Of a stretch of 64,000 bases of DNA, positions 1 to 64,000 are shown piece after piece. The position numbers were made by a program, and so were the translations under genes. Position 1 is the stretch's first letter, and every line of letters starts with the position of its first letter. The DNA is from Armatimonadetes bacterium 55-13. Lineage in GTDB: Bacteria; Armatimonadota; Fimbriimonadia; Fimbriimonadales; Fimbriimonadaceae. Under the pieces are notes generated by a model. The model ran no database searches, was not told the origin of the DNA, and worked only from the letters and a program-made list of their open reading frames with translations. Where the stretch lies: the NCBI GenBank assembly GCA_001898035.1, contig MKRX01000002.1, positions 175,901 to 239,900 on the forward strand, in the 5' to 3' direction.

Positions 1-131
1 TGAGAAAGCCATGGGGAGCTGGCCAAAAAACTCGTTCGCCACGATCTAGCAATTAGGCGGAGGTAGCGCGAGGGCGCGTGTGGAACGAAATCAAAAAGAA
101 CTGCGCGCGGCGCAAGGGGCACAAAGCAACT

Positions 132-494
132 ATGTACGGAACCAGAAAGAGAACAGGTTTTACGCTGGTGGAGATCATGATCGTCGTCTTGATCATCGGA
201 ATCTTGATGGCCATCGCCGTTCCCCAGTTCATCAAGGCCAGATCGGGAAGTCGCCAGAAAACCGTCATATCGAATTTGCGACAGATCGATGGCGCCAAAG
301 AGCGCTGGGCTATGGAAAAAGGGAAGACATCGGGAGATGCGGTTGCGTCCACCGACCTGACCCCGGACTACATAAAGACTTACCCCGATAACACTCCGGT
401 TACCGGCACCTACCTCCCGAATACTGTCGGGACCAACCCGTCTTTCCAGGGCAAAGATCAATATCAGTGGGCAGGCGACGCAACGGGTCTTTAG
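132..494 (+). CDS. Short type IV prepilin-like protein (first of tandem pair)
   Basis: This 120-residue protein carries a class III (type IV pilin) signal: a short basic leader ending in Gly, then FTLVE with Phe at +1 and Glu at +5, then a hydrophobic helix of about 20 residues. It should be cleaved and N-methylated by a prepilin peptidase and assembled into a pilus or pseudopilus. An in-frame GTG at 78 would add 18 charged residues. I chose ATG 132 because it gives a 9-residue leader, the same length as in the neighbouring paralogue at 724. The C-terminal half (Thr/Gly/Pro rich, no cysteines) matches the paralogue closely. A hairpin terminator follows. Which apparatus it serves cannot be told: no pilus assembly genes are in the window. 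Confidence 0.85.
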   Translation: MYGTRKRTGFTLVEIMIVVLIIGILMAIAVPQFIKARSGSRQKTVISNLRQIDGAKERWAMEKGKTSGDAVASTDLTPDYIKTYPDNTPVTGTYLPNTVGTNPSFQGKDQYQWAGDATGL

Positions 495-532
495 TGACTT
501 CGACCCACCGAAGAACCTGACCACGCTCCTTC

Positions 533-566
533 AAAGGAGGCATCCCCCGGGACGCCTCCTTTTTCT
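533..566 (+). terminator. Rho-independent terminator after first prepilin
   Basis: A 9-bp stem (AAAGGAGGC at 533-541 with GCCTCCTTT at 554-562) closes a 12-base loop and runs into a T-rich stretch. It separates the two prepilin genes into independent transcripts. Confidence 0.7.
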
Positions 567-723
567 TGCGTTCTTCCAAGCTAAATTCGCGATCAAATCA
601 TGTTCTCGCCGAAAAGTTGCTGCAATTCCCCGTAAGGATGCGGGCTTGGCTGTCCGATTTGTATGGAACTGATCAATCAGTTAAGACCGCATCCGCCGTG
701 GGAGGCGGAGGAGAACCAAACGC

Positions 724-1086
724 ATGAACCGAATTCGAAAGACAAAAGGCTTTACCCTCGTCGAAATCATGATCGTCGTCCTGATCATTGGCATCTTGAT
801 GGCAATCGCTGTACCTAACTTCATCAAGGCTCGCTCGAACAGCCGACGCCAGACGATCCTTGCTAACCTGAAGCAGATCGACGGTGCGAAGGAGCAGTGG
901 GCGATGGAGGGTGGTCACACCACCGGCGACGCCTGCGCCGCCGCTGACCTCAGCCAGTACATCAAGGTTTGGCCGGTCGATACCCCTGTTACCGGTACCT
1001 ATGCTCCTGAAGTCATGGGCACCAACCCCAGCTTCCAGTCTCACGACTCTGACTGGTGGAAAGACACGGCTAACGGCGGTCTCTAA
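724..1086 (+). CDS. Short type IV prepilin-like protein (second of tandem pair)
   Basis: This 120-residue prepilin is a paralogue of the gene at 132. It has a 9-residue leader (MNRIRKTKG), then FTLVE and nearly the same hydrophobic helix, and the shared segments NLKQIDGAKEQWAME, VTGTY and GTNPSFQ. A purine-rich ribosome site (GGCGGAGGAG) sits about 10 bases before the ATG. It ends in GGL; the first copy ends in TGL. The body is short, without the H-X9-DG motif of the large prepilin at 39512, so these two are a different pilin class (minor pilin or pseudopilin). The duplication may give dosage or two slightly different subunits. Confidence 0.85.
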   Translation: MNRIRKTKGFTLVEIMIVVLIIGILMAIAVPNFIKARSNSRRQTILANLKQIDGAKEQWAMEGGHTTGDACAAADLSQYIKVWPVDTPVTGTYAPEVMGTNPSFQSHDSDWWKDTANGGL

Positions 1087-1100
1087 ACAAAACGATTCGA

Positions 1101-1130
1101 CGGGGAGGTTCTCCCTCCCCGGTTCTTTTC
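1101..1130 (+). terminator. Rho-independent terminator after second prepilin
   Basis: CGGGGAGG (1101-1108) pairs with CCTCCCCG (1114-1121) around a 5-base loop and is followed by a T-rich run. Confidence 0.65.
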
Positions 1131-1194
1131 GACTCGCGTAAGCGAGTGGCTTAGCCAAGAAAAGACTGGTTCGGTAGGAATCCCTACCCACCAA

Positions 1195-1938
1195 GTGCGA
1201 CCAAAAAAACTCAGTTCTCGTCTCTTTTGCATGGGTCACCTTGCGGAAGGGGCGAGAATTGTTTTTGGGGATCGGAGAAATTGGCGATACATCCTGATCC
1301 CTTGGATTTGGTCGCTGGCCATCCTACTTGGAATCATGGTCCTCGGCTACGCCCTGCTGGTTCCCTGGCTCTTGGGCTGGATCAACGAGCGCTTTCAAAC
1401 TCAAACCGGGGCGCTGTTTGCCAACCTGATCTACATTCTCTTTTGGATCTTCGCCGCAGGATTTGTTTTCATCACCATAACGTCGTTCACAAGCTCGTTC
1501 CTTTGGGATGATCTCTCTCAAAAAGTGGAGGAAAAACTGACGGGACGCCCGGCGCCTCAGAGTTCTCTGAAAACATCCCGCGTCGTCTCAGATTCTTTAT
1601 CCCGAGGTGCGTTTGCCATCGCCATGACTTTCGCCTCGCTCTTTTGCGGTTGGCTCATACCCATTGTCGGTCCCGTTCTAATTGCCGGTTGGCTAGGTGT
1701 CCTGGATTACACTTCGCCCACCTTTATTCGCTACAACCGCACGGTCGGCCAACAGTGGCCGGTTGCCACGCGCATGAAGGGCTGGTTCGGCTTCCAACTC
1801 CTGGCCGGCGCTCTAACGTTGCTTCCCGTGGTGAACGTACTTCTGCTCCCTGTGATGGTTGCTGGCGGAACCGTCATGGCCGTCCGGTCAAAGATCCTCG
1901 AAGCCGGTACCCAGAACTCAGCCGAATTCAAAGCGTAG
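1195..1938 (+). CDS. EI24/CysZ-like multi-pass membrane protein
   Basis: A 247-residue integral membrane protein with about four hydrophobic segments (near residues 35-60, 70-100, 138-165 and 198-230). The N-terminal pattern of a short amphipathic stretch, then WRYILIPW and long helices resembles the EI24 domain family, which includes the sulfate transporter CysZ; I cannot assign a substrate. The start is uncertain: GTG 1195 opens the frame, while ATG 1231 (residue 13) would give a start closer to the usual EI24 N-terminus, and neither has a strong ribosome site. trpB begins 12 bases after its stop and may be cotranscribed. Confidence is good for the family, low for function. Confidence 0.7.
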   Translation: MRPKKLSSRLFCMGHLAEGARIVFGDRRNWRYILIPWIWSLAILLGIMVLGYALLVPWLLGWINERFQTQTGALFANLIYILFWIFAAGFVFITITSFTSSFLWDDLSQKVEEKLTGRPAPQSSLKTSRVVSDSLSRGAFAIAMTFASLFCGWLIPIVGPVLIAGWLGVLDYTSPTFIRYNRTVGQQWPVATRMKGWFGFQLLAGALTLLPVVNVLLLPVMVAGGTVMAVRSKILEAGTQNSAEFKA

Positions 1939-1950
1939 AATAAAGAATCC

Positions 1951-3132
1951 ATGCTTACTCGTCCCGATGCTAAAGGGCGCTTTGGCGACTATGGCGGTCG
2001 CTTTGTGCCTGAAACCTTAATGCCTGCCCTCGAACAATTATCGGAAGAGTTCGACCGAGCATGGGCGGACTCCGCGTTCAAAGACGAGTTCAATCGATAC
2101 CTTGCCGAATTCGTAGGGCGTCCCACTCCCATCACCGAAGCCCGCCGCCTCAGCGACCATCTGGGCCTGCACGTGGTCATCAAAAGGGAAGACCTCAATC
2201 ACACCGGCGCTCATAAGATCAATAACGCCCTTGGTCAAGCCCTCCTCGCCCTCAGAATGGGCAAGAAAAGAATCATCGCGGAGACCGGCGCTGGTCAGCA
2301 CGGTGTCGCCACCGCCACCGTTTGCGCTCTCTTTGGACTCAAGTGCGAAGTCTATATGGGTGAAGAAGACTGCGCTCGCCAAGAGTTGAATGTCTTCCGA
2401 ATGAAACTCTTGGGCGCCAAAGTCCATCCCGTTTCCAGCGGCACCAAAACCCTCAAAGACGCGCTCAATGAGGCGATGCGTGACTGGGTCACCAACGTCG
2501 CCGATACCCACTACATCATCGGTACCGCGGCTGGCCCCCATCCCTATCCCTATATGGTCCGGGAATTCCAACGTATCATTGGCGACGAGGCGCGACAGCA
2601 ATATCTCGACCGGTATGGTCGACTTCCCGAAGTCGGCGTCGCATGCGTAGGCGGAGGTTCTAATGCCATCGGGTTCTTCGCCGGTTTCCTAGACGATTCT
2701 GAAGTCAGATTGGTCGGTGTCGAAGCTGGCGGGCATGGACTGGAGACGGGTCAGCACGCCGCTCCCCTCACCGTTGGCTCTCCCGGCGTCCTTCACGGCT
2801 CCTACAGCTATTTGATGCAAGACGAGAGTGGTCAGGTTCTCGGCACCCACTCAGTATCCGCCGGTTTGGACTATCCAGGTGTCGGTGCGGAGCACAGCTA
2901 CCTCAAAGACATCGGCCGCGCCATATACACTGCTGCCACGGACGAGGAAGCGCTCAAGGCCTTCCGAATGCTTGCCGAAATGGAGGGCCTCATCCCTGCC
3001 TTCGAATCGTCCCATGCCTTCGCCGCCCTCACGAACAGAGAACTTTTCCCTCAGGGAACACGCGTCTTAGTGAACATGAGCGGTCGCGGAGATAAGGACA
3101 TGGAATCCGCCGCCCGCATTCTGGAGTTGTAA
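1951..3132 (+). CDS. trpB: Tryptophan synthase beta subunit
   Basis: A 393-residue, full-length TrpB. It makes L-tryptophan from indole and L-serine using pyridoxal phosphate. The PLP lysine is K89 in HTGAHKINN, and the glycine-rich phosphate loop GGGSNA lies near residue 234. The C-terminal half carries [16 protein letters not shown] and the ESSHA segment typical of TrpB1. The alpha subunit, which normally supplies indole through a tunnel, is not next to it; the following gene is unrelated. Either trpA lies elsewhere or the operon has been split. The ATG has only a weak purine-rich ribosome site and it follows the EI24-like gene closely. Confidence 0.97.
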
Positions 3133-3164
3133 GCCGAATTGATCGGGACGCAGTAATACAAGGA

Positions 3165-3770
3165 ATGAGCGCAATCCATCTTGCCATCTTGGGAGCCGGT
3201 TCCATCAGGTGTACGGTGCCGGTCCTGGCCGCCCTCGCCACCTATTTTGGTGAGCGACCCATGGAGATAACCCTGTACGACGCCGACGAAGAGAGACTCG
3301 ATCTCTTTGATCGATTGGGACGAGTCTGCTTTTTCTCCGCCAAGTCCACTCACCTCCTCAAATCAACTACCGACTATAAAGAGGCTCTCGAAGGCGTGGA
3401 CCTCGTGGTTGTCCAAATCGGTGAGAATTGCGCCCGGAAATATCTGAAAGAAAACCGTCGCCAAGGATTCGCAGAACTCGGACGAGCGTCCCTGATCGAG
3501 CAAGCCGTAGATGATCTTTTACGGGACATCAATCCCACCATCCCGGTGATGAGCCTCATTTCAGATGACGTCTTTTACCCCCGAGAGGTCTATCAAATCG
3601 AGGACTGGCCCCCGCAGCTCTCCGATGAAGAACGCTTGGCGGTTCCTCACCAGGTGTTACGCTGGGTTCGCGCCGACGATTACGTCTACAAAATCCTGGA
3701 CGCCAACGAGCACGCCCCATTGAAGACGTGGTTGAACGATCCCACTTCTTTTCCGCTAATCAACCGCTGA
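3165..3770 (+). CDS. Rossmann-fold protein resembling the N-terminal half of GH4 enzymes
   Basis: A 201-residue protein opening with IHLAILGAGSIRCTVPVL, an NAD-binding beta-alpha-beta start, then EITLYDADEERLDLFDRL and GVDLVVVQIG. This pattern is that of family 4 glycosidases and lactate/malate dehydrogenase-like proteins. At about 200 residues it is less than half the length of a GH4 enzyme and lacks the usual Mn-binding Cys/His part, so it is either a stand-alone Rossmann protein or a remnant of a larger enzyme. It follows trpB by 32 bases on the same strand. Its last 15 bases overlap the 3' end of the convergent mrp gene. Function unknown. Confidence 0.6.
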   Translation: MSAIHLAILGAGSIRCTVPVLAALATYFGERPMEITLYDADEERLDLFDRLGRVCFFSAKSTHLLKSTTDYKEALEGVDLVVVQIGENCARKYLKENRRQGFAELGRASLIEQAVDDLLRDINPTIPVMSLISDDVFYPREVYQIEDWPPQLSDEERLAVPHQVLRWVRADDYVYKILDANEHAPLKTWLNDPTSFPLINR

Positions 3771-4862
3771 AAACTTCGGCCGTTCGGAGCCGTCGGATAA
3801 CTGAGTCAAGTCCCGCCGGGTCATCGAGAAAATAGACGCCTGTTGCGCCAACTTGCCCGCAATCTCTTTGAATGACTCGGCTTGAGGTCGGTGCGGTGCC
3901 GAAATGATCGCCGGCACTCCCTTGTCTCCTGCATCGCTCACCGAAGGATCGAGAGGCACCGAGCCAAGATAGGGAACCTTCAATTGCTGGGAAAGTTCCT
4001 CTCCCGTCATCCCTGAGAAGATACGAGAAACTTCGCCGCAGTTCGGGCAAACGAATCCCGCCATGTTCTCCACGACCCCAATAATCGGCGCGTTCAAGCG
4101 TCGGAACAGATGCACACTTTTCCCTGCGATATTCGCTGCCACATGGTGAGGTGTGGTTACAATAACGACTCCGGTTAAAGGCGCCAACTGGGCCAAACTC
4201 ATGGGAGCGTCTCCCGTTCCCGGCGGCAAGTCCACCAAGAGATAATCCAACTCGCCCCAGTCCACGTCTTCCAAGAGTTGCTTAACCGTTCCCGCTACCA
4301 TAGGTCCGCGCCACAAGACCGCCTGTCCCTCTTCCAGTAGGGAACCTAACGACATTGTGCGGAGACCGTAGCGTTCGATCGGGATGATCTTGTTGCCCTG
4401 AGTGTAGGGCCTTTCGGACTCTGCGCCTAACATCAGGGGGATCGACGGGCCATAAACATCCGCGTCCATCAAACCAACCCGTGCGCCAGTCTGGGCCAGA
4501 GCCACTGCTAAATTTACGGTTACCGTGCTCTTTCCAACGCCGCCCTTGCCACTTGCAATGGCGATGCAGTGCTTAACGCCAGGAATCAAGTCCTGAGGCG
4601 CAGTTTGCCTCTGACGAACTTGAGCCGTCATCTCTACGGAGACCGAAGAGACGCCCTCCAAGGCCGACACCCGTTCCTCGCACTCTTGTTTGAGTTGATC
4701 CTTAACGGGGCATGCGGGGGTCGTAAGCTCGACGATAAAGGAGACATGATCCCCCTCAATCTGAACATTCTTGACGAATCCCAGAGTAACGATATCGCGA
4801 CGGAGATCTGGGTCGATGACGCTTCGCAGCGCCTCCAGGACGTTGGCTTCGGAGACGGCCAT
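3756..4862 (-). CDS. mrp: Mrp/NBP35-type iron-sulfur carrier ATPase
   Basis: A 368-residue P-loop ATPase of the Mrp/ApbC (ParA/MinD) superfamily that moves Fe-S clusters to apo-proteins. Residues 1-85 form a DUF59/MIP18-like domain (IDPDL, then TTPACPVKD with the conserved Cys). The deviant Walker A, GKGGVGKS, is at 105-112, followed by DADVYGPSIP. A CPNC pair near residue 272 is the bridging cluster site of the family dimer. Length and architecture are normal. It is monocistronic, facing away from the sigma-factor gene at 5030 and convergent with the GH4-like gene, overlapping it by 15 bases. Confidence 0.95.
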   Translation of the reverse strand: MAVSEANVLEALRSVIDPDLRRDIVTLGFVKNVQIEGDHVSFIVELTTPACPVKDQLKQECEERVSALEGVSSVSVEMTAQVRQRQTAPQDLIPGVKHCIAIASGKGGVGKSTVTVNLAVALAQTGARVGLMDADVYGPSIPLMLGAESERPYTQGNKIIPIERYGLRTMSLGSLLEEGQAVLWRGPMVAGTVKQLLEDVDWGELDYLLVDLPPGTGDAPMSLAQLAPLTGVVIVTTPHHVAANIAGKSVHLFRRLNAPIIGVVENMAGFVCPNCGEVSRIFSGMTGEELSQQLKVPYLGSVPLDPSVSDAGDKGVPAIISAPHRPQAESFKEIAGKLAQQASIFSMTRRDLTQLSDGSERPKFSAVD

Positions 4863-4949
4863 TGCCCAGAATTCTACCTATCAAAGCCTTTTTGCACTGG
4901 GTCTGAAAGAAGTTAGGTTTCCAAATGAAAGACAGGGTGCCTCATAAAC

Positions 4950-4979
4950 GAAAGAAACTCCGGTGGGAGAACCCGGAGT
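4950..4979 (-). terminator. Terminator after orphan ECF sigma gene
   Basis: Read on the minus strand, ACTCCGG pairs with CCGGAGT around a 9-base loop and is followed by TTTCTTTCGTTT. A second small hairpin, GGACC-GAAA-GGTCC (4985-4998), lies just before it. Together they end the sigma-factor transcript before mrp. Confidence 0.55.
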
Positions 4980-5029
4980 CTCGGGGACCTTTCGGTCCGT
5001 TGACGCAACCTCTAAAAGCGACTTTCTAT

Positions 5030-5590
5030 CTACCCTGTTGCCATCGTCAAATCTTGCTTGAGTAAGCCTCTGGCTCGAAAGAGCCAACTTTTGATCGTGC
5101 CTTCGGGTTTTTGAAGCTCAATGGCAATCTCGTTGATATCCATATGCCGGAAGTGACGCAGAAAGATGATCTTTCTATACTTCTCGGGCAGTCGGGATAT
5201 CGCTTCGATCACCTGAGTGCGCGCCATGTTCGCGCCCGCTTGGTCTTCTAAGCTGCTCGACTCGTCGCACAGCATATATTCATGCTGATCGATCGAATCG
5301 CCCTCGTACTTTCGGCTTCGCACCATATCGATACAAACGTTAGTGCAGATCCGGCAGAGCCACGGCTTAATCGGACGATTCGGGTCAAAGTCCCTAATCG
5401 CTCGATATGCCTTAACCAAGCTTTCCTGTACTGCATCATTTGCATCATCTGCGTTGCGCAAAATGCGCATTGCGAGGTTCAGAAGAATGGGTCGGTAGAG
5501 ATCCGATATGAGTTCGAAGGCGACCGACTCGCCTCGCGACGCTCGCTGGATGAGATGTCCCTCCCAGCAGAGGATCTTTCCGGTTTTCAT
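5030..5590 (-). CDS. ECF-type sigma-70 family RNA polymerase sigma factor (orphan)
   Basis: A 186-residue sigma factor. Region 2 covers about residues 25-95 (SDLYRPILLNLAMRILRN, then DAVQESLVKAYRAIRDF and the WLCRICTNVCIDMVR helix). Region 4 covers about 125-180 (LPEKYRKIIFLRHF, DINEIAIEL, then PEGTIKSWLFRAR as recognition helix). It binds core polymerase and a stress or envelope promoter. No anti-sigma gene is beside it, unlike the second ECF gene at 7620. It is transcribed divergently from the exported protein at 5790, a possible target. The region 2-4 linker has an unusual acidic stretch (DESSSLEDQ). Confidence 0.93.
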   Translation of the reverse strand: MKTGKILCWEGHLIQRASRGESVAFELISDLYRPILLNLAMRILRNADDANDAVQESLVKAYRAIRDFDPNRPIKPWLCRICTNVCIDMVRSRKYEGDSIDQHEYMLCDESSSLEDQAGANMARTQVIEAISRLPEKYRKIIFLRHFRHMDINEIAIELQKPEGTIKSWLFRARGLLKQDLTMATG

Positions 5591-5789
5591 CTAATTTTTC
5601 TTGTCTTCACCTCTCCCACATTCATTCTATGATGGTTTTGCTGGGGAACCATGGTCCGTCTCAATCGTTAGGCGGATAGTCCCATATGCCTTCGATTCTT
5701 CTGCGACCAAAGCCAGCAAAAGCACTAGGTGCAAGAACGGTGCAAAGCCCTTGGGAAGTGCATATTTCGTGCCGAAAATTGCCTTTACC

Positions 5790-6656
5790 ATGGAAGCCAA
5801 AAAGCTTCTCTACAGTTTTCTGGTAGTAGCTCCAGTTTTAGCCCTCGCCGGGATCGGCCTACATAGCCGCACCTATGTAGATCCCTTTGAATGGCCACAA
5901 ACGGGGGGAGATCAGCTAAGGATTAACTCCTATCTCGATGTCGTTCGAGACACCGACGAACAAGTGCAGAACGATCGGGTCACCAGTCCCGATGAATTGA
6001 GAAGGATCGCACGTCGCTGGATAAAAGGTGCTGGCGAAGGTGAATTAAAGCCTTTGGTGCCGGTGTCCTACGATGACATGATCGTGGGCGGGGTCAAGTC
6101 CCAGATTTTTAACTCCATGGTCGCCGTAGAACGCGGCCTCATGCGTCAAGCCGATGGTGAGGTAGGAAACGGAGACTTCCGCCAGGCAACAAACGACCTC
6201 TTAATGGCGGTTCACGTTGCGGAAACCTTGAAGTACTCCAACTTCCTCATGGTCTATCGATGTTCGATGATGCAGCACATGGCGCTGAACCGACTAGACG
6301 ACATGGTTCCTTATCTGGATTCTGAGCAAAAGTCGGTCCTGAGAAAATCCTTAAAGAAGATCTGCCGAGGAACCGAGCCGCTGAACAGGATCGCTCATCA
6401 AGCCAAGATGGTCTACACGACCGCGGTTCGACTGCACGAGAACACCGAAGAGGCGATCAGGATGGCGGAAAAGATGGTGCCATCGCGGAGCTTCTTTGAG
6501 CAACCCGCGTTGGCTAAGTCCAATCCGGCTGGTGAGGCCGCCACGCCCGTCACGGAAACCCTGATGTTTAGCGATCTTAACAACGATGCTGTGCGTGCGT
6601 TGACTATCACAAAAGAATTGGAGGATAAGATCGCAAAGATCTTATCCTCCAATTAG
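5790..6656 (+). CDS. Membrane-anchored or secreted protein of unknown function
   Basis: A 288-residue protein starting at ATG 5790; the open frame extends upstream, but the hydrophobic leader LLYSFLVVAPVLALAGIGL begins right after this ATG, so it is the natural start. The rest is alpha-helical and soluble: repeated Met/Leu/Arg-rich helices (AVERGLMRQ, LMAVHVAETLKYSN, MVYRCSMMQHMALNRLDD) like a helical-repeat or sensor domain. I recognise no family. It is divergent from the orphan ECF sigma gene (199 bases between starts). The last codons, through the stop, lie inside a perfect 17-bp inverted repeat. Confidence 0.6.
   Translation: MEAKKLLYSFLVVAPVLALAGIGLHSRTYVDPFEWPQTGGDQLRINSYLDVVRDTDEQVQNDRVTSPDELRRIARRWIKGAGEGELKPLVPVSYDDMIVGGVKSQIFNSMVAVERGLMRQADGEVGNGDFRQATNDLLMAVHVAETLKYSNFLMVYRCSMMQHMALNRLDDMVPYLDSEQKSVLRKSLKKICRGTEPLNRIAHQAKMVYTTAVRLHENTEEAIRMAEKMVPSRSFFEQPALAKSNPAGEAATPVTETLMFSDLNNDAVRALTITKELEDKIAKILSSN
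6616..6654. terminator. Perfect 17-bp hairpin over a stop codon, between convergent genes
   Basis: The two arms (6616-6632 and 6638-6654) are exact reverse complements around the loop GCAAA. The right arm contains the last codons of the gene at 5790 and reaches the first base of its TAG stop. No clear T-run follows on either strand, so it may act as a bidirectional, poorly canonical terminator or as an mRNA-stabilising 3' hairpin. Confidence 0.5.
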
Positions 6657-6678
6657 TGATCGGTTCGCTTAGCTTTCT

Positions 6679-7521
6679 CTAATTATCGCTGATCGAAAGC
6701 ACCCCGGTCTCTCGCATGTCGGCGCTAAACGCCAGACCCGAAAGAGACTTCGCAGCCTCAGAAGGAGCGTCGCCGTTGCCGAAGTTCCAAGAAACTTCCG
6801 TTTCTGGATTCGCGACCTTCAAAATCACCGGGACGTGGTATCGATTGGCAACCGCTTTCGCCAGATCGACGATCGAGCCTTGACCGGTCACTACCTTGCT
6901 TCGTTGGGTCCCCGGCACCACCACGATTGACTCAGGCGTGTCGCCCTGAATCTGAACTTTAAAGATTGCCGCACTGGGTTGAGCGTTAGTTAACTCGTTA
7001 ACCCAACCGTTGCGACCCACTTGAACGGATTCGTCGCCATCGCTGCCGCCACGGATCGTAACCTTGTGACTTTCGCTCGGCCTGTACTTCATCTCGATGC
7101 CCTGGTCGGTCGGGCTGTACTGAATCTGCTCGCTGCTCGATGCGATCGTTCCCACCGATGCCATCGAAGTAGATCCGTTGGCCATCTTTACGGTGAAATA
7201 CGCGCCAAAGATAGCGGCCGCCGCCAATCCGCCAAATGCCAGATTGCGCAACCAAGTAGTCCAACCCGGACTCGCCGCTCGCTTCTTGTCGTAAATGCTC
7301 TTATCGATCGCTGCTGAAATTCGGTCGTTCAAATCGAACGGAACTTCAATCTCTTCGAACCGCAGGGAGTTCAGTTCTTCCAGAGTGGATTGAAACTGTT
7401 CGTATTCGGCCTTAAGCGTGCCATCGGCCTTCAGCTTGGCCTCAAATGACTGCGCGAGCCCTGGCTCCAGGGTTCCTTCTGCATATGCCGAGAAATACTC
7501 TCTTGCTTTGTCGTTATTCAT
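6679..7521 (-). CDS. Membrane anti-sigma factor with C-terminal STN-like domain
   Basis: A 280-residue protein with a cytoplasmic N-terminus (NDKAREYFSAYAEGTLEP, a zinc-finger-like anti-sigma fold without the usual His/Cys ligands), one transmembrane helix near residues 93-112 (LAFGGLAAAAIFGAYF) and an external part. The end (IVDLAKAVANRYHVPVILKV, then LSGLAFSADMRETGVLSI) resembles the secretin/TonB short N-terminal domain used in FecR-type signalling. It probably holds the ECF sigma factor encoded 98 bases upstream and releases it on an envelope signal. A strong ribosome site (GGGAGGTG) precedes the ATG. The role is inferred from gene order and topology. Confidence 0.65.
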   Translation of the reverse strand: MNNDKAREYFSAYAEGTLEPGLAQSFEAKLKADGTLKAEYEQFQSTLEELNSLRFEEIEVPFDLNDRISAAIDKSIYDKKRAASPGWTTWLRNLAFGGLAAAAIFGAYFTVKMANGSTSMASVGTIASSSEQIQYSPTDQGIEMKYRPSESHKVTIRGGSDGDESVQVGRNGWVNELTNAQPSAAIFKVQIQGDTPESIVVVPGTQRSKVVTGQGSIVDLAKAVANRYHVPVILKVANPETEVSWNFGNGDAPSEAAKSLSGLAFSADMRETGVLSISDN

Positions 7522-7619
7522 CCTTCACACCTCCCAACGGGAGGGAATCATCTCATTTGTAAGTTTCGAGAGCCGGCTCCCCATCCTGGACCTTCTCGAA
7601 TCTAGAAAGTGTGACTTGG

Positions 7620-8213
7620 CTAGATTCGGAAAAGTTCCTCATCTTTTTGCAGCATTTCCCGCAACGTCAGTCGAGCCCGGTTCAAACGGCTCTTGACAGT
7701 CCCAATGGGTAGGTCTAAAGCCGCAGCTATTTCCTCGTAAGACATCATCTCGGCGTGATACATCATGATCATCGCTCGCTGATATTCCGGTAGTCGAGCC
7801 ACCGCCTTTTCAAATCGTCGCTCGCGCTCACCCTTCTCTGTCAGTTCATGCGGCGAGGCGCCAGTATCTTCCACCTGAAGCTCTACGTCCCCTTCGTTGG
7901 TTACCAGCGCAGACTCGATACTGAGAGCGGACCGATTTTTTTCCTTCTTGCGAATGTCCAAGAAGCAGTTCGTCATGATTCGGTACAGCCAGGTTGTAAA
8001 GGCGCTTTGACCCTTGAAGTTATGGAGAGCGTTAAAGACGCGAACAAAGCCCTCGGCGACCACATCGGATGCTTCTTCCGGATTCCTCGTCAATCGAAAC
8101 GCATATTGGTAGGCTCGCGCACTGTGCTTGGAGATCAGCGCGTCGAAGGCGGATCGATCTCCACCTTGAGCGCGGCGGATGAGGAGTTCGTCGTCGAGAT
8201 AGGCTTCGCTCAT
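7620..8213 (-). CDS. ECF sigma factor (RpoE/SigW-like)
   Basis: A 197-residue ECF sigma factor. Region 2 spans about residues 10-80 (DELLIRRAQGGDRSAFDALI, ASDVVAEGFVRVFNAL, then FTTWLYRIMTNCFLDIRKK). Region 4 spans about 135-190 (LPEYQRAMIMMYHAEMMSYEEIA, then PIGTVKSRLNRARLTLREML). It lies between a DUF4446 gene 9 bases upstream and an anti-sigma-like gene 98 bases downstream, all on the minus strand, giving a typical sigma/anti-sigma operon. It is clearly different from the orphan ECF gene at 5030. Confidence 0.95.
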   Translation of the reverse strand: MSEAYLDDELLIRRAQGGDRSAFDALISKHSARAYQYAFRLTRNPEEASDVVAEGFVRVFNALHNFKGQSAFTTWLYRIMTNCFLDIRKKEKNRSALSIESALVTNEGDVELQVEDTGASPHELTEKGERERRFEKAVARLPEYQRAMIMMYHAEMMSYEEIAAALDLPIGTVKSRLNRARLTLREMLQKDEELFRI

Positions 8214-8222
8214 CGTGATGTG

Positions 8223-8744
8223 TTAGTGCGAGACGATGGACTTGGGTCCGGGTTTCACTGCATCCTGAATCGCTCGCTGCTCTTCCTGAGAAAGGTTTCG
8301 CTCGGAACGACCGCCCACCAAAGGCTTGCAGTAAACGCGACAGTCGGCGCGTCCAATTAAACTGGTGATTAAGGCTCCATCTCCCCGATCGTCGTAGAGC
8401 GCCATCGCGAAGCTCTGGGAGCCGCCGACATCCTCAAACGCATCGTATCGGACGAGTCCAAGGTGTCGCTTGGTTCCCAGCATTTTGTCTTCCAGCACCT
8501 GAATCTGCTCTCCCAGCCCGTCCATCCGAGCCTGAACCTGCATCCGCTCACGCAGATGGTCATAGAGCATTCGCTCTAAATTATCTCCGCTCGCGCCGTC
8601 CATCAACTCCTTCCATCGCAGATTCATACGGCGTACCTTTCTGGACAGGTTGATCGTCCATACCGCGAAGACGACGAAGAGAATTGCCAGGACCAAGAAG
8701 GCCTCGGAAACATGATTTGAGAGCGAGTGAAGGATGCTTTCCAT
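8223..8744 (-). CDS. DUF4446 family membrane-anchored protein
   Basis: A 173-residue protein with one N-terminal membrane helix (AFLVLAILFVVFAVWTI), a coiled-coil-like stretch (LERMLYDHLRERMQVQARMD) and the conserved core LGLVRYDAFEDVGGSQSFAMALYD followed by DGALITSLIGRADCRVYCKPL. This core is diagnostic of the DUF4446 family, often found in Firmicutes near chromosome-partition genes. It probably shares a transcript with the ECF sigma gene that starts 9 bases after its stop, and it is divergent from the signal peptidase gene. The function of the family is not known to me. Confidence 0.85.
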   Translation of the reverse strand: MESILHSLSNHVSEAFLVLAILFVVFAVWTINLSRKVRRMNLRWKELMDGASGDNLERMLYDHLRERMQVQARMDGLGEQIQVLEDKMLGTKRHLGLVRYDAFEDVGGSQSFAMALYDDRGDGALITSLIGRADCRVYCKPLVGGRSERNLSQEEQRAIQDAVKPGPKSIVSH

Positions 8745-8816
8745 AGGCGCAGGGGGAAGACCGCCTTATGAGTATAGCGGACCGAAACCCGCCAGAACCC
8801 GCTAAAATGAATCCCG

Positions 8817-9257
8817 ATGAGGAAGAGCAGGAAGCGAGCGATCACCGGATTTGGCGGCACCTTACTCGTGTTGCTGGCATTCGCCATCTACTTCCATCTA
8901 ACCTTCACCACAGTTGTCGTCTCGGGTGAATCGATGTTGCCGACGCTCACCAATGGCCAGCGCGTGCTGACAAGTCGAGCCTATTGGCTCGTCGGCCCCA
9001 TCCGCGACAAAGACGTGGTGGTGATTAAGGATGATGGACCGACTGGCTATATCATTAAGCGCGTCTATAAGATGGCGGGAGAAATCGTTGATTGGTACAA
9101 CGTCCCGGATAACGTAGATTTTAGAGACGGAGAATATAAAGTTCCCCTGGGTCACGTCTACGTTCTTGGAGACAATCGAGAAGTGTCCGAAGACAGTCGG
9201 CGCTTCGGACCCGTCAAGGTGGACGATATTATCGGAAAGGTTGTTATTCGACAGTGA
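8817..9257 (+). CDS. lepB: Signal peptidase I (short form)
   Basis: A 146-residue type I signal peptidase that cuts secretory signal peptides on the outer face of the membrane. There is one N-terminal membrane anchor (about residues 9-30), then box B SGESMLPTL with the catalytic Ser, box D YIIKRVYKMAGE with the general-base Lys, and box E GDNREVSEDSRRFG. It lacks the second membrane helix and large insert of E. coli LepB and is close to the minimum length, like Gram-positive or cyanobacterial forms. Its stop overlaps the GTG start of the Nudix gene (GTGA). Confidence 0.95.
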   Translation: MRKSRKRAITGFGGTLLVLLAFAIYFHLTFTTVVVSGESMLPTLTNGQRVLTSRAYWLVGPIRDKDVVVIKDDGPTGYIIKRVYKMAGEIVDWYNVPDNVDFRDGEYKVPLGHVYVLGDNREVSEDSRRFGPVKVDDIIGKVVIRQ

Positions 9258-9739
9258 AAAGATTTCCCACGGGGTCGTTTGGTCGCCAACGGCTTCAGTT
9301 TTTCCCCGCCCCATTTAAGGCGCCCCTTCGGACCTTTGCGGTTCTGGTGTTTGCCTGGGCGGGCGACCGCGTGGTGATTTGTGATATCGAAGATCGAGGA
9401 TGGTGCATTCCTAGCGGCCGAGTGGAACCCGATGAGAACTCCATGGAAGCTGCGCGGCGAGAGTCCATTGAGGAAGCGGGCGTCCACCTGGATTGCGTCC
9501 AGTACATCGGCTGCTACCACATCAGCGAAAGAAGGGAAGTTCGCTGGGCCGACTGCTACGCCGCCAAAGTCGCCAAAGTAGGCGAGATCGAGATGGCCGA
9601 AGAGTCCAAAGGAATGAAGATGGTCACGATCGAAGAACTACCCAACCTCTACCACCTCTGGAACCCCCTCACCGAAGCCGTGTTCAACTACAGCTACGAA
9701 GTCGTCCAAAGACTCTCCGACCCTCGTTGCAGGGGATGA
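9254..9739 (+). CDS. Nudix hydrolase
   Basis: A 161-residue Nudix-fold pyrophosphohydrolase. The Nudix box runs from GRVEPDENSMEAARRESIEEAGV (G-x5-E-x7-REUXEEXG), with the paired glutamates that bind Mg. The substrate (oxidised nucleotide, sugar nucleotide or other) cannot be told from sequence. The start is a GTG overlapping the lepB stop by 4 bases, so the two genes are translationally coupled. It converges on asd 35 bases further on. Confidence 0.9.
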   Translation: MKRFPTGSFGRQRLQFFPAPFKAPLRTFAVLVFAWAGDRVVICDIEDRGWCIPSGRVEPDENSMEAARRESIEEAGVHLDCVQYIGCYHISERREVRWADCYAAKVAKVGEIEMAEESKGMKMVTIEELPNLYHLWNPLTEAVFNYSYEVVQRLSDPRCRG

Positions 9740-9774
9740 GGATCTCGTCCCCCGCGCGGCGAGGGACTCTTCCT

Positions 9775-10836
9775 TTAAGCAAACGAGTCGATAGGTTGTC
9801 CAGTATTCAGAATGAGTTCGGCGATCTGCACCGCGTTCAACGCCGCTCCCTTTAAGAGCTGATCCCCCGCAATGAACATCGAAATGGCGTTCGGATGAGA
9901 CAGATCCTTCCGAATGCGACCGACTAAGACGTCGCCTTGACCACTCGCGGTAATCGGCATCGGGAAGGCGTTCGCCTCTCGGTCATCCACCAATTGAACT
10001 CCCGGAGCTTTAGCTAAGACTTCCCGAATCTGAGCCTCACTGGGAGCCTCGCCCGCGAATTCGATCGTCACCGATTCGCTGTGAGCTCGAATGACCGGGA
10101 CGCGTACGCAAGTGACATTTACCCTTAGCTCCGGCTGGTCCAGGATCTTTCGCGATTCCTGGATAACTTTCCACTCTTCGTCGTTATAGCCGTGTTCGTT
10201 AATGGGAGTGTTATGACTAAAGAGGTTGAAGGCGTAAGGATGGGGGAGAACCTTCTCTCGACCGGATCCGTCTCCCGGAACGCCTCGGAGTGCGCTCACC
10301 GCCTGTTCGGTCTCGTAAATCAGCTCATCCATGACCTTCGCGCCACCACCGCTTGCGCTCTGGTAGGTACTCACAATCAACCGGTCGATCTTGCCCAGCG
10401 CTTGTAACGGGTTCACGGCCACGAGCAAAATGATCGCCGTGCAGTTAGGCACCGCCACCAATCGCGTGTTTGGCGTGAGGGCAAAAGGATTAACCTCAGG
10501 GACCACCAACGGCACCGCCGGATCCATCCGGAAAGCGCTGGAGTTATCGATCACCACCGCTCCCGCTTCCACCGCCGCCGGGGCCAATTCGCGAGAACGA
10601 GAGGCGCCTGCACTAAAAAATGCAAAATCTATTCCGTCGAAAGATTCCTTGGTCGCTTCCTCGATGGTCAGCGTTTCCCCACGGAATTGCATCTGTTTAC
10701 CAACCGATCTGGCGCTCGCCAAAAGTTTCAAGTTTCGAATCGGGAAATTACGCTCTTCGAACAGTCTGAGAAACTCGTTACCGACGGCGCCGGTGGCTCC
10801 GACAACCGCTACATTAAATCCGTTGGACACACGCAA
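9775..10836 (-). CDS. asd: Aspartate-semialdehyde dehydrogenase
   Basis: A 353-residue Asd, reducing aspartyl phosphate to aspartate semialdehyde with NADPH for lysine/diaminopimelate, threonine and methionine. The nucleotide-binding GATGAVG lies at 13-19, the active-site Cys at 132 in VPNCTAI, and the substrate segment SASGGG at about 158. It is full length. The start is non-ATG: TTG at 10836 or GTG at 10830, two codons later; neither has a strong ribosome site. The gene is monocistronic and divergent from the AraC regulator. Confidence 0.95.
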   Translation of the reverse strand: MRVSNGFNVAVVGATGAVGNEFLRLFEERNFPIRNLKLLASARSVGKQMQFRGETLTIEEATKESFDGIDFAFFSAGASRSRELAPAAVEAGAVVIDNSSAFRMDPAVPLVVPEVNPFALTPNTRLVAVPNCTAIILLVAVNPLQALGKIDRLIVSTYQSASGGGAKVMDELIYETEQAVSALRGVPGDGSGREKVLPHPYAFNLFSHNTPINEHGYNDEEWKVIQESRKILDQPELRVNVTCVRVPVIRAHSESVTIEFAGEAPSEAQIREVLAKAPGVQLVDDREANAFPMPITASGQGDVLVGRIRKDLSHPNAISMFIAGDQLLKGAALNAVQIAELILNTGQPIDSFA

Positions 10837-10916
10837 TTGATACCTGATCCTATCCCCTAAAGGGGGCCATCTGGCGAATTACCCCTGGCGGTCAATTGCG
10901 CGGTGTTGTACACTCG

Positions 10917-11864
10917 ATGACAGCAAAGAAGGAGTGCACATTGCGATCCCCGGCCAACGACTCCGCCTTCGATTTGAATTTCGATTGCGGTCAACCTGCC
11001 GTAAAAAGATCTGATAACCCGGGACTAGGACAACTAAAACTAGAGTCCATAGGAATCTCGGTTTCACGATCTACGTCAGGGACGATCGGCTTGCCTGCGG
11101 GCACACACGTTCTGGGCATTAACTATGAGGGGGCCATCATCGCTCGCTCCGTTAACCAGAGCCGAGTCATCATCGTGCCTCCCCGTAGCGTCTTCTATGT
11201 TCGTGGCCCCATTCGCTTGAACTCCCTGGTTGCCCGCGGAGACCACAAACTTCAAATGCTGTCATGGAATGCCGCCATGCTCCCGGCTCTCGATCAGTGG
11301 ATCCAAAATACAGGCCCGGTCCGTCAGTCTAAGGGCCAATACCGATTCGTAGGCTGCAAACCCATTGACCCGAACTTTTCGGAGCCCCTGCGCCGCTTTG
11401 AAGAAGCGCGAAAGCAGCAAAGCGAACTCGCCGAGCCCCTCTTTATGTCGTTCATCTATGAGGCAGTCGGGCGCATCATGGTGGGCGGAGATGAAATGCA
11501 GCTCTCGCCACTCCCCGCAGACCTCCCCGAACCCATCCAGCGACTGACCGAAGCGGTGCGCCAAAACCCCGCTCGCTCCTGGTCCCTGAAGGAGGCCTCG
11601 GATATGGCCAGCTATTCGCCGTTCCACTTCTCGCGTGTCTTTAAGCAACTCGTCAGCTACGGTTTCCACGAGTACGTGGATCGTTGCCGAACCGAAATGG
11701 CCGTCGGCCTGCTCGTATCGAGCGATAAAGCGGTGGATATCGTAGCCGCACAGAGTGGTTTTGGCACCACCCAGGGCCTCAGAGAATCCGTTCGGGAATA
11801 TCTGGGCCTCGTCCCCTCCGAGTTCCGATCGCTTCCCGAGGGCTACGAGACCGTAGGATCTTAA
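10917..11864 (+). CDS. AraC family transcriptional regulator
   Basis: A 315-residue regulator. The C-terminal 100 residues form the two helix-turn-helix AraC domain (SLKEASDMASYSPFHFSRVFKQ, then VDIVAAQSGFGTTQGLRESVREYLGLVPSEFR). The N-terminal part is cupin-like (GTIGLPAGTHVLGINYEG) and probably senses a small molecule. I chose ATG 10917; an in-frame TTG at 10896 would add only seven residues. The large gene at 11910 follows on the same strand after 45 bases and is the most likely regulatory target. Confidence 0.88.
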   Translation: MTAKKECTLRSPANDSAFDLNFDCGQPAVKRSDNPGLGQLKLESIGISVSRSTSGTIGLPAGTHVLGINYEGAIIARSVNQSRVIIVPPRSVFYVRGPIRLNSLVARGDHKLQMLSWNAAMLPALDQWIQNTGPVRQSKGQYRFVGCKPIDPNFSEPLRRFEEARKQQSELAEPLFMSFIYEAVGRIMVGGDEMQLSPLPADLPEPIQRLTEAVRQNPARSWSLKEASDMASYSPFHFSRVFKQLVSYGFHEYVDRCRTEMAVGLLVSSDKAVDIVAAQSGFGTTQGLRESVREYLGLVPSEFRSLPEGYETVGS

Positions 11865-11909
11865 CCTCACCCCACCCACTCCAAACCGTGGGTAATCTAC
11901 GCCCTCCAC

Positions 11910-14456
11910 ATGGATGATTTCGGCATTGATCGCCCCGAACTGACCGGCACTCTGATTTCGATGGAATTTGGCCCTGGCGGGCGCATCGGACAAATGTGGG
12001 TTGCCAATCCAAACCTTCCCGACGAAAATGAGGAGTTTCAGTTCGTGCTCTCCCCGATCAATATCGGGGATGAAATTGCCGAAGACTATTTCCCCGGAAC
12101 CATCCTCCTCGGGGCTCGAACCCACCCTGACGATCCATGGATCGTCAGCCGAAACGCCCGCGCCCACCAGGTTGAGGATGACGAAGACCCCAGTAAGGTC
12201 ACTTTCGAATATGAGTTCTCGTTCCTAGAAGAAATCGAAGCCGTCGGGCGGTTCAGCGAAAAGCCCGGCATCGTGCCCCAAATCTGCTGGGACCTCACCC
12301 TGACCAACAACGGACGCACCACCGTTGAGATCGGCGAACTGGGATTTCCCTTCGCCATGAACAACTTGCTTGAGGGATTCGCCGCTAACGACTCTGGGGC
12401 GGCGGAGATGTACAAAGATCGCGTTCATATCCACAAGTACATCGGAGGGGCTGCCAGCTACCTCTTTGCCCAACGTCTCAACGCAGAAGCCCCTGGCCTC
12501 CTCATCTTCCCGGGCGCGGACACGAAATGGGAGTTCTTCAATCACGTCCGCGCATCGCTGAACACCCCCTTCCGCTGGGACGGTATTCCCGTCGTTTATA
12601 TCCACAGTCGTGCCGCCATCGAAAGGGAAGAGTGGCCAACCTGGTTCAACGATCACAGCACGCTAATCCTTGAGCCAGGAGAGTCCCGAACCTACCAGAC
12701 TTGCTTCGTCCCGACCGAGAGAGACCGGTTCGATAGCGTCAATCCCATTCTCGCCGCTTGCGGCCAACCCGCCGTTCGCCTTTTGCCTGGCGCTGTCGTG
12801 CCCGCCGACGTCGGGATCGCAGTCGAAGTTGCCGGAGCCACTCCCACTCGCTTCTTCACCGATGGGGAGTCCGAGCTCGAAACCGATTCGGACGAAGAAG
12901 GCGGATTCTGTTTTGTCAAACCAGATAAGCCCGGTGCTCTGATGCTCTCATTCGAGGACACGAAAGGCAGAGAGTCCAGCGCCCACCTCCTCTTTACTGA
13001 GCCGATCGACAAACTCATCCGGGCAAGGGCCAAATGGATTGTAGAGCACCAGATTCACGAGGATCCTAACTCCAACCTCCATCACGCCATTCTCCCCACG
13101 GATATCCACTCCAACGAACGAATCACCGCCCCCGATGAATTCCTCGGCGCGTTCGGCGTCGAGAGTTCTCTGGCCGATGCCCTGTTCCTGGCCGAAAAGA
13201 ACACCCTCTATCCAGAATCGAACGAGATCCTGACTCTGGAGCGATTTGTCGAAGACTTCCTCCTGGACGATCTCCAAAACCCGGCTGACGGTCACATCGG
13301 AAGCACCTTCGCCGACGACAAATCCGTAGCGATGAACTTTGGCCGCCCCCAGGTCTATGCCCTGGCCATGAACCTCTTCCTGTCGCTTGCTCGCCTCGTT
13401 GATCTCGGGCTAACCCCCGACAAGAACTACCGCGGCTTGGCCAAGATGACGTGGGAATCGCTGCATCGGGCCACCAATGTCGAAAGAACTGGCTATCGGG
13501 AGGTCCTGCTCCTAACCGATGCCATGCGAAGGATGGAAGCCGACGGCGTTGAACTCGATCCAGAGCCTCTGACCAATTGGCTCGATGCCGAAACCTTCCC
13601 CTATTACGGCGATTCCCCATGGTCCACTCGAAGCTTTAGAGAGGTTTTTGCCGCCTCGGAAGACGCGGCCGGGCTTGGCAATCGCCGGGAAGAATCGCTT
13701 CGCCTCGCCTACGCCGCTCGATCCCTCAGCCCAAGCTGGTGGTGGTACGCCAGCGACAAACGATGGCTGGATGAAATTGAAGTCCCACACCCCGCCATGG
13801 CTGACAAAGGTGAAATGTGCCTGGGCTCCACCACCGCCGCCAACTCCCTCATGTTCTTCGACCTGCTGGACCGAGACTACACCACGCTGCCGGACAGCTA
13901 TCTGCGACTCGCCTTCGGTGGGCTCCTCGCCCCCTGGGCTCTCGTCCGCTCAGATGGCGCCGGTTCTATGGGATTCTGTCCAGATGCCGCCTCCAAGCAA
14001 TTCGGAATGAGCTCTTTGACGGGAGATCTGGGAATTAGTTTATTCGCCTACCTAACGAATATCGCGAGCTACGTTTTGCCCACCCGGAACGCGGGCGTCA
14101 TCACGTTCGGATGTCACTTTGAGATGTCCAACGACCAAGGCAAAGATGTCTTCAGCGTCCGCCCCTGGGATGGCGTGGGCCGCCGAGTGGTTGTCCGTCA
14201 GATAGGGTTGGAGGTCGAAGCCTCCTTCGGAATGATCAAAGAAGTTAAGTTTGATTCCCGCAAACGCTGGGTGCGCGTCACCATCCACAATCCTGCCGCC
14301 AAGGGCATGAATTCGACCATCGTCGTCAGAGGGATGTGGGGAACTCGAATCGAAACCGAAAATCAACACGTGGACCCCGTAAACGGCCAGGTAGAGTTTT
14401 CGCCGGTATTATTGCCAGACGAAACGAGGGAAATTGAGTTTAGGGTGACTTCATGA
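11910..14456 (+). CDS. Large DUF5695-like protein, probable carbohydrate-active enzyme
   Basis: An 848-residue protein without a signal peptide. The first 270 residues look like a beta-sandwich (LTLTNNGRTTVEIGELGFPFAM, then LEPGESRTYQTCFVP); the middle (about 360-680) is an alpha-helical barrel-like region rich in Trp and acidic residues (WWWYASDKRW, PYYGDSPWSTRSFREVF); the end is a second beta domain. This order resembles DUF5695 proteins and (alpha/alpha)6 glycosidases; the assignment is by overall look, not by a firm motif. It sits behind an AraC regulator and overlaps the next gene by 4 bases (ATGA), so sugar-responsive expression is plausible. Absence of a leader suggests it acts on imported oligosaccharides. 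Confidence 0.55.
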   Translation: MDDFGIDRPELTGTLISMEFGPGGRIGQMWVANPNLPDENEEFQFVLSPINIGDEIAEDYFPGTILLGARTHPDDPWIVSRNARAHQVEDDEDPSKVTFEYEFSFLEEIEAVGRFSEKPGIVPQICWDLTLTNNGRTTVEIGELGFPFAMNNLLEGFAANDSGAAEMYKDRVHIHKYIGGAASYLFAQRLNAEAPGLLIFPGADTKWEFFNHVRASLNTPFRWDGIPVVYIHSRAAIEREEWPTWFNDHSTLILEPGESRTYQTCFVPTERDRFDSVNPILAACGQPAVRLLPGAVVPADVGIAVEVAGATPTRFFTDGESELETDSDEEGGFCFVKPDKPGALMLSFEDTKGRESSAHLLFTEPIDKLIRARAKWIVEHQIHEDPNSNLHHAILPTDIHSNERITAPDEFLGAFGVESSLADALFLAEKNTLYPESNEILTLERFVEDFLLDDLQNPADGHIGSTFADDKSVAMNFGRPQVYALAMNLFLSLARLVDLGLTPDKNYRGLAKMTWESLHRATNVERTGYREVLLLTDAMRRMEADGVELDPEPLTNWLDAETFPYYGDSPWSTRSFREVFAASEDAAGLGNRREESLRLAYAARSLSPSWWWYASDKRWLDEIEVPHPAMADKGEMCLGSTTAANSLMFFDLLDRDYTTLPDSYLRLAFGGLLAPWALVRSDGAGSMGFCPDAASKQFGMSSLTGDLGISLFAYLTNIASYVLPTRNAGVITFGCHFEMSNDQGKDVFSVRPWDGVGRRVVVRQIGLEVEASFGMIKEVKFDSRKRWVRVTIHNPAAKGMNSTIVVRGMWGTRIETENQHVDPVNGQVEFSPVLLPDETREIEFRVTS

Positions 14457-14848
14457 ACGGAATGCCGACTTATTGGATTGTCTTTTCAACGATCTTCTTC
14501 GCGATGAATACGCTGTTGTTTATCGCGATGGCGGTCATGCTCTTCAAATTGGGCAAGACCGTACAAGAGCTCAAGCCAAAGGTCGAAAGCCTGATCGACA
14601 AGGTAGAAGGCGTCACCGTCAAGGTCGACGGTCTCACGACCACGCTTCATCACACCGTTCAGAGCATCGGCTCAAAGGCAGAGGGAGTAGCCGGTTCCGC
14701 TTCCGCATTGGCCAGCACCACCACTCGAGTGTTCGAGAAGTACGCCCCCATCATCGCCGCCGTCTCAACCGGTCTCAAGATCATCGCCGCCCTAAAAGAA
14801 GCCCGCGCCGCCCGAAAGTCGCTTCCGACCCAAGAACAAGATCACTAA
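14453..14848 (+). CDS. DUF948-like membrane-anchored coiled-coil protein
   Basis: A 131-residue protein with one N-terminal membrane helix (IVFSTIFFAMNTLLFIAMAVML) followed by heptad-like coiled coil (TVQELKPKVESLIDKVEGV, VKVDGLTTTLHHTVQSIG) and an Ala-rich helix. This is the layout of DUF948/YtxH-type envelope proteins. It is translationally coupled to the DUF5695-like gene through an ATGA overlap, although the link in function is unclear. Confidence 0.65.
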   Translation: MNGMPTYWIVFSTIFFAMNTLLFIAMAVMLFKLGKTVQELKPKVESLIDKVEGVTVKVDGLTTTLHHTVQSIGSKAEGVAGSASALASTTTRVFEKYAPIIAAVSTGLKIIAALKEARAARKSLPTQEQDH

Positions 14849-14861
14849 ATTCAGTAGGTCC

Positions 14862-14891
14862 TTGACATTCAATCAGTTCGAGCAGTATCAT
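14862..14891 (+). promoter_or_regulatory. Sigma-70 promoter of tRNA-fMet
   Basis: TTGACA at 14862-14867 and TATCAT at 14886-14891 with an 18-base spacer, ending 12 bases before the tRNA. This is a close match to the housekeeping consensus. Confidence 0.7.
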
Positions 14892-14903
14892 ATTCAACTG
14901 CAC

Positions 14904-14980
<77 letters not shown>

Positions 14981-14987
14981 AATTTCC

Positions 14988-15025
14988 AAAAGGGTTCTAG
15001 CTTCGGCTGGGACCCTTTTTCTTTT
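14988..15025 (+). terminator. Strong rho-independent terminator after tRNA-fMet
   Basis: A 14-bp stem (14988-15001 with 15006-15019, including G-T pairs) is capped by a TTCG tetraloop and followed by a T-rich run. Confidence 0.85.
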
Positions 15026-15076
15026 GATTGTTTAGGTTTTGTTAACCCGTTAACACGACGGGTAGCCTGAAACCCT

Positions 15077-16714
15077 ATGCGTCTTTCCCGAATTGCGCTC
15101 GCGGTCGCTCTCGCCTCCGCCGCGGTCGCCCAGGCCGCACCGGCAAAACCGCGTCTCGTCGTCGTCATCAGTATCGACCAATTTCGCGCGGACCTCATGC
15201 GCCGCTTCGAGCCCTGGTTCCTACCTGCCAAGTCCAACAAGGGCATCGGCGGCTTCGAGTGGCTAAAAGACACCGGAGCCTACTACGTAGACGCCCACCA
15301 CACCCACATCCCAACCGCCACCGGTCCTGGCCACGCCAGCATCCTGAGTGGTTCCGATCCTATTAGCAACGGCATCGTCGGAAACGACTGGTACGACCGG
15401 AAATCGGGCAAGGAAATGTACTGCACCGATGACCCCAGCGTCGAGACTGTCGGCGGCAAAAGCGGTCCCATGAGCCCCAAGAACATGCTCTCCACCACCG
15501 TTGGCGATGAACTCAAGATGGCCACCAACGGCAAAGCAAAGGTCGTCGGCGTTTCCTTCAAGGACCGAGCCGCCATCCTCATGGCCGGCCACGCCGCCGA
15601 TACCGTCATCTGGCTGGATGGCGGCAACGGAAAGTGGGTCAGCAGCTCCTTCTATTTCCCCAACAAGCAGCTTCCCAAGTGGGTGGAAGACATCAACCGC
15701 CAAGACGTTATCGCCAAGGCGAAAGACAAGGCTTGGGAGCCTCTCCTGGCCGATAAGGAATACTGGCCCGCTCGCCGAGCCCCCGCGGAAAAGGCTCCCG
15801 CGAACGGAAAAGCCTTCAGCCATGCCACTAACAGCATCGGCAACTTCACCCGAAGCGGTCAGGGCCAGGACTATCTCTTCGACACCGCCAAGAAAGCGAT
15901 TGCCAACGAGCAGCTCGGCCAAGATGAGATCCCAGACGTCATCGCCATTAACCTCGCCACCAACGACTATGTCGGCCATGCCTACGGTCCGAATAGCCCC
16001 GAGGTGATGGACATCAGCATCCGCACCGACCGACTCCTGAGCGACCTCTTCAACTACCTCAACAAACAGGTCCCCGGTGGCATCGACAATGTCCTCATCG
16101 CCCTCACCGGCGACCACGGCGTCGTCCCCATCCCCGAGGAGTCTGCTAACGTCTACAAGACCGGCGTCAAGCGTGGCCCCGCCACCGGCGAGAACCCCAA
16201 GACCACCATCAACGCTGCCCTCACTGCCAAGTACGGTGCGGGAGATTGGGTGCTCTGGTCAGGCGAACCGAATCTGTATCTCAACGAAGAACTCGTTACC
16301 CAGAAGAAGCTCGACATCGCCGAGGTCGAAAAGACCGCTGCTGATGCCGTCATCAAGATGGAGAGCCAGTACTACGCGTTCACTCGAACCGACATCATGG
16401 CTGGCCGACTCCCGCAATGGCTCTGGACCCCCATGGTCTATAACGGCTTCCACCCGAAGATCTGCGGCAACTTGCTTCTCATCGATAACCCGGGTTGGTA
16501 CAACGGCGGCGGTACCGGCACCGGCCACGGCACCCCGTGGCAATACGATAGCCACGTCCCCGTCGTCCTCCGCGGCCCCGGTATCACCAAGGGCTGGTAC
16601 TCCCGAACTGTCGGCGTCACCGACATTGCCCCCACCATCAGCCAAATCCTGGGTATCGAATATCCCACGGGCTGCGTGGGACACCCACTCCGAGAAGCCA
16701 TCGACAAGAAGTAA
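15077..16714 (+). CDS. PafA-like alkaline phosphatase superfamily enzyme
   Basis: A 545-residue exported phosphatase or phosphodiesterase. A signal peptide (MRLSRIALAVALASAAVAQA) is followed by the metal site VISIDQFRADLM, the nucleophile region PTATGPGHASILSG (Thr at about 80-82) and NGIVGNDWYDR. Later come DYVGHAYGPNS, ALTGDHGVV and GTGHGTPWQYDSHVPVV, which supply the remaining Asp/His zinc ligands. The Thr nucleophile and NGIVGN block are typical of PafA rather than PhoA. It probably releases phosphate from organic monoesters in the periplasm. No Pho box was recognised. Confidence 0.9.
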   Translation: MRLSRIALAVALASAAVAQAAPAKPRLVVVISIDQFRADLMRRFEPWFLPAKSNKGIGGFEWLKDTGAYYVDAHHTHIPTATGPGHASILSGSDPISNGIVGNDWYDRKSGKEMYCTDDPSVETVGGKSGPMSPKNMLSTTVGDELKMATNGKAKVVGVSFKDRAAILMAGHAADTVIWLDGGNGKWVSSSFYFPNKQLPKWVEDINRQDVIAKAKDKAWEPLLADKEYWPARRAPAEKAPANGKAFSHATNSIGNFTRSGQGQDYLFDTAKKAIANEQLGQDEIPDVIAINLATNDYVGHAYGPNSPEVMDISIRTDRLLSDLFNYLNKQVPGGIDNVLIALTGDHGVVPIPEESANVYKTGVKRGPATGENPKTTINAALTAKYGAGDWVLWSGEPNLYLNEELVTQKKLDIAEVEKTAADAVIKMESQYYAFTRTDIMAGRLPQWLWTPMVYNGFHPKICGNLLLIDNPGWYNGGGTGTGHGTPWQYDSHVPVVLRGPGITKGWYSRTVGVTDIAPTISQILGIEYPTGCVGHPLREAIDKK

Positions 16715-16721
16715 AAAAAAC

Positions 16722-16741
16722 GTGGGGGCTTCGGCCCCCAC
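16722..16741. terminator. GC hairpin with TTCG loop after the phosphatase gene
   Basis: GTGGGGGC-TTCG-GCCCCCAC is a perfect 8-bp hairpin directly after the stop, but the homopolymer run (eight A) precedes it. A T-run would therefore exist only for minus-strand transcription. On the plus strand it may be a non-canonical terminator or 3'-end protector. Confidence 0.45.
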
Positions 16742-16784
16742 AATCAGTGGGAACAAGGATTCGATTGAGAGCATTTCCTAACCT

Positions 16785-17318
16785 GTGAAATGGTCCCTTG
16801 GCTTCCTCCTCCTCACCGCCAGCGTCGTCTCAACGGTCGCATGGCAGGCACAATCAAATGCGAAAAAGGCCCCCGTCCTTTCCGGTAATCAGTGGTTCAA
16901 CCTAAGCTCAAGCCGCAAAGCGCCCAGCCCACAGACTTCCGGCAAGGTCACGCTTGTTCACTTCTGGACGTTCGCCTGCAGCAACTGCCAAGCCAACCTC
17001 CCCATTTACAACCGTCTTTTCGACCGTTATAAGGGCCAGGGCCTGGATTTTGTCGGCGTCCACACCCCGGAGCTAAGTTTCGAAAAGAATGTCGAAAACG
17101 TCCAAAAGGCCATCGCCAAAGAAAAGATCGGATGGCCAGTACTGATCGATAACGAGGGGGCGAATTGGAATCGTTGGGGCTTGCATTACTGGCCCACGGT
17201 ATTCCTCGTAAACGCAAAGGGTGCCATTGTGTTCAAGTGGGAAGGCGAACTGAACTGGAATGGACAAAATGGCGAATGGCAGCTAGATGCCGCCATTCGT
17301 CGGGCTTTGGGTCTCTAG
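16785..17318 (+). CDS. TlpA/redoxin-like exported thioredoxin-fold protein
   Basis: A 177-residue protein with a signal peptide (LGFLLLTASVVSTVAW) and a thioredoxin fold. HFWTFACSNCQANLPIYNRL holds the redox pair C65-x-x-C68, and GLHYWPTVFLVNAKG contains the cis-Pro. The GVHTPELSFEKNVENV segment is typical of DipZ/NHL-associated redoxins. It probably reduces or oxidises exported proteins or cytochrome c precursors; the convergent neighbour encodes a cytochrome c. The start is GTG. Its stop abuts the stop of the next, opposite gene with no spacer. Confidence 0.85.
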   Translation: MKWSLGFLLLTASVVSTVAWQAQSNAKKAPVLSGNQWFNLSSSRKAPSPQTSGKVTLVHFWTFACSNCQANLPIYNRLFDRYKGQGLDFVGVHTPELSFEKNVENVQKAIAKEKIGWPVLIDNEGANWNRWGLHYWPTVFLVNAKGAIVFKWEGELNWNGQNGEWQLDAAIRRALGL

Positions 17319-17864
17319 CTACTTCTTGGACAAGGTCTGGGAATGGGAGTACCAGCCCTTATCCAAGGAGAGCTTGGTGAGCTTGTCGTTAAGTTTCGCC
17401 TGCACGGAAATAGACCTCACCGCTGTGGTGGCCGGGAGCACTACCGTCCAGGTCTTTTCTTTAACTTTTGCCGGAAACGTTTTTTTCCCGACCATCGCCG
17501 TCACCTTTGCTCCTGGAAGCGTCTCCCCGCTCAACACACCTTTGGCGTAACCGGTAATGAACAGAAACGGCTCTTTGGCGATGAGAGAGCGATGGAATGC
17601 GGCCTGAGCCAAGAGGGCGTCCTTTTCGAGCGGACTCTGCCCCGGACCCTCGGCCATATCGGTGATCTCCTGCAAGAGCCAAGCGTCGTCCTTACCTTTT
17701 CCGAGTTCCGGGCTGTAGTTTGCCCCGTTCTCCCCGTGGCACCGTTGACAGTGGTCCTCGAAGTACAACATCGGCGAGTCGTACTTGGGCAGAGGCTTTT
17801 GAGGCTGATTCTGGGCGGCAATGACCGCGACTACGCTCGGGACGACCAGAACCAGCCACTTCAT
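17319..17864 (-). CDS. Exported c-type cytochrome domain protein
   Basis: A 181-residue protein with a signal peptide (WLVLVVPSVVAVIAA) and one heme site, C39-Q-R-C42-H43, in DHCQRCHGENG. The following GKGKDDAWLLQEI segment fits a class I cytochrome c. The last 70 residues form a beta-rich domain (VLSGETLPGAKVTAMVGKKT) of unknown type. It is translationally coupled to the upstream sugar-dehydrogenase-like gene (TAATG) and probably accepts its electrons. Fusion of a heme domain with a C-terminal Ig-like domain is uncommon. Confidence 0.75.
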   Translation of the reverse strand: MKWLVLVVPSVVAVIAAQNQPQKPLPKYDSPMLYFEDHCQRCHGENGANYSPELGKGKDDAWLLQEITDMAEGPGQSPLEKDALLAQAAFHRSLIAKEPFLFITGYAKGVLSGETLPGAKVTAMVGKKTFPAKVKEKTWTVVLPATTAVRSISVQAKLNDKLTKLSLDKGWYSHSQTLSKK

Positions 17865-19063
17865 TACGAACCTGCCTTGGAAATGCGATAGATCTTTCCA
17901 CCGTGATCGTCGCTAAAGAAGACCGATCCATCGGGGGCTTCCACACAGTCCACCGGCCTTCCAAGGACGTCTCCGCTCTTGCTGAGCGTCCCCACGAGCA
18001 TTTGGCTGCCATAGGGCTTTCCGGTCACCTTGTCAAAGCACACCCGCTCCACTTGGTAGCCCACCTTCTTGAGGCTGTTCCAAGAGCCGTGATGCGCCAC
18101 CAAGGCGTCGCCCACGAGGTCTGTGCCAAGGCCATTCTTGCTCATGAAGCAAAATCCGTTCGGCGCGTAATGCCCGCCAAAGCTCCAAGCCGGGACGATC
18201 GTCTTGTCCGCCAGATCGATGATGTCGGGTCGGTTCTGAAACTCGATGCGCGGCACCTTGTTACCCGTGATGAACGGGTGGCCATAGAACCCGCCCTCCA
18301 CATAAAGATTGAACTCGCACGGCGGGTTCAGGTCGGTTACCGGCTGCTTACCGTTGGCATCGCCAATCGGCTTGCCGAACCAGTCACTTCCGTGATCCGC
18401 GCCATAAAGCTCCGTCGTTCCCGGGCGGTAGCGGTACTTCTCGGTATTTCTCAAACCGCTTGCCCACAGCTTACGGGTCTTGCCATCCAGGCTGTAGAAC
18501 CAAACTTTCTGACGGTCGGTATTCGTCTCGTCGTTGATATTGCCGCTATCGCCGATGCTCGTAAAGAAGCCGTTCGGCGTCACAAAGATCGGTCGCCACC
18601 AGTGACCGCCCTTGGGCAAGTTATCCAGAACCGTCACCGTCTCATCGGCTTTACCGTCGCCGTTCGTGTCGCGACCCTTGAAAATCGCTCCCGATTCCGT
18701 AAACCATAGCCAACCGTTATAGAAGTGCATGCCATGGACGGTCCGGTGTCCCGTCGTGAATTCGCCAATCTTGGTGTACTTGCCGCCCTGGTTCTTAAAG
18801 GTGCTAATGGTTCCCAGGTCAGGCTGGCTCACGTACAGAGTCCCCTTGTCGTCGAACTCCATAAATCGGGCGTTCCGCAACTCGGCCACCAGGCTCACCT
18901 TGAAACCCGGGCGAATCCAGAAATCGGGAACCCCTTCCCCTCGCTGACCCACCGCCGTCGAGGGATGAGCCGCCGGTTCACCCTCAGAGGAGCGCGGAGA
19001 GCAGAAGACAGCCGTAGAGATTCCGGCAACGACGAACGAGCTAACGATCAATTTTCGGGTCAT
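17864..19063 (-). CDS. Exported sorbosone-dehydrogenase/PQQ sugar-dehydrogenase-like beta-propeller
   Basis: A 399-residue secreted protein with an N-terminal signal (a Cys at residue 21 may be a lipoprotein site). The body is a six-bladed propeller of the soluble glucose/sorbosone dehydrogenase type: RPGFKVSLVAELRNARFMEF, GRDTNGDGKADE, WASGLRNTEKYRY, ADHGSDWFG, AWSFGGHYAPNGF and VEAPDGSVFFSDD. These proteins oxidise sugars or polyols, often with PQQ, and hand electrons to cytochrome c. A cytochrome c gene follows with a 1-base overlap, which supports that. Cofactor and substrate are inferred from family only. Confidence 0.8.
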   Translation of the reverse strand: MTRKLIVSSFVVAGISTAVFCSPRSSEGEPAAHPSTAVGQRGEGVPDFWIRPGFKVSLVAELRNARFMEFDDKGTLYVSQPDLGTISTFKNQGGKYTKIGEFTTGHRTVHGMHFYNGWLWFTESGAIFKGRDTNGDGKADETVTVLDNLPKGGHWWRPIFVTPNGFFTSIGDSGNINDETNTDRQKVWFYSLDGKTRKLWASGLRNTEKYRYRPGTTELYGADHGSDWFGKPIGDANGKQPVTDLNPPCEFNLYVEGGFYGHPFITGNKVPRIEFQNRPDIIDLADKTIVPAWSFGGHYAPNGFCFMSKNGLGTDLVGDALVAHHGSWNSLKKVGYQVERVCFDKVTGKPYGSQMLVGTLSKSGDVLGRPVDCVEAPDGSVFFSDDHGGKIYRISKAGS

Positions 19064-19147
19064 GGTCGTAAGAATGCGGCCTATTTGCGTAACGGATTAT
19101 GCCGAATCAAGTTCCATATACGAATCGGAGTTCGGTAGAGTCAGCCG

Positions 19148-19447
19148 ATGACTCTGGTTTCTGCGACTTTTCTAATCAACCCCGGCGATACCGCCGCTTT
19201 CGAAGCCGCCGCCGCGGACATGGTCCGCCTCACGAACCAAGAGCCCGGCTGCCTCCGCTACGCCGTCCACCAGAACCCCAATCAGCCCGGTCAATATCTC
19301 TTCTTCGAAGAATGGGAATCGCGCCCCCACCTAGAAGCCCACTTCAACACCGAGCACTTCCTCAAGTTCAAAGCCCTCACCCCCGCCCTCTCCCAGGAGC
19401 CCGCAAAGGTCAGAGTCTACGAAGTACAAACCTTCGAAGACCTCTAA
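19148..19447 (+). CDS. Antibiotic biosynthesis monooxygenase (ABM/YgiN-like) domain protein
   Basis: A 99-residue single-domain ABM-fold protein (dimeric ferredoxin-like alpha+beta barrel). The pattern FLINPGDTAAFEAAAADMVRL, then EPGCLRYAVHQNPNQPGQYLFFEEW and HLEAHFNTEHF is typical of quinol or small-molecule monooxygenases that need no cofactor. The physiological substrate is unknown. It is a single gene between divergent and convergent neighbours; heptanucleotide repeats begin 11 bases after its stop. Confidence 0.88.
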   Translation: MTLVSATFLINPGDTAAFEAAAADMVRLTNQEPGCLRYAVHQNPNQPGQYLFFEEWESRPHLEAHFNTEHFLKFKALTPALSQEPAKVRVYEVQTFEDL

Positions 19448-19457
19448 CCTCCCACCC

Positions 19458-19490
19458 TAACACCTAACACCTAATACCTAATACCTACCC
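19458..19490. repeat. Heptanucleotide tandem repeat (TAAYACC)n
   Basis: Four contiguous 7-mers, TAACACC twice then TAATACC twice, followed by a partial TACCCC. The array overlaps the stop codon of gltB (19485-19487). Related arrays are at 54528-54555 and, broken up, at 46072-46107 and 46303-46331. Confidence 0.75.
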
Positions 19491-22400
19491 CAACTCCGAC
19501 GCCACGCAAGTCCGCACCACGCGGTACCGGCTCGGATCGAACTTCTCCAGCAGCGCCTCGGCGACCTTACTGCTGGAGTGGGCCAGGTGCTCTCGCAACA
19601 TCTCTCGGACCTCCGCCGTCTCGGAATCGTTGAGTTCGCTCGCCTTGACGTAGTCCTTGTTAAGCTTGGATTCGTCGCAATCCAGCAGATAGACTCGCCC
19701 ACCTGTCATGCCCGAGCCAAGGTTCGTCCCGACCGTTCCCAGCACGAGGGCCACGCCCCCGGTCATGTACTGGAATGCGTTCGCCGCCACGCCCTCCACG
19801 ACAATCGAGGGACCGCCGCCTTCCGCGTTCTTTCGCAAGCAGATACCAAACCGGTTCCCGCCTCGTCCCGCGATGAACGCTCGGCCACCGCGAGCCCCAT
19901 ATCCGAACGCGTTGCCGACGATCGTCAAACTGCCATCCCCGTTCGGTGGCACGATGACCAGCGTCCCGCCATAACTGGCGGTAAAGCAAGAGTCCGCCGC
20001 CACTCCCCGCAGTCGGAAGTGCATCCCGTGAACGGAATACGCCGCGTAGAAGTGACCTGCCGCGCCCTTATTATCGAAGTTGATCGAGCCGTCTCGGAGT
20101 CCGCCATCGCCAAATCGCCGCGCGATCTCGCCCGCCGCTCCAACGCCAACGCATCGATCCTCGTTGGTCAGGTGCTCGCAAAGAATCGAAGGATCGCCCG
20201 CAATCGCCCGCTTGGCGATGCCGCGCTCCTGCTCGCGAAGATGAGGCATGTGGGAGGCCGTCTGGCCCTTGTAGTCTCGCTTCGGAATGCTGTCGTGGGG
20301 GGCATTGAGGATCTTGCTCAAGTCGATCTTTGCCGCCTTGCCCTCCAGCCCCTTGCGCCGCTCTAGCAAGTCGCGGCGACCGATCACGTCGTCCAGCCGT
20401 CGAATTCCATGCTCGGCCATCATCTCGCGAATCTCGCGCGCCACAAAAAGCAAATAGCGGCAAATGTGCTTACTCTTGCCGCTAAACCGGGCCACATGCA
20501 GTGGATCTTGAGTGGCTACACCCGGCGTACAGCCCAATCGTCGCTTGCCCGTCGGATCCGCCGGATCTGGACCTGCCAGGTGACATTTGCGGAGCATCGA
20601 ACACCCAATCGCGATCAGCAGGGAAGTGCCAAAGCCAACTCGGTCGGCCCCGAGGAGGAACAGCTTAAACGCTTGCTCACCGTTCTGAACGCCGCCATCC
20701 ACGCTCAGTTCGATTCGGTGTCGAACCCCTTCCTCCAGCAGCATGTCCTGCACCGTCGGCAAGACCGCCGCTACCGGAATTCCCGCGTGCTTTTGGTCGA
20801 CGCGCTTTGCCGCGCCGGTGCCGCCGCACCCGTCGCTCAAGTGAAGTCGATTTGCGCCCGCATGGACGCCACCGATCGCCACCATCTCCACCCCGTGAGT
20901 GGCTACGTACTTCAGAGCGCAATTCACTTCGGGGTTAAGGTGTCGCCAGCTTTCCAACATCAGCTTCACGTCCTCGATGGAGTAGAGGTTATGGTTGATG
21001 GGTGGGGAAACCAATTCGTAGCCGGGTTCGCAGCCGCGTCGACGGGCGACTTCAGGGCTCACCTTCTTGCCTGGCAGCTGACCACCCTTTCCAGGCTTCG
21101 CACCCTGGGCAAACTTCACCTCCGCCTCTCGCGCTCTGGCCGCCGTCATCGGCGTGATCGTAAATCGGCCACCGGCGTACTGAACGCTGGTATTGCCATC
21201 CTTACGCCCGATGCGTTCCTTGTCGAAGCCGCCTTCACCGGAATTCGCGAATGGCCCCATCCCAATCAGCCGCATCGCGTCGTTCTCTCGCAGCTTCATG
21301 CGGCAGTAGCGATTGAGCACGTTCATCGCCTGGGCAATCGTTCGGTGGGCTGGCTCAGAGAGCGCGCCTTCGCTCATCCCGGGAGCCATAAATCTCCACG
21401 CGATCGCCTCTTCCGATTCCACTTCTTCAATCGGAATCGACTTGCCCTTCTTAACCTTCAACAGGTCCAAAATCGTGATCGGATTTCGGTCGGAAACCAG
21501 CGAGGAGTAGTCCTTGTAAGCGTCATACGTTCCCGGCTGAGATTGGTGAATCTTCTTGGTGTATCCACTCGCGCTATGCAGGAGCCGAACGATTTCTGCA
21601 TTGTTCGCATGGGCTCGACCCTCCTTGGAGTGTCGGAATTCGCCCGCGTCCACCAGGGCCACCGCCGTCCCCGTCGCCGCCGTCTGCTTGGCGGCTCCTG
21701 CCACGGCGCCAACCAGCGCAACTTCGGCTTCGCTCCCCGCTTCGGATTCTCCGAAGGCTGTCTGCCAAAACGAGAACCATTCCTGATTGAGAATCTCCGG
21801 TCCAATGCCTCCCAGATGACTCGGAACGCCGGGGAACTCTTCCTGAACGAACTTCGAATCGAGACCAATCGACTCGACCAGGGCCGCTCCCGAATAAGCC
21901 GACGAGGGAGTAACCCCCATCATCGACATCACTTCGGTAAACCCGGATCGCAGACCCTTCAGGTACTTCGCTTCGGATTCCCCGGCGGAGAGACAGCCAA
22001 GCCAAGGACAAACGGCGTCGGCGCCCATCGCTACCAAAAGAGCAACCTGATGAATGTCCCAGGCGCCGGTATCGACGACGATTCCAACCTTATGTCGGAT
22101 CCCCAGTCGCACCAGCGCCTGATGCAAGCGACTCACCGCCCGTAATGCGGGAAGCGGCGCCCTCTCCTCTCCAATTGCCCTGTCGGACAAAACCAGCACG
22201 GTTCTGGTGGAAGCCAGTTCGATGCCTTCATCTACGACCTGCAGCAGCCGAGATTCTGTTCCTTGAAAATCGGCTTTCGCGTCGAATGTTAAGTCGATCA
22301 GCGCCGAATCGCTTCGATCCTTCAACCAAGCGACCTCGCGCGTGTTCAATATTCGGTTTGAAAACGTATAGGCGGACCGCTTGGTCTTGGCAAACAGGCC

Positions 22401-24008
22401 CGACCGGTCACCCAATGTCACCGAAAGATCGAACACCCAAGAGTCGCGGATCGGGTCGATTGGCGGACTCGTCTCCTGCGCGAACCGGAGAGCAAAGTGA
22501 TCCTCAATTCGTCGGGGAAGTCGGTCGAGCATTGCCGCAGGAGAAGTGTCGTCTCCCATCGAGCCCACAGCGGGCTTGCCCGTCTCCATGAGAGGCGTCA
22601 GCAGAACGTCAACGTCCTCCTTCGTCATGCCAAATCCAGCCTGCACACGCGTCAAATCGCCCGGTGTTTCGCCGCCCTCAACCGCTTCTTCTCCCAAAAT
22701 AACACGGTCGCCAAGCGCGGGAAAATTCTCTCTCGCCAATTCTTGCTGAACGTCTTCATTCAGCAAGACCGTGCCGTTCGCCAACTTCACTCGCACCGTC
22801 TCCCCCGGACCAAGCAACCGCTGAATCTCAAAGTCTCCGTCGGGAAAAGTCCCCGTCATCTCGCTGGCCGCCAAGGCGTAGTCCTTGGTCGCCGCAAACC
22901 AAAGCGGGCGCAATCCGTTACGATCAAGGTGAGCGACCGCGTCGTCTCCGTCACAGGCCACCAGCGCCGCCGGACCGTCGCATGCGCCAAGGTAAACCCC
23001 CATCGCTCGGTAGAAGTCCGCCAACTGCGAATTGGGATCGATGATCGACTGAGACTCCGGAAGAAGGGCCAAGAGAGACTGCGTCACGCTCATGCCGCCC
23101 GCCAACAGCGCGATCAGCATGTCGTCCAAATTCGCCGTGTCCGATCCGCCCGAACAGACGACCGACTGCACCTTCGCCGCCAGCGGAGCCAGGTTCGGGT
23201 ACTTCTCCGTCAGCGACCGAAGCAGGTCGCGTCCAATCGCCTCAAACCACGCGACGTTGCCCCGGATCGTATTGATCTCGCCGTTGTGCGCCAATGCCCA
23301 GAAGGGCTGAGCTCGCCTCCAAGCCGTCGTCGTGTTCGTACAGTAGCGGCTGTGGAAGAGAAGGAACCGGGACGCAAAGTGCTCGTCCTGAAGGTCGGGA
23401 TAAAACTCGGCAATGCGAGAAAGCTCAAAGAGGCCCTTATAAACAACGGTTCGGTTAGAAAGGCTGACCACCGAGAAGTCGTCCCCCGCAATGGCCCCCA
23501 AAGAATCGTCAATCGCCAAGCGGAGCAGGTAGCGACAGGAGAACCACGCTTCCTCGCTCATCCCATCCGGCCGCTTCAAGAGTGCTTGTCGGACGATAGG
23601 CATCGTGCGAATCGCGGAAGCGTAGGGATCGAGCGCGCCCGCATTAACCGGTACGTTCGCCCACTGTAAAATCTGAACGCCCGCCAAGGCCGCTAACTCT
23701 TCTACTTGCTCAACGCACTTGCGCCGAAGGGCCGCGTCAAAGGGAAGGAAGAACATGCCGAGGGCCACGTCTCGCTGAGCGATGTCTTTAACGTGTTCCG
23801 GGAATCGATCCAGAAGCAGGGGCCAAGGAATATCAACCTGCACACCGGCGCCATGTCCTGGCGCTCCACGGTGATCGAAACGTTTGCAAAGTTCTAGTCC
23901 CTGTGCTACGACCTCCCGGTCGGCAACGCCCTTACGGCTAGCTACGAAACCAATGCCACAAGCGTCGGCTTCCAGAATCTGACGAGAACCTTTATTTACC
24001 CAGTACAT
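19485..24008 (-). CDS. gltB: Glutamate synthase large subunit, divergent form
   Basis: A 1507-residue ferredoxin/NADPH-type glutamate synthase: glutamine amidotransferase class II domain with nucleophile C17 (after a 16-residue propeptide, ACGIGF), central domain, FMN-binding synthase domain (SDGCGGTGAAKR, then SVDGGVQNGEQAFKL), and a C-terminal GXGXG beta-helix (GGTLVIVPPNGDGSL to MTGGRVYLLD). It differs from standard GltB in several places. The 3Fe-4S cysteine motif C-x5-C-x4-C is C-x5-C-x17-C. The usual GHDGGTGA is DGCGGTGA. The HRGA loop of the amidotransferase is shortened. No gltD lies beside it. The ATG start and long intergenic space upstream suggest a single-gene transcript. Confidence 0.93.
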   Translation of the reverse strand: MYWVNKGSRQILEADACGIGFVASRKGVADREVVAQGLELCKRFDHRGAPGHGAGVQVDIPWPLLLDRFPEHVKDIAQRDVALGMFFLPFDAALRRKCVEQVEELAALAGVQILQWANVPVNAGALDPYASAIRTMPIVRQALLKRPDGMSEEAWFSCRYLLRLAIDDSLGAIAGDDFSVVSLSNRTVVYKGLFELSRIAEFYPDLQDEHFASRFLLFHSRYCTNTTTAWRRAQPFWALAHNGEINTIRGNVAWFEAIGRDLLRSLTEKYPNLAPLAAKVQSVVCSGGSDTANLDDMLIALLAGGMSVTQSLLALLPESQSIIDPNSQLADFYRAMGVYLGACDGPAALVACDGDDAVAHLDRNGLRPLWFAATKDYALAASEMTGTFPDGDFEIQRLLGPGETVRVKLANGTVLLNEDVQQELARENFPALGDRVILGEEAVEGGETPGDLTRVQAGFGMTKEDVDVLLTPLMETGKPAVGSMGDDTSPAAMLDRLPRRIEDHFALRFAQETSPPIDPIRDSWVFDLSVTLGDRSGLFAKTKRSAYTFSNRILNTREVAWLKDRSDSALIDLTFDAKADFQGTESRLLQVVDEGIELASTRTVLVLSDRAIGEERAPLPALRAVSRLHQALVRLGIRHKVGIVVDTGAWDIHQVALLVAMGADAVCPWLGCLSAGESEAKYLKGLRSGFTEVMSMMGVTPSSAYSGAALVESIGLDSKFVQEEFPGVPSHLGGIGPEILNQEWFSFWQTAFGESEAGSEAEVALVGAVAGAAKQTAATGTAVALVDAGEFRHSKEGRAHANNAEIVRLLHSASGYTKKIHQSQPGTYDAYKDYSSLVSDRNPITILDLLKVKKGKSIPIEEVESEEAIAWRFMAPGMSEGALSEPAHRTIAQAMNVLNRYCRMKLRENDAMRLIGMGPFANSGEGGFDKERIGRKDGNTSVQYAGGRFTITPMTAARAREAEVKFAQGAKPGKGGQLPGKKVSPEVARRRGCEPGYELVSPPINHNLYSIEDVKLMLESWRHLNPEVNCALKYVATHGVEMVAIGGVHAGANRLHLSDGCGGTGAAKRVDQKHAGIPVAAVLPTVQDMLLEEGVRHRIELSVDGGVQNGEQAFKLFLLGADRVGFGTSLLIAIGCSMLRKCHLAGPDPADPTGKRRLGCTPGVATQDPLHVARFSGKSKHICRYLLFVAREIREMMAEHGIRRLDDVIGRRDLLERRKGLEGKAAKIDLSKILNAPHDSIPKRDYKGQTASHMPHLREQERGIAKRAIAGDPSILCEHLTNEDRCVGVGAAGEIARRFGDGGLRDGSINFDNKGAAGHFYAAYSVHGMHFRLRGVAADSCFTASYGGTLVIVPPNGDGSLTIVGNAFGYGARGGRAFIAGRGGNRFGICLRKNAEGGGPSIVVEGVAANAFQYMTGGVALVLGTVGTNLGSGMTGGRVYLLDCDESKLNKDYVKASELNDSETAEVREMLREHLAHSSSKVAEALLEKFDPSRYRVVRTCVASELG

Positions 24009-24223
24009 AGCGCGAACTCATTCCGAATCCGCGCCTTAGCGGCATCCCAACCAGCGCCCTTACCGGAGGGGACACCTAATATACGCCAAAGTGCTTGAAA
24101 ACTGAATAAAACCGAAGAATTCTTTAACTAAACACAACTTTGTTGGAAGTGTCAGATGCATCCATACCGTCCTTCGTATCAAACTTCCAATTGAATACCT
24201 AGTGAGTTCTCTGGAGATTTTCG

Positions 24224-25291
24224 ATGAGATTGCGTTGTTCACTATTAATCGTTTCGCTTGCCCTCGCCTCGGTCGCCTGTGCCGATGACGGTTGGTGGCT
24301 GTCAAGCGGCGCTGCGGGCGTCTTCGGAAAATCTCACCCTGCCATCGAAATGGCGGATGAAGTGATCTCCATTGACATGGGCCCGACGAACGCCGTTGTG
24401 GACGTCGTGTTTACATTCCGCAATCACGGCCCCGCCACCAAAGTAACCATGGCCTTCCCAGAAGAGACGGAAAACGAAAATGGAAAGGCCATTCAGGCAT
24501 TCAAGTCTTGGGTGGATGGCCAGCCCACGCGAGTCACCAGAAAAGACCTTCCCACCGACCAATCCAGCGAAGCAAACACGAAGGCCGTCTGGTTGAAGAC
24601 CGTTTCGTTCGCCAGAAATGCCTCGCGAAAGGTTAGGGTTCACTACATAGCCGGCTACGCGGGTAATACCGCCGGAGAGCGAATGCTCGCTTACACCCTC
24701 ACCACTGGCGCCACCTGGAAAGGCGCCATCGGGAAATGTGTGATCGAAGTCGATTGGAAACGCATGACCGGCCTCAGCCGCCCCGAAATCAGCCTGGGAG
24801 ATCGCAAGCTTGCTTGGACCTATGCCAACGGTCATCGAGCCAGCGCCGTCCTTCACAATTACGAACCGAAGGAAGAGCTGGCCATCAACATGCTTCCCGG
24901 ATTCTGGTACTTCACCATCAATGGAAAACCGGTATCGCAAATGGGACGCGGACTTTACGCCAAGCCCATGGAAGGAATGCCCTCCGATCCGATGATCCAC
25001 GTAGAGAACATTGGTTACTTCTTCGGAGCGGTGACCGACGATGAAGACCGATACACGCCCTGGAAGAATCCCATCTCGAAACGTTGGGGCGGTTCCTTTG
25101 ATGTCAGGCTCGGAGCCATTGTCTTCGGGAACGGCAAGATGGTGAATCTAAAAAGAGGCTTTAAAATGATGAAATCAGGTTTTTCGCAGGAGCCAATCGA
25201 GTTTGTTTATGTCAAGGATTTGATCGAAGCTCTGGGAGGAACCGCTCGATTCGATGCCCAATTTCAGCGGATGGATATCAAATTTCCATAG
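24224..25291 (+). CDS. Exported DUF4424-like protein with C-terminal stalk-type domain
   Basis: A 355-residue secreted protein. A signal peptide (LLIVSLALASVACA) is followed by beta-strand-rich sequence with DMGPTNAVVDVVFTFRNHGPATKVTMAFPEE and VRVHYIAGYAGN, resembling DUF4424-type proteins. The last 40 residues (IEFVYVKDLIEALGGTARFDAQFQRMDI) look like a copper-amine-oxidase-type stalk domain as found in many Gram-positive and Armatimonadota surface proteins. A ribosome site (GGAG) lies about 8 bases before the ATG. Family assignments are tentative. Confidence 0.6.
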   Translation: MRLRCSLLIVSLALASVACADDGWWLSSGAAGVFGKSHPAIEMADEVISIDMGPTNAVVDVVFTFRNHGPATKVTMAFPEETENENGKAIQAFKSWVDGQPTRVTRKDLPTDQSSEANTKAVWLKTVSFARNASRKVRVHYIAGYAGNTAGERMLAYTLTTGATWKGAIGKCVIEVDWKRMTGLSRPEISLGDRKLAWTYANGHRASAVLHNYEPKEELAINMLPGFWYFTINGKPVSQMGRGLYAKPMEGMPSDPMIHVENIGYFFGAVTDDEDRYTPWKNPISKRWGGSFDVRLGAIVFGNGKMVNLKRGFKMMKSGFSQEPIEFVYVKDLIEALGGTARFDAQFQRMDIKFP

Positions 25292-25295
25292 GGGC

Positions 25296-26171
25296 TTAAT
25301 CGCCCCCGCCCCCGCAGCTACTGCCACAACTGCTGCCGCATCCTGAACCCCCATCGCTACCGCAGCCATTGCCTCCGTCCCCATGGCTGCCGCAGCCTGA
25401 GTGCCCATGTCCATCGCCGCCATGATCGCTTCCATGGCTGTGACCATGGCTATGAGAATGTCCATCGCCCCATGTGCTGGAACAACTTGTCGTCGTGCTG
25501 CATGAAGTCGAACAACCTTGGCGCGGACCCTTGCGGACCGCGCTGACGATCACAACGATCACGAAGGCAAATATCGCCACCACCAGAATCGGTACGAAAA
25601 GAGGTCTTGAGCTACTGGCGGAGGCGCCGCATCCGACCAAGAGCGCCGCCGTCAACCCCGCCACGCCCAACGAGTGCCGCCAGCCCCAACGGGGCTTCCG
25701 AATCACCCAATGATCCGCCATGTCGATCTTCCGAATGTCTTTCGGTGCAAAGCGATCTTCTGAAACCGGCCAGATATCGACCGGAGGCTCTTCGCCAAAG
25801 AACCGTCGGTAACTGTCCAACGTCTTCGCATACCAATCCGTAAACTTGTCGCTCTCCGACTTCCCGCCCTTCGTCGGACCATGGTGGAGCGGCTTGGGCA
25901 AAACCTCTTTGCAAAGGCGATTCCAATACGAATCCGTGTACAGCATGTGCAAATGCCACACTTCATCGACCTGCTCAGAGGGCGTCACCGGATGCCCCGC
26001 CTCCGCCGCCAAGAAGAGAAACCGCCGGTACTCCCGAAGTGCGCGCTCGGTATAGGCGCTCGACCAGTTGTTTTCTCGCGCCAATCGACGCGCAAAGGGA
26101 AAAGCGACCGGTCCGCCATCGATGTCGAACGAAACGATGCTATCGAAGAGCGATTGTTGTTGAGGCGTCAT
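25296..26171 (-). CDS. Membrane protein with GRDP-like N-terminus and Gly/His/Cys-rich tail
   Basis: A 291-residue protein. The start at 26171 is set by a strong ribosome site (GGAGGG, 6 bases upstream); a longer frame begins at 26201. Residues 1-150 are helical with YRRFLFLAAEAGHPVTPSEQVDEVWHLHMLYTDSYW, a motif of glycine-rich domain (GRDP) proteins. Two hydrophobic segments follow (about 168-188 and 192-213). The last 75 residues are a low-complexity run of Gly, Ser, His, Asp and Cys pairs (HSHSHGHSHGSDHGG, CGSSCGSSCGGGG), which could bind metal ions. Function unknown. Confidence 0.7.
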   Translation of the reverse strand: MTPQQQSLFDSIVSFDIDGGPVAFPFARRLARENNWSSAYTERALREYRRFLFLAAEAGHPVTPSEQVDEVWHLHMLYTDSYWNRLCKEVLPKPLHHGPTKGGKSESDKFTDWYAKTLDSYRRFFGEEPPVDIWPVSEDRFAPKDIRKIDMADHWVIRKPRWGWRHSLGVAGLTAALLVGCGASASSSRPLFVPILVVAIFAFVIVVIVSAVRKGPRQGCSTSCSTTTSCSSTWGDGHSHSHGHSHGSDHGGDGHGHSGCGSHGDGGNGCGSDGGSGCGSSCGSSCGGGGD

Positions 26172-26258
26172 ATTGATCCCTCCAAACAAGCTTACGGACA
26201 ACTCCCAGGAGGGGTTGATCGGAGCTAACTAAATGTTAACAATTTGCAGAAATTCCGT

Positions 26259-27932
26259 CTAGGAAGATTTGGGTCGCACCACGATATTGAGCGCTTCCGC
26301 CCGCTCTCGCACCGTGGTCAGCGTCAGTCGATCCTTGTACTCCACATCGTCCGGAATCGTCCCCAAAGGTTCTTCAGAGACCATCGCCTGTCGGACCATC
26401 TCAAACCCCACCGGCGCCGTCACAGTAAAGTAACCGCGAGGGAGAACAAGGCGCTGAAGACTGTTTGGCATCACTTCCCAGGTGCCTCCGTTCTTGACAG
26501 TCGCGCCACTTGCATCACGCACTTGCGTAACCATCAAAGGCACATCCGCCCCCTGAACCCGACACAACACCAACATCCGATTGGCAAACAACGCATCCGT
26601 ATCCGCCCAGATCTCCGATCCATCCTGAACCAACTTAGGATTGATCGCGGTAGCTTTCATCGGCTTATCGAACACCTTCGCCAAGTCGATCGAGATCGTT
26701 CCTCCCAGCGTCGCAGAGAGCGTGTCGTCCTTGGTGTTAATGAGTTGGGCGCCCACCGAAAAAATAAATGGTCCGATAGAAAGGGAAGGCCCAAGATAGA
26801 GTCCGCTGTTGGACTTGGGAACAAACGCATAGGCAAATCCTAAGTTCCCGTCCGTTCGGTCGGTAAAGATGTAATTCATTCCATACACCGTCACCGGCTT
26901 CCCCTGCCCAATCAACCCTCCCGTAAAGAGCTTGGCTTCAGAGTTGTTAGAGATGAGCGGACCCAGCAACCCCCTGCTAGAAGCGTCCGCAAAGACGTCC
27001 AAAGCCGTTGCCCCCACGCTGGGGGAAAGCGTCGACTCGACTTCCTGTAGCTTGTTCGCCCCCGGAGGCGTCCCCGTCGCAATCTCGGTCCCGTCCTTTG
27101 CTAAGCTGACTTTGGCCATCCGGTAGATCTTTCGCTTCGTAACTGGCTCCTCGTCTTCTTTCAGTAATCCCACCGTGACCGCAATCCTCGGTTTATCGGA
27201 TCCGGGCGTCTGCTCGGTGCCATGAAATAGCTTGGAAATCGTCTTGGACTGAATAGAAACGGAGAAACGGTAAAGGGGCGAGCCGGTCGTCGTCGGAAGA
27301 GGGAACACCCGAATTTTCCAGACCAACCCGTTACTGAGCAAAAGGGGATTTTCGCCTCGCGGCTGTGGCGTGAATTCCACCACCGCTCCCGCGCCCTTTG
27401 AGTCCGCCAACAGCGCCCGCATTGAAAAGAAGTCGCGCTTTGCAGAGATATAGTTCGCCCACGGCACCGTCGCGTTCCCGTTCCCGGTCTCCGCGAAACC
27501 CAGTCCCGTAAACAGACTCTTATCCCAAAAACCCATCCCCGACTGAATCGCATCCGCAAGGGAAGCCGGGTTCCGCAAAGTCCCACCCGAGAGCGCCAGT
27601 GCCAACGTTTCGCGATCCTTCAACCCCGCAAACCACTTCTCCAGTCGCTCAGGATCGCGCAAAGCCTCATTAGGCAGCGAATACTCATGCTCCCAACCCA
27701 GTTTGCCCTTGCCGTCGAAGGTAAAGACATTAAGAAACTGATCTTTCAGCCCCTTGGATTCCGGAAGGTAGTCCCACTTCAGGGAAAACGTCGCTTGCCG
27801 CCCGCTTTTGACCTCTTGGATCAGAACATTGGTGAGAGCCAGCCGCGCCTCTTCCACTTCTGTTCGCGGGCTCCCCTCCTGAGCCCATGCCGCCCCCATC
27901 AGCCCCAAGGCAACTATTGTCAATCCCTTCAT
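26259..27932 (-). CDS. Exported protein of unknown function
   Basis: A 557-residue protein with a signal peptide (MKGLTIVALGLMGAAWA) and no cysteine-rich or enzymatic motif that I recognise. The sequence is beta-rich with repeated Thr/Leu/Gly strands (TALDVFADASSRGLLGP, LYLGPSLSIGPFIFSVGAQL, VKNGGTWEVMPNSLQRLVLP), suggesting outer-membrane or surface beta-structure. It is the last gene of a three-gene minus-strand operon led by GH89 and overlaps the upstream gene by 4 bases (ATGA). Confidence 0.6.
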   Translation of the reverse strand: MKGLTIVALGLMGAAWAQEGSPRTEVEEARLALTNVLIQEVKSGRQATFSLKWDYLPESKGLKDQFLNVFTFDGKGKLGWEHEYSLPNEALRDPERLEKWFAGLKDRETLALALSGGTLRNPASLADAIQSGMGFWDKSLFTGLGFAETGNGNATVPWANYISAKRDFFSMRALLADSKGAGAVVEFTPQPRGENPLLLSNGLVWKIRVFPLPTTTGSPLYRFSVSIQSKTISKLFHGTEQTPGSDKPRIAVTVGLLKEDEEPVTKRKIYRMAKVSLAKDGTEIATGTPPGANKLQEVESTLSPSVGATALDVFADASSRGLLGPLISNNSEAKLFTGGLIGQGKPVTVYGMNYIFTDRTDGNLGFAYAFVPKSNSGLYLGPSLSIGPFIFSVGAQLINTKDDTLSATLGGTISIDLAKVFDKPMKATAINPKLVQDGSEIWADTDALFANRMLVLCRVQGADVPLMVTQVRDASGATVKNGGTWEVMPNSLQRLVLPRGYFTVTAPVGFEMVRQAMVSEEPLGTIPDDVEYKDRLTLTTVRERAEALNIVVRPKSS

Positions 27933-28582
27933 TTCAACCCCAAGAGGCTTAAGATTTGTGGCGTCACCACCCGGCTCAGAGGAACCGCATATCCCTTCTT
28001 CGTATCCTCATCGATATCCACCACGACGCCATATTCGTCGATCCCTGTTCCCCCGAACATCCGAGCCACGCTGCCCTCGTCTTCCCGGCTCGGCAAACTC
28101 CCCGGCGTTGCGGCTAAGAACTTCGATTCGGTGACCTCCGTCAAAACCAATGTCGGTTTCAGCGAATACCCTTTGTCCGCAGGCCCCCCGGTCGTTTCCC
28201 ACATAATCTTGAACTTATCCGGCACGTTCACGGTTAACGAGCCATCCGCCGTGCGAACCACTTCCAAACATTCGCGTCGCATCCCCGCCGTCACCCGCTT
28301 CGGGTGAATCCATACAAAGGAAGAGATCTGTCCTGGGAGCGCGATATCCGGATATTCGACAATCATTCCGCTCCACCCATTGCCGCTCACAAGTCGGCTG
28401 GAAAGCGGAATTTCAAACGGCCCTCCCTTGGTCAGCAACTGCAATGTGCCAACCACCATCGAGCCCGTAGGCGTGGTCAAAATCACCTGCGGATTTGCTC
28501 GAACGATCTCAAAATCGTCCCCGTCGACGCGACTGACAAACATGCTGAACCCAGCATAATTGCCGTACTGGCCCAAAGTCAA
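27929..28582 (-). CDS. Hypothetical protein coupled to GH89 gene
   Basis: A 217-residue protein without a clear signal peptide. It is beta-rich (PFEIPLSSRLVSGNGWSGMIV, then DKGYSLKPTLVLTEV) and ends in a helical MFGGTGIDEYGVVVDIDE segment. The frame opens with a TTG that overlaps the GH89 stop (TTGA), implying translational coupling; an in-frame ATG at 28543 (residue 14) is an alternative. It also overlaps the next gene by 4 bases. No family recognised. Confidence 0.6.
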   Translation of the reverse strand: MTLGQYGNYAGFSMFVSRVDGDDFEIVRANPQVILTTPTGSMVVGTLQLLTKGGPFEIPLSSRLVSGNGWSGMIVEYPDIALPGQISSFVWIHPKRVTAGMRRECLEVVRTADGSLTVNVPDKFKIMWETTGGPADKGYSLKPTLVLTEVTESKFLAATPGSLPSREDEGSVARMFGGTGIDEYGVVVDIDEDTKKGYAVPLSRVVTPQILSLLGLK

Positions 28583-30723
28583 CTAACTTTCGACTTGCCG
28601 TAAATCCGAAAGATCCGCCTTGCTTCCGCCACCGAGTCGCCCTGGGGGGTGGTGGGATAAAGTTCGTGACCTTTTGTCCAAGGAATCTCCCAGGCAAACC
28701 AGTCGATTTCGGCGGGAGTCTCTCCCCCCAGTTCCTTCTTACGATCCTCAATCCACCGTGCCCACCGGGGTCGATAGAAACTTCTCAACAGCCCAGACCA
28801 CTCCTTGTTGGCATAGTCTCGAAGGTCCGCCGAGTCCCCACCCCGCGCCCACACCGTGATCTGGGTCCGCGCGTTCCATTCCAGCCAATCCCGATCCTCT
28901 TTCGTCTTGCCCAAGGCCCGCGCACTGGAGAGCCAAGTTCCCAACATGAACTCCGTCCGCGTCGAAAGCAGCTTGTCCATGTCGTCCAATATCTGCAAAA
29001 ACTTCGTCGATTCCCGCTCGAACCCCGCCGTACCTCTTTTCCTAAACGCTGCCGCCATCCGCCAATGTTGAACTTGGGCAATGTCGGAGAGCGCCTGCCG
29101 AGTCACATCCACCAAGTCGTATCGAAACGCCTGCGATCCACCCAACGTGCGCGCCGCCTCGACCAACTTCGCCCACCCGGTCAGGAATTCTGCGACATCG
29201 TAGCTTCGCCGTGTTGTCCCCCAAGTCGAAGTCGAACGAATGTCCAGGGCCGGCCGTGCGCAGAGAACCGACTCCGGTTGCCCCTGCGCTCCCGTCGCTT
29301 TTGGAAGTGAGTAAACGGTCCGAGCAAAAATCCGCCAAGCCTCTTCCGCTTCGGGACATTCACGTCCGTACCGCCGCCGCGCATAGTTTGCGCACCAATC
29401 CTCGATGTCCGGCGCCCTATCTCGCCAGACCAAATCGAACAACATCTGGAAGACCGCTGTGTTCACCTCGGTCCCTTCCATCATCGCGCCGATCCCCCTC
29501 ATGCCCGGCGCGGAGAGCGCCCGAAATGAACCCTGCGCGTTCTCCGGCATCCAGCCACTAAAGTGGTTCTTCCCCCCGTATCCGCTGATCGTACAAAGCA
29601 GCCAGGGCCGACCGCCGAATGCGTTCCGCTTCTCATACTGCCCGCCGGCCTCACCTCGCAGGTCCAAAATGAGCGTTCGATTGGGGGTAGTGCCCGCCAG
29701 CATTTCGTCGTGAGGGTTGTTGCCCCAGGCTTGAAGCACCCAAGTGGCTCCCGCCCGAGCCTCTTGCATCGCTCGCTCAATCGCCCCACCCGTTGCCTTC
29801 AGATCCACCTTCGCCACGCCGCCTTCGTGGAAAGGGTCTCCCGCGAAGTACTTTGCATCCCCAAAAAGGTTTCTCTGCTCTTCGTAAAACGTCGCCGCGA
29901 CCTTCGCAAACAGCGGATCGTTCGGCAAGATCATATCGGGCCGCTCGTACCCAAACCACTTGCCCGTCGAGACGAACTGTGACTCGGGATAGTGACCCTT
30001 CAACGTCGAGGGAACATTTCCATAAAACGCCGCCATGACCGGCTCAATCCCAAGTTCCCGCATTCGCTTGAGAATCTTCTTCTCAAGTTCCACTTGGCGA
30101 GAAATCCACCATGCCGGAGTCGGCCCACCCCACCCTTGCAGATTTCCCATCATCCACCAAGCGCCAAAGCAGGGACCGGGTAAGAATTGCCGAATCTCCT
30201 CATCCGTTTGCCCCAGCCGCGTCATCGTCCGCTGCCAGACTGCCTCTTGACCTATCTGCCCCGCCAGCGCCAGATTCACCCCGTTGAGCGCCATCCAATC
30301 CAGTTCCTTTTCCCACCGCCGCCAATCCCAAAAGGACATCGTGTAATTAAAGGTGCAAAAGTTTAGGTAGTACCGCTGGTCGAAAAGCGTGGCCCGTCGC
30401 ACCAGGGAAGCGGGTTTGGGCAACACCTTCGGCAAAGCTACTTGGGAACCCGTCCAACTCACGTCGCAAAGTCCAAAGTCTTTGAGGTACTCGAACAGTC
30501 CCGATGCCTGCGAGACAGGAGTGTTGCCGCGAATGACGATCTTGTCTCCCACCGCTTCAATCTCGAAACTGTCTTTGTCCCCCGCGGTCAGAGTCTCGAA
30601 TCGAAAGTCTCTTGCTCGCTCTTTGAGCACCCGGCGCGCCAACGCCTCTATTGCCGTCTCGCCCTTCGCTATCCCCGGAGCAACTCCAAGGGCAATTCCC
30701 AATAAAAATACGGTGAAACGCAT
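28579..30723 (-). CDS. Alpha-N-acetylglucosaminidase, GH89 (NAGLU-like)
   Basis: A 714-residue exported glycosidase with signal peptide. It resembles human NAGLU and clostridial GH89: NAGLU N-terminal domain (about 25-105), TIM barrel with YYLNFCTFNYTMSFWDWRRW, GQEAVWQRTMTRLG, and FAGDPFHEGG with probable acid/base E300, then MMEGTEVN with probable nucleophile E416, and an all-helical C-terminal domain. It removes terminal alpha-linked GlcNAc from glycans such as mucin or heparan-type chains. It leads an operon with two unknown genes. The homology is strong; the natural substrate is not shown. Confidence 0.92.
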   Translation of the reverse strand: MRFTVFLLGIALGVAPGIAKGETAIEALARRVLKERARDFRFETLTAGDKDSFEIEAVGDKIVIRGNTPVSQASGLFEYLKDFGLCDVSWTGSQVALPKVLPKPASLVRRATLFDQRYYLNFCTFNYTMSFWDWRRWEKELDWMALNGVNLALAGQIGQEAVWQRTMTRLGQTDEEIRQFLPGPCFGAWWMMGNLQGWGGPTPAWWISRQVELEKKILKRMRELGIEPVMAAFYGNVPSTLKGHYPESQFVSTGKWFGYERPDMILPNDPLFAKVAATFYEEQRNLFGDAKYFAGDPFHEGGVAKVDLKATGGAIERAMQEARAGATWVLQAWGNNPHDEMLAGTTPNRTLILDLRGEAGGQYEKRNAFGGRPWLLCTISGYGGKNHFSGWMPENAQGSFRALSAPGMRGIGAMMEGTEVNTAVFQMLFDLVWRDRAPDIEDWCANYARRRYGRECPEAEEAWRIFARTVYSLPKATGAQGQPESVLCARPALDIRSTSTWGTTRRSYDVAEFLTGWAKLVEAARTLGGSQAFRYDLVDVTRQALSDIAQVQHWRMAAAFRKRGTAGFERESTKFLQILDDMDKLLSTRTEFMLGTWLSSARALGKTKEDRDWLEWNARTQITVWARGGDSADLRDYANKEWSGLLRSFYRPRWARWIEDRKKELGGETPAEIDWFAWEIPWTKGHELYPTTPQGDSVAEARRIFRIYGKSKVS

Positions 30724-30837
30724 TGGAGCCCTACAGCATACAACTCCCCCGCAATCGACCTATCCCCGCGCGTCTTATCGCCACAAAAAGGTAACTGTAA
30801 GACTTACTGTTTACATTTAATGGGTAGAGGAAATTCA

Positions 30838-31392
30838 ATGGCGGAAGCTTTTACAGTTCTTGAGACGAATATCTTGAAATCAAAGGGTCTATCGGATGAC
30901 CAAATTGCAGCCTTTTCAAATGTCGGCATCAACTCGCGAGACGACTTCAAAACCGTGGGTGATGTGGCCACCCTCCGCGGGCTGATCCCCGACTTGGAGG
31001 AAGGAACCGCCCAAACCGTCCTCGAATGGGCCCTCGGCCACTCCCTTGGCAGCCCCACTAACGGAACTGCCAAGGTTGTCGTGGAATCCCCAGATGCCGT
31101 TTACTGCATTCACTGCGGAACCAAGCAGCCCAAAGACTACGAAAGCGGCGACCTCTGTATCTCCTGTGGCAAGCAGGCCGAGCCCATCCTGTCCTGCTAT
31201 TGGTGCGGCGCCAGCGGCCCCGGCCGGTTCTGTCGAAACTGTGGCGCGCAGTTCGTCCCCATGGGCGAGCTCGATCTGGCAATCCACCTCAAACGAGAAG
31301 GCATTGCAAAGGATCAAATCCCTTCGCGGCTCGCTGCCATGTCGGAAGCCGAGAAAGAAGATCTCTGGGGTCGCGTCCGGCGACTGCGCTAA
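30838..31392 (+). CDS. Double zinc-ribbon protein (partner of 31396)
   Basis: A 184-residue protein. ATG 30838 has a GAGG ribosome site 7 bases upstream and is preferred over the ATG at 30820. The first 65 residues are a helical, helix-hairpin-helix-like domain (LKSKGLSDDQIAAFSNVGI, then LEEGTAQTVLEWALG). Then come four CxxC pairs (CIHC, CISC, CYWC, CRNC), a double zinc ribbon, and a helical end (LAIHLKREGIAKDQIPSRL). The downstream gene starts 3 bases after the stop and carries the same Cys module and the same LKxxG...PSRL tail. No enzymatic motif. It may be a scaffold or nucleic-acid-binding protein. Confidence 0.75.
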   Translation: MAEAFTVLETNILKSKGLSDDQIAAFSNVGINSRDDFKTVGDVATLRGLIPDLEEGTAQTVLEWALGHSLGSPTNGTAKVVVESPDAVYCIHCGTKQPKDYESGDLCISCGKQAEPILSCYWCGASGPGRFCRNCGAQFVPMGELDLAIHLKREGIAKDQIPSRLAAMSEAEKEDLWGRVRRLR

Positions 31393-31395
31393 GCG

Positions 31396-33354
31396 ATGCG
31401 CGCCGTCTGCGAAGAATGTAGTCTCCCGCAACCTCCAGACTGGAAAGCGGGAGACCTCTGCGTCCATTGCGGCAAGGTTGTTCGGCGCGACCTTCGCTGC
31501 TTTTGGTGCGCAAAAGGGACGCCGGAAGGGAAGTTTTGCCGCCATTGCGGAGCGGAAACCGTCGCCGATGAACTCTACGGCGCCGCCCGTATGCTCAAAG
31601 ACGCGGGTATGGATCGTTTCAGCGTTCCTTCCAAATTGAAAGAAATCGATCCCGAGCAGGTCGCCAACTTCACCAACATCTATCAACGGCACGCCGCTCT
31701 TCTTGCGCGTCATGTCGATGAAGTCATCGCGCTTCAACGCCACCTACACTTTCAACATTGGGCGGAAGAGGTAGAGGAAGAGATGATCGGCCAACTCCCT
31801 TGGACAGAAGGGGAACTTGCCCGATACTCAACGCCACCGACTCCCGTAGGAAATGATCTGACCGTTGCGAACGCCGTCCGAGAGAGAAGTCCGATCCCTA
31901 AATCCAGACTCCTCGCCGCGCTCGTATGCGTCCTCTTGGGGGACGATCGCGCCATTTCGGATGCTCGGGAAGCCTTCCACTCCCAAGACCCCAACCTCCG
32001 TGCCGAGGCGGCCGTGATCCTCTCTCACTGGCGACTGCTCTTCACCCGAGAACTTCCTGAGAGCCGGTGGGACCTGATAAAGGCTTTGCAAGAATGTCCC
32101 GAGAAACTCGAAAGACTCGCCCGCGCTCGCCGCGCTCTCCTCGGAGATCAAGTCGAATCTGCCACCGATCTCCTCGATGACCGAGATCCGGACACCGCCT
32201 TTACCGCCGCCCTTGCCATCGGTGATGTACCCAGGTTAGAGGCCGCCCTCAAAAGAGATCCTGCGATGCGAGTCGTAGCGGCCTTAAGGCTCGCGAACCT
32301 CGGCCAGCTCTCCGCTCTGTCTTCAGCGATTGAGGAGGCAAACCCGGAGGATCGTCTGGAGATCCTTCGCGCCATCAACCAAAACAAGAAGCGTCCGCCC
32401 GCCAAGCATCTCCAAAAGCAATTGATGCGGATTCTTGAGGAAGACCCGGACCACGCTACCCGCCGGACCGCCGCTTTCATTCTTGCAAAAGATGGTCGAG
32501 CCGAGGACGCCCTGCGGATTGCCCAACTTGCCCAGGGAGATACATCCATCTATCAAGCCATCCTCCAGTCCCCAAACTTGGATGGTCGTACTCTCACGGA
32601 AGTGTGTGACTACTTGATCCATGAAGGACGATTCACCATGAGTCAGTTCGGTATGGAGGACGTCGCCCAAAGTGGCAAACTTCCCCCCGATTTTGTTCCT
32701 CAGCGCCTTCACCAAGCCGACGATCAATCCGCCTGTGAACTCTTGCGCTTTGCCGAAGCTCAACTAAAGGCGAACGGTGACGTGGATCTCCATCGATTCA
32801 TGATTCAAACCACCCTCGGCCCTTACAGCCCAGAGGTCCGTACGGAGGCTTGGGTTTGTCTCAATCGATGGTACGCCCAAGAGAGTTTCGGAAATACCGG
32901 GCCGTTCCTTCTCGCCGCTCAGCCCGTGAAGGACTTCTTCGGCCGACCTGAGCGACTCATCGAGCGCCTACTCTTCGTGCTGGACGATGTGGACGGACTC
33001 AATCAAGTGATGTACCGCGATTACATCACTCTCCTCTTCCGATATCCCGAAGACGACATCGTTCCTTATTTCCTAGAAGAACCCCGCTGGACTCAGCGAC
33101 TGCGAGACAAACTCGTCGAGGTCATGAAGAATGATCAAGTCAATTTTGATGTGAGAGGGGCCGCTGTCAACTTCGTTGCCACCCTCGCCCTCCACGAAGA
33201 ATGGCTGGTGGATATCGGTCGAATCTTCAAGGAGTTCGAGGGCACAGACCTTCAGGCCACCGTTTCTTACGCCTATGACCGTATCTGCCGAGAATATGAA
33301 GACTTGGGTGAAGGCGAGAGAGAACCCGACGTCCCGAATATTGACTGGGACTGA
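31396..33354 (+). CDS. Zinc-ribbon protein with long HEAT/Armadillo-like helical repeat region
   Basis: A 652-residue protein. Residues 4-55 contain four Cys pairs (CEEC, CVHC, CFWC, CRHC) that align with the zinc ribbon of the preceding gene, followed by the shared helix (ARMLKDAGMDRFSVPSKL). The remaining 560 residues are helical repeats: ALVCVLLGDDRAISDAREAF, DPNLRAEAAVILSHWR, DPDTAFTAALAIGDVPRLEAAL, DPAMRVVAALRLANLG, DPDHATRRTAAFILAKDG, in the manner of HEAT/PBS-type repeats. It is probably an adaptor in a complex with the upstream protein. I do not recognise a described family with this fusion. Confidence 0.75.
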   Translation: MRAVCEECSLPQPPDWKAGDLCVHCGKVVRRDLRCFWCAKGTPEGKFCRHCGAETVADELYGAARMLKDAGMDRFSVPSKLKEIDPEQVANFTNIYQRHAALLARHVDEVIALQRHLHFQHWAEEVEEEMIGQLPWTEGELARYSTPPTPVGNDLTVANAVRERSPIPKSRLLAALVCVLLGDDRAISDAREAFHSQDPNLRAEAAVILSHWRLLFTRELPESRWDLIKALQECPEKLERLARARRALLGDQVESATDLLDDRDPDTAFTAALAIGDVPRLEAALKRDPAMRVVAALRLANLGQLSALSSAIEEANPEDRLEILRAINQNKKRPPAKHLQKQLMRILEEDPDHATRRTAAFILAKDGRAEDALRIAQLAQGDTSIYQAILQSPNLDGRTLTEVCDYLIHEGRFTMSQFGMEDVAQSGKLPPDFVPQRLHQADDQSACELLRFAEAQLKANGDVDLHRFMIQTTLGPYSPEVRTEAWVCLNRWYAQESFGNTGPFLLAAQPVKDFFGRPERLIERLLFVLDDVDGLNQVMYRDYITLLFRYPEDDIVPYFLEEPRWTQRLRDKLVEVMKNDQVNFDVRGAAVNFVATLALHEEWLVDIGRIFKEFEGTDLQATVSYAYDRICREYEDLGEGEREPDVPNIDWD

Positions 33355-33431
33355 TATATAAGTCTATCCGTAGGTCGGATGCCCCGTTTGATAAGAAAGC
33401 GATAAGAATCGACTTCGTAAGTCCAATTTAA

Positions 33432-33458
33432 GGAACCCCCTTTGCGAGCCTCGTAGTC
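33432..33458 (+). promoter_or_regulatory. Candidate ECF-type promoter before csbD
   Basis: GGAAC (33432-33436) and CGTA (33452-33455) with a 15-base spacer resemble the -35 and -10 boxes used by SigW/RpoE-like factors, 50 bases before the csbD start. Two ECF sigma genes are in this window. This is pattern matching only. Confidence 0.3.
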
Positions 33459-33508
33459 AATGTGTTCATAAGGCGAAACTTTTCAGTCTCGCCGAACAAG
33501 GAGGAAAA

Positions 33509-33724
33509 ATGAACTGGGATACCGTACAAGGAAACTGGCTTCAGATGAAGGGCAAAGTCAAGGAAAAGTGGGGCGATCTAACCGATGATGACTTGCAAAT
33601 GCTTGACGGAAAGAAAGATCAACTTGCCGGAAAACTCCAAGAAAGATATGGCATGGCACGAGACGAGGCCGAACGGCAAATTGATCAATGGGCCGACGGA
33701 TTGAAAGAAACGCTTAAGCATTAA
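33509..33724 (+). CDS. CsbD family stress protein
   Basis: A 71-residue soluble protein with the CsbD signature: MNWDTVQGNWLQMKGKVKEKWG, then DDLQMLDGKKDQLAGKLQERYG and EAERQIDQW. CsbD proteins are induced by general stress; the mechanism is unknown. A near-perfect ribosome site (AAGGAGGAAAA) precedes the ATG. It is followed 18 bases later by a DUF1328 membrane protein, a pairing often seen in stress regulons. Confidence 0.93.
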   Translation: MNWDTVQGNWLQMKGKVKEKWGDLTDDDLQMLDGKKDQLAGKLQERYGMARDEAERQIDQWADGLKETLKH

Positions 33725-33742
33725 CAAGCAGGAGGTAACCAG

Positions 33743-33907
33743 ATGCTTCACTACGCGCTAGTATTTTTTGTCATCGCAATTATCGCCGCTATCTTCGGGT
33801 TCGGCGGTATTGCCGGAGCCGCAACGGGAATCGCTCAGATTCTCTTCGTAGGCTTCCTCATCTTAGCCGCTCTATCGCTCATCTTCGGACGACGAAGCTC
33901 GGTTTAA
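33743..33907 (+). CDS. DUF1328/YtjA-type small membrane protein
   Basis: A 54-residue protein, mostly two membrane helices: [38 protein letters not shown], then [14 protein letters not shown]. This is the DUF1328 (YtjA) pattern. A strong ribosome site (GGAGGTAA) starts 12 bases before the ATG. It shares a transcript with csbD and is followed by a terminator hairpin, so the two form a small stress operon. Confidence 0.9.
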
Positions 33908-33916
33908 CCAATATCG

Positions 33917-33960
33917 GAGTCGATCTATCCTTCGGATGGATCGGCTCTGTTGTGCTTTGA
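33917..33960 (+). terminator. Terminator after csbD-DUF1328 operon
   Basis: A 14-bp stem (33917-33930 with 33934-33947, including G-T pairs) with a TTC loop, followed by a T/G-rich tail. Confidence 0.6.
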
Positions 33961-34349
33961 ACGTAGCGCTGGTAGGGGAGCACTAAGCGCCCGCAAGGAA
34001 ATCTTGCCCAATTCCAAGAGGTAGCTCCCGGTAGCCATTGCCCAGCGGGAATAGCTGAGGATCGAAGGGCCGTCAAGAACTGGAGAGTTCGACAGAATGA
34101 TGGCCCAAAATCACGTCAACCTTGAGAATGGCTAAAGACAGGGCAAGGAGGGAAGCGAGACTGATCTCAGCAAGCGCGAAGGTGTCAGCGACCGGAAATT
34201 GTATACGAACCAGTAAGGAATTTCGTCACGATTCGACTACCCAATTCGAGTCTGATTGAGAAAGTTTCACGCGTTATCTAAGGTCCATGGACCTCACGAA
34301 GTTGGATGTGCAAACCGTCCAAAGCGTCTCGGGTGCTTCCAGATACTCT
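33961..34349 (+). ncRNA. Candidate structured noncoding RNA or hairpin-rich intergenic segment
   Basis: No coding frame here looks real. Instead there is a run of inverted repeats: GCGCT/AGCGC (33966-33970 with 33986-33990); GCAAG-GAAAT-CTTGC (33993-34007); AGCT-CCCG/CGGG-AAT-AGCT (34023-34056); a compound stem GGGCC-GTC-aa-GAACT-ggag-AGTTC-GAC...GGCCC (34067-34106); GAGA-CTGA-TCTC (34157-34168); and GAAATT/AATTTC (34195-34224). Such density suggests a folded RNA. It matches no class I could recall (tested by eye against 6S, RNase P, tmRNA and group II introns). The strand is uncertain; plus was chosen only because the purine-rich strand is plus. The part from 34231 to 34349 shows little structure. 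Confidence 0.3.
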
Positions 34350-34856
34350 TCACAAGGATGAAACTCCGCCCCGCGCGCTAACCGAAGTGGAGAGGGGATC
34401 CAAAACCACCGCATCTTGCAACTCAAGACTCTTTTGCCGCCATTCGCCCCGCATCCGGCCCAGAGTCCGAAACCCAATCTTAGCGGCGTAATAGCAGACC
34501 GAACCGGGAATGGCGAGCATCACAAGGGCAACGAGTACCGAAATGGCTTCTCCCCGAGTGAATTGCATCGCGGTGTAGAACGCTAGCAACGTCGCTGCCA
34601 ACCCCCCGATACCAAAAAGCGCGCTGACAAGAAGAGCCCAGCGCCGCCGATCATAGAGACCTACAAGGTGCATGACAATAGCGTTGGGAATAATCCACGA
34701 AAGAGCCGTGCTGTTACGAGTAACGATGCAATCGGCCAAGATACAGGCTACGATTGCGAACTCAAAGATCGCAAGAATGATCGTTCCGACCCACTGGGAT
34801 CCGAAAAAATCCTCCTGAACTCGCAGCGACCGCCACGCCTTACGTAACCCTTCCAC
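34350..34856 (-). CDS. Multi-pass membrane protein of unknown function
   Basis: A 168-residue protein with four likely membrane helices (about residues 22-42, 51-68, 74-94 and 102-128) and short charged ends. The last 40 residues are basic and soluble (FRTLGRMRGEWRQKSLEL). No family recognised. It lies alone between the hairpin-rich segment and the hppD terminator, on the same strand as hppD but separated from it by that terminator. Confidence 0.55.
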   Translation of the reverse strand: MEGLRKAWRSLRVQEDFFGSQWVGTIILAIFEFAIVACILADCIVTRNSTALSWIIPNAIVMHLVGLYDRRRWALLVSALFGIGGLAATLLAFYTAMQFTRGEAISVLVALVMLAIPGSVCYYAAKIGFRTLGRMRGEWRQKSLELQDAVVLDPLSTSVSARGGVSSL

Positions 34857-34883
34857 ACTCCTAGTATCCGAGAAGGGGCCTGG

Positions 34884-34925
34884 AAAACCAAAAAACGGCC
34901 CAAGGACGGGTCCTCGGGCCGTTTT
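34884..34925 (-). terminator. Strong rho-independent terminator of hppD
   Basis: On the minus strand AAAACGGCCC pairs with GGGCCGTTTT, with an inner AGGAC/GTCCT stem, and six T follow. This is a long, nearly perfect intrinsic terminator 12 bases after the hppD stop. Confidence 0.88.
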
Positions 34926-34936
34926 GAAGTGAACGC

Positions 34937-36025
34937 CTAGAGCGTTCCGCGAATCGCCTGCTCGCGCTCAATCGACTCGAACAACGCCTTGAAATTGCCC
35001 TTGCCGAAGCTCTTCGCGCCTTTGCGGTGGATGATTTCGTAGAACAAGGTCGGTCGGTCGGTGGTTGGCTTTGTGAAGATCTGGAGAAGATATCCCTCGT
35101 CGTCTCGGTCGACCAAAATGCCCAACTCGGCGAGCTCGTCGATGCTCTCATCGATCTCGCCGACGCGGTCCGGCAACATTTCGTAATAGGTCTTCGGCAC
35201 ACTCAAGAACTCTACGCCCCGTGCCTGAAGCCGCGAAACCGTATGCACAATATCGTCGGTGCGCAAAGCCACATGTTGAACGCCGGCTCCGCCAAAGAAC
35301 TCCAGATATTCGTCGATTTGACTCTTCTTTTTGCCTTCGGCTGGCTCGTTAATCGGGAACTTCACGCGGCCGTTTCCATTGGACATCACCTTGGACATGA
35401 GCGCCGTGTATTCCGTCGAAATATCTTTGTCGTCGAAGCTGATGAGATTGTGAAAGCCCAGGACTTCTTCGTACCAGTTCACCCACTGATTCATGCGGCC
35501 CAGTTCAACGTTGCCGACGCAGTGATCGATCTCCATAATCCCAATCGGATCGCCGGGATCGTTCCGAGTCTGGAAGTGAGGCAGGAAGTGTCCCTTGAAG
35601 TTATCGCGATTAATAAACGTATGGAGCGTGTCCCCATACGTGTGGATCGAAGCGATCCTTACATAACCGTTATCGTCGCTCAGCGAGTACGGCTCGTGGG
35701 CTGGTTGTGCTCCTCGGCGGACCGCCTCGTTGTATGCCCAGTCCACATCGTCCACTTCAAAGGCGATGTCCTGAACGAAGTCGCCGTGCTGGGCAATCTT
35801 GTCCGCCATCGGATGCCCGGGGCGAATGGGCGCCGTGAACAGCAACTTGACGTCGTTCTGCTCTAACAGATAGTCGACCTCATGCTTCTGACCGGTCTCT
35901 AAGCCATGGAAACCCGTAACGCTGAATCCAAAGACGTGCTGATAGTAGTAAGCCGATTGGCGAGCGTTGCCCACGTAGTGGCGAATATGGTCAACCTTGC
36001 GAATCGGAAAGTTATCCTGCGACAT
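34937..36025 (-). CDS. hppD: 4-hydroxyphenylpyruvate dioxygenase
   Basis: A 362-residue HPPD, converting 4-hydroxyphenylpyruvate to homogentisate in tyrosine breakdown, also the route to tocopherol and pyomelanin. It has two vicinal-oxygen-chelate domains: HIRHYVGNARQSAYYYQHVFGF at the N-terminus, and the iron site in EIDHCVGNV (His), GVQHVALRTDD (His) and LFYEIIHRKGAKSFGKGNF (Glu). The C-terminal GKGNFKALFESIEREQ helix that gates the active site is complete. No other tyrosine-catabolism gene is beside it. Confidence 0.97.
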   Translation of the reverse strand: MSQDNFPIRKVDHIRHYVGNARQSAYYYQHVFGFSVTGFHGLETGQKHEVDYLLEQNDVKLLFTAPIRPGHPMADKIAQHGDFVQDIAFEVDDVDWAYNEAVRRGAQPAHEPYSLSDDNGYVRIASIHTYGDTLHTFINRDNFKGHFLPHFQTRNDPGDPIGIMEIDHCVGNVELGRMNQWVNWYEEVLGFHNLISFDDKDISTEYTALMSKVMSNGNGRVKFPINEPAEGKKKSQIDEYLEFFGGAGVQHVALRTDDIVHTVSRLQARGVEFLSVPKTYYEMLPDRVGEIDESIDELAELGILVDRDDEGYLLQIFTKPTTDRPTLFYEIIHRKGAKSFGKGNFKALFESIEREQAIRGTL

Positions 36026-36109
36026 TGCTTGTAATTCTCCTTACCCTAATTATATTTGAGTTAAGGGCTCCAATGCCGTCTGGCATCCGTCTTGCTAAAC
36101 AGGCTAGAC

Positions 36110-37345
36110 ATGCGGAAATCAATCATCCTCATCGGACTCGCCCTCGGCGCCTCGGCACACGGAAGCGTCTATCATGTCGAATCGGCGTTCCCCACGGACC
36201 AGGCTGGCAATGCCATCACCCCGTCCCTCGGGCAACCGTTTTGGATGACTGTCAACTATCGAACCGACCGGTCCACAGCTGGCGCCATGGTCGTCTCTGC
36301 CCCTTGGCTCCGCTTGGCCAGTGCCTCCTTCGCGGTTGGGTATGGCGCCTATCGCGCAACTTACGGACCGATCACACCCCTCTTTGATGGCTCGTTCCCG
36401 GTCCAGGTCTCCATCGGAGACGCCACCACTACGGTGACCGTCACTCCTCGCAGTGCCGACTCCGCCATTGAGTATTACGATCCCATGTCCTGGCAGGCAT
36501 CCTTCCGGTCGAACCTTACCTTCCGGGCCGGATCTAAACCCTCCGTCACTTGGCTCGTCCCTCGCCCCGAATCTTTTGGCTTTCAACAAGTAAACGTCGC
36601 CTATTCGCTGCCCAGTTACGCGATCTCGAATAACGTCTACCAACAGAGCAATCCTGATCAGTCCGGTCTTGACTTCTGGGCCACCTCTTCCGCCGTCCGA
36701 ATTAATGCAAATCGACTTCGAGCCGCGTCCTTTAGCGACCTCAAGAAGATTCCGAGCGACGTCAAGCCCTACACCAAATCCGAGGCTCTCATTGAGTCGG
36801 GTGACAAGAACGTGAAGAACTTGGTCGCATCCACCCTGCCGAAGAAATTCGACAAGACGATGACGGTCTACGATGCCGCCCAGGCGCTCTTCCAAGCCAC
36901 TGTCGCCCGCCTGACCTACGTGGATAACCCAGGCCGACAACCGAGCGCCGCCTCGGCTCTCCGCTACGGAAACGGCGATTGCGGATTCTTTGCCTCTGTC
37001 TTCGTCGCATCCTGCCGACAGGCCGGTATCCCCGCTCGCCCCATCACCGGATTCCTTGAGGGCCAGAACGAATGGCATGTCTGGGCTGAATTCTACGTCC
37101 CCAACGCTGGCTGGGTCCCCGTAGATCCCACCTTTGCCGACACCCTGGACCCCAACGGAGACACTCCCCTCTACTTCGGTGTCATCCCCGACCTCAATCG
37201 TCGAGTCGCCACCTCAATCGGATTTGATCACACCGTCAAGAAGTACAAGGCCCCAATTCTCCAATCCCCCATGGCCTTCACCACCGCCTCAAAGGTCTCC
37301 TCCATCTCCACGACCTGCCGCCTCACCCCTGCCAGCAATAACTGA
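36110..37345 (+). CDS. Exported transglutaminase-like protease-fold protein
   Basis: A 411-residue secreted protein. ATG 36110 gives a clean signal peptide (MRKSIILIGLALGASAHG); the frame also has an upstream TTG at 36092. The first half is beta-rich and of unknown type. The C-terminal half is a transglutaminase core with catalytic triad C291 (GNGDCGFF), H323 (NEWHVWAEF) and D339 (VPVDPTF). Bacterial members cleave or cross-link proteins or peptidoglycan peptides; which is not known here. Divergent from hppD, convergent with the PEP-CTERM gene. Confidence 0.85.
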   Translation: MRKSIILIGLALGASAHGSVYHVESAFPTDQAGNAITPSLGQPFWMTVNYRTDRSTAGAMVVSAPWLRLASASFAVGYGAYRATYGPITPLFDGSFPVQVSIGDATTTVTVTPRSADSAIEYYDPMSWQASFRSNLTFRAGSKPSVTWLVPRPESFGFQQVNVAYSLPSYAISNNVYQQSNPDQSGLDFWATSSAVRINANRLRAASFSDLKKIPSDVKPYTKSEALIESGDKNVKNLVASTLPKKFDKTMTVYDAAQALFQATVARLTYVDNPGRQPSAASALRYGNGDCGFFASVFVASCRQAGIPARPITGFLEGQNEWHVWAEFYVPNAGWVPVDPTFADTLDPNGDTPLYFGVIPDLNRRVATSIGFDHTVKKYKAPILQSPMAFTTASKVSSISTTCRLTPASNN

Positions 37346-37365
37346 CGAATAGAAGCCTAGCGCCA

Positions 37366-37405
37366 ATAAGGGGGCCGCTTGCTCTCAAACAAGCGGCCCC
37401 CTTAT
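37366..37405. terminator. Bidirectional terminator between convergent genes
   Basis: A perfect 16-bp inverted repeat (37366-37381 with 37390-37405) around an 8-base loop, lying between the transglutaminase and PEP-CTERM genes. The stem ends in AT-rich bases, but true T-runs are short. Confidence 0.7.
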
Positions 37406-37424
37406 CGACAGGGTCGATCGCCAA

Positions 37425-38063
37425 CTACTTCGTGCGAGTTCTCCGTCGCCGCCAGAGCCCTATGAGGCCGGGAGCTAGGGCAAGACATGAGGCTGGCTCA
37501 GGTGTGACATGAACGTCGCCTGAAACGGCTTCCGTCTGGCCATGATGAACGGAAAGGTCGTTCACTCTAAACCATAGCCACCCATCCACAGATCCATTAT
37601 TGAACTGGAAATACTGGTAGTTATTGTCGAAATCGATCGTCACGCCGCCGTCCGGGATGCTAGAAACCTGCCCCGTGATACTCGCCGCAAGGGTCCCGCC
37701 GTTCATGGCTGGCGAGGTGAAGTCCACCTTTAGAGTAAACGTGTTGCCGGTGTAGCTCTGAGGATTGCTCAATAACGTAAACGAACCCCAGTTGTTAAAA
37801 TTGTTCGGGGGACCGGAGACGAAAGCATCTTGATCGTTTCCGCCAAAGGCGATAAATCCATCGGTTGTGTCCCCGGAGAAAGTTGCCCGCTTATATCCCA
37901 ATCCAAAGATTGAACGAATGTCGTCTCCTGACGCACTAGATGTGAACGCTTGAGCATTAAACGCTCCTTCGGCGGCTCCATTGACCCAAACCGTCTGAGC
38001 GTGAACTATGGAAACAGAAGCAAACGCCAAACTAACGACAAGTGTTTTCTCCAAGTTTCTCAT
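37425..38063 (-). CDS. PEP-CTERM sorting-domain exported protein
   Basis: A 212-residue secreted protein. Start 38063 has a GGAGG ribosome site 7 bases upstream and gives the signal peptide MRNLEKTLVVSLAFASVSIVHA; an in-frame ATG at 38078 is less likely. The body is a beta-sandwich (ITGQVSSIPDGGVTIDFDNNY). It ends VTPEPASCLALAPGLIGLWRRRR, a PEP motif, hydrophobic stretch and basic tail: the PEP-CTERM sorting signal processed by exosortase, typical of exopolysaccharide-making bacteria. No exosortase is in the window. Confidence 0.88.
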   Translation of the reverse strand: MRNLEKTLVVSLAFASVSIVHAQTVWVNGAAEGAFNAQAFTSSASGDDIRSIFGLGYKRATFSGDTTDGFIAFGGNDQDAFVSGPPNNFNNWGSFTLLSNPQSYTGNTFTLKVDFTSPAMNGGTLAASITGQVSSIPDGGVTIDFDNNYQYFQFNNGSVDGWLWFRVNDLSVHHGQTEAVSGDVHVTPEPASCLALAPGLIGLWRRRRTRTK

Positions 38064-38309
38064 CGAGAATCCTCCCAAATCAAAGCGATCCAGCCAAACT
38101 CAGTTGGTTTCTTGGCTCGCGCTTAATAGGTTAGTAGGTGAGGATAAGTGATGGCTGTCGTGGTTAAAACGTCATCCTTTTCGCCGTCATCGGAACAGCC
38201 CTCCGTTTGCACTGGATGAAAGTCGGTGTCAGCGAAAACTAGGACGCAAAATTGGCGTCTTTTCGCACGTAGAAATACAAGGGAAACTGGGTAGAGAGCG
38301 AGATCCGAA

Positions 38310-38774
38310 ATGAAATTAGCGCAGATTATGAACCAGCCGGTCTTGAGCATTGAACCAGATGTAACGTTGTCGGATGCGATTCGGGTCATGGAAGAAAGCG
38401 GCAGAGGATTTTTGCCCGTGGTCCAAGATGGCTCGGTGGTGGGCGTCGTGACTGGTCGAGACATCGTCACTAAAGGCATAGGTCACGGAATGAACCCCGA
38501 TGAATCTCGGGTGGTGAACGTGATGACTGCTCCTGCTCGAACGGTCTCCTGCGATCTTGAGGCCGAAGACGCCGCCATTCTCATGCGTCTCCACCGTATC
38601 CGCCGCCTCGTCGCCATCGGGCAAAAGGGCGAGCCGGTAGGCGTCATTGCCCTCGCTGATTTGGCTGGGTCCATGGCAAACGAAGAACTCTCTGAAACCC
38701 TCCACCTCTTCGCCGTCCCCGCCGGAACCTACGAAATCCACTCGAAACAAATTCCCGGTCTCTACACAGGCTAA
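38310..38774 (+). CDS. CBS-domain pair protein
   Basis: A 154-residue protein made of two CBS motifs: MNQPVLSIEPDVTLSDAIRVMEESGRGFLPVV...GRDIVTK, and MTAPARTVSCDLEAEDAAILMRLHRIRRLVAI...LADLAG. Such pairs bind adenine nucleotides and regulate partner enzymes or channels. The 30-residue C-terminal tail (LSETLHLFAVPAGTYEI) is not part of the CBS fold. Divergent from the PEP-CTERM gene, probably monocistronic. Partner unknown. Confidence 0.9.
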   Translation: MKLAQIMNQPVLSIEPDVTLSDAIRVMEESGRGFLPVVQDGSVVGVVTGRDIVTKGIGHGMNPDESRVVNVMTAPARTVSCDLEAEDAAILMRLHRIRRLVAIGQKGEPVGVIALADLAGSMANEELSETLHLFAVPAGTYEIHSKQIPGLYTG

Positions 38775-38811
38775 CTGCCGATTCGTCCCCGGAAAGTGAG
38801 ATTGAAAACGT

Positions 38812-39222
38812 CTATTTGGGCCAGACTCGGATTCGGTCCGAAGTCCGGTGAAGGAGATGGTCTGTCTCATCGTGCACCCGCACCGGAAGGCTGGTCTCGG
38901 CGATGGCAAACGTCTTCCGAAACAGATAGGTCGCGGCGTATCACAAGACTCCATGTGGAGCCAGAGAGATAGGTTGGCTTCGAGAAACTGCCTGCCCTTC
39001 CAGAAGCGACGATCAATCGACAAAGAAGTCGTTCTCCGAAAGAACCGGCTTCCCTCGCTCATCCACAAACCTGACTCTGACATCGCCACAGGAAAATCTG
39101 GTTGAGTCGAATATGAGGGGAAGGGAACGTGTCGGTTAGGGAAAACGACCATCCAAACTAATCCTGATGTCATCGCTCGGAGATGTCGTCTCGAGGATGA
39201 TGATCTAGTCGGGTCGAGACAT
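38812..39222 (-). pseudogene. Possible decayed gene with four in-frame stops
   Basis: On the minus strand one reading frame runs through 410 bases and looks protein-like: SPSDDIRISLDGRFP, LPLIFDSTRF, VRVRFVDERGKPVLSENDFF, YAATYLFRKTFAIAETSLPV, DETDHLLHRTSDRIRVWPK. It is interrupted by TAG (39205-39207), TAA (39136-39138), TGA (39013-39015) and TGA (38941-38943). Other frames give less natural sequence. It may be the remnant of an exported beta-domain protein. Open stretches are at most about 42 codons, so chance is not excluded. The rest of the intergenic space (38775-38811, 39223-39511) shows no gene. Confidence 0.3.
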
Positions 39223-39511
39223 CGCGGGTTGCTTGGAAGCTGATCGCTTCAGATCCTTCATGCCAGCCAAAACTAGCCAAGTTCCCGAAAGGCCAATCGA
39301 AACGCATAAACGAATCATCTCGCCTCCGTTGCGTCTCCAGCCAGGACAATCACCAACGCGAAACGATCACCTGATTCCCAAGGCTCAACGCCCAACGCCT
39401 AACCCACCCGAAAAAACCTCCCCTAACACCCGCAAAAATTCGTGTTACTCTGGAGATAGGACTTAGTAAGGATTCCTAAGTCCAGGTTCTTTCAAAGGAG
39501 AAGTACGACCG

Positions 39512-40315
39512 ATGCGAAAACATGCTTTTACGCTCATCGAGTTGTTGGTGGTCATCGCGATCATTGCGATCCTTGCCGCCATCCTGTTCCCCGTGTTTGC
39601 CCAGGCGAAGCGAGCCGCCAAAGACTCCGCCGCCTTGTCTAACCTCAAACAAACCGCAACTGCGCTCAATATCTACACCGCAGATTACGACGACATGATC
39701 ATCCTCTGGGAGACGAACGACCCGTGGTATGCGTGGCCGATTCTCATCCAGCCGTACATGAAAAACACGCAACTCGTGTTCGACCCTTCACGTCCCATCA
39801 CCGTCGCCATCGGGCCCCAGCCATGGACGTCCAGTCCCAACATCAACTGGGGATGGCAGACCCACATGGCCATCAATCGATATGGATTCGCCACAACCAC
39901 CGGTTGGCACCAGCGATCCATGACCAGTCTGGAATACATGAACGAGCGAATCGCCTTCGCTTTTACAGAAGTGCAGCATTCCTCGTTGCAGCTATCTCAG
40001 CATTGGTTCGATGCCCAAAGGTCAGCTTGTCCTGCCATCACGCAGACGGCCAACAACTGGGGAGAAGGTCAATACAATCCCATCGCGAAAGAAGCCGTCA
40101 AGTACCACGGAGAAGGACTCATCGCCTCCTTTGCCGACTCGCACGCGCGTAAATACAACTACAAGAAGTGGACAAAGGCAAACGCCACCTTCGGAGACTC
40201 CGCCACATGTGAAATAACCAACTTCTACGGTCCTGACGGAAACTACGACACCGCCGACGACAACGACACCGACCTCACTCGTTTCTGGGGCAGATGGTGG
40301 TCTACAGGCTACTAG
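39512..40315 (+). CDS. Large prepilin-type protein (DUF1559/H-X9-DG-like)
   Basis: A 267-residue prepilin: basic leader [10 protein letters not shown] cleavage/methylation site, helix [25 protein letters not shown]. The C-terminal part has a variant H-X9-DG motif ([18 protein letters not shown], with Asp-Ser instead of Asp-Gly), and the end is acidic ([19 protein letters not shown]). These proteins are greatly expanded in Armatimonadota and Planctomycetes. A ribosome site (AAAGGAGAA) lies 10 bases before the ATG. The small membrane gene at 40334 follows on the same strand. Confidence 0.93.
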
Positions 40316-40333
40316 GGGGCCGAGCCATACTCA

Positions 40334-40528
40334 ATGAAAAGCGATCTTCCGAAACCTCTTATCCTTGGTGTAGTGGCGCTCGCCGTCGTCGCGGTTGGCC
40401 TACTCTTTTGGCAATTCACCAAGCCTCCGGAGCCCGATGTCAAACTGCCCGACGCGAGCAATTTGACCAGGGACCAAATTGCCAAGATGAAAGAAACGGA
40501 CCACGCCCCTGACGGCGGTCGACGATAA
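40334..40528 (+). CDS. Small single-pass membrane protein following the prepilin
   Basis: A 64-residue protein with one membrane helix (LILGVVALAVVAVGLLFWQF) and a polar C-terminal tail (LPDASNLTRDQIAKMKETDH). It starts 18 bases after the stop of the prepilin gene and is probably cotranscribed with it. No named family is recognised. Reality is supported by position and the clean signal-anchor-like topology. Confidence 0.65.
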   Translation: MKSDLPKPLILGVVALAVVAVGLLFWQFTKPPEPDVKLPDASNLTRDQIAKMKETDHAPDGGRR

Positions 40529-40591
40529 CAAGAAACGTAAGGTCAACGGAGCCCTTGCGTTTCACCAACCGCCCTCTACAAACTACTTTTC

Positions 40592-41401
40592 ATGACCCGA
40601 CCACTCATCATCGGCATCGCCGGAGGATCAGGTTGTGGAAAGACCCACCTTGCTCGCCAAATCGCTGAGGAAGCTGGAGACGGCTACGTGTCTGTACTCA
40701 GCATGGACCAATACTTTCTAACCGAGCACGAGGGCCCTCCTGATCAAATCAATTTCGATCATCCGTCTCATCTCGACTTCGACCGCATGATTCGGGAAGT
40801 CAATGAACTCAAGCAAGGCAAGTCCGTAGTCACCCCCGCCTACGACTTCACAACGATGCTGAGACTCCCGCAAGGTATTACAATCACCCCAAATCGAGTC
40901 GTAATCCTAGAAGGACTCTTTGTTCTCGCCGAACCCCTTGTCAGCCTCTGCGACCTCACCTGTTTCCTAGATGTCGCCACAGACGAACGCCTCCTTGGCC
41001 GAATCCTCCGTGACACCCGAGAGAGAAACGCTACCATCGAACAAGTCGTCGATCGTTATCAAAGATTCGTCCGCCCCAGCTACCAGATCTTCGTCAAGCC
41101 GACGATGCAGAATGCCGACGTCGTCGTTGACTTCACCCACCGACGTTCCTTCTTCACGCAACTCTTGATTCACTTCATTCGGGATAGCGTCCAAGATCTC
41201 ATCGATCCCGAAGCATTCATCGCCACCCTAAAGAGGGAGTCTTATGCTATCGGCGCAAACATGGAACGCGGCTACATGCCATTGGCGGTGAACATCCTAG
41301 ACCTCGCCAAAGCCTATCCAGAGATCACCAACCCCATGCCATCCCCCGCGCTGACCGCTTTTCAACGCGGACGCGTCCCTAAAACCGGAAAGTCGAACTA
41401 A
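40592..41401 (+). CDS. udk: Uridine kinase/phosphoribulokinase family protein
   Basis: A 269-residue P-loop kinase: Walker A GGSGCGKTHLA at 11-21, DQYFLTEHEGPPDQINFDHPSHLDFDRM (substrate and base-binding block) and VVILEGLFVLAEP. It fits uridine/cytidine salvage (UMP/CMP formation). It is about 60 residues longer than E. coli Udk; the extra C-terminal part (SYAIGANMERGYMPLAVNILDLAKAY) has no known role here. A short FMN-type oxidase gene follows after 14 bases. Confidence 0.85.
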   Translation: MTRPLIIGIAGGSGCGKTHLARQIAEEAGDGYVSVLSMDQYFLTEHEGPPDQINFDHPSHLDFDRMIREVNELKQGKSVVTPAYDFTTMLRLPQGITITPNRVVILEGLFVLAEPLVSLCDLTCFLDVATDERLLGRILRDTRERNATIEQVVDRYQRFVRPSYQIFVKPTMQNADVVVDFTHRRSFFTQLLIHFIRDSVQDLIDPEAFIATLKRESYAIGANMERGYMPLAVNILDLAKAYPEITNPMPSPALTAFQRGRVPKTGKSN

Positions 41402-41415
41402 AATTAAGAACGCAA

Positions 41416-41868
41416 ATGACCTCAATCCTAACCTCAGCCGAGATCGATCGCTTCCTTTCACAACAACGCTTCGGTCGCCTGGGGGTCCATGCCGATGGAC
41501 GCACCTACGTCGTGCCCATCAGCTTCGTCGTAACGGCCGAGAATCGCCTGATCGGTCAAACCAAAGCTGGCATGAAAGTTGACATGATGCGCGCCAACCC
41601 CGAAGTCTGCATCGAAACCGACGAGATCAAAGGCATCGCCGATTGGACAAGTGTCATCGTTTGGGGAACATACAAAGAGCTCAAAGGCGCCGAAGCCAAT
41701 GCGGCCATGGGCGCACTGATCGACCACCTGGCGCCGCTTGTCGAAGAAACCGGTGGCGGACGTAGCCCCCGAGATGTGACTCCTCGAGAACCTGAAGGCG
41801 GTCCTCAAGTAGACATCGTCTATGAAGTCCTCATTACGGAAAAAACCGGTCGCTCGGAACGTCCCTAA
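41416..41868 (+). CDS. Pyridoxamine 5'-phosphate oxidase-family flavin protein
   Basis: A 150-residue split-barrel protein: RFGRLGVHADGRTYVVPISFVVTAENRLIG, then HTYGQTK-like GQTKAGMKVDMMRANPEVCIETDEI and SVIVWGTYKEL. This is the PNPOx-like/DUF flavin-binding fold (nitroimidazole-resistance or heme/F420-type members). The cofactor cannot be told by eye. It converges on the response-regulator gene with a 4-base overlap of stop codons. Confidence 0.85.
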   Translation: MTSILTSAEIDRFLSQQRFGRLGVHADGRTYVVPISFVVTAENRLIGQTKAGMKVDMMRANPEVCIETDEIKGIADWTSVIVWGTYKELKGAEANAAMGALIDHLAPLVEETGGGRSPRDVTPREPEGGPQVDIVYEVLITEKTGRSERP

Positions 41869-42317
41869 CTCCGGGTTGCCTGGGCCAAGGGCGGAGGTTC
41901 ATTCGTCATGACCCAGTAGATTCCTAGTCGGGCCACGGTCTCAACAAATTCTCCAAACGCCAAGGGCTTTCTTACAAAACTGTTCGCCCCATCCAGATAA
42001 CTCGTCAATCGATCCTGGTCGTCATCGGACGAAGTCAAAATCGCCACCGGTAAGAGTTGAGTCTTGGGATTTGCCCGCAATCGCCGCAACACCTCCAGGC
42101 CCGAGATTCTTGGCAAACTGATATCCAGCAGCACCACCGTCGGCAAATCCTGATTCTTCCGATCCGCAAACTCACCCTCCTGGAAGAGATAATCCAAGGC
42201 CTGCTGCCCGTCCCGAACCACATCCACCTGGTTGGCCAAATTGACTTTTCTCAATGCACGCAAGATCAGCATCTCGTCTTGCTCATTGTCCTCGACTAAC
42301 AGAATCGTCTGATTCAT
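41865..42317 (-). CDS. Single-domain response regulator (Rcp1/CheY-like)
   Basis: A 150-residue receiver domain without output domain: VEDNEQDEMLILRALRK (acidic pocket), phospho-acceptor Asp in VVLLDISLPRISG, Thr/Ser in LTSSDDDQD and Lys in FVRKPLAF. It is encoded directly after the histidine kinase gene (4 bases between genes), and its regulator type matches those paired with phytochrome-like kinases. Output is probably protein-protein signalling. Confidence 0.93.
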   Translation of the reverse strand: MNQTILLVEDNEQDEMLILRALRKVNLANQVDVVRDGQQALDYLFQEGEFADRKNQDLPTVVLLDISLPRISGLEVLRRLRANPKTQLLPVAILTSSDDDQDRLTSYLDGANSFVRKPLAFGEFVETVARLGIYWVMTNEPPPLAQATRS

Positions 42318-42320
42318 CCC

Positions 42321-44702
42321 TTAATCCCCTGCCTCCAAAGTAAACGAAAACTGAGCCCCTTTTCCCGGCTCTCCATGTGCGATGAGTTGGCCCCCATGCC
42401 GCCGAACGATCCGTTCCACCGTCGCCAATCCAATCCCAATCCCCACAAACTCATCCTGCCGATGCAAGCGCTGAAATGGCTTGAAAAGCCGATCCGTATG
42501 CGCCATGTCGAACCCCGCGCCATTGTCTGCCACCACAAAGTGGCAAGTGTCCCCGAGCTTCTCGCTATACACCCGAATCCTCGCGCCTTCCATGTGACTC
42601 GTATATTTCCAAGCGTTCCCCATGAGATTGCGCAAAACGGTCGCGATCATGCGCGCGTCACCCACCGCAGACATCCCGCTCTGAATCTCCCAGTTCACGC
42701 CCCTCTCATCGTTGCCCCGGACCACTTCATCCCGTATCTCCAGCGCCAGCGCGGAGACATCCACCAGTTCCCGCTTCACCGCCCCCTGCGTACTCCGAGA
42801 TAAAGTCAACAGACCGTCGATCAACTCACCCATCTTGACGCTCGCCTTGGATATCTCACGCAGATAGCGTCGAGTCTCGGAGTCCAATCGATCGTCCAAG
42901 TCCTCTTCCAAAGCCAAGCTGAACCCGCTCATTGCGCGCAAAGGAGCCCGCAGGTCATGCGCCACCGCGTAAGTAAAGGCTTCTAGCTCATGGTTGGCCG
43001 CCTGCAGAGCCGCCTCCGTCTGTTTCAAATCCGTGATGTCATGAACGATCGAATAGAAACCCCGCACCTCCCCTTCATGAACATCGGGAATGTGATAAAC
43101 CTGACAATGGCGAGACTGCCCATCTGGTCGGAGCACCACGCGTTGAAAAATCTGCGCCTCTCCCGCCAGTGCCGAATCGATCAAATGGCGAGACTTGGCC
43201 AACCTTTCCTCCGGCACCAACTCAGACATCGCCCGCCCTTCTAGCGACCCATCTTCCACGCCAAACCACTGCAAATGCGCCCGGTTGGCAAACCGATTCC
43301 GCAGGTCGGCGTCCCAGTAACTCACCATCAGCGGAATGCTGTCCAATATCTGCTGCATATGCCGACGCGCCGCTTCGGATTCTGCCGTCCGATCAGAGAC
43401 CTGCTGCTCCAAGTTCGTATTAAGCTGTTGAAGCAAGAGCTCGGCCTCTTTCTGCGCCGTAATGTCCTGGATCGCCCCTCCCACGCTCACCACCTGGCCG
43501 TTCTGCATCACCGGAATCCCCTGGGTTCGAACCCACTTCTTCTGACCGGTCGCCGTGGTCATCTCCACCTCAAGATCGTAGGGAAGACCCTCCTCCACCG
43601 CCAACTGAACCGCCTTCGAAATCTTCTCGAGATGCTCGCCTTGATAGAAGCTGAGGCCCATTTCCACCGTAGACTCGTCCGAGGGATCAAGGTCGTGAAT
43701 CCGCGCCACCTCGTCCGTCCAAGATCCTTTCCCGGTTCGTGCGTCAAATTGCCACCCGCCCACCTTGGCATGGCGACTCATCACATCGAACAACGCCTGA
43801 GAATGCTTCCGCTCGGTAATGTCCGCCACGTTGCAAACCACAAACCCCGTCTCTGGATCCAATCCCGGCAGCGTCATGGAGAACAGAACGTGAATCGGCT
43901 CGCCGTCCACTCGGTTCAGTTGGGTCTCACCCTGAAAGACCCTCTCCCCCCGCGCCGCCGCTAAGATCGCCGCCAAAAACTTCCGCCGGACGTCCTCTGG
44001 CGCCAGCACCGTGGGAAGGGAGGCGAATAACTCTTCCTTCGAACTCGCGCCTAACATACACGCCGTCCGCTCATTGGCGTCCAAGATCGCAAACCGCGAA
44101 AACAACTCGGTCACCGCTTGCGGATTCTCCTCAAAATGCCGATCCAAATCGCAAACGCCCTGTGCCATCAGGGCCCGTATCGAGGCCATGACCGCCGACC
44201 AATCCTGAAGAAAAATCCCATGAGGCGAGGTCGAATAGATATCCGCGAACCGCTGCTCGCTATGACGAAGCGCCTCTCGTAACGAATGTGTTTCGTGAGT
44301 TTCCGTCGCGCAGGCCAGCCACCTCCCCCCACCCTCCATCGCCTGGGCCCGGACCTCGTGCCACTCAAATCCACCTGCCCGATTCCGTAACCGCAGATCG
44401 ATCCGCAACGCCTGGCCCGCGCGAGCCGCAAACGCCAAAGCCTGTGCTGCCCCTTCCCGGTCCTCCGGATGCAAAAAATCCGTCCAAGAACAAACTGATC
44501 GACCTAAAAAGTCGTGCAACCGCCCACCGGCTTCCACCATCTGCCCCGAAGGAGAAAACACCCAAGCTAAGTAGGGAAGGGAATCCAGCAACGCCCGGTT
44601 GCTAAACGACTCGTAGGAAGGCGTCGCCGTACTCATCTGTACCGCCGCTCGCTGATGGACCTGGGATGAAGTTTTTTCACGCGGATGGCTGCGTCTCGAC
44701 AT
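42321..44702 (-). CDS. Multi-PAS sensor histidine kinase
   Basis: A 793-residue kinase (start ATG 44702 or ATG 44636, residue 23). It has about four PAS/PAC domains (near 28-135, 140-300, 305-420 and 445-560) and a coiled coil (LLLQQLNTNLEQQVSDRTAESE). The HisKA dimerisation helix contains the phospho-His (AYAVAHDLRAPLRAMSGFS), followed by the HATPase domain (N box NLMGNAWKYTSH, G1 DNGAGFD, G2 GIGIGLATVERI). No membrane segment is visible, so it is a soluble sensor. The response-regulator gene lies 4 bases downstream. Confidence 0.93.
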   Translation of the reverse strand: MSRRSHPREKTSSQVHQRAAVQMSTATPSYESFSNRALLDSLPYLAWVFSPSGQMVEAGGRLHDFLGRSVCSWTDFLHPEDREGAAQALAFAARAGQALRIDLRLRNRAGGFEWHEVRAQAMEGGGRWLACATETHETHSLREALRHSEQRFADIYSTSPHGIFLQDWSAVMASIRALMAQGVCDLDRHFEENPQAVTELFSRFAILDANERTACMLGASSKEELFASLPTVLAPEDVRRKFLAAILAAARGERVFQGETQLNRVDGEPIHVLFSMTLPGLDPETGFVVCNVADITERKHSQALFDVMSRHAKVGGWQFDARTGKGSWTDEVARIHDLDPSDESTVEMGLSFYQGEHLEKISKAVQLAVEEGLPYDLEVEMTTATGQKKWVRTQGIPVMQNGQVVSVGGAIQDITAQKEAELLLQQLNTNLEQQVSDRTAESEAARRHMQQILDSIPLMVSYWDADLRNRFANRAHLQWFGVEDGSLEGRAMSELVPEERLAKSRHLIDSALAGEAQIFQRVVLRPDGQSRHCQVYHIPDVHEGEVRGFYSIVHDITDLKQTEAALQAANHELEAFTYAVAHDLRAPLRAMSGFSLALEEDLDDRLDSETRRYLREISKASVKMGELIDGLLTLSRSTQGAVKRELVDVSALALEIRDEVVRGNDERGVNWEIQSGMSAVGDARMIATVLRNLMGNAWKYTSHMEGARIRVYSEKLGDTCHFVVADNGAGFDMAHTDRLFKPFQRLHRQDEFVGIGIGLATVERIVRRHGGQLIAHGEPGKGAQFSFTLEAGD

Positions 44703-44846
44703 CGATGTTCTCTAATCTCGCCACTCCCCCAAACGGCACAGCTTTACTCTACATTACCTTCGTGCCAGACTCGCCCAAACTTGGACGGATACACCACTTA
44801 TTGGCATGAATGACGAGAAAAGTGCGGGTCTAAGCGCAAAAAAGTG

Positions 44847-45371
44847 TTAAAGAGACCGTAGCCAAGTGTCCGTTTCACGTTGAGAACGTAGCCGAATCAC
44901 CTGGTACCGCCCTTGCTCGCGCTCAAACTGCTCGATCGTCGCCCGCTTCTTCTTGTAAGAACGAAAATGCCATACCAAGATCGAATCGCGGGACAGCATT
45001 TGCCGCAGATTCTCCACGTTCCCGTTACAAATCGGCCGCTTGTCCACCACCCGAGCCACCGTTCGCCGAAACAGCCGCCATAAAGAGAACCAGCGCGGGT
45101 AGTCCAATCCCACGATCAAATCCACCCGCGCCAGCGGAATGTCCAGCCATTTCCGATACGCCGTATCCAGCACCCAAGCCTCCTGCTCGCAGATCGCCGA
45201 GATCCGCTCCCGCTGAACCTCCTCGCTCGCCGGCGTCCAATCCGCCTCCCAGGTCAGGTCGTCCACGCTGTGCCACGGCAGCCCCGTCGCTTCTCCTATC
45301 ATCCGGGCCAAGGTCGTCTTCCCAGACCCCGTCACCCCGTAAACCATGATTCTCTTCGGCGCAGTTTCCAT
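44847..45371 (-). CDS. P-loop nucleotide kinase, FlaR/AAA-like
   Basis: A 174-residue small P-loop protein: Walker A GVTGSGKTTLA at 13-23, then LPWHSVDDLTWEADWTP and a Walker B-like RVDLIVGLDYP. It resembles the 'DNA topology modulation protein FlaR' or adenylate-kinase-like group, small enzymes with an unclear substrate. Two Trp-rich motifs and a basic segment (FRSYKKKRATIEQFEREQ) are typical. Its start codon lies 24 bases from the start of the divergent DUF1003 gene. Confidence 0.8.
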   Translation of the reverse strand: METAPKRIMVYGVTGSGKTTLARMIGEATGLPWHSVDDLTWEADWTPASEEVQRERISAICEQEAWVLDTAYRKWLDIPLARVDLIVGLDYPRWFSLWRLFRRTVARVVDKRPICNGNVENLRQMLSRDSILVWHFRSYKKKRATIEQFEREQGRYQVIRLRSQRETDTWLRSL

Positions 45372-45395
45372 CGTCGTCGTTAATGAATATTAGCC

Positions 45396-45962
45396 ATGGC
45401 GAAAGATCGAGACAAGCAAAAAACCGGCTTTCAAGAACTCATCGAAACCCGCGGCGCCGTCAACCCAGACGTCGCCGAGATTATCCACAAAAATATCGAG
45501 ACCCTCCGCGAACATCAAAAGGCCAAGCGTCAGGCTCGCCCCGCCTCCCAAAAGTTCGCCGACGCCGTCACCGCCATGTCCGGCAGCATGCCCTTCGTCA
45601 CCTTCCACGCCATTCTCTTTACGTTCTGGATCCTCGCCAACGCCCACCTCTTCGGCCTCAAACCCTTCGACCCTTTCCCCTACGGCCTCCTCACCACCAT
45701 CGTCTCCCTAGAGGCCATCTTCCTCTCCATCTTCGTCCTCATCTCCCAAAACCATATGCAGGCTGAAAGCGACAAACGCGCCGAACTCGACCTCCAAATC
45801 AACCTTCTCACCGAATACGAAGTCACCCGCCTCCTCCGCCTCCTAGACCCCATCGCCCAAAAACTAGGCATAGACCCCCAAACCGACCCCGAACTAAAAA
45901 CCCTAGAACAAGAAACCAACCCCGAACAAGTCGTCCAAGAACTAGAAACCGACAAAAAATAG
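45396..45962 (+). CDS. DUF1003 domain membrane protein
   Basis: A 188-residue protein: soluble N-terminus, then two membrane helices (about residues 64-86, HAILFTFWILANAHLFGL, and 94-115, LLTTIVSLEAIFLSIFVLI), then SQNHMQAESDKRAELDLQINLLTEYEV, the DUF1003 signature, and a charged C-terminal coil. The role of the family is unknown. Only 24 bases separate its start from that of the divergent P-loop gene. Confidence 0.9.
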   Translation: MAKDRDKQKTGFQELIETRGAVNPDVAEIIHKNIETLREHQKAKRQARPASQKFADAVTAMSGSMPFVTFHAILFTFWILANAHLFGLKPFDPFPYGLLTTIVSLEAIFLSIFVLISQNHMQAESDKRAELDLQINLLTEYEVTRLLRLLDPIAQKLGIDPQTDPELKTLEQETNPEQVVQELETDKK

Positions 45963-46040
45963 CCGGAATTCGAGCGCTCTGAAAAACCAAAACCCGCAGG
46001 GTTTGTATCCGAAGGTTCCGTGCCTTCGCCTGAGCAAGCC

Positions 46041-46197
46041 CCCACCCAACGCCCTCGTCGCGAAGCGCCCCTAACACCTAGCGCGAAGCGCCCTAATACC
46101 TAACACCTGCGGCATAGCCGCCCCCAGCCACCGGCAGGTGTAGCCGCGGGAGGGGTCCCGCGCTGAGCGCGAAGAATCAAAGAGCGCAACCGCCCCA
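46041..46197. repeat. Imperfect direct repeat, copy A
   Basis: This sequence shares with 46272-46412 a series of blocks in the same order: CCCACCCAACGCCCTCGTCG, a TAACACC heptamer, AAGCGCCCTAA, AGCCGCCCCC, GCCACCGGCAGGTGTAG and GAGCGCGAA. Differences are scattered substitutions and short indels. It lies in a 509-base gap without genes. Confidence 0.7.
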
Positions 46198-46223
46198 AGA
46201 AGAACCGAAGAGGAATATAACGT

Positions 46224-46271
46224 GACATGACCGTCTCGGTCATGGTTTCCACAGACGTCCCGCCCGTGACG
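46224..46271. repeat. REP-like palindrome pair, degenerate copy
   Basis: ATGACCG-TCT-CGGTCAT (46227-46243) followed, after GGTTTC, by a weaker second stem ending in CGCCCGTG (46261-46268). It matches the element at 54321 almost base for base in the first palindrome and the spacer. It sits between direct-repeat copies A and B. Confidence 0.6.
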
Positions 46272-46412
46272 CCCACCCAACGCCCTCGTCGTGAAGCGAC
46301 CCTAACACCTTGCGCCAAGCGCCCTAACACCAGTGGCAAAGCCGCCCCCGGCCACCGGCAGGTGTAGGCGCCGGTCCCCCGGCGTGAGCGCGAACAATTA
46401 CAAGGCGCTAAC
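46272..46412. repeat. Imperfect direct repeat, copy B
   Basis: Second copy of the unit described at 46041, offset by 231 bases in the same orientation. It includes GCCACCGGCAGGTGTAGGCG and GTGAGCGCGAA and two TAACACC heptamers at 46303 and 46325. Confidence 0.7.
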
Positions 46413-46471
46413 CACAAAAAAAGACCAACAAAAAAGCACCCAGCACAACGTACTGAGCGCTCGAAAATTCC

Positions 46472-46546
46472 TGGAGCCGATGACGGGACTCGAACCTGCG
46501 ACCTGCTGTTTACGAAACAGCTGCTCTACCACTGAGCTACATCGGC
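46472..46546 (-). tRNA. tRNA-Thr (CGT)
   Basis: A complete 75-nt cloverleaf on the minus strand: acceptor GCCGATG/CATCGGC, D arm with AGCTCAGTGGTAGAGC, anticodon loop TTCGTAA (anticodon CGT, reading ACG), T arm GCAGG-TTCGAGT-CCCGT-like and an encoded CCA preceded by T. It stands alone between the repeat region and the restriction-modification operon. Confidence 0.95.
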
Positions 46547-46619
46547 ATGCCTAGAAGCGACAACAATATTACCTCACTGTCCGATCTTGTGCTACATTCC
46601 AGACCAACCACGAAGGCGC

Positions 46620-48104
46620 CTACTTCTCGCCCAAATCCCCTGCAATCAAGGCAAATTGCTCCAAGGCGGCTTGCAGGTCTTCCATGATCTCCGCCGCGAT
46701 CACGTCTGGCTCCGGCAGGTTGGCCCCATCCTCCAAACTCTCGTCGCGCAGCCACATCAGGTCTAAATTCGCCTTGTCTCGTGAGACGATCTCCTCATAG
46801 GAATAGGCCCGCCATCGTCCCTGCGGATTTTCCTCTGACCAAGTCGCTCTCCGTTCGTGCCGTTTCCCGGGCTTGAACGCCTCCACAAACTCATCCAGAT
46901 CCTCTCGTTTGAGCGTTCGAGTCTTGAGGGTGAAGTCCTTGTTGGTGCGGAAATCGTAATACCAAACCTCTCGGGTCCACGGTGTTTCGCTGGCCGGCTT
47001 TCGGTCAAAGAAGATCACATTCGCCTTGACCCCCTGCGCGTAAAAGATCCCGGTCGGGAGCCGCAAGACCGTGTGTAGATCTGCTTGAGCCATCAATCGA
47101 CGGCGAACCGTCTCTCCCGCCCCGCCTTCAAACAGGACATTGTCCGGGACCACGACTGCCGCCCGTCCGTGCTGCTCGAGGATCGTAAACACATGCTGGA
47201 CGAAATTAAGTTGTTTGTTACTCGTCGTCGCCCAAAAATCGCTTCGTTCTAGGGTCAAACTTTCTTTCTGAGTATCGCCATCCGCCCCCACGATCGTGAC
47301 GCTGCTCTTGCGGCCAAACGGAGGATTGGTGAGCACCATGGAGTACTCCCCGTGCTTGTCCATCAAGGCGTCTCGGCTCGTAAGCGGCAGGTTTCCATCC
47401 GCGTCTCCCCCCACGCCATGAAGCATCAGGTTCATCGCGCACAGACGGCTCACGCCGTCTACCAACTCCACGCCATAAACCGTCTTCGTTTTAAGTTGCC
47501 GCAGTTGGTCCAGGTCTAATCCCTTGTCTTCGGCAATGTGGTCGTGCGCGGCTAACAGGAATCCGCCCGTACCGCAAGCCGGATCACAAATCGTGTCCCC
47601 AATCTTCGGGTCCATGCATTCCACAATCGCCTGAATCAAGGGGCGAGGCGTAAAGTATTGACCGGCGCCCCCCTTCACGTCCGCCGCGTTCTTTTCCAAG
47701 AGCCCTTCGTAGGCGTCTCCTTTGACGTCGGAGGCCATCGCCGTCCAATTCTCTTTGTCGATCAGGTCAACGATTAGTCGTTGAAGTTTCGCCGGGTCCT
47801 GAATCTTGTTTTGGGCCTTCCGGAAAATCAAACCCAAAAGCCCGCCCTGCTTGGCCAATGCCTCCAGGGTGTGCCGGTACTGATTCTCTAAATCGTCTCC
47901 GGCTAGTTTGACCAGGGCGGGCCAAGAGTATTCGGCGGGAATGGCGCTGGGCACGTTATAGGGAGCCAAAGACTTCTCGTGCGCCATTTTCAGAAACAGC
48001 AGGTAGGTTAGCTGTTCAACATAGTCGCCGTAAGAAAGACCATCGTCCCGCAGAACGTTGCAGTAGTTCCACAGCTTTTGAACCAAAACTTGAGGTGAAC
48101 TCAT
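46620..48104 (-). CDS. hsdM: Type I restriction-modification DNA methyltransferase subunit
   Basis: A 494-residue HsdM, an adenine N6-methyltransferase working with HsdS. ATG 48104 overlaps the stop of the upstream DUF262 gene by 4 bases; an open frame reaches 48179 but its residues are out of family. The helical N-terminal HsdM_N domain (VLVQKLWNYCNVLRDDGLSYGDYVEQLTYLLFLKM) is followed by the SAM site DPACGTGGFLL at 174-184 and the catalytic NPPF at 260-263. It is the last of four overlapping minus-strand genes. Confidence 0.95.
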   Translation of the reverse strand: MSSPQVLVQKLWNYCNVLRDDGLSYGDYVEQLTYLLFLKMAHEKSLAPYNVPSAIPAEYSWPALVKLAGDDLENQYRHTLEALAKQGGLLGLIFRKAQNKIQDPAKLQRLIVDLIDKENWTAMASDVKGDAYEGLLEKNAADVKGGAGQYFTPRPLIQAIVECMDPKIGDTICDPACGTGGFLLAAHDHIAEDKGLDLDQLRQLKTKTVYGVELVDGVSRLCAMNLMLHGVGGDADGNLPLTSRDALMDKHGEYSMVLTNPPFGRKSSVTIVGADGDTQKESLTLERSDFWATTSNKQLNFVQHVFTILEQHGRAAVVVPDNVLFEGGAGETVRRRLMAQADLHTVLRLPTGIFYAQGVKANVIFFDRKPASETPWTREVWYYDFRTNKDFTLKTRTLKREDLDEFVEAFKPGKRHERRATWSEENPQGRWRAYSYEEIVSRDKANLDLMWLRDESLEDGANLPEPDVIAAEIMEDLQAALEQFALIAGDLGEK

Positions 48105-49876
48105 ATCGTCCACGACCAAGTGATCAGCGCCGTCGCTGCCAATCGGCGAGAGCGTTCTCGAACCGCTTCGAGATTCCAAGTGGAGTCGTGAGCCTTCAAC
48201 TCTCTCACGAGGGCTGTAACGTCCGAGTAGCTTTCAATTTTTGACACAAAAGGATTCTGTCCCGCATGGCTATTCGCCGGGGCGCTTAAAAGGCAGAGAT
48301 TTCCGATGCTGTTCACGTAAGTATCCAGGCGCTGGTCGTTAACGTCGTCTCCTAAATAGGCTTGCCAGTGATCGTCTAGGGACTGAGGAATAATGTGCTC
48401 AATGGTGTTGGTTGTCGAATAGTCCGGGAACTGTCCATGAGTTTGCAGTTTCCGGTCAATCTCCGCCAGCACCATCCGGGTAAAGGCCAGGTCGCGGCTT
48501 CGGTAGAGCGTTCGGTGGACTAGCGCCTCCTCAAATTCCTGGTCAGACACCCACACCCCATTGCGTCGGAACTGTTCCTGCAAGGCCTTCACCGGGTCCG
48601 GCTCGTTGGCAACCAAGCCAAACAGCCGGGGGAACATCGTATCGTACATCGTCGTCGGTTGCTCGGTCATCTTGCGCCGAACCAGCAAGGTCAACAACTC
48701 GTTGAGCAAAGCAAGCGCCTGCGCGGTTTGCAGGCTCCCTTGCGCGTGGGTTCGGAGCAAACCCAAAACGAACGGGGTGCAACTGTCCATTCGCGTGTGG
48801 GAGATCGCTCCCAACACCTTGCGAATCGCCGGGTCGGGGTGCATCTTTTCTTCCGGATTCACCACGTACCCATACAGCTTCGCGCACTCATGAATCTCGC
48901 TCAGCCGGTGCCGTGCGGAAGTCGCGTTCAGGTGCCGGTACTTGTTCTTGAAGTAAACATAGATCTTTCGGTGCTTGCCCACCATCTTTTTCTCGCCAAT
49001 CGAGAAGAGGTTGCGCAGATATTCCTCAAACTGCTCTCGCTTGGGAAAGAGCCTTATCGCCTGTAACCAGTGCATGTTGTGTAGCTGCTCAAAGTCGCTG
49101 ACTCCCTGTAAGGGGCGGAAAAGGTGGCTACAGATAAGCTCACTGGCCGAGAGCGGCATCCCTTTATCGTTCAAACTCTCGAAAATCGCCTGGGGGTCGT
49201 CCTTCCGGTCATCTAGGGGAATCCAGACAACCTTCAAGCTTTTCAGGAGCACGGTCGCCAGTTGCCAAAGCGAAGGGACGTCGTTGAACTGGTGTTTGAA
49301 CTTCCTTTCGACGTACGTCGTGAATTCATCCACCTGGTTGTGGCCCGGTCGATAGATCTGAACGTCCGTCAGATAGTGCGGAGAAACCGGGTTATGTTCT
49401 GAACCAAAGACCGCCCGATACGTCGGGAGCCGGTCGCCCTTGGTGGAGAGAAGTTTCAGGCGTTGGTAGTCGTCGTCGGAGGTCTGCGTGTTGGTCAGGA
49501 GCGTTCTCAATTGCAACGCGAACCCCAGCGCATCTCCCGCTTTATGTTGCAGACGTTCTAACCGCTGCATGATATGAGCCAACAGCAGGTAGACGGTGGT
49601 GATGCGTTGCTGCCCGTCGATGACCACAAAGTGCCGCCCTTCTCCCTCGGAGAATGCCTTTTCGAGCACCACGATCGGCCCAAAGAAGTGCTCCGCCTCC
49701 TCAACTGAAGAACCATCGTTTAGGTCGGGCAGGATTTCCTCGGAAATGTCCTCGAAGAGTTGGTCCCACTGCTTCTTCTCCCAGGCATAGCCGCGCTGAA
49801 AGAACGGAATTTCGTAGCGGACATCGCCCTCGAAGATCTCTTGAAAGGTGCGATTGCGTACGTTGTCTTGGGGCAT
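48101..49876 (-). CDS. GmrSD-type DUF262-DUF1524 nuclease inside RM operon
   Basis: A 591-residue protein with the two-part layout of GmrSD-type modification-dependent (type IV) enzymes. DUF262 at the N-terminus carries IPFFQRGYAW (23-32) and the NTPase/ParB-like VVIDGQQRITT (DGQQR 87-91). The DUF1524 HNH nuclease near the C-terminus has NTIEHIIPQS (EHIIPQS 493-499). Its ATG directly abuts the hsdS stop (TAGATG) and its stop overlaps hsdM, so it is expressed as part of the type I operon. It could cut glucosylated or hydroxymethylated phage DNA that HsdR cannot. Confidence 0.88.
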   Translation of the reverse strand: MPQDNVRNRTFQEIFEGDVRYEIPFFQRGYAWEKKQWDQLFEDISEEILPDLNDGSSVEEAEHFFGPIVVLEKAFSEGEGRHFVVIDGQQRITTVYLLLAHIMQRLERLQHKAGDALGFALQLRTLLTNTQTSDDDYQRLKLLSTKGDRLPTYRAVFGSEHNPVSPHYLTDVQIYRPGHNQVDEFTTYVERKFKHQFNDVPSLWQLATVLLKSLKVVWIPLDDRKDDPQAIFESLNDKGMPLSASELICSHLFRPLQGVSDFEQLHNMHWLQAIRLFPKREQFEEYLRNLFSIGEKKMVGKHRKIYVYFKNKYRHLNATSARHRLSEIHECAKLYGYVVNPEEKMHPDPAIRKVLGAISHTRMDSCTPFVLGLLRTHAQGSLQTAQALALLNELLTLLVRRKMTEQPTTMYDTMFPRLFGLVANEPDPVKALQEQFRRNGVWVSDQEFEEALVHRTLYRSRDLAFTRMVLAEIDRKLQTHGQFPDYSTTNTIEHIIPQSLDDHWQAYLGDDVNDQRLDTYVNSIGNLCLLSAPANSHAGQNPFVSKIESYSDVTALVRELKAHDSTWNLEAVRERSRRLAATALITWSWTI

Positions 49877-51373
49877 CTAGCTGGCGCCTCCAAAGGCTTT
49901 TTGGAGGATGGCTTGGCGAAGATGATTTGCTCGCGTGAGGTTTGTTGCGATTAGCGATTCCATTTGCTTTACAAGAGACATTCTGCGCTCTAATTCTGTA
50001 ACGATTCGACACTGTTCTTTAAGTGGCGGAAGCGGAACCACAATACTTGTTAACTGCGGTTGGGCTATTTTATAGATTCCCGCTGTTGTCTTTACACGGT
50101 CTTCAATTTGCCTTCGGATAAATTTAGAGGGCCAAATTGTGGCAATCCAATTACTTACACTTAGGTCGCTAGAAAAACGCAGGCGAATCATGGTGTCCGG
50201 ATAAATTGTGGGTTCCAATGGTGCCTGTGCCGTGGTACCACGCCCTACAAGGTGTAAACTGCCATTCCCGCGCGATACAAAGAAGTCACCTTCCTTAATC
50301 CAAACGTCTTTTGGTAGACCTGAATCAAATGAGAGATATCGAACGTCGGAATAATCAAAACCATTTTCCAAGAATGCACTTAGACGAAGTGCCCTTATGC
50401 CAGGAGGATAGTCTTTCCCTTTTTGCGAAATCCCGTTGCACGGTGGAGCAGTGATAACCTGGGCAATTGAAACACAAGCCCAGCCCGTGGGTAAGTCAAC
50501 ACCAGCGAAGGCAGGTGTTACTGGCTCGAAATATTTACCCCTGCCCGCCCAAGCCTTTCGCCGCTCTTCTAAAATACGCTGAAGCAGTTGCTCCCCGGTC
50601 TCAAAGGAATCCATCGGGAGTGAGGGTTGAGGGCCTGAACCGCCCGCATCTTCGGAGCGGCTGTTTTGTAAACAGCGGGTCGCCAATTCATACTCCGTAG
50701 GCACCAACCGCCCCTCACAAGCCGCCTTGAGCACCGAAGCCCGGTAACGCTTAAGATTAGCCTGGGCTCGCTTGAGTGCGGAAACAGCAATATCTAGACG
50801 AGATATCTGGGCATCCAAAAACGAAACGATTTCGTCCTGAGTTTCAACATCTGGAATGCAAACACAGAATGCTTTTGCTTCTGGGAAATAAATAGTGGTG
50901 TGAGCTACACCCTCGGAGATACTATGCAAAAATCTCTTTTCGGATTGGAATATACATTGCAGAAATCTCGGGCGAAGAAGCGGTGAGCAGATCCAGTTCA
51001 CAAATCCTTGGCTGGTAGCCATCTCGCTGCCTAATATAACGGCATATCCGATGGAACCTGTCCTACTTAAACAGACAGTCCAGGGGGGAAGGACAACTGC
51101 TGCGGAATTTGAAATCCCTAGAGGGTTTGTAGTTTCGCTGGTTTCGTAAATTACCCGTCCATCATGGGCACGGGCATCAGATACATTCATCCATGGAATG
51201 TCGCCGCCCCAATATTCTGGATGTCTTCTGCTAGGCGTATGTCCTGACATCATTGTGGCGACGCTGTTGAGAAAAACCCAGCGCCATCCTACTGGTGCCG
51301 TCTTGGAAGGTATTCCAACCGAAAGAGCACCATTTCCCGGTCTAATATCGGTGGTTGCTGCTCTACCGCTCAC
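49877..51373 (-). CDS. hsdS: Type I restriction-modification specificity subunit
   Basis: A 498-residue HsdS with two target-recognition domains, each followed by a conserved helix. TRD1 begins WVFLNSVATMMSGHTPSRRH and ends with FLDAQISRLDIAVSALKRAQANLKRYRASVL. TRD2 begins LPTGWACVSIAQVITAPP and ends with ELERRMSLVKQMESLIATNLTRANHLRQAIL. It sets the split target sequence. It overlaps hsdR by 4 bases. The TRD-coding parts (about 50000-50450 and 50830-51200) look more AT-rich than the neighbours, which is usual for horizontally exchanged TRDs. Confidence 0.95.
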   Translation of the reverse strand: MSGRAATTDIRPGNGALSVGIPSKTAPVGWRWVFLNSVATMMSGHTPSRRHPEYWGGDIPWMNVSDARAHDGRVIYETSETTNPLGISNSAAVVLPPWTVCLSRTGSIGYAVILGSEMATSQGFVNWICSPLLRPRFLQCIFQSEKRFLHSISEGVAHTTIYFPEAKAFCVCIPDVETQDEIVSFLDAQISRLDIAVSALKRAQANLKRYRASVLKAACEGRLVPTEYELATRCLQNSRSEDAGGSGPQPSLPMDSFETGEQLLQRILEERRKAWAGRGKYFEPVTPAFAGVDLPTGWACVSIAQVITAPPCNGISQKGKDYPPGIRALRLSAFLENGFDYSDVRYLSFDSGLPKDVWIKEGDFFVSRGNGSLHLVGRGTTAQAPLEPTIYPDTMIRLRFSSDLSVSNWIATIWPSKFIRRQIEDRVKTTAGIYKIAQPQLTSIVVPLPPLKEQCRIVTELERRMSLVKQMESLIATNLTRANHLRQAILQKAFGGAS

Positions 51374-54189
51374 GCAGCCAAAACCTCATTCAATTCCTTC
51401 AACAAGCCTGAAAACTCCTCACCAAACACTAAAAACGCCTTCCCCAATCCGCCTTTTTGCTGAAACGGCTTATAGTCAAACGCCTCCGCGTCGATCGATA
51501 AACTCGCCGCGATGTGATCCTTGATCATCGTTAGCCATTCCACCTGCTCGGTAGAGAACCGAGCGCTCCCCTGTTCGCTCAACCACCGCTGGAACCGGTC
51601 GTCTACCGTCTCTGCAAACGGCGCCAAAACCGTTTCATGCTCCAGCGCGAACCGAATGAGTGAAACCAGGTCGGTAACCATACCTCGCGTATGTCCCTTC
51701 ACCCGCGATGCCTCCAAGATTTCATAGGCTTGCCAAAGCCGTTCCGGCGTCCAACTTCGGGGCGGCGTCTCGATCGCGGTGGCCAGTTCCTTGAGTTGCC
51801 GAAACGTCGGCGCTAGTCCCTTGCGTCGGCTATACAGAAGTTGAATCGCCGAAATCTCGTCTTTGTTCTCGTCCAAATACTGCCGGAAACTCTGAATCGT
51901 CGTTCGCGCCTTCTCGGTCGCTTCGGCGCTCACCCCTGCGTACAGAACTTCGTCTTTGCTCGTGGTGTCGATGGTCTGTTCCGCATCCTGCTGAGCGAGC
52001 AGAATCACGTTTCGGAGTTCTGGGTTCAGGAAGGGTTCCAGAGCCGCTTCGCGTCGTTCCAACCCCACCGTCTCCACATCCCGGTGGGTTGCTGCCGCCT
52101 CCAATTCCACTTGATCTGGATCTAAACTGGCCACCAACTGGTGAATCAGGGTGTGCAGCGGCGCCCCGCCAAGCTGTTCGATCTGCTTAAGTTGTCCGTC
52201 GCCAATGATATTGCTAAGCCGAGAGAGCCGACTCGCCAGTGTGCTCACCACTTCCGGCTCTGTGCTTCCCGCCCCCACTGCTTGCAGAACCACCTTGAGC
52301 GGAACGCTCGGCTGGCGTTCGAGCGGAGGTGAGTCGGACTTGATATGCTCCGTAACCCCTACCGCGTCCACAATCACGTAACGTGTTTTGTTCTTGGCAT
52401 CGGGGGTCACGTTGCGAAAATCGGTGGGAGAAATCGTCCGGCAACCGCGCCCCTTCATCTGCTCGAAGTAGTTGCTGCTCTTGACATCCCGCATGAAGAA
52501 CACCACCTCCAACGGCTTGATGTCGGTGCCCGTCGCAATCATATCCACCGTCACCGCGATGCGAGGCATTGGCGAGTTCTGGAAAGAGGACAGCAGGTTC
52601 TCCGCCTTGATGTTCGTATTCTTGTAAGTTACTTCTTGAGTCTCGGGGTCCACAATCCGGGCCGTCGAGCTTCGGTAGGTGATCTTCTCGCAGAACTCAT
52701 TCCCCTTCCCAAAGACCTCGCGCACAATACGAACGATATCCTCCGCGTGACTGTCGTCTTTCGCAAAGATCAAGGTCTTGGGAACCCACGTGCGCTCTGG
52801 AAAGACCTCAGGCAGAAACTTCTCTTTGAACGTCTTGATCACCGTTCGAATCTGATCAACCGCCACCACCGCGCGATCGAGTTCATTCGGCGCGTACTCC
52901 AAATCCTCGTCAAGCTCCTCCCATCGGAGCTTTCGCGTCCGCCGATCGCGCTTGTCGACGATGGTCCCTGCCTCCGCCAGCCCCCCTTCGGAGCTGATCT
53001 TGGTCTGAATTCGGTAAACGTCAAAGTCTACGTTCACCTGGTCCGCCACCGCCTGCGCGTGTCCGTACTCCATCACCAGGTTCTGTTCAAAAAATCCCAA
53101 AGTCTGCTTGCTGGGGGTCGCCGTAAGTCCAACCAGATGAGCGTCGAAATATTCCAGAACCTGTCGCCAAAGGTTGTAGATGCTCCGGTGGCATTCGTCG
53201 GTAAATACGAAGTCAAATGTCTCGATAGGAATCTGAGGGTTGTAAACCACCGGCAACGGTTCTTTTCGAAACCGCGCAAAGGCGCTCGCTGCCGACTCTT
53301 CTTCGTCGTATGAACTCTCGGCTTCGCCTTTGAGAATGCTGTAGAGCCTCTGGATCGTGGTAATGACCACCTTGCAGACCGGATCGATCTTGTTGTGCTG
53401 CAGGTACTGCACGTTGTAGAGGTCGGTGAAATTCCGGTTTCCATCCGGGGTCTTGTACTTCTGAAACTCCGCCAGCGTCTGACGTCCCAGGTTGCCCCGG
53501 TCCACCAAGAACAGAATCCGCCTCGCCCCGCCATACTTAATCAGCCGGTACGCTTGGGCGACTGCCGTATACGTCTTCCCACTCCCCGTCTGCATCTGGA
53601 TCAGCGCCCGCCGTCGGTCTTCCCCTAAGGATTGCTCCAGATTCTGAATCGCCTGAACCTGGCACTCCCGCATACCCTTGGCATCCAGCCGGGGCATGTT
53701 CTTTAGCCTGTGGAGAGTATTGCTGGCGTCGTACGCGCTGACCCGCTCTCGCACCACCCCCGGAACCAATTCAAACGGCTCGCCCAGTGTCTTGGGCTGG
53801 TGAAAGGTAAACAGATCTCGACTCTTGGGATCGGGATCGGTCGTGTTCGTAAACTTCGTCTCAATTCCCGTCGAAAGATAGATGTAGGGAAGGGGCTTTC
53901 GATGAAAGGGCAGGTTGTCCGGCAGGCCACGGCTATACCGTTCGGCCTGAACCTCCACCCCGGTCAAGGGCTCTCCCTCCTTCTTCGCCTCGATGACGCC
54001 CACCGCGCGTTTGTTCACATAAAGCAGGTAATCAACCTTGCCGTGTCCGCGCTTCAGAGGAAACTCGCGTACCGCGATCCCCGGCCCCGCCGCAAGATTA
54101 AGCTTATCGTGGTCCTGCACCACCCACCCCGCAAGCTCAAGCATCGCATCGATCCTCTCCCTCGCTCTATCTTCCGGACCCACTGGCAC
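51370..54189 (-). CDS. hsdR: Type I restriction endonuclease, ATP-dependent translocase subunit
   Basis: A 939-residue HsdR. The N-terminal PD-(D/E)xK nuclease shows GKVDYLLYV (D53) and GVIEAKKEG (E67-A-K69). Superfamily 2 helicase motifs follow: GSGKT at 202-206, DECH at 331-334, TATPS and later ATGTDI. It lacks the very long C-terminus of EcoKI-type HsdR and resembles the shorter EcoEI/HsdR_N group. The start GTG 54189 has a TATAAT box only 9-14 bases upstream, so the transcript may be leaderless; a good ribosome site (GGAGGG) lies before an ATG at 54196 that is one base out of frame. Confidence 0.93.
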   Translation of the reverse strand: MPVGPEDRARERIDAMLELAGWVVQDHDKLNLAAGPGIAVREFPLKRGHGKVDYLLYVNKRAVGVIEAKKEGEPLTGVEVQAERYSRGLPDNLPFHRKPLPYIYLSTGIETKFTNTTDPDPKSRDLFTFHQPKTLGEPFELVPGVVRERVSAYDASNTLHRLKNMPRLDAKGMRECQVQAIQNLEQSLGEDRRRALIQMQTGSGKTYTAVAQAYRLIKYGGARRILFLVDRGNLGRQTLAEFQKYKTPDGNRNFTDLYNVQYLQHNKIDPVCKVVITTIQRLYSILKGEAESSYDEEESAASAFARFRKEPLPVVYNPQIPIETFDFVFTDECHRSIYNLWRQVLEYFDAHLVGLTATPSKQTLGFFEQNLVMEYGHAQAVADQVNVDFDVYRIQTKISSEGGLAEAGTIVDKRDRRTRKLRWEELDEDLEYAPNELDRAVVAVDQIRTVIKTFKEKFLPEVFPERTWVPKTLIFAKDDSHAEDIVRIVREVFGKGNEFCEKITYRSSTARIVDPETQEVTYKNTNIKAENLLSSFQNSPMPRIAVTVDMIATGTDIKPLEVVFFMRDVKSSNYFEQMKGRGCRTISPTDFRNVTPDAKNKTRYVIVDAVGVTEHIKSDSPPLERQPSVPLKVVLQAVGAGSTEPEVVSTLASRLSRLSNIIGDGQLKQIEQLGGAPLHTLIHQLVASLDPDQVELEAAATHRDVETVGLERREAALEPFLNPELRNVILLAQQDAEQTIDTTSKDEVLYAGVSAEATEKARTTIQSFRQYLDENKDEISAIQLLYSRRKGLAPTFRQLKELATAIETPPRSWTPERLWQAYEILEASRVKGHTRGMVTDLVSLIRFALEHETVLAPFAETVDDRFQRWLSEQGSARFSTEQVEWLTMIKDHIAASLSIDAEAFDYKPFQQKGGLGKAFLVFGEEFSGLLKELNEVLAA

Positions 54190-54197
54190 TAACCATG

Positions 54198-54203
54198 ATT
54201 ATA
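54198..54203 (-). promoter_or_regulatory. Perfect -10 box before hsdR
   Basis: TATAAT on the minus strand, nine bases before the GTG start of hsdR. The -35 area is poor (TTCCCG). If used, transcription would begin at or within a few bases of the start codon. Confidence 0.45.
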
Positions 54204-54320
54204 GTCCCTCCAACCTCCGACGGGAAGCCCCAAAGCTGGCAATCCAAGTTGACTTGCCTACTTGAAAAAGCGCCTCGATACTGCCTGCCTCATCCATGAG
54301 GCTGATCAAGGGCCAAACGT

Positions 54321-54368
54321 GGCATGACCGTCCCGGTCATGGTTTCCACGGGCGTCTCGCCCGTGGCG
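54321..54368. repeat. REP-like palindrome pair
   Basis: Two adjacent palindromes: ATGACCG-TCC-CGGTCAT (54324-54340) and CACGGGCG-TCT-CGCCCGTG (54347-54365), joined by GGTTTC. A degenerate copy lies at 46224. The arrangement resembles REP/BIME elements. Confidence 0.7.
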
Positions 54369-54414
54369 CGTCTCGGAACTCAAAAAGCGCCCCCGTACCC
54401 GGCAATGCGGAGAC

Positions 54415-54516
54415 ATGACCACCGGAGCTTGGAACTTCACCACCTACCACGGAGACCGAGTCTCCGTCCTCTTCCTAGACGCCCACGTAAAACACATGAC
54501 CATCACCGACAAATAA
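54415..54516 (+). pseudogene. C-terminal remnant of a large prepilin (H-X9-DG end)
   Basis: A 33-codon open frame ends in NFTTYHGDRVSVLFLDAHVK and then HMTITDK. The YHGDRVSVLFLDAH stretch is the H-X9-DG end of large prepilins such as the gene at 39512 ([14 protein letters not shown]). No prepilin leader exists upstream: the frame before it is broken and occupied by the REP-like element. It is therefore the 3' stub of a deleted gene. Confidence 0.6.
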
Positions 54517-54527
54517 CCCGTTCCCCC

Positions 54528-54555
54528 TAACACCTAATACCTATCACCTAACACC
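54528..54555. repeat. Heptanucleotide tandem repeat (TAAYACC)n
   Basis: Four contiguous units: TAACACC, TAATACC, TATCACC, TAACACC. It begins 12 bases after the prepilin stub and has the same unit as the array at 19458. Confidence 0.75.
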
Positions 54556-54561
54556 TTTGGA

Positions 54562-54585
54562 GGGGCGTTTTACGCCCCGTAAAAC
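54562..54585. terminator. Hairpin at the end of the transporter/DUF1501 block
   Basis: GGGGCG-TTTTA-CGCCCC (54562-54578) and the alternative GTTTTAC-GCCCC-GTAAAAC (54567-54585) are mutually exclusive stems just after the DUF1501 gene. No T-run follows on the minus strand. A terminator or processing site is likely. Confidence 0.4.
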
Positions 54586-54588
54586 CCC

Positions 54589-54632
54589 CCTCCATAGGTA
54601 TCCCTTCGATCATAGGGTATCCAATCGATCAA
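54589..54632 (-). repeat. Inverted copy of a 42-44 bp repeated sequence (left end)
   Basis: Read on the minus strand this begins TTGATCGATTGGATACCCTA and ends AAGGGATACCTATGGAGG. It differs from 63824-63865 by one three-base shift and about three substitutions, in opposite orientation. It includes the stop codon of the DUF1501 gene. Confidence 0.75.
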
Positions 54633-56140
54633 GCCAAAAGGTCTTTCACCACGAACCCATGAACGTCCGTCAACCGGAAGTCCCGACCCGCATACCGATA
54701 GGTCAGTTTCGTATGGTCCACCCCAAGCTGATGCAGGATCGTCGCGTTCAAATCATGAACATGCACCGCCCCCGGAGTAAATGAGTCCGGAGTCGGATTC
54801 AAAACCTGCCCATCCTTGTCCACGATGTTGTAGCTAAAGTCGTCCGTGTTGCCATAAACAATCCCCGGCTTCACGCCACCCCCCGCCATCCACATAGTGA
54901 AGCACCGAGGATGGTGGTCCCGACCATAGTTCTCCTTGGTCAACGGCCCCTGACAATAAACCGTCCGCCCAAACTCACCCCCCCAAACAATCAAGGTGTC
55001 ATCCAGCATCCCCCGCCGCTTCAAGTCCATCACCAAGGCCGCACAAGCCTGGTCGATGTCCTTACACTGCAACGGCAAATCTCCCCCCAAGTTGCCATGC
55101 TGATCCCAACCCCGGTGGAAGATCTGAATAAACCGAACCCCCCGCTCCGCCATCCGCCGAGCCAACAAACAGTTCGCCGAAAACGTCCCCGGCTTCCGAG
55201 CCTCCTCTCCATAAAGCTCAAACGTCTCGTCCGACTCCTTAGAAAGGTCCATCAAGTCCGGCACACTCGTCTGCAACCGGTAAGCCATCTCATACTGCGA
55301 GATCCGCGCCGCAATCTCAGGATCGCCAAAGTGGTTCAGCTGCATATTGTTCAGCTTCGCCAAACTGTCCAGCATCCGCCGCCGAGACATCGCGTCCACC
55401 CCATCCGGATTGTCCAGATAAAGCACCGGATCCCCCTTACTCCGCAGCGCCACCCCCTGATGCTCGCCCGGCAAGAACCCCGCCCCCCAAAGTCGAGTAA
55501 ACACCGCCTGAGCATCCGCCTTAGAACTCCATGAGGAGTGAAGCACGATGTAAGTCGGCAGATCCTGGTTCATGGTGCCCAGCCCATAACTGACCCAAGC
55601 CCCAATACTCGGCCGCCCCGGCAACTGGCTCCCCGTCTGAATAAACGTCACCGCCGGATCATGGTTAATCGCCTCCGTATACATCGACTTGATGACACAA
55701 AGATCTTTCACCACCTTGGAAGTGTAGGGAAGCAGTTCACTCACCCAAACCCCATCCTCGTTGTTGTCGTACTTGTCGAACTTGTACTTAGAAGGCGCCA
55801 CCGGGAACCGAGCCTGGCCACTTGTCATCGTGGTGATTCTTTGTCCCATCCGAATGTCGTTCGGCAGATCCTGATCAAAGTGGTCTGGCAACTTGGCCTT
55901 GTAGTCCCACATATCGATCTGACTCGGCCCCCCGTTCATCGTCAGATAGATCACCCGCTTGGCCTTGGGCGCAAAATTCGGCATCCCCGGCAATCCGCCG
56001 TGAGCGTTCGGCTGCTGAGGAGAAGCCAGCGCCTCAACATTCAAAATGCTTGCCAAAGCCGCCGTACCCACCCCAAGCGCCGCCTTTCCAAAAAGCTGTC
56101 GCCGAGTGTAAAGAAGTTCGTGTTCGCGTCGAGGATCCAT
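54629..56140 (-). CDS. DUF1501 family exported protein
   Basis: A 503-residue protein with a twin-arginine-like leader ([21 protein letters not shown]). The DUF1501 fold is related to sulfatases and alkaline phosphatases: [97 protein letters not shown]. Always found with DUF1549/DUF1553 proteins in Planctomycetes, as here with the gene 5 bases upstream. Role unknown; possibly sugar-sulfate or polymer processing. Confidence 0.93.
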
Positions 56141-56145
56141 AGTTT

Positions 56146-59109
56146 CTAGTGCTGAGTCAGCGACTCATCGGTGTTCAAAATCATGTTGCAAATAATCATC
56201 CAAGCCGCATGCTCAGCCGGATCAAGGCTCTCATCGCGAGGAGACTCGCCAACTTTCAAAGCCTTCAAAGCGTCGCCGGGCCGAGCGCGATAGACTTCTC
56301 TTTCCGAGTTCAAAAGCTTCATCACCACGCCCTGCTCCTCTTTGGTCGGCCTGCGACCAAGGACCAGCCGGAAGGCATAGTCCAACCGAGAAGCATCATC
56401 CCGCTTTGTCTGCAGAACTCGCTGCGCATACATACGCGCCGCCTCGAAGAACCCCGTCTCGTTCATCGTTGCCAATGCCTGAGTCGGTGTATTAGTCGCC
56501 GAGCGCCGTACCACGCAAGCTTCTCGCATGGGCGCATCAAACAGCAGCATCGTCGGTGGCGGACTCGTTCGCTTCCAGAAGAGGTAAACGCTTCGCCGAT
56601 AGAGCGCATCACCATGATCCTGCATGTACTTCGCGGTGTCACTACTCGGATAGGCGATCGCCTCCCAAAGCCCAGAGGGTTGATAAGGCTTATCCCCATG
56701 CCCACCAGGACGTTCCACCAGGAGACCAGAAACAAAGAGGGAAGTATCCCGAATAACCTCCGCATCCAACCGGAATCGAGGCGCCCTAGACAGCAGCTTG
56801 TTCTCCGGATCTTTAGCCACTTTCGCTTTATCCGCAACTGCAGATTGCCTAAAGGTCGCGCTAGTCACGATCATTCGGTGCAGCTTCTTCAAACTCCACC
56901 CGTCCTTTACAAACTTCACCGCTAGGTAATCCAAAAGCTCAGGATTCGAGGGCCAGTCCCCACGATTCCCAAAGTCTTCACTGGACTTCACAATGCCCGT
57001 TCCAAAGTGCTGCTGCCAGACTCGATTGACAAACACTCTCGCGACAAGCGGATTCTTGGGATCAGTAATCCACTCAGCCAGGCCGAGGCGATTCTTCGGC
57101 AACTTGGTGGACATCGATCCAAACGCCTTTGGCACCATTCTAGGCGTGACATCGCCCAAGAGGTTGTACTCTCCGCGCTTGAGTAAGTGTGCCACCCTCG
57201 GCTTAGGCATTTCTTGGGCGATGTAAGTGTAAGGAATTTGATCGTCCAGTGCCTTTCGCTCAATCGTCGCCTTCTTATATTGCTCGGAGGCCGCTGTTGA
57301 AGGTCCGAGTGCCAAATAGCTCGCTGCGACTTCTCGCGATTGCTGAGAAGTTAAAGTCGCTTGGCTCACAAGCTCTCGGGCCCTTGAAAGTCTGCGAACG
57401 TTTGCGTCACCGAGCCCAACAAACACACCATCTTCGCCGCCTCCGTTCACGATCTTAATCAGGAGTGAGTTGGCGCCAGGATTGAGTTTGATCTTGACAA
57501 GGTCAGAGTCCGGGAGTGCTCCACGGGCGATCTTGTTGTCGTGGACCAAGGCTCCATTCACCCATACCCGAATGCCATCGTCGCTGCCGAGCCTGAGCGT
57601 TAGTTTCTGAGCCTTCTCAGCGATGAGAGTGGTCTTGAGATAACCAGAAGCATTTTCTTCCCCAACGACCCCGGGCACGACCTTGTCTAGTTCGACCTTA
57701 AAGGCCCGCCACTTGGTGTCCGGTTTGGATGCCTCGGGGCCGAAGTCCGTCGTGAACGCCGATTCAAAGTCCTTTGCCGCAAAAGGACCAGCGACTTGCC
57801 AATCGCCAACCTTGGGCTGAAGCGGTGCATTGGCTAAGAACCATTGCTTTGCTGCGGGTATCGAAACCGAGTCTTCAAGTCCTTTAATGAGTTTGTCGAA
57901 TGCGTTCAGACGTTCTTCCTGCTCAGGCGTTGGCGCTTTCATGACGGGAGCATGGAGGCGGGCATTGCCGTCTAGAGGAGTATCAACCGTGCTGTTAAAG
58001 AAGGCGTACATTCCGTAGTACTCCTTCGCCGAGATCGGATCGTATTTGTGATCGTGACACTTGGCGCAGCCCATGGTTACGCCAAGGAAAACTGTGGCGG
58101 TTGTGTCCACCCGATCCATTGTGTTCTTCGCCAAGAACTCTGCTTCAATGACTCCACCTTCATTCGTGGTGGGATTCATGCGGATGTAGCCGGTAGCGAT
58201 CAGTTGCTCAATCGTCGGTTTAGGCAACATGTCGCCAGCCAACTGCCAGAGGGCAAACTTATCAAAGGGGAGATCTTCGTTGTAAGCACGAATGACCCAG
58301 TCACGGTAGGGATAAACCGCTCGCTCGTTATCAATGTGCAGTCCATGAGTGTCGGCATATCGCACTGCGTCCAACCAAAACCGAGCTTGGTTCTCGCCAT
58401 AGCGAGGACTTGCCAGCAAGCGATCGACGACTCGATCATAGGCGTCCGGGCGAGTGTCGGCCAAGAATGCATTCACTTCGGCCGGAGTAGGCGGCAGTCC
58501 GGTGAGTGTTAAAGTCACTCGACGAATCTGGGTGACGCGATCAGCTTGAGGAGCCGGCTTTAGCTTTGCCGCATCCAAGCCCGCCATGATGAATCGATCG
58601 ATATCATTCTTGACCCAAGCAGGATTGGAGACCTTCGGAATCTCTGGCATGTTCGGCGGGATAAATGCCCAGTGCTTTTCATAGCCCGCACCTTCGGCTA
58701 TCCACTGTTTCAGGATCGCTTTTTCTTCCGTGGTCAGCGGTTTTGCATCTGAGTCCACCGGAGGCATGCGCATCTCCGGGATGTCAGCGGTGACGCGAGA
58801 GAGCAATATAGACTTTTCTGGATCACCAGGGACGATAGCCCGGTAACCACCGCGGTCCGCAGTGGCTCCTTCAAAGGAATCGAGGCGCATATTGCCTGTT
58901 CGCTTGTTCGCCTCCTTGTCCGCTCCGTGGCAGGTGAAGCAGTGCTCAGCCAAAATTGGCCTGACATCTCGATTGAATTCGATCTTCTTGCGCTTTTCGG
59001 ACTTCGGGGAAGCTGTCTTTTTAGGACTTGCTTGGCCGCCGGTTGCGAGTACGGAATACCCGAGGAATGCGCAGCTTGTAATTAGTAGGCAGGAACTTAG
59101 CGGTCTCAT
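56146..59109 (-). CDS. PSD1/DUF1549/DUF1553 planctomycete-type cytochrome c protein
   Basis: A 987-residue exported protein. After the signal peptide comes a cytochrome c site ([17 protein letters not shown]) of the planctomycete PSD1 type, then DUF1549 ([53 protein letters not shown]). An inserted beta-sandwich follows (about 430-590, [24 protein letters not shown]), like a PA14/carbohydrate-binding unit. The C-terminal DUF1553 ([41 protein letters not shown]) completes it. It is cotranscribed with DUF1501, together probably oxidising or degrading a polymer. Confidence 0.93.
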
Positions 59110-59208
59110 CGTTGTCGCGAAAGCTCACCCATCGTCGGAGAGCCCTCGGACATGATAGGTCCTGTACTGCCTGAAATCAAGGACCGTTCGGGCCACTTTT
59201 TTGACGAA

Positions 59209-59241
59209 TCGGGTCATCCCAATTTGCCTGGGATGACCCGA
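59209..59241. terminator. Hairpin after the solute-binding protein gene
   Basis: TCGGGTCATCCC pairs with GGGATGACCCGA around a 9-base loop. No T-run follows on the minus strand, so it may protect the abundant binding-protein mRNA or attenuate reading into the DUF1549 gene. Confidence 0.5.
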
Positions 59242-59253
59242 AACCGTGGGAAA

Positions 59254-60303
59254 CTAGAAATTGTATTTGTCGATGTTGGACTTGTCGAAAGTGACCAGCG
59301 GACCGGCACTCAAAACATTGTTCTTGCCAAAAGCGACTTTCCCAAGCTTTGGATCCTCGAATTCAGCGCCTTCTTTCGGAGTCACCTCGCCTTTTTTGAT
59401 TGCAATCCCAAGATTGCAGGCTAAGACGCCCATATCATAGGGACTCCACAGTTGGAAACCCTTGACGACTCCGTCTTGAACAAACTTCTTGAGTTGGTTT
59501 GGCGTGCTCAGTCCTGTCAGCATCAGGCCAGGGCCATTTGCTTTTGCGCCGCCCGGATAGGCTTCTGCCGTTGCGAGAGCTTGAGCAGCGGCGGCAAGAC
59601 CGACGCTGGTGGGAGAGACAACGCCTCTAAGGGTTGGATGCTTTGCCAAGAGAGCTTCAAATTCGGTCGTGCTCTTTTGGGGCTCGTCATCGCCGTAAAC
59701 GGTTTCAACCAGCTTCATCTTTGCGTATTTCGGTTGCTTGAGCGTCTCGTTCATTCCCTCAATCCATGAGTTTTGGTTGGGGGCGTCTCTGGTCGCACTT
59801 AAGATTGCGATTTCTCCTTCGTAGTTAATCTGCGATCCAAGCAACTCGATTTGGCTCTCTCCCACCTTGGTGAAGTCGGTCGGGACGACGGCGGCATCCC
59901 GGTGAGACTCGTTACCGACGAGGTCTGAATCAACTGTGATGACTGCGATTCCCGCCGCTTTGGCTTCATCCAGAACCACATTCAATGCGTCGGGGCTGTT
60001 CGCAGAGATAGCAATCACATCCACTCTCCTCTGAATCTGGGCCTTGATGAGATCAATTTGAGACGTTGCTTCTGCCGTAGCGGGCGCAGTAGTGGTGAAA
60101 TCTGCACCGGCTGCCTTCGCCGCTTCCTCAAATCCTCGGACGACTTCATTGAAGTAGGGATTTCCGGAGTTCTTGGGGATGTAAACGATCTTGAGTTGAC
60201 CGCCAGAACTCGTGGTCGATCCCGAAGACGCCCCGTCGGTGGAGCGCTGGCATCCGACGAGGGCCATTGCGGCCAACGAGAGAATGAGCAGTGAATTACG
60301 CAT
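59254..60303 (-). CDS. rhaS: Rhamnose/AI-2-type ABC transporter substrate-binding lipoprotein
   Basis: A 349-residue periplasmic-binding protein of the ribose/galactose-binding type I fold. The lipobox LVGC places lipidated C18. The body shows KIVYIPKNSGNPYFNEVVRGFEEAAK, IDLIKAQIQRRVDVIAISANSPDAL, ITVDSDLVGNESH, NSWIEGMNETLKQPKYAKM and GFQLWSPYDMGVLACNLG, the pattern of rhamnose- and autoinducer-2-binding proteins (RhaS/LsrB). It is the last transporter gene in the minus-strand order ATPase-permease-permease-binding protein, as in rhizobial rhaSTPQ-like loci. The sugar is inferred from family only. Confidence 0.85.
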   Translation of the reverse strand: MRNSLLILSLAAMALVGCQRSTDGASSGSTTSSGGQLKIVYIPKNSGNPYFNEVVRGFEEAAKAAGADFTTTAPATAEATSQIDLIKAQIQRRVDVIAISANSPDALNVVLDEAKAAGIAVITVDSDLVGNESHRDAAVVPTDFTKVGESQIELLGSQINYEGEIAILSATRDAPNQNSWIEGMNETLKQPKYAKMKLVETVYGDDEPQKSTTEFEALLAKHPTLRGVVSPTSVGLAAAAQALATAEAYPGGAKANGPGLMLTGLSTPNQLKKFVQDGVVKGFQLWSPYDMGVLACNLGIAIKKGEVTPKEGAEFEDPKLGKVAFGKNNVLSAGPLVTFDKSNIDKYNF

Positions 60304-60349
60304 GTGATTTACCTTTTCGACGAATGAGTCCAGATTCCTTTATCTGGCG

Positions 60350-61300
60350 CTAAGCTTTTCGTGGAGCAGACAGTCGAGTGGCGACTCCGGTGATTGCCAC
60401 CGCTACGATGAGAAGAGTGCCGGTTACCGTCAATTGAACTTCGCTTGTGATGTTCGCAAGGATCATCTGGGTCTTCAAGACGGCGATCAGAAGAAGGGCC
60501 AGAAGCGATCCGATCATTGAGCCTCGACCTCCGGTGATGCTTACGCCTCCAAGGACAACGGCGGTGATTGCCTCTAGTTCCAGTCCTCTGGCGTGATCAA
60601 ATCGGGCCACTCCGAGCCTCGAGTCGATAAGGACCCCGGCAAGACCGGCCAATAACCCGGCCAGCACAAAAATCCGGAACTTAACGGCAGGAGTGGGGAC
60701 CGAGGCGAAGAATGCGGCCTCCTCGTTTGTGCCAACGGCGAAAGTCCATCGTCCGAAGATGGTGCGATGGAGGGTCAAACCAAGAACGACGACAAAGACG
60801 ATCATGATGCCGAAAGGTAGTGGCACGCCTAGTAGCGGAAGATCAAGGCGGTCGGCGCCCACAAATGAACTCGGAACTTGAACCGATGCCGAGCCCATTA
60901 GCGCTTGCGCCATTCCACGAAACAGGGCGAGCGTGCCTAGGGTGACAAGAAAGGAGGGCAGTTTTGCGTAGGCAACTAACGCCCCATTGAATGCTCCGAG
61001 AAGACCTCCGATGAGCACCCCAATTGTCGCGGCGGCTGGCATGGGAAGGCCAATTTGAGCAAGTTTGGCGGTTGCGCAGGCGACAAATGCGAGATTAGAG
61101 GCAACGGAGAGGTCTATGTTGCCGCTGATGATCACGAAAGTGAGGCCTATAACGAGGAGACCCGTTTCTGCATAAGGTCCGGTGCTGTCAAGGAGATACC
61201 TGACATCCAGGAAGTAGGGAGATTGAATGGTTCCTGCGATGAAGGCGAGGATGAGGAGGACGGCGGGCACGAATTCTGGCCGGGTAAGGATCTTTCTCAT
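60350..61300 (-). CDS. Sugar ABC transporter permease (second)
   Basis: A 316-residue BPD_transp_2 permease with about eight to ten membrane helices. ATG 61300 has a strong GGAGGTGG ribosome site and overlaps the stop of the upstream permease by 4 bases; a longer open frame back to 61447 gives only a non-native arginine-rich extension. The conserved cytoplasmic loop GGVSITGGRGSMIGSLLALLL and VGTNEEAAFFASVPTPAVKF are typical of RbsC/LsrD/RhaQ. It forms the membrane channel with the gene at 61297. Confidence 0.92.
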   Translation of the reverse strand: MRKILTRPEFVPAVLLILAFIAGTIQSPYFLDVRYLLDSTGPYAETGLLVIGLTFVIISGNIDLSVASNLAFVACATAKLAQIGLPMPAAATIGVLIGGLLGAFNGALVAYAKLPSFLVTLGTLALFRGMAQALMGSASVQVPSSFVGADRLDLPLLGVPLPFGIMIVFVVVLGLTLHRTIFGRWTFAVGTNEEAAFFASVPTPAVKFRIFVLAGLLAGLAGVLIDSRLGVARFDHARGLELEAITAVVLGGVSITGGRGSMIGSLLALLLIAVLKTQMILANITSEVQLTVTGTLLIVAVAITGVATRLSAPRKA

Positions 61301-62280
61301 GCTGCCACCTCCTTGGCTTGGCGTCGGCTCGCAAAGGCGTCCAGCCCCAAGGCGATGAGGATGACCGATCCGTAGACGAGGACTTGCCAATCGGCAGCGA
61401 CCCCAAGAACGGCGAGCGCCACATTCACGACGCCGAGCAAGATGCAACCTAGCAGTACTCCACCTACGCTGCCTGACCCGCCTTTGACATCACATCCACC
61501 GATCACGGTGGCGGCGATGACGGTGAGTTCCATGCCCGACCCGGCGGTTGCGGGGTTCACGAAGCCATAGCGGGAGGCATAAAGCAGTCCGGCGAAGCCG
61601 GCGAGGGCTCCGCAGATGACGTAGCAGGCGAATACGGACTTTCCGACGGGGACTCCTCGCAGATGGGCGGCTTCGGGGCGGCTTCCGATGGCGTAGAGGT
61701 TTCTTCCGAGAACGGTCTTGTTCGTCAGGAAATAGCCTAGACCCACGGCGAGGAGGGCGAAAACGAGGAGCCAGGGGAGGGTGACACCACCGATCGTTAC
61801 CGGGCCGCGGAGGGACCACTCGGTAAGGGCGGACGGGATGTTGTTGGAATCGATTTGGTGACCGCCGCTGACGATGAAGGTTAGACCGCGGTAGACGCTG
61901 AGGGTGCCGAGGGTGGTGATGATCGGCGGAATCTTCGCCCAGGCGATGAGTCCGCCGTTGATTAAACCAAGAACGGCGCCGATTCCCAGACTTGCTCCTG
62001 CGCCAAGGGCGAGGTTGAGGTCGGGATGGGCACGGAACAGCATTCCCGTGAGCATTCCCGAGAGACCAAGCATCGAGCCTACCGATACGTCGATTCCTCG
62101 GGTGACGATCACAAGCATCTGACCGACCGCCATGACGGTGAGGAGGGGAATCCAAAGTAGGATGCTGCTGATGGATGAGGCGGACAGGAGTCGGGGCTCT
62201 TTGAAAGCGGCGATGGCGAAGACTAGAATCACCAAGATGAGAGTTCGCATCTCCCGGCTTTTGGCGACCTTAGCTAGCAT
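61297..62280 (-). CDS. Sugar ABC transporter permease (first)
   Basis: A 327-residue BPD_transp_2 permease. ATG 62280 has a GGAGAAG ribosome site about 7 bases upstream; an in-frame ATG at 62304 is the alternative. Conserved sequence: ITTLGTLSVYRGLTFIVSGG, LGRNLYAIGSRPEAAHLRGVPV and AATVIGGCDVKGGSGSVGGVLLGCILL, typical of the ribose/AI-2/rhamnose permease family. It overlaps the ATPase gene by 11 bases upstream and the second permease by 4 bases downstream. Confidence 0.93.
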   Translation of the reverse strand: MLAKVAKSREMRTLILVILVFAIAAFKEPRLLSASSISSILLWIPLLTVMAVGQMLVIVTRGIDVSVGSMLGLSGMLTGMLFRAHPDLNLALGAGASLGIGAVLGLINGGLIAWAKIPPIITTLGTLSVYRGLTFIVSGGHQIDSNNIPSALTEWSLRGPVTIGGVTLPWLLVFALLAVGLGYFLTNKTVLGRNLYAIGSRPEAAHLRGVPVGKSVFACYVICGALAGFAGLLYASRYGFVNPATAGSGMELTVIAATVIGGCDVKGGSGSVGGVLLGCILLGVVNVALAVLGVAADWQVLVYGSVILIALGLDAFASRRQAKEVAA

Positions 62281-63769
62281 GGGCGGCTTCTCCGGCGGCA
62301 TCAAACATGATGGATTCTTGGGTGGCTTGATCTCGTTCGTATTCGGCCACTAGTTTGCCAGCCCGCATGACGAGAATTCGGTCGGAGACGGCTAAGACTT
62401 CGGGAAGGTCGGATGAGATCATGAGGACGGCGAGACCCTCGGAGGCGAGTTCTCGGATAAGGCGGTGAACTTCTGATTTGGCGCCGACATCGACACCTCG
62501 GGTGGGTTCATCGACGATGAGAACCTTTGGTTTGGTGAGAACGGCTTTGGCGAGGACGACTTTTTGTTGATTGCCACCGCTTAGGCTTCCTACGGGCTGC
62601 ATTGGACCGACGCACGCGACACGGAGGCGATCAATCCACTCTTTTGAAATGCTGACCTGTTCGGAACCCTTGACCCAGAACTTGAAGAGGTTCTCGAGGA
62701 TGGGGAGGGTGGCGTTTTCGGCGATGGAGAGGGGGAGGAGGAGGCCGTGGTGTTGGCGATCTTCGGGGACGAGGGCGAGGCCCTTCTTTTGGGCGTCCAG
62801 CGGCGTCTTTATTTCGACCGTCGCACCATCGATTTGAACGGTTCCCGACGACATTTTGGTAGCACCGACGAGGGCGTGGGCGATGTCGGTTCTTCCGGCA
62901 CCCACGAGTCCGGCGAGAGCGACGACTTCTCCGGGTTTGACGTCAAAACTGACATTGTGAACTCGGCCGGGGACCGAAAGGTTTTGGATGGAAAGTCTCG
63001 GGGCTTGGTCTTTGTGGTGGCGGGTGACGGCGGTGGCTTCGATGTCCCTTCCGACCATGTGGCGGATGACTTCGGCGGGGGAGGAATCTTGGGTGGTGAG
63101 TTCGGCGACTTTGCTTCCGTCGCGAAGGACGGTGATGCGGTCGCAGATCTCGAAGACTTCTTCTAGCTTATGGCTGACGAATGCAAGGGCGCGGCCTTCG
63201 GCTTTGAGCCTCCGGACGATTTCGAATAGTTCTTCGACTTCCTTAGGAGTTAGGGAGGCGGTGGTTTCGTCGAGGATGAGGACTTGGGCGTTGTGGGTGA
63301 GGGCGGAGGCGACTTCGATCATTTGCTGATCGGCGACGGACAAGCCCTTGACGGGAGCATCTGGGGAGAGGCGGAGGCCGAGGTTGGCCATGGTGGTGGC
63401 GGCTTCTTCTCGGAGGGTCTTCCAATCTACGAGGCGGGCTTTGGTTCGGGGGTGATTTCCGGCGTAGATGTTCTCGGCGACGGTGAGGTCGGGGAAGGTG
63501 AGGGGTTCTTGGTGGATGAGGGAGATGCCTTTGGCGGCGGCGTCTTTGGGATTGGCAAGGCGAGTTGGTTGGCCGTTGAGGACCAGCTCCCCGGCGGTGG
63601 GGCGGTGGACGCCGGCGATGATCTTGGCGAGGGTGGATTTCCCGGCGCCGTTTTCGCCGGTGATGGCGTGGACTTCACCGGGGTAGAGATTGAGGTCGAC
63701 TCCATGGAGTACCTCGACGCCGCCAAAGGACATTTTGATTTGGCGAGCGGAGATGAGGGGTTCCTTCAT
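62270..63769 (-). CDS. Sugar ABC transporter duplicated ATPase (RbsA/RhaT-like)
   Basis: A 499-residue protein of two fused ATPase halves. The first has Walker A GENGAGKSTLAKI, signature LSVADQQMIEVASAL and Walker B VLILDETTASL. The second has the degenerate GLVGAGRTDIA, signature SLSGGNQQKVVLAKAV and VLIVDEPTRGVDVGAKSEV. This duplicated CUT2-type ATPase energises monosaccharide uptake. It is the first gene of the transporter operon and is divergent from the ribulokinase-like gene at the edge of the window. Its promoter region includes the repeated 42-bp sequence. Confidence 0.95.
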   Translation of the reverse strand: MKEPLISARQIKMSFGGVEVLHGVDLNLYPGEVHAITGENGAGKSTLAKIIAGVHRPTAGELVLNGQPTRLANPKDAAAKGISLIHQEPLTFPDLTVAENIYAGNHPRTKARLVDWKTLREEAATTMANLGLRLSPDAPVKGLSVADQQMIEVASALTHNAQVLILDETTASLTPKEVEELFEIVRRLKAEGRALAFVSHKLEEVFEICDRITVLRDGSKVAELTTQDSSPAEVIRHMVGRDIEATAVTRHHKDQAPRLSIQNLSVPGRVHNVSFDVKPGEVVALAGLVGAGRTDIAHALVGATKMSSGTVQIDGATVEIKTPLDAQKKGLALVPEDRQHHGLLLPLSIAENATLPILENLFKFWVKGSEQVSISKEWIDRLRVACVGPMQPVGSLSGGNQQKVVLAKAVLTKPKVLIVDEPTRGVDVGAKSEVHRLIRELASEGLAVLMISSDLPEVLAVSDRILVMRAGKLVAEYERDQATQESIMFDAAGEAAHAS

Positions 63770-63823
63770 GGAATTTGGCGCCTCCCTGCGCTGGAAAACA
63801 TGGGGTTCAGATTACTTTGTTTT

Positions 63824-63865
63824 TTGATCGATTGGATACCTATGAAGAAGGGATACCCATAGAGG
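63824..63865 (+). repeat. 42-bp sequence repeated in inverted orientation (right end)
   Basis: This starts TTGATCGATTGGATACCTAT and ends AAGGGATACCCATAGAGG, with an internal direct repeat GGATACC at 63834 and 63851. Its inverted partner lies at 54589-54632, after the last gene of the same operon. It sits about 55 bases upstream of the ATPase gene and 93 bases upstream of the ribulokinase-like start, so an operator role is also possible. Confidence 0.75.
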
Positions 63866-63958
63866 TAGATTTAGAGGTCTCCGTTTGATTTATTTAAGAA
63901 ATTGAATTAAATGGGGAGTGGAAGCGAGGGTTGAACCTCGAATAAACTGAACCAGCTA

Positions 63959-64000
63959 ATGAAACAATATTCCATTGGTTTCGACTACGGCACGAATAGC
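63959..64000 (+). CDS. Partial ribulokinase-like FGGY sugar kinase, 5' end
   Basis: Only the first 14 codons are in the window: MKQYSIGFDYGTNS. The IG-x-DYGT-(D/N)-S phosphate-1 motif is that of ribulokinase (AraB) and related FGGY kinases. The divergent ABC transporter for a deoxysugar or pentose fits this. A small hairpin, CGAGG-GTTGAA-CCTCG (63925-63940), lies just upstream. Whether the substrate is L-ribulose, L-rhamnulose or another ketose cannot be decided from this piece. Confidence 0.7.
   Translation, partial: MKQYSIGFDYGTNS

What the first reader, a model, noticed from the sequence alone, without database searches (positions are those of the whole stretch)
46620..54189. GmrSD-type DUF262/DUF1524 nuclease embedded in a type I restriction-modification operon
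The four genes hsdR, hsdS, DUF262-DUF1524, hsdM overlap or abut (ATGA or TAGATG junctions) in one minus-strand operon. The inserted gene has the DGQQR and EHIIPQS motifs of modification-dependent GmrSD enzymes. Known for the family: GmrSD cuts glucosylated-hydroxymethylated phage DNA. Inference: one transcript encodes defence against both unmodified and modified phage DNA, or the DUF262 protein has become a fifth subunit or effector of the type I complex. The gene order R-S-x-M is also unusual.
Basis: partly seen in the sequence, partly recalled or inferred. Interest (0 to 1): 0.65.

Follow-up and report, generated by a model that had tools for sequence, protein, structure and literature searches.

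The report
Type IV nuclease in type-I cargo slot
A gene for an enzyme predicted to cut chemically modified phage DNA sits inside a type I restriction-modification operon; this pairing is already known, and the gene occupies a slot between hsdS and hsdM that in related operons from other bacteria holds one of many other defence or toxin genes.

Summary
In detail: one minus-strand operon, hsdR-hsdS-GmrSD-hsdM, with overlapping or abutting genes and every catalytic motif of a fused DUF262-DUF1524 (GmrSD) protein. The novelty is mostly gone. GmrSD genes inside type I loci were noted in Campylobacter (RloF), in a 2015 survey, and shown to work in Vibrio cholerae (TgvAB, active without HsdR restriction). 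The exact order R-S-GmrSD-M also exists in an annotated Gemmobacter plasmid. R-S-x-M is the normal order of this hsdM lineage: of 36 complete relatives sampled, 33 carry extra DNA (300 bp or more) between hsdS and hsdM, against 8 between hsdR and hsdS. That slot holds at least 15 unrelated families (PIN, TIR, SIR2-like, Fic/RhuM, HEPN, Schlafen AlbA_2, OLD-type AAA, RES, reverse transcriptase, GIY-YIG, GmrSD). Operons with 86-96% identical HsdM carry different cargo, and DNA homology resumes within a few bases of the hsdM start. The closest GmrSD relatives (57-60%) stand alone in other phyla. Best reading: GmrSD is a self-contained, exchangeable cargo gene, probably an independent nuclease against modified phage DNA co-expressed with the type I system, not a new subunit. 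Functional coupling to the type I complex was not tested.

The parts
51370..54189 (-). hsdR, type I restriction/translocase subunit (939 aa, EcoEI_R_C type)
   Evidence: Pfam HSDR_N, ResIII, EcoEI_R_C
49877..51373 (-). hsdS, specificity subunit (498 aa, two target-recognition halves)
   Evidence: Pfam Methylase_S; PADLOC Specificity_I over both halves
48101..49876 (-). fused GmrSD protein (DUF262-DUF1524, 591 aa): cargo gene in the S-M slot
   Evidence: GmrSD_N 2e-33, GmrSD_C 3e-23; PADLOC Orf5/HEC-06; motifs invariant
46620..48104 (-). hsdM, N6-adenine methyltransferase subunit (494 aa)
   Evidence: HsdM_N, N6_Mtase; the only PF02384 gene found in the genome
46472..46546 (-). tRNA-Thr (CGT) directly downstream of hsdM, followed by a terminator-like hairpin 46462-46434
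   Evidence: ARAGORN; pattern scan
46219..46272 (-). downstream copy of a 54-bp dispersed repeat with two short palindromes
   Evidence: 89% identical to the copy at 54316-54369; 5 copies in the genome at up to 3 mismatches
54316..54369 (-). upstream copy of the same 54-bp repeat, same orientation

Best explanation
This is a complete type I restriction-modification operon of a widespread lineage whose normal gene order is hsdR-hsdS-[cargo]-hsdM. The slot between hsdS and hsdM is a hotspot where whole defence or toxin genes are swapped; here the cargo is a single-chain GmrSD enzyme. The likely mode of work: one transcript yields (i) R2M2S, which methylates adenines in its own motif and cuts DNA lacking that mark, and (ii) an independent GmrSD protein whose DUF262 domain senses a DNA modification and hydrolyses nucleotide, licensing the DUF1524 His-Me (HNH) domain to cut phage DNA whose hypermodified bases escape the type I enzyme. 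Shown here: anatomy, motifs, slot, cargo turnover, stand-alone relatives. Inferred from homology (Eco94GmrSD, BrxU, TgvAB): substrate and independence of action.
For: Operon and domains. Catalytic motifs invariant. R-S-x-M in relatives: 33 of 36 have at least 300 bp in the S-M slot versus 8 of 36 between R and S. Cargo families by Pfam. Sister operons with 86-96% identical HsdM hold different or no cargo, with DNA homology resuming within a few bases of the hsdM start. L027 versus L048: the same ImmA-PIN(DUF4411)-hsdM stretch is contiguous in one and split by a 1845-bp GmrSD insert in the other. Gemmobacter plasmid NZ_CP028920 has R-S-DUF262-M with a GmrSD only 21% identical. GmrSD changes state three times on the HsdM tree, once per occurrence. 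Close relatives L025/L026 stand alone among metabolic genes; L025's genome gave no N6_Mtase hit. Published: TgvAB inside a type I operon protects against Tevenvirinae with HsdR restriction knocked out (PMC11411939); type I genes are the most frequent defence neighbours of GmrSD (PMC4619093).
Against: No substrate, activity or expression data exist for this protein. In V. cholerae the full five-gene cluster protected 10-100 times better than tgvAB alone, so some help from the operon context is possible. Near-universal occupation of the slot and frequent overlap with hsdM (19 of 35 within 15 bp) could mean functional coupling rather than mere co-expression. The structure prediction was too poor to use.
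Confidence: 0.77

Rival explanations
1. Guard model: like PrrC with EcoprrI, the cargo protein is kept silent by the type I complex and is released when a phage inhibitor disables that complex. This would explain why the slot so often holds toxin-like effectors (TIR, PIN, HEPN, Fic, RES).
For: Slot cargo is rich in abortive-type effector families and often tightly coupled to hsdM. PrrC is a precedent (PMC12707154).
Against: For this GmrSD, 57-60% identical relatives live without a neighbouring type I system, one in a genome with no N6_Mtase found (an assembly of unknown completeness). No anticodon-nuclease domain. TgvAB works without HsdR restriction.
Confidence: 0.1
2. The DUF262-DUF1524 protein is an added subunit or effector of the type I complex, using HsdS for targeting.
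For: Position next to hsdM and overlapping reading frames.
Against: Unrelated proteins fill the same slot in sister operons with 86-96% identical HsdM. The gene exists alone in other phyla. The slot GmrSDs of the window and of the Gemmobacter plasmid are only 21% identical.
Confidence: 0.05
3. Chance passenger: the gene landed in the operon, is neutral and has no shared role; the position means nothing.
For: Rapid turnover of cargo.
Against: 33 of 36 operons have cargo in this one slot, versus 8 of 36 at the R-S junction, and the cargo that could be named is mostly of defence or toxin families. Frames and motifs are intact.
Confidence: 0.08

Closest known systems
[quoted passage not shown]
   Same: GmrSD-family genes inside a type I hsd operon; DUF262 and DUF1524 motifs; proposed layered defence against unmodified and modified DNA
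   Different: TgvAB needs two proteins (TgvA with DUF262 only, TgvB with both) and its placing is likened in the paper to RloF between hsdR and hsdS; here a single fused protein lies between hsdS and hsdM and there is no second PF03235 gene in the genome
RloF and the rlo/mlo genes of Campylobacter jejuni hsd loci (Miller 2005, as cited in PMC4619093 and PMC5183652)
   Same: RloF is a DUF262 protein in a type I locus; mlo genes are extra ORFs between hsdS and hsdM, the same slot
   Different: RloF lies between hsdR and hsdS; described within one species
BrxU and Eco94GmrSD single-chain GmrSD enzymes
   Same: Fused DUF262-DUF1524, same catalytic motifs
   Different: BrxU belongs to a BREX island and Eco94GmrSD lies in the E. 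coli immigration control region; substrate of the present protein unknown
DarTG2 inside a type I operon of enteropathogenic E. coli (PMC12255303)
   Same: A defence module embedded in an hsd operon; the authors propose the site is a recombination hotspot
   Different: Different cargo, between hsdS and hsdR, with an RptR repressor upstream
PrrC in EcoprrI
   Same: Effector gene embedded in a type I operon
   Different: Anticodon nuclease activated when the type I enzyme is inhibited; no such domain here

Membership tests
GmrSD family (type IV, DUF262-DUF1524) | DUF262 and DUF1524 domains, fused or paired | tested here: met
   GmrSD_N 2e-33 and GmrSD_C 3e-23, both above curated cut-offs
GmrSD family (type IV, DUF262-DUF1524) | QR, DGQQR and FxxxN motifs of DUF262 | tested here: met
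   Q27-R28, D87-G-Q-Q-R91, F232-E-S-L-N236, invariant in 17 sequences
GmrSD family (type IV, DUF262-DUF1524) | His-Me/HNH motif EHxxP with downstream Asn | tested here: met
   E493-H494..P497, N526, N535 invariant
GmrSD family (type IV, DUF262-DUF1524) | Predicted fold matching BrxU/SspE | tested here: inconclusive
   AlphaFold model pLDDT 42.6, not usable; sequence hits to solved DUF262 proteins including SspE, mainly over the N-terminal domain
GmrSD family (type IV, DUF262-DUF1524) | NTP-stimulated cleavage of modified DNA only | not testable with these tools
   needs purified protein
Type I restriction-modification | hsdR, hsdS and hsdM encoded together with intact domains | tested here: met
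Type I restriction-modification | Active methylation and restriction | not testable with these tools
   needs methylome or transformation assays
TgvAB | Separate DUF262-only partner (TgvA) | tested here: not met
   only one PF03235 match in the genome
TgvAB | Position inside a type I operon between hsdR and hsdS | tested here: not met
   inside a type I operon, but between hsdS and hsdM
SspE (phosphorothioate-sensing) | Accompanying phosphorothioation genes | tested here: inconclusive
   no DndC (TIGR03183) match in the genome; SspBCD models not searched separately
PrrC-type guard | Anticodon nuclease domain | tested here: not met
   only GmrSD domains found

The most novel reading that the evidence does not exclude
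The hsdS-hsdM gap of this type I lineage is a cross-phylum cargo bay whose contents, GmrSD and many toxin-like effectors alike, are functionally tied to the methyltransferase complex, for example silenced by intact M2S and unleashed when phages inhibit restriction. The type I system would then act as a general sensor with interchangeable effectors.
Probability: 0.12. Interest if true: 0.8.

Novelty: new member of a known kind. Interest (0 to 1): 0.42.

Why it matters
The locus itself adds a single-chain, S-M-positioned example to a known pairing. The wider result is more useful: in this hsdM lineage the S-M junction predicts where to look for defence genes, since 33 of 36 sampled operons carry cargo there and several slot proteins have no Pfam match. 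That makes 'guilt by embedding' directly testable, and asks whether type I complexes guard such cargo as EcoprrI guards PrrC.

Tried and rejected
The viral-contig scan with the GmrSD protein found no relative. Synteny for an empty site: DUF1003 neighbours in the same genus and family keep none of the window's other neighbours within the stretches read, so an insertion at tRNA-Thr was neither shown nor excluded. The flanking 54-bp direct repeats as element ends: rejected as proof, because the copies differ at 11% of positions and three further copies lie elsewhere. Promoter scan found no more sites than shuffles. Functional partnership with phosphorothioation: no DndC in the genome. Claim that the gene order is unusual: rejected. 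Literature on an S-M cargo slot beyond C. jejuni mlo genes: not found in the held library, which lacks most subscription papers.

Full report
Observation. The window holds hsdR (54189-51370), hsdS (51373-49877), a 591-aa DUF262-DUF1524 gene (49876-48101) and hsdM (48104-46620) on the minus strand, each with the expected Pfam domains. Junctions are GTGA, TAGATG and ATGA, so the genes are almost certainly co-transcribed and translationally coupled (inference). The genome has one PF03235 gene and one N6_Mtase gene, both here. All motifs that define GmrSD enzymes are present and invariant in a 17-sequence alignment.

Prior art. Machnicka et al. 2015 (PMC4619093) report type I genes as the most frequent defence neighbours of GmrSD and recall RloF of C. 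jejuni, between hsdR and hsdS. The 2024 V. cholerae paper (PMC11411939) shows experimentally that a two-protein GmrSD system inside a type I operon protects against Tevenvirinae and still does so when HsdR is inactivated. PMC5183652 states that C. jejuni hsd loci also carry mlo genes between hsdS and hsdM. PMC12255303 describes DarTG2 between hsdS and hsdR and proposes a recombination hotspot. So embedding as such, and GmrSD embedding in particular, is known.

Relatives of the GmrSD gene. The closest copies are 60% (L025, Solirubrobacterales) and 57% (L026, a deltaproteobacterial MAG) identical and stand alone among genes for an aldo/keto reductase, an HI0933-like flavoprotein, an acyltransferase and an iron permease-like protein. 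L025's genome gave no N6_Mtase match and L026's only one weak match elsewhere; these are assemblies of unknown completeness. A 55% copy in the window's own family (L027) lies directly before an hsdM 72% identical to the window's. In the GmrSD tree these four form one clade (100/100), with the order inside it unresolved, while the slot GmrSD of the Gemmobacter plasmid falls elsewhere.

Relatives of the hsdM gene. I sampled hsdM genes by similarity to the window's HsdM, not by slot content, from 291 genomes of the phylum, 398 and 395 genomes of two further phyla and from plasmids. In 36 loci both hsdR and hsdS were found upstream of hsdM, in that order. The S-M gap is at least 300 bp in 33 of 36 and the R-S gap in 8 of 36 (some of those eight may reflect imprecise hsdS ends). 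Pfam names for slot genes include PIN and DUF4411, AAA_21, DUF4357/GIY-YIG, GmrSD, HIRAN, RES, Mrr_cat, DUF4917, DUF3800, AlbA_2, HEPN, TIR_2, Fic, RhuM, AAA_14/DUF4143, RVT_1, SIR2 with HerA, PHP-SMC and HEPN with nucleotidyltransferase; several slot proteins match nothing.

Turnover. On the HsdM tree neighbours carry different cargo: L125 (a small first ORF, HEPN, nucleotidyltransferase) and L126 (none) have 95.7% identical HsdM; L119 and L122 are 96.4% identical, both with AAA genes but with no detectable DNA homology inside the slot; L058 (GmrSD) and L104 (DUF4917) are 85.7% identical; L113, L117 and L118 hold Fic, a reverse transcriptase and RhuM-Fic. In these pairs blastn homology stops in hsdS and resumes within a few bases of the hsdM start. 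The clearest case is L027 against L048: 68-72% identical DNA runs from the PIN gene straight into hsdM in L048, while L027 has 1845 extra bases, the GmrSD gene, exactly at that joint. GmrSD occurs three times on the tree and needs three changes.

Interpretation. The window's GmrSD is therefore best seen as a whole-gene cargo in a recurrent slot, able to live without the type I system, and most likely an independent modification-dependent nuclease. Being on the same transcript gives joint expression and joint transfer; that benefit is inferred. I cannot exclude functional coupling: cargo overlaps or closely abuts hsdM in 19 of 35 loci, and in V. cholerae the whole cluster protected better than tgvAB alone, which its authors attribute to expression balance.

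Limits. The slot survey rests on my own ORF calls for unannotated genomes and covers 36 complete loci from three phyla plus plasmids. Cargo names are family matches, not tested functions. The structure model failed. The literature library lacks most subscription papers, including Miller 2005, which I know here only through later papers.

Noticed in passing
window 46219-46272 and 54316-54369: A 54-bp repeat with two short palindromes lies in the same orientation on both sides of the operon plus tRNA-Thr (89% identical); five copies in the genome at up to 3 mismatches. Possibly a REP-like element.
   Followed up: partly
window 46041-46191 and 46272-46413: A roughly 150-bp direct pair (79% identical) rich in GGTGTTAGG and GGCGCTTCGCG-like words downstream of the tRNA; short related words also occur around 54525-54633, 19455-19487 and 63824-63865.
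   Followed up: no
window 46472-46546: tRNA-Thr (CGT) follows hsdM directly and is followed by a strong terminator-like hairpin; the operon may have inserted beside it, but no empty site was found.
   Followed up: partly
L027:68-1757 and L048 (reverse strand, upstream of hsdM): A conserved pair, XRE/ImmA-type protein plus DUF4411 PIN protein, sits in the slot before hsdM in two genera of the family (51% and 68% identical), a toxin-antitoxin-like module.
   Followed up: partly
L048:9537-10841; L062:10139-11008; L119:13500-14309; L051:9585-10568: Slot proteins with no Pfam match, several paired with OLD-type AAA or PIN genes: candidate unknown defence components.
   Followed up: no
L117:3949-6036: A 695-aa reverse transcriptase (RVT_1) lies between hsdS and hsdM, a possible defence-associated RT in the slot.
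   Followed up: no
L132: One relative has hsdR directly before hsdM with no hsdS between, so the order is not universal.
   Followed up: no
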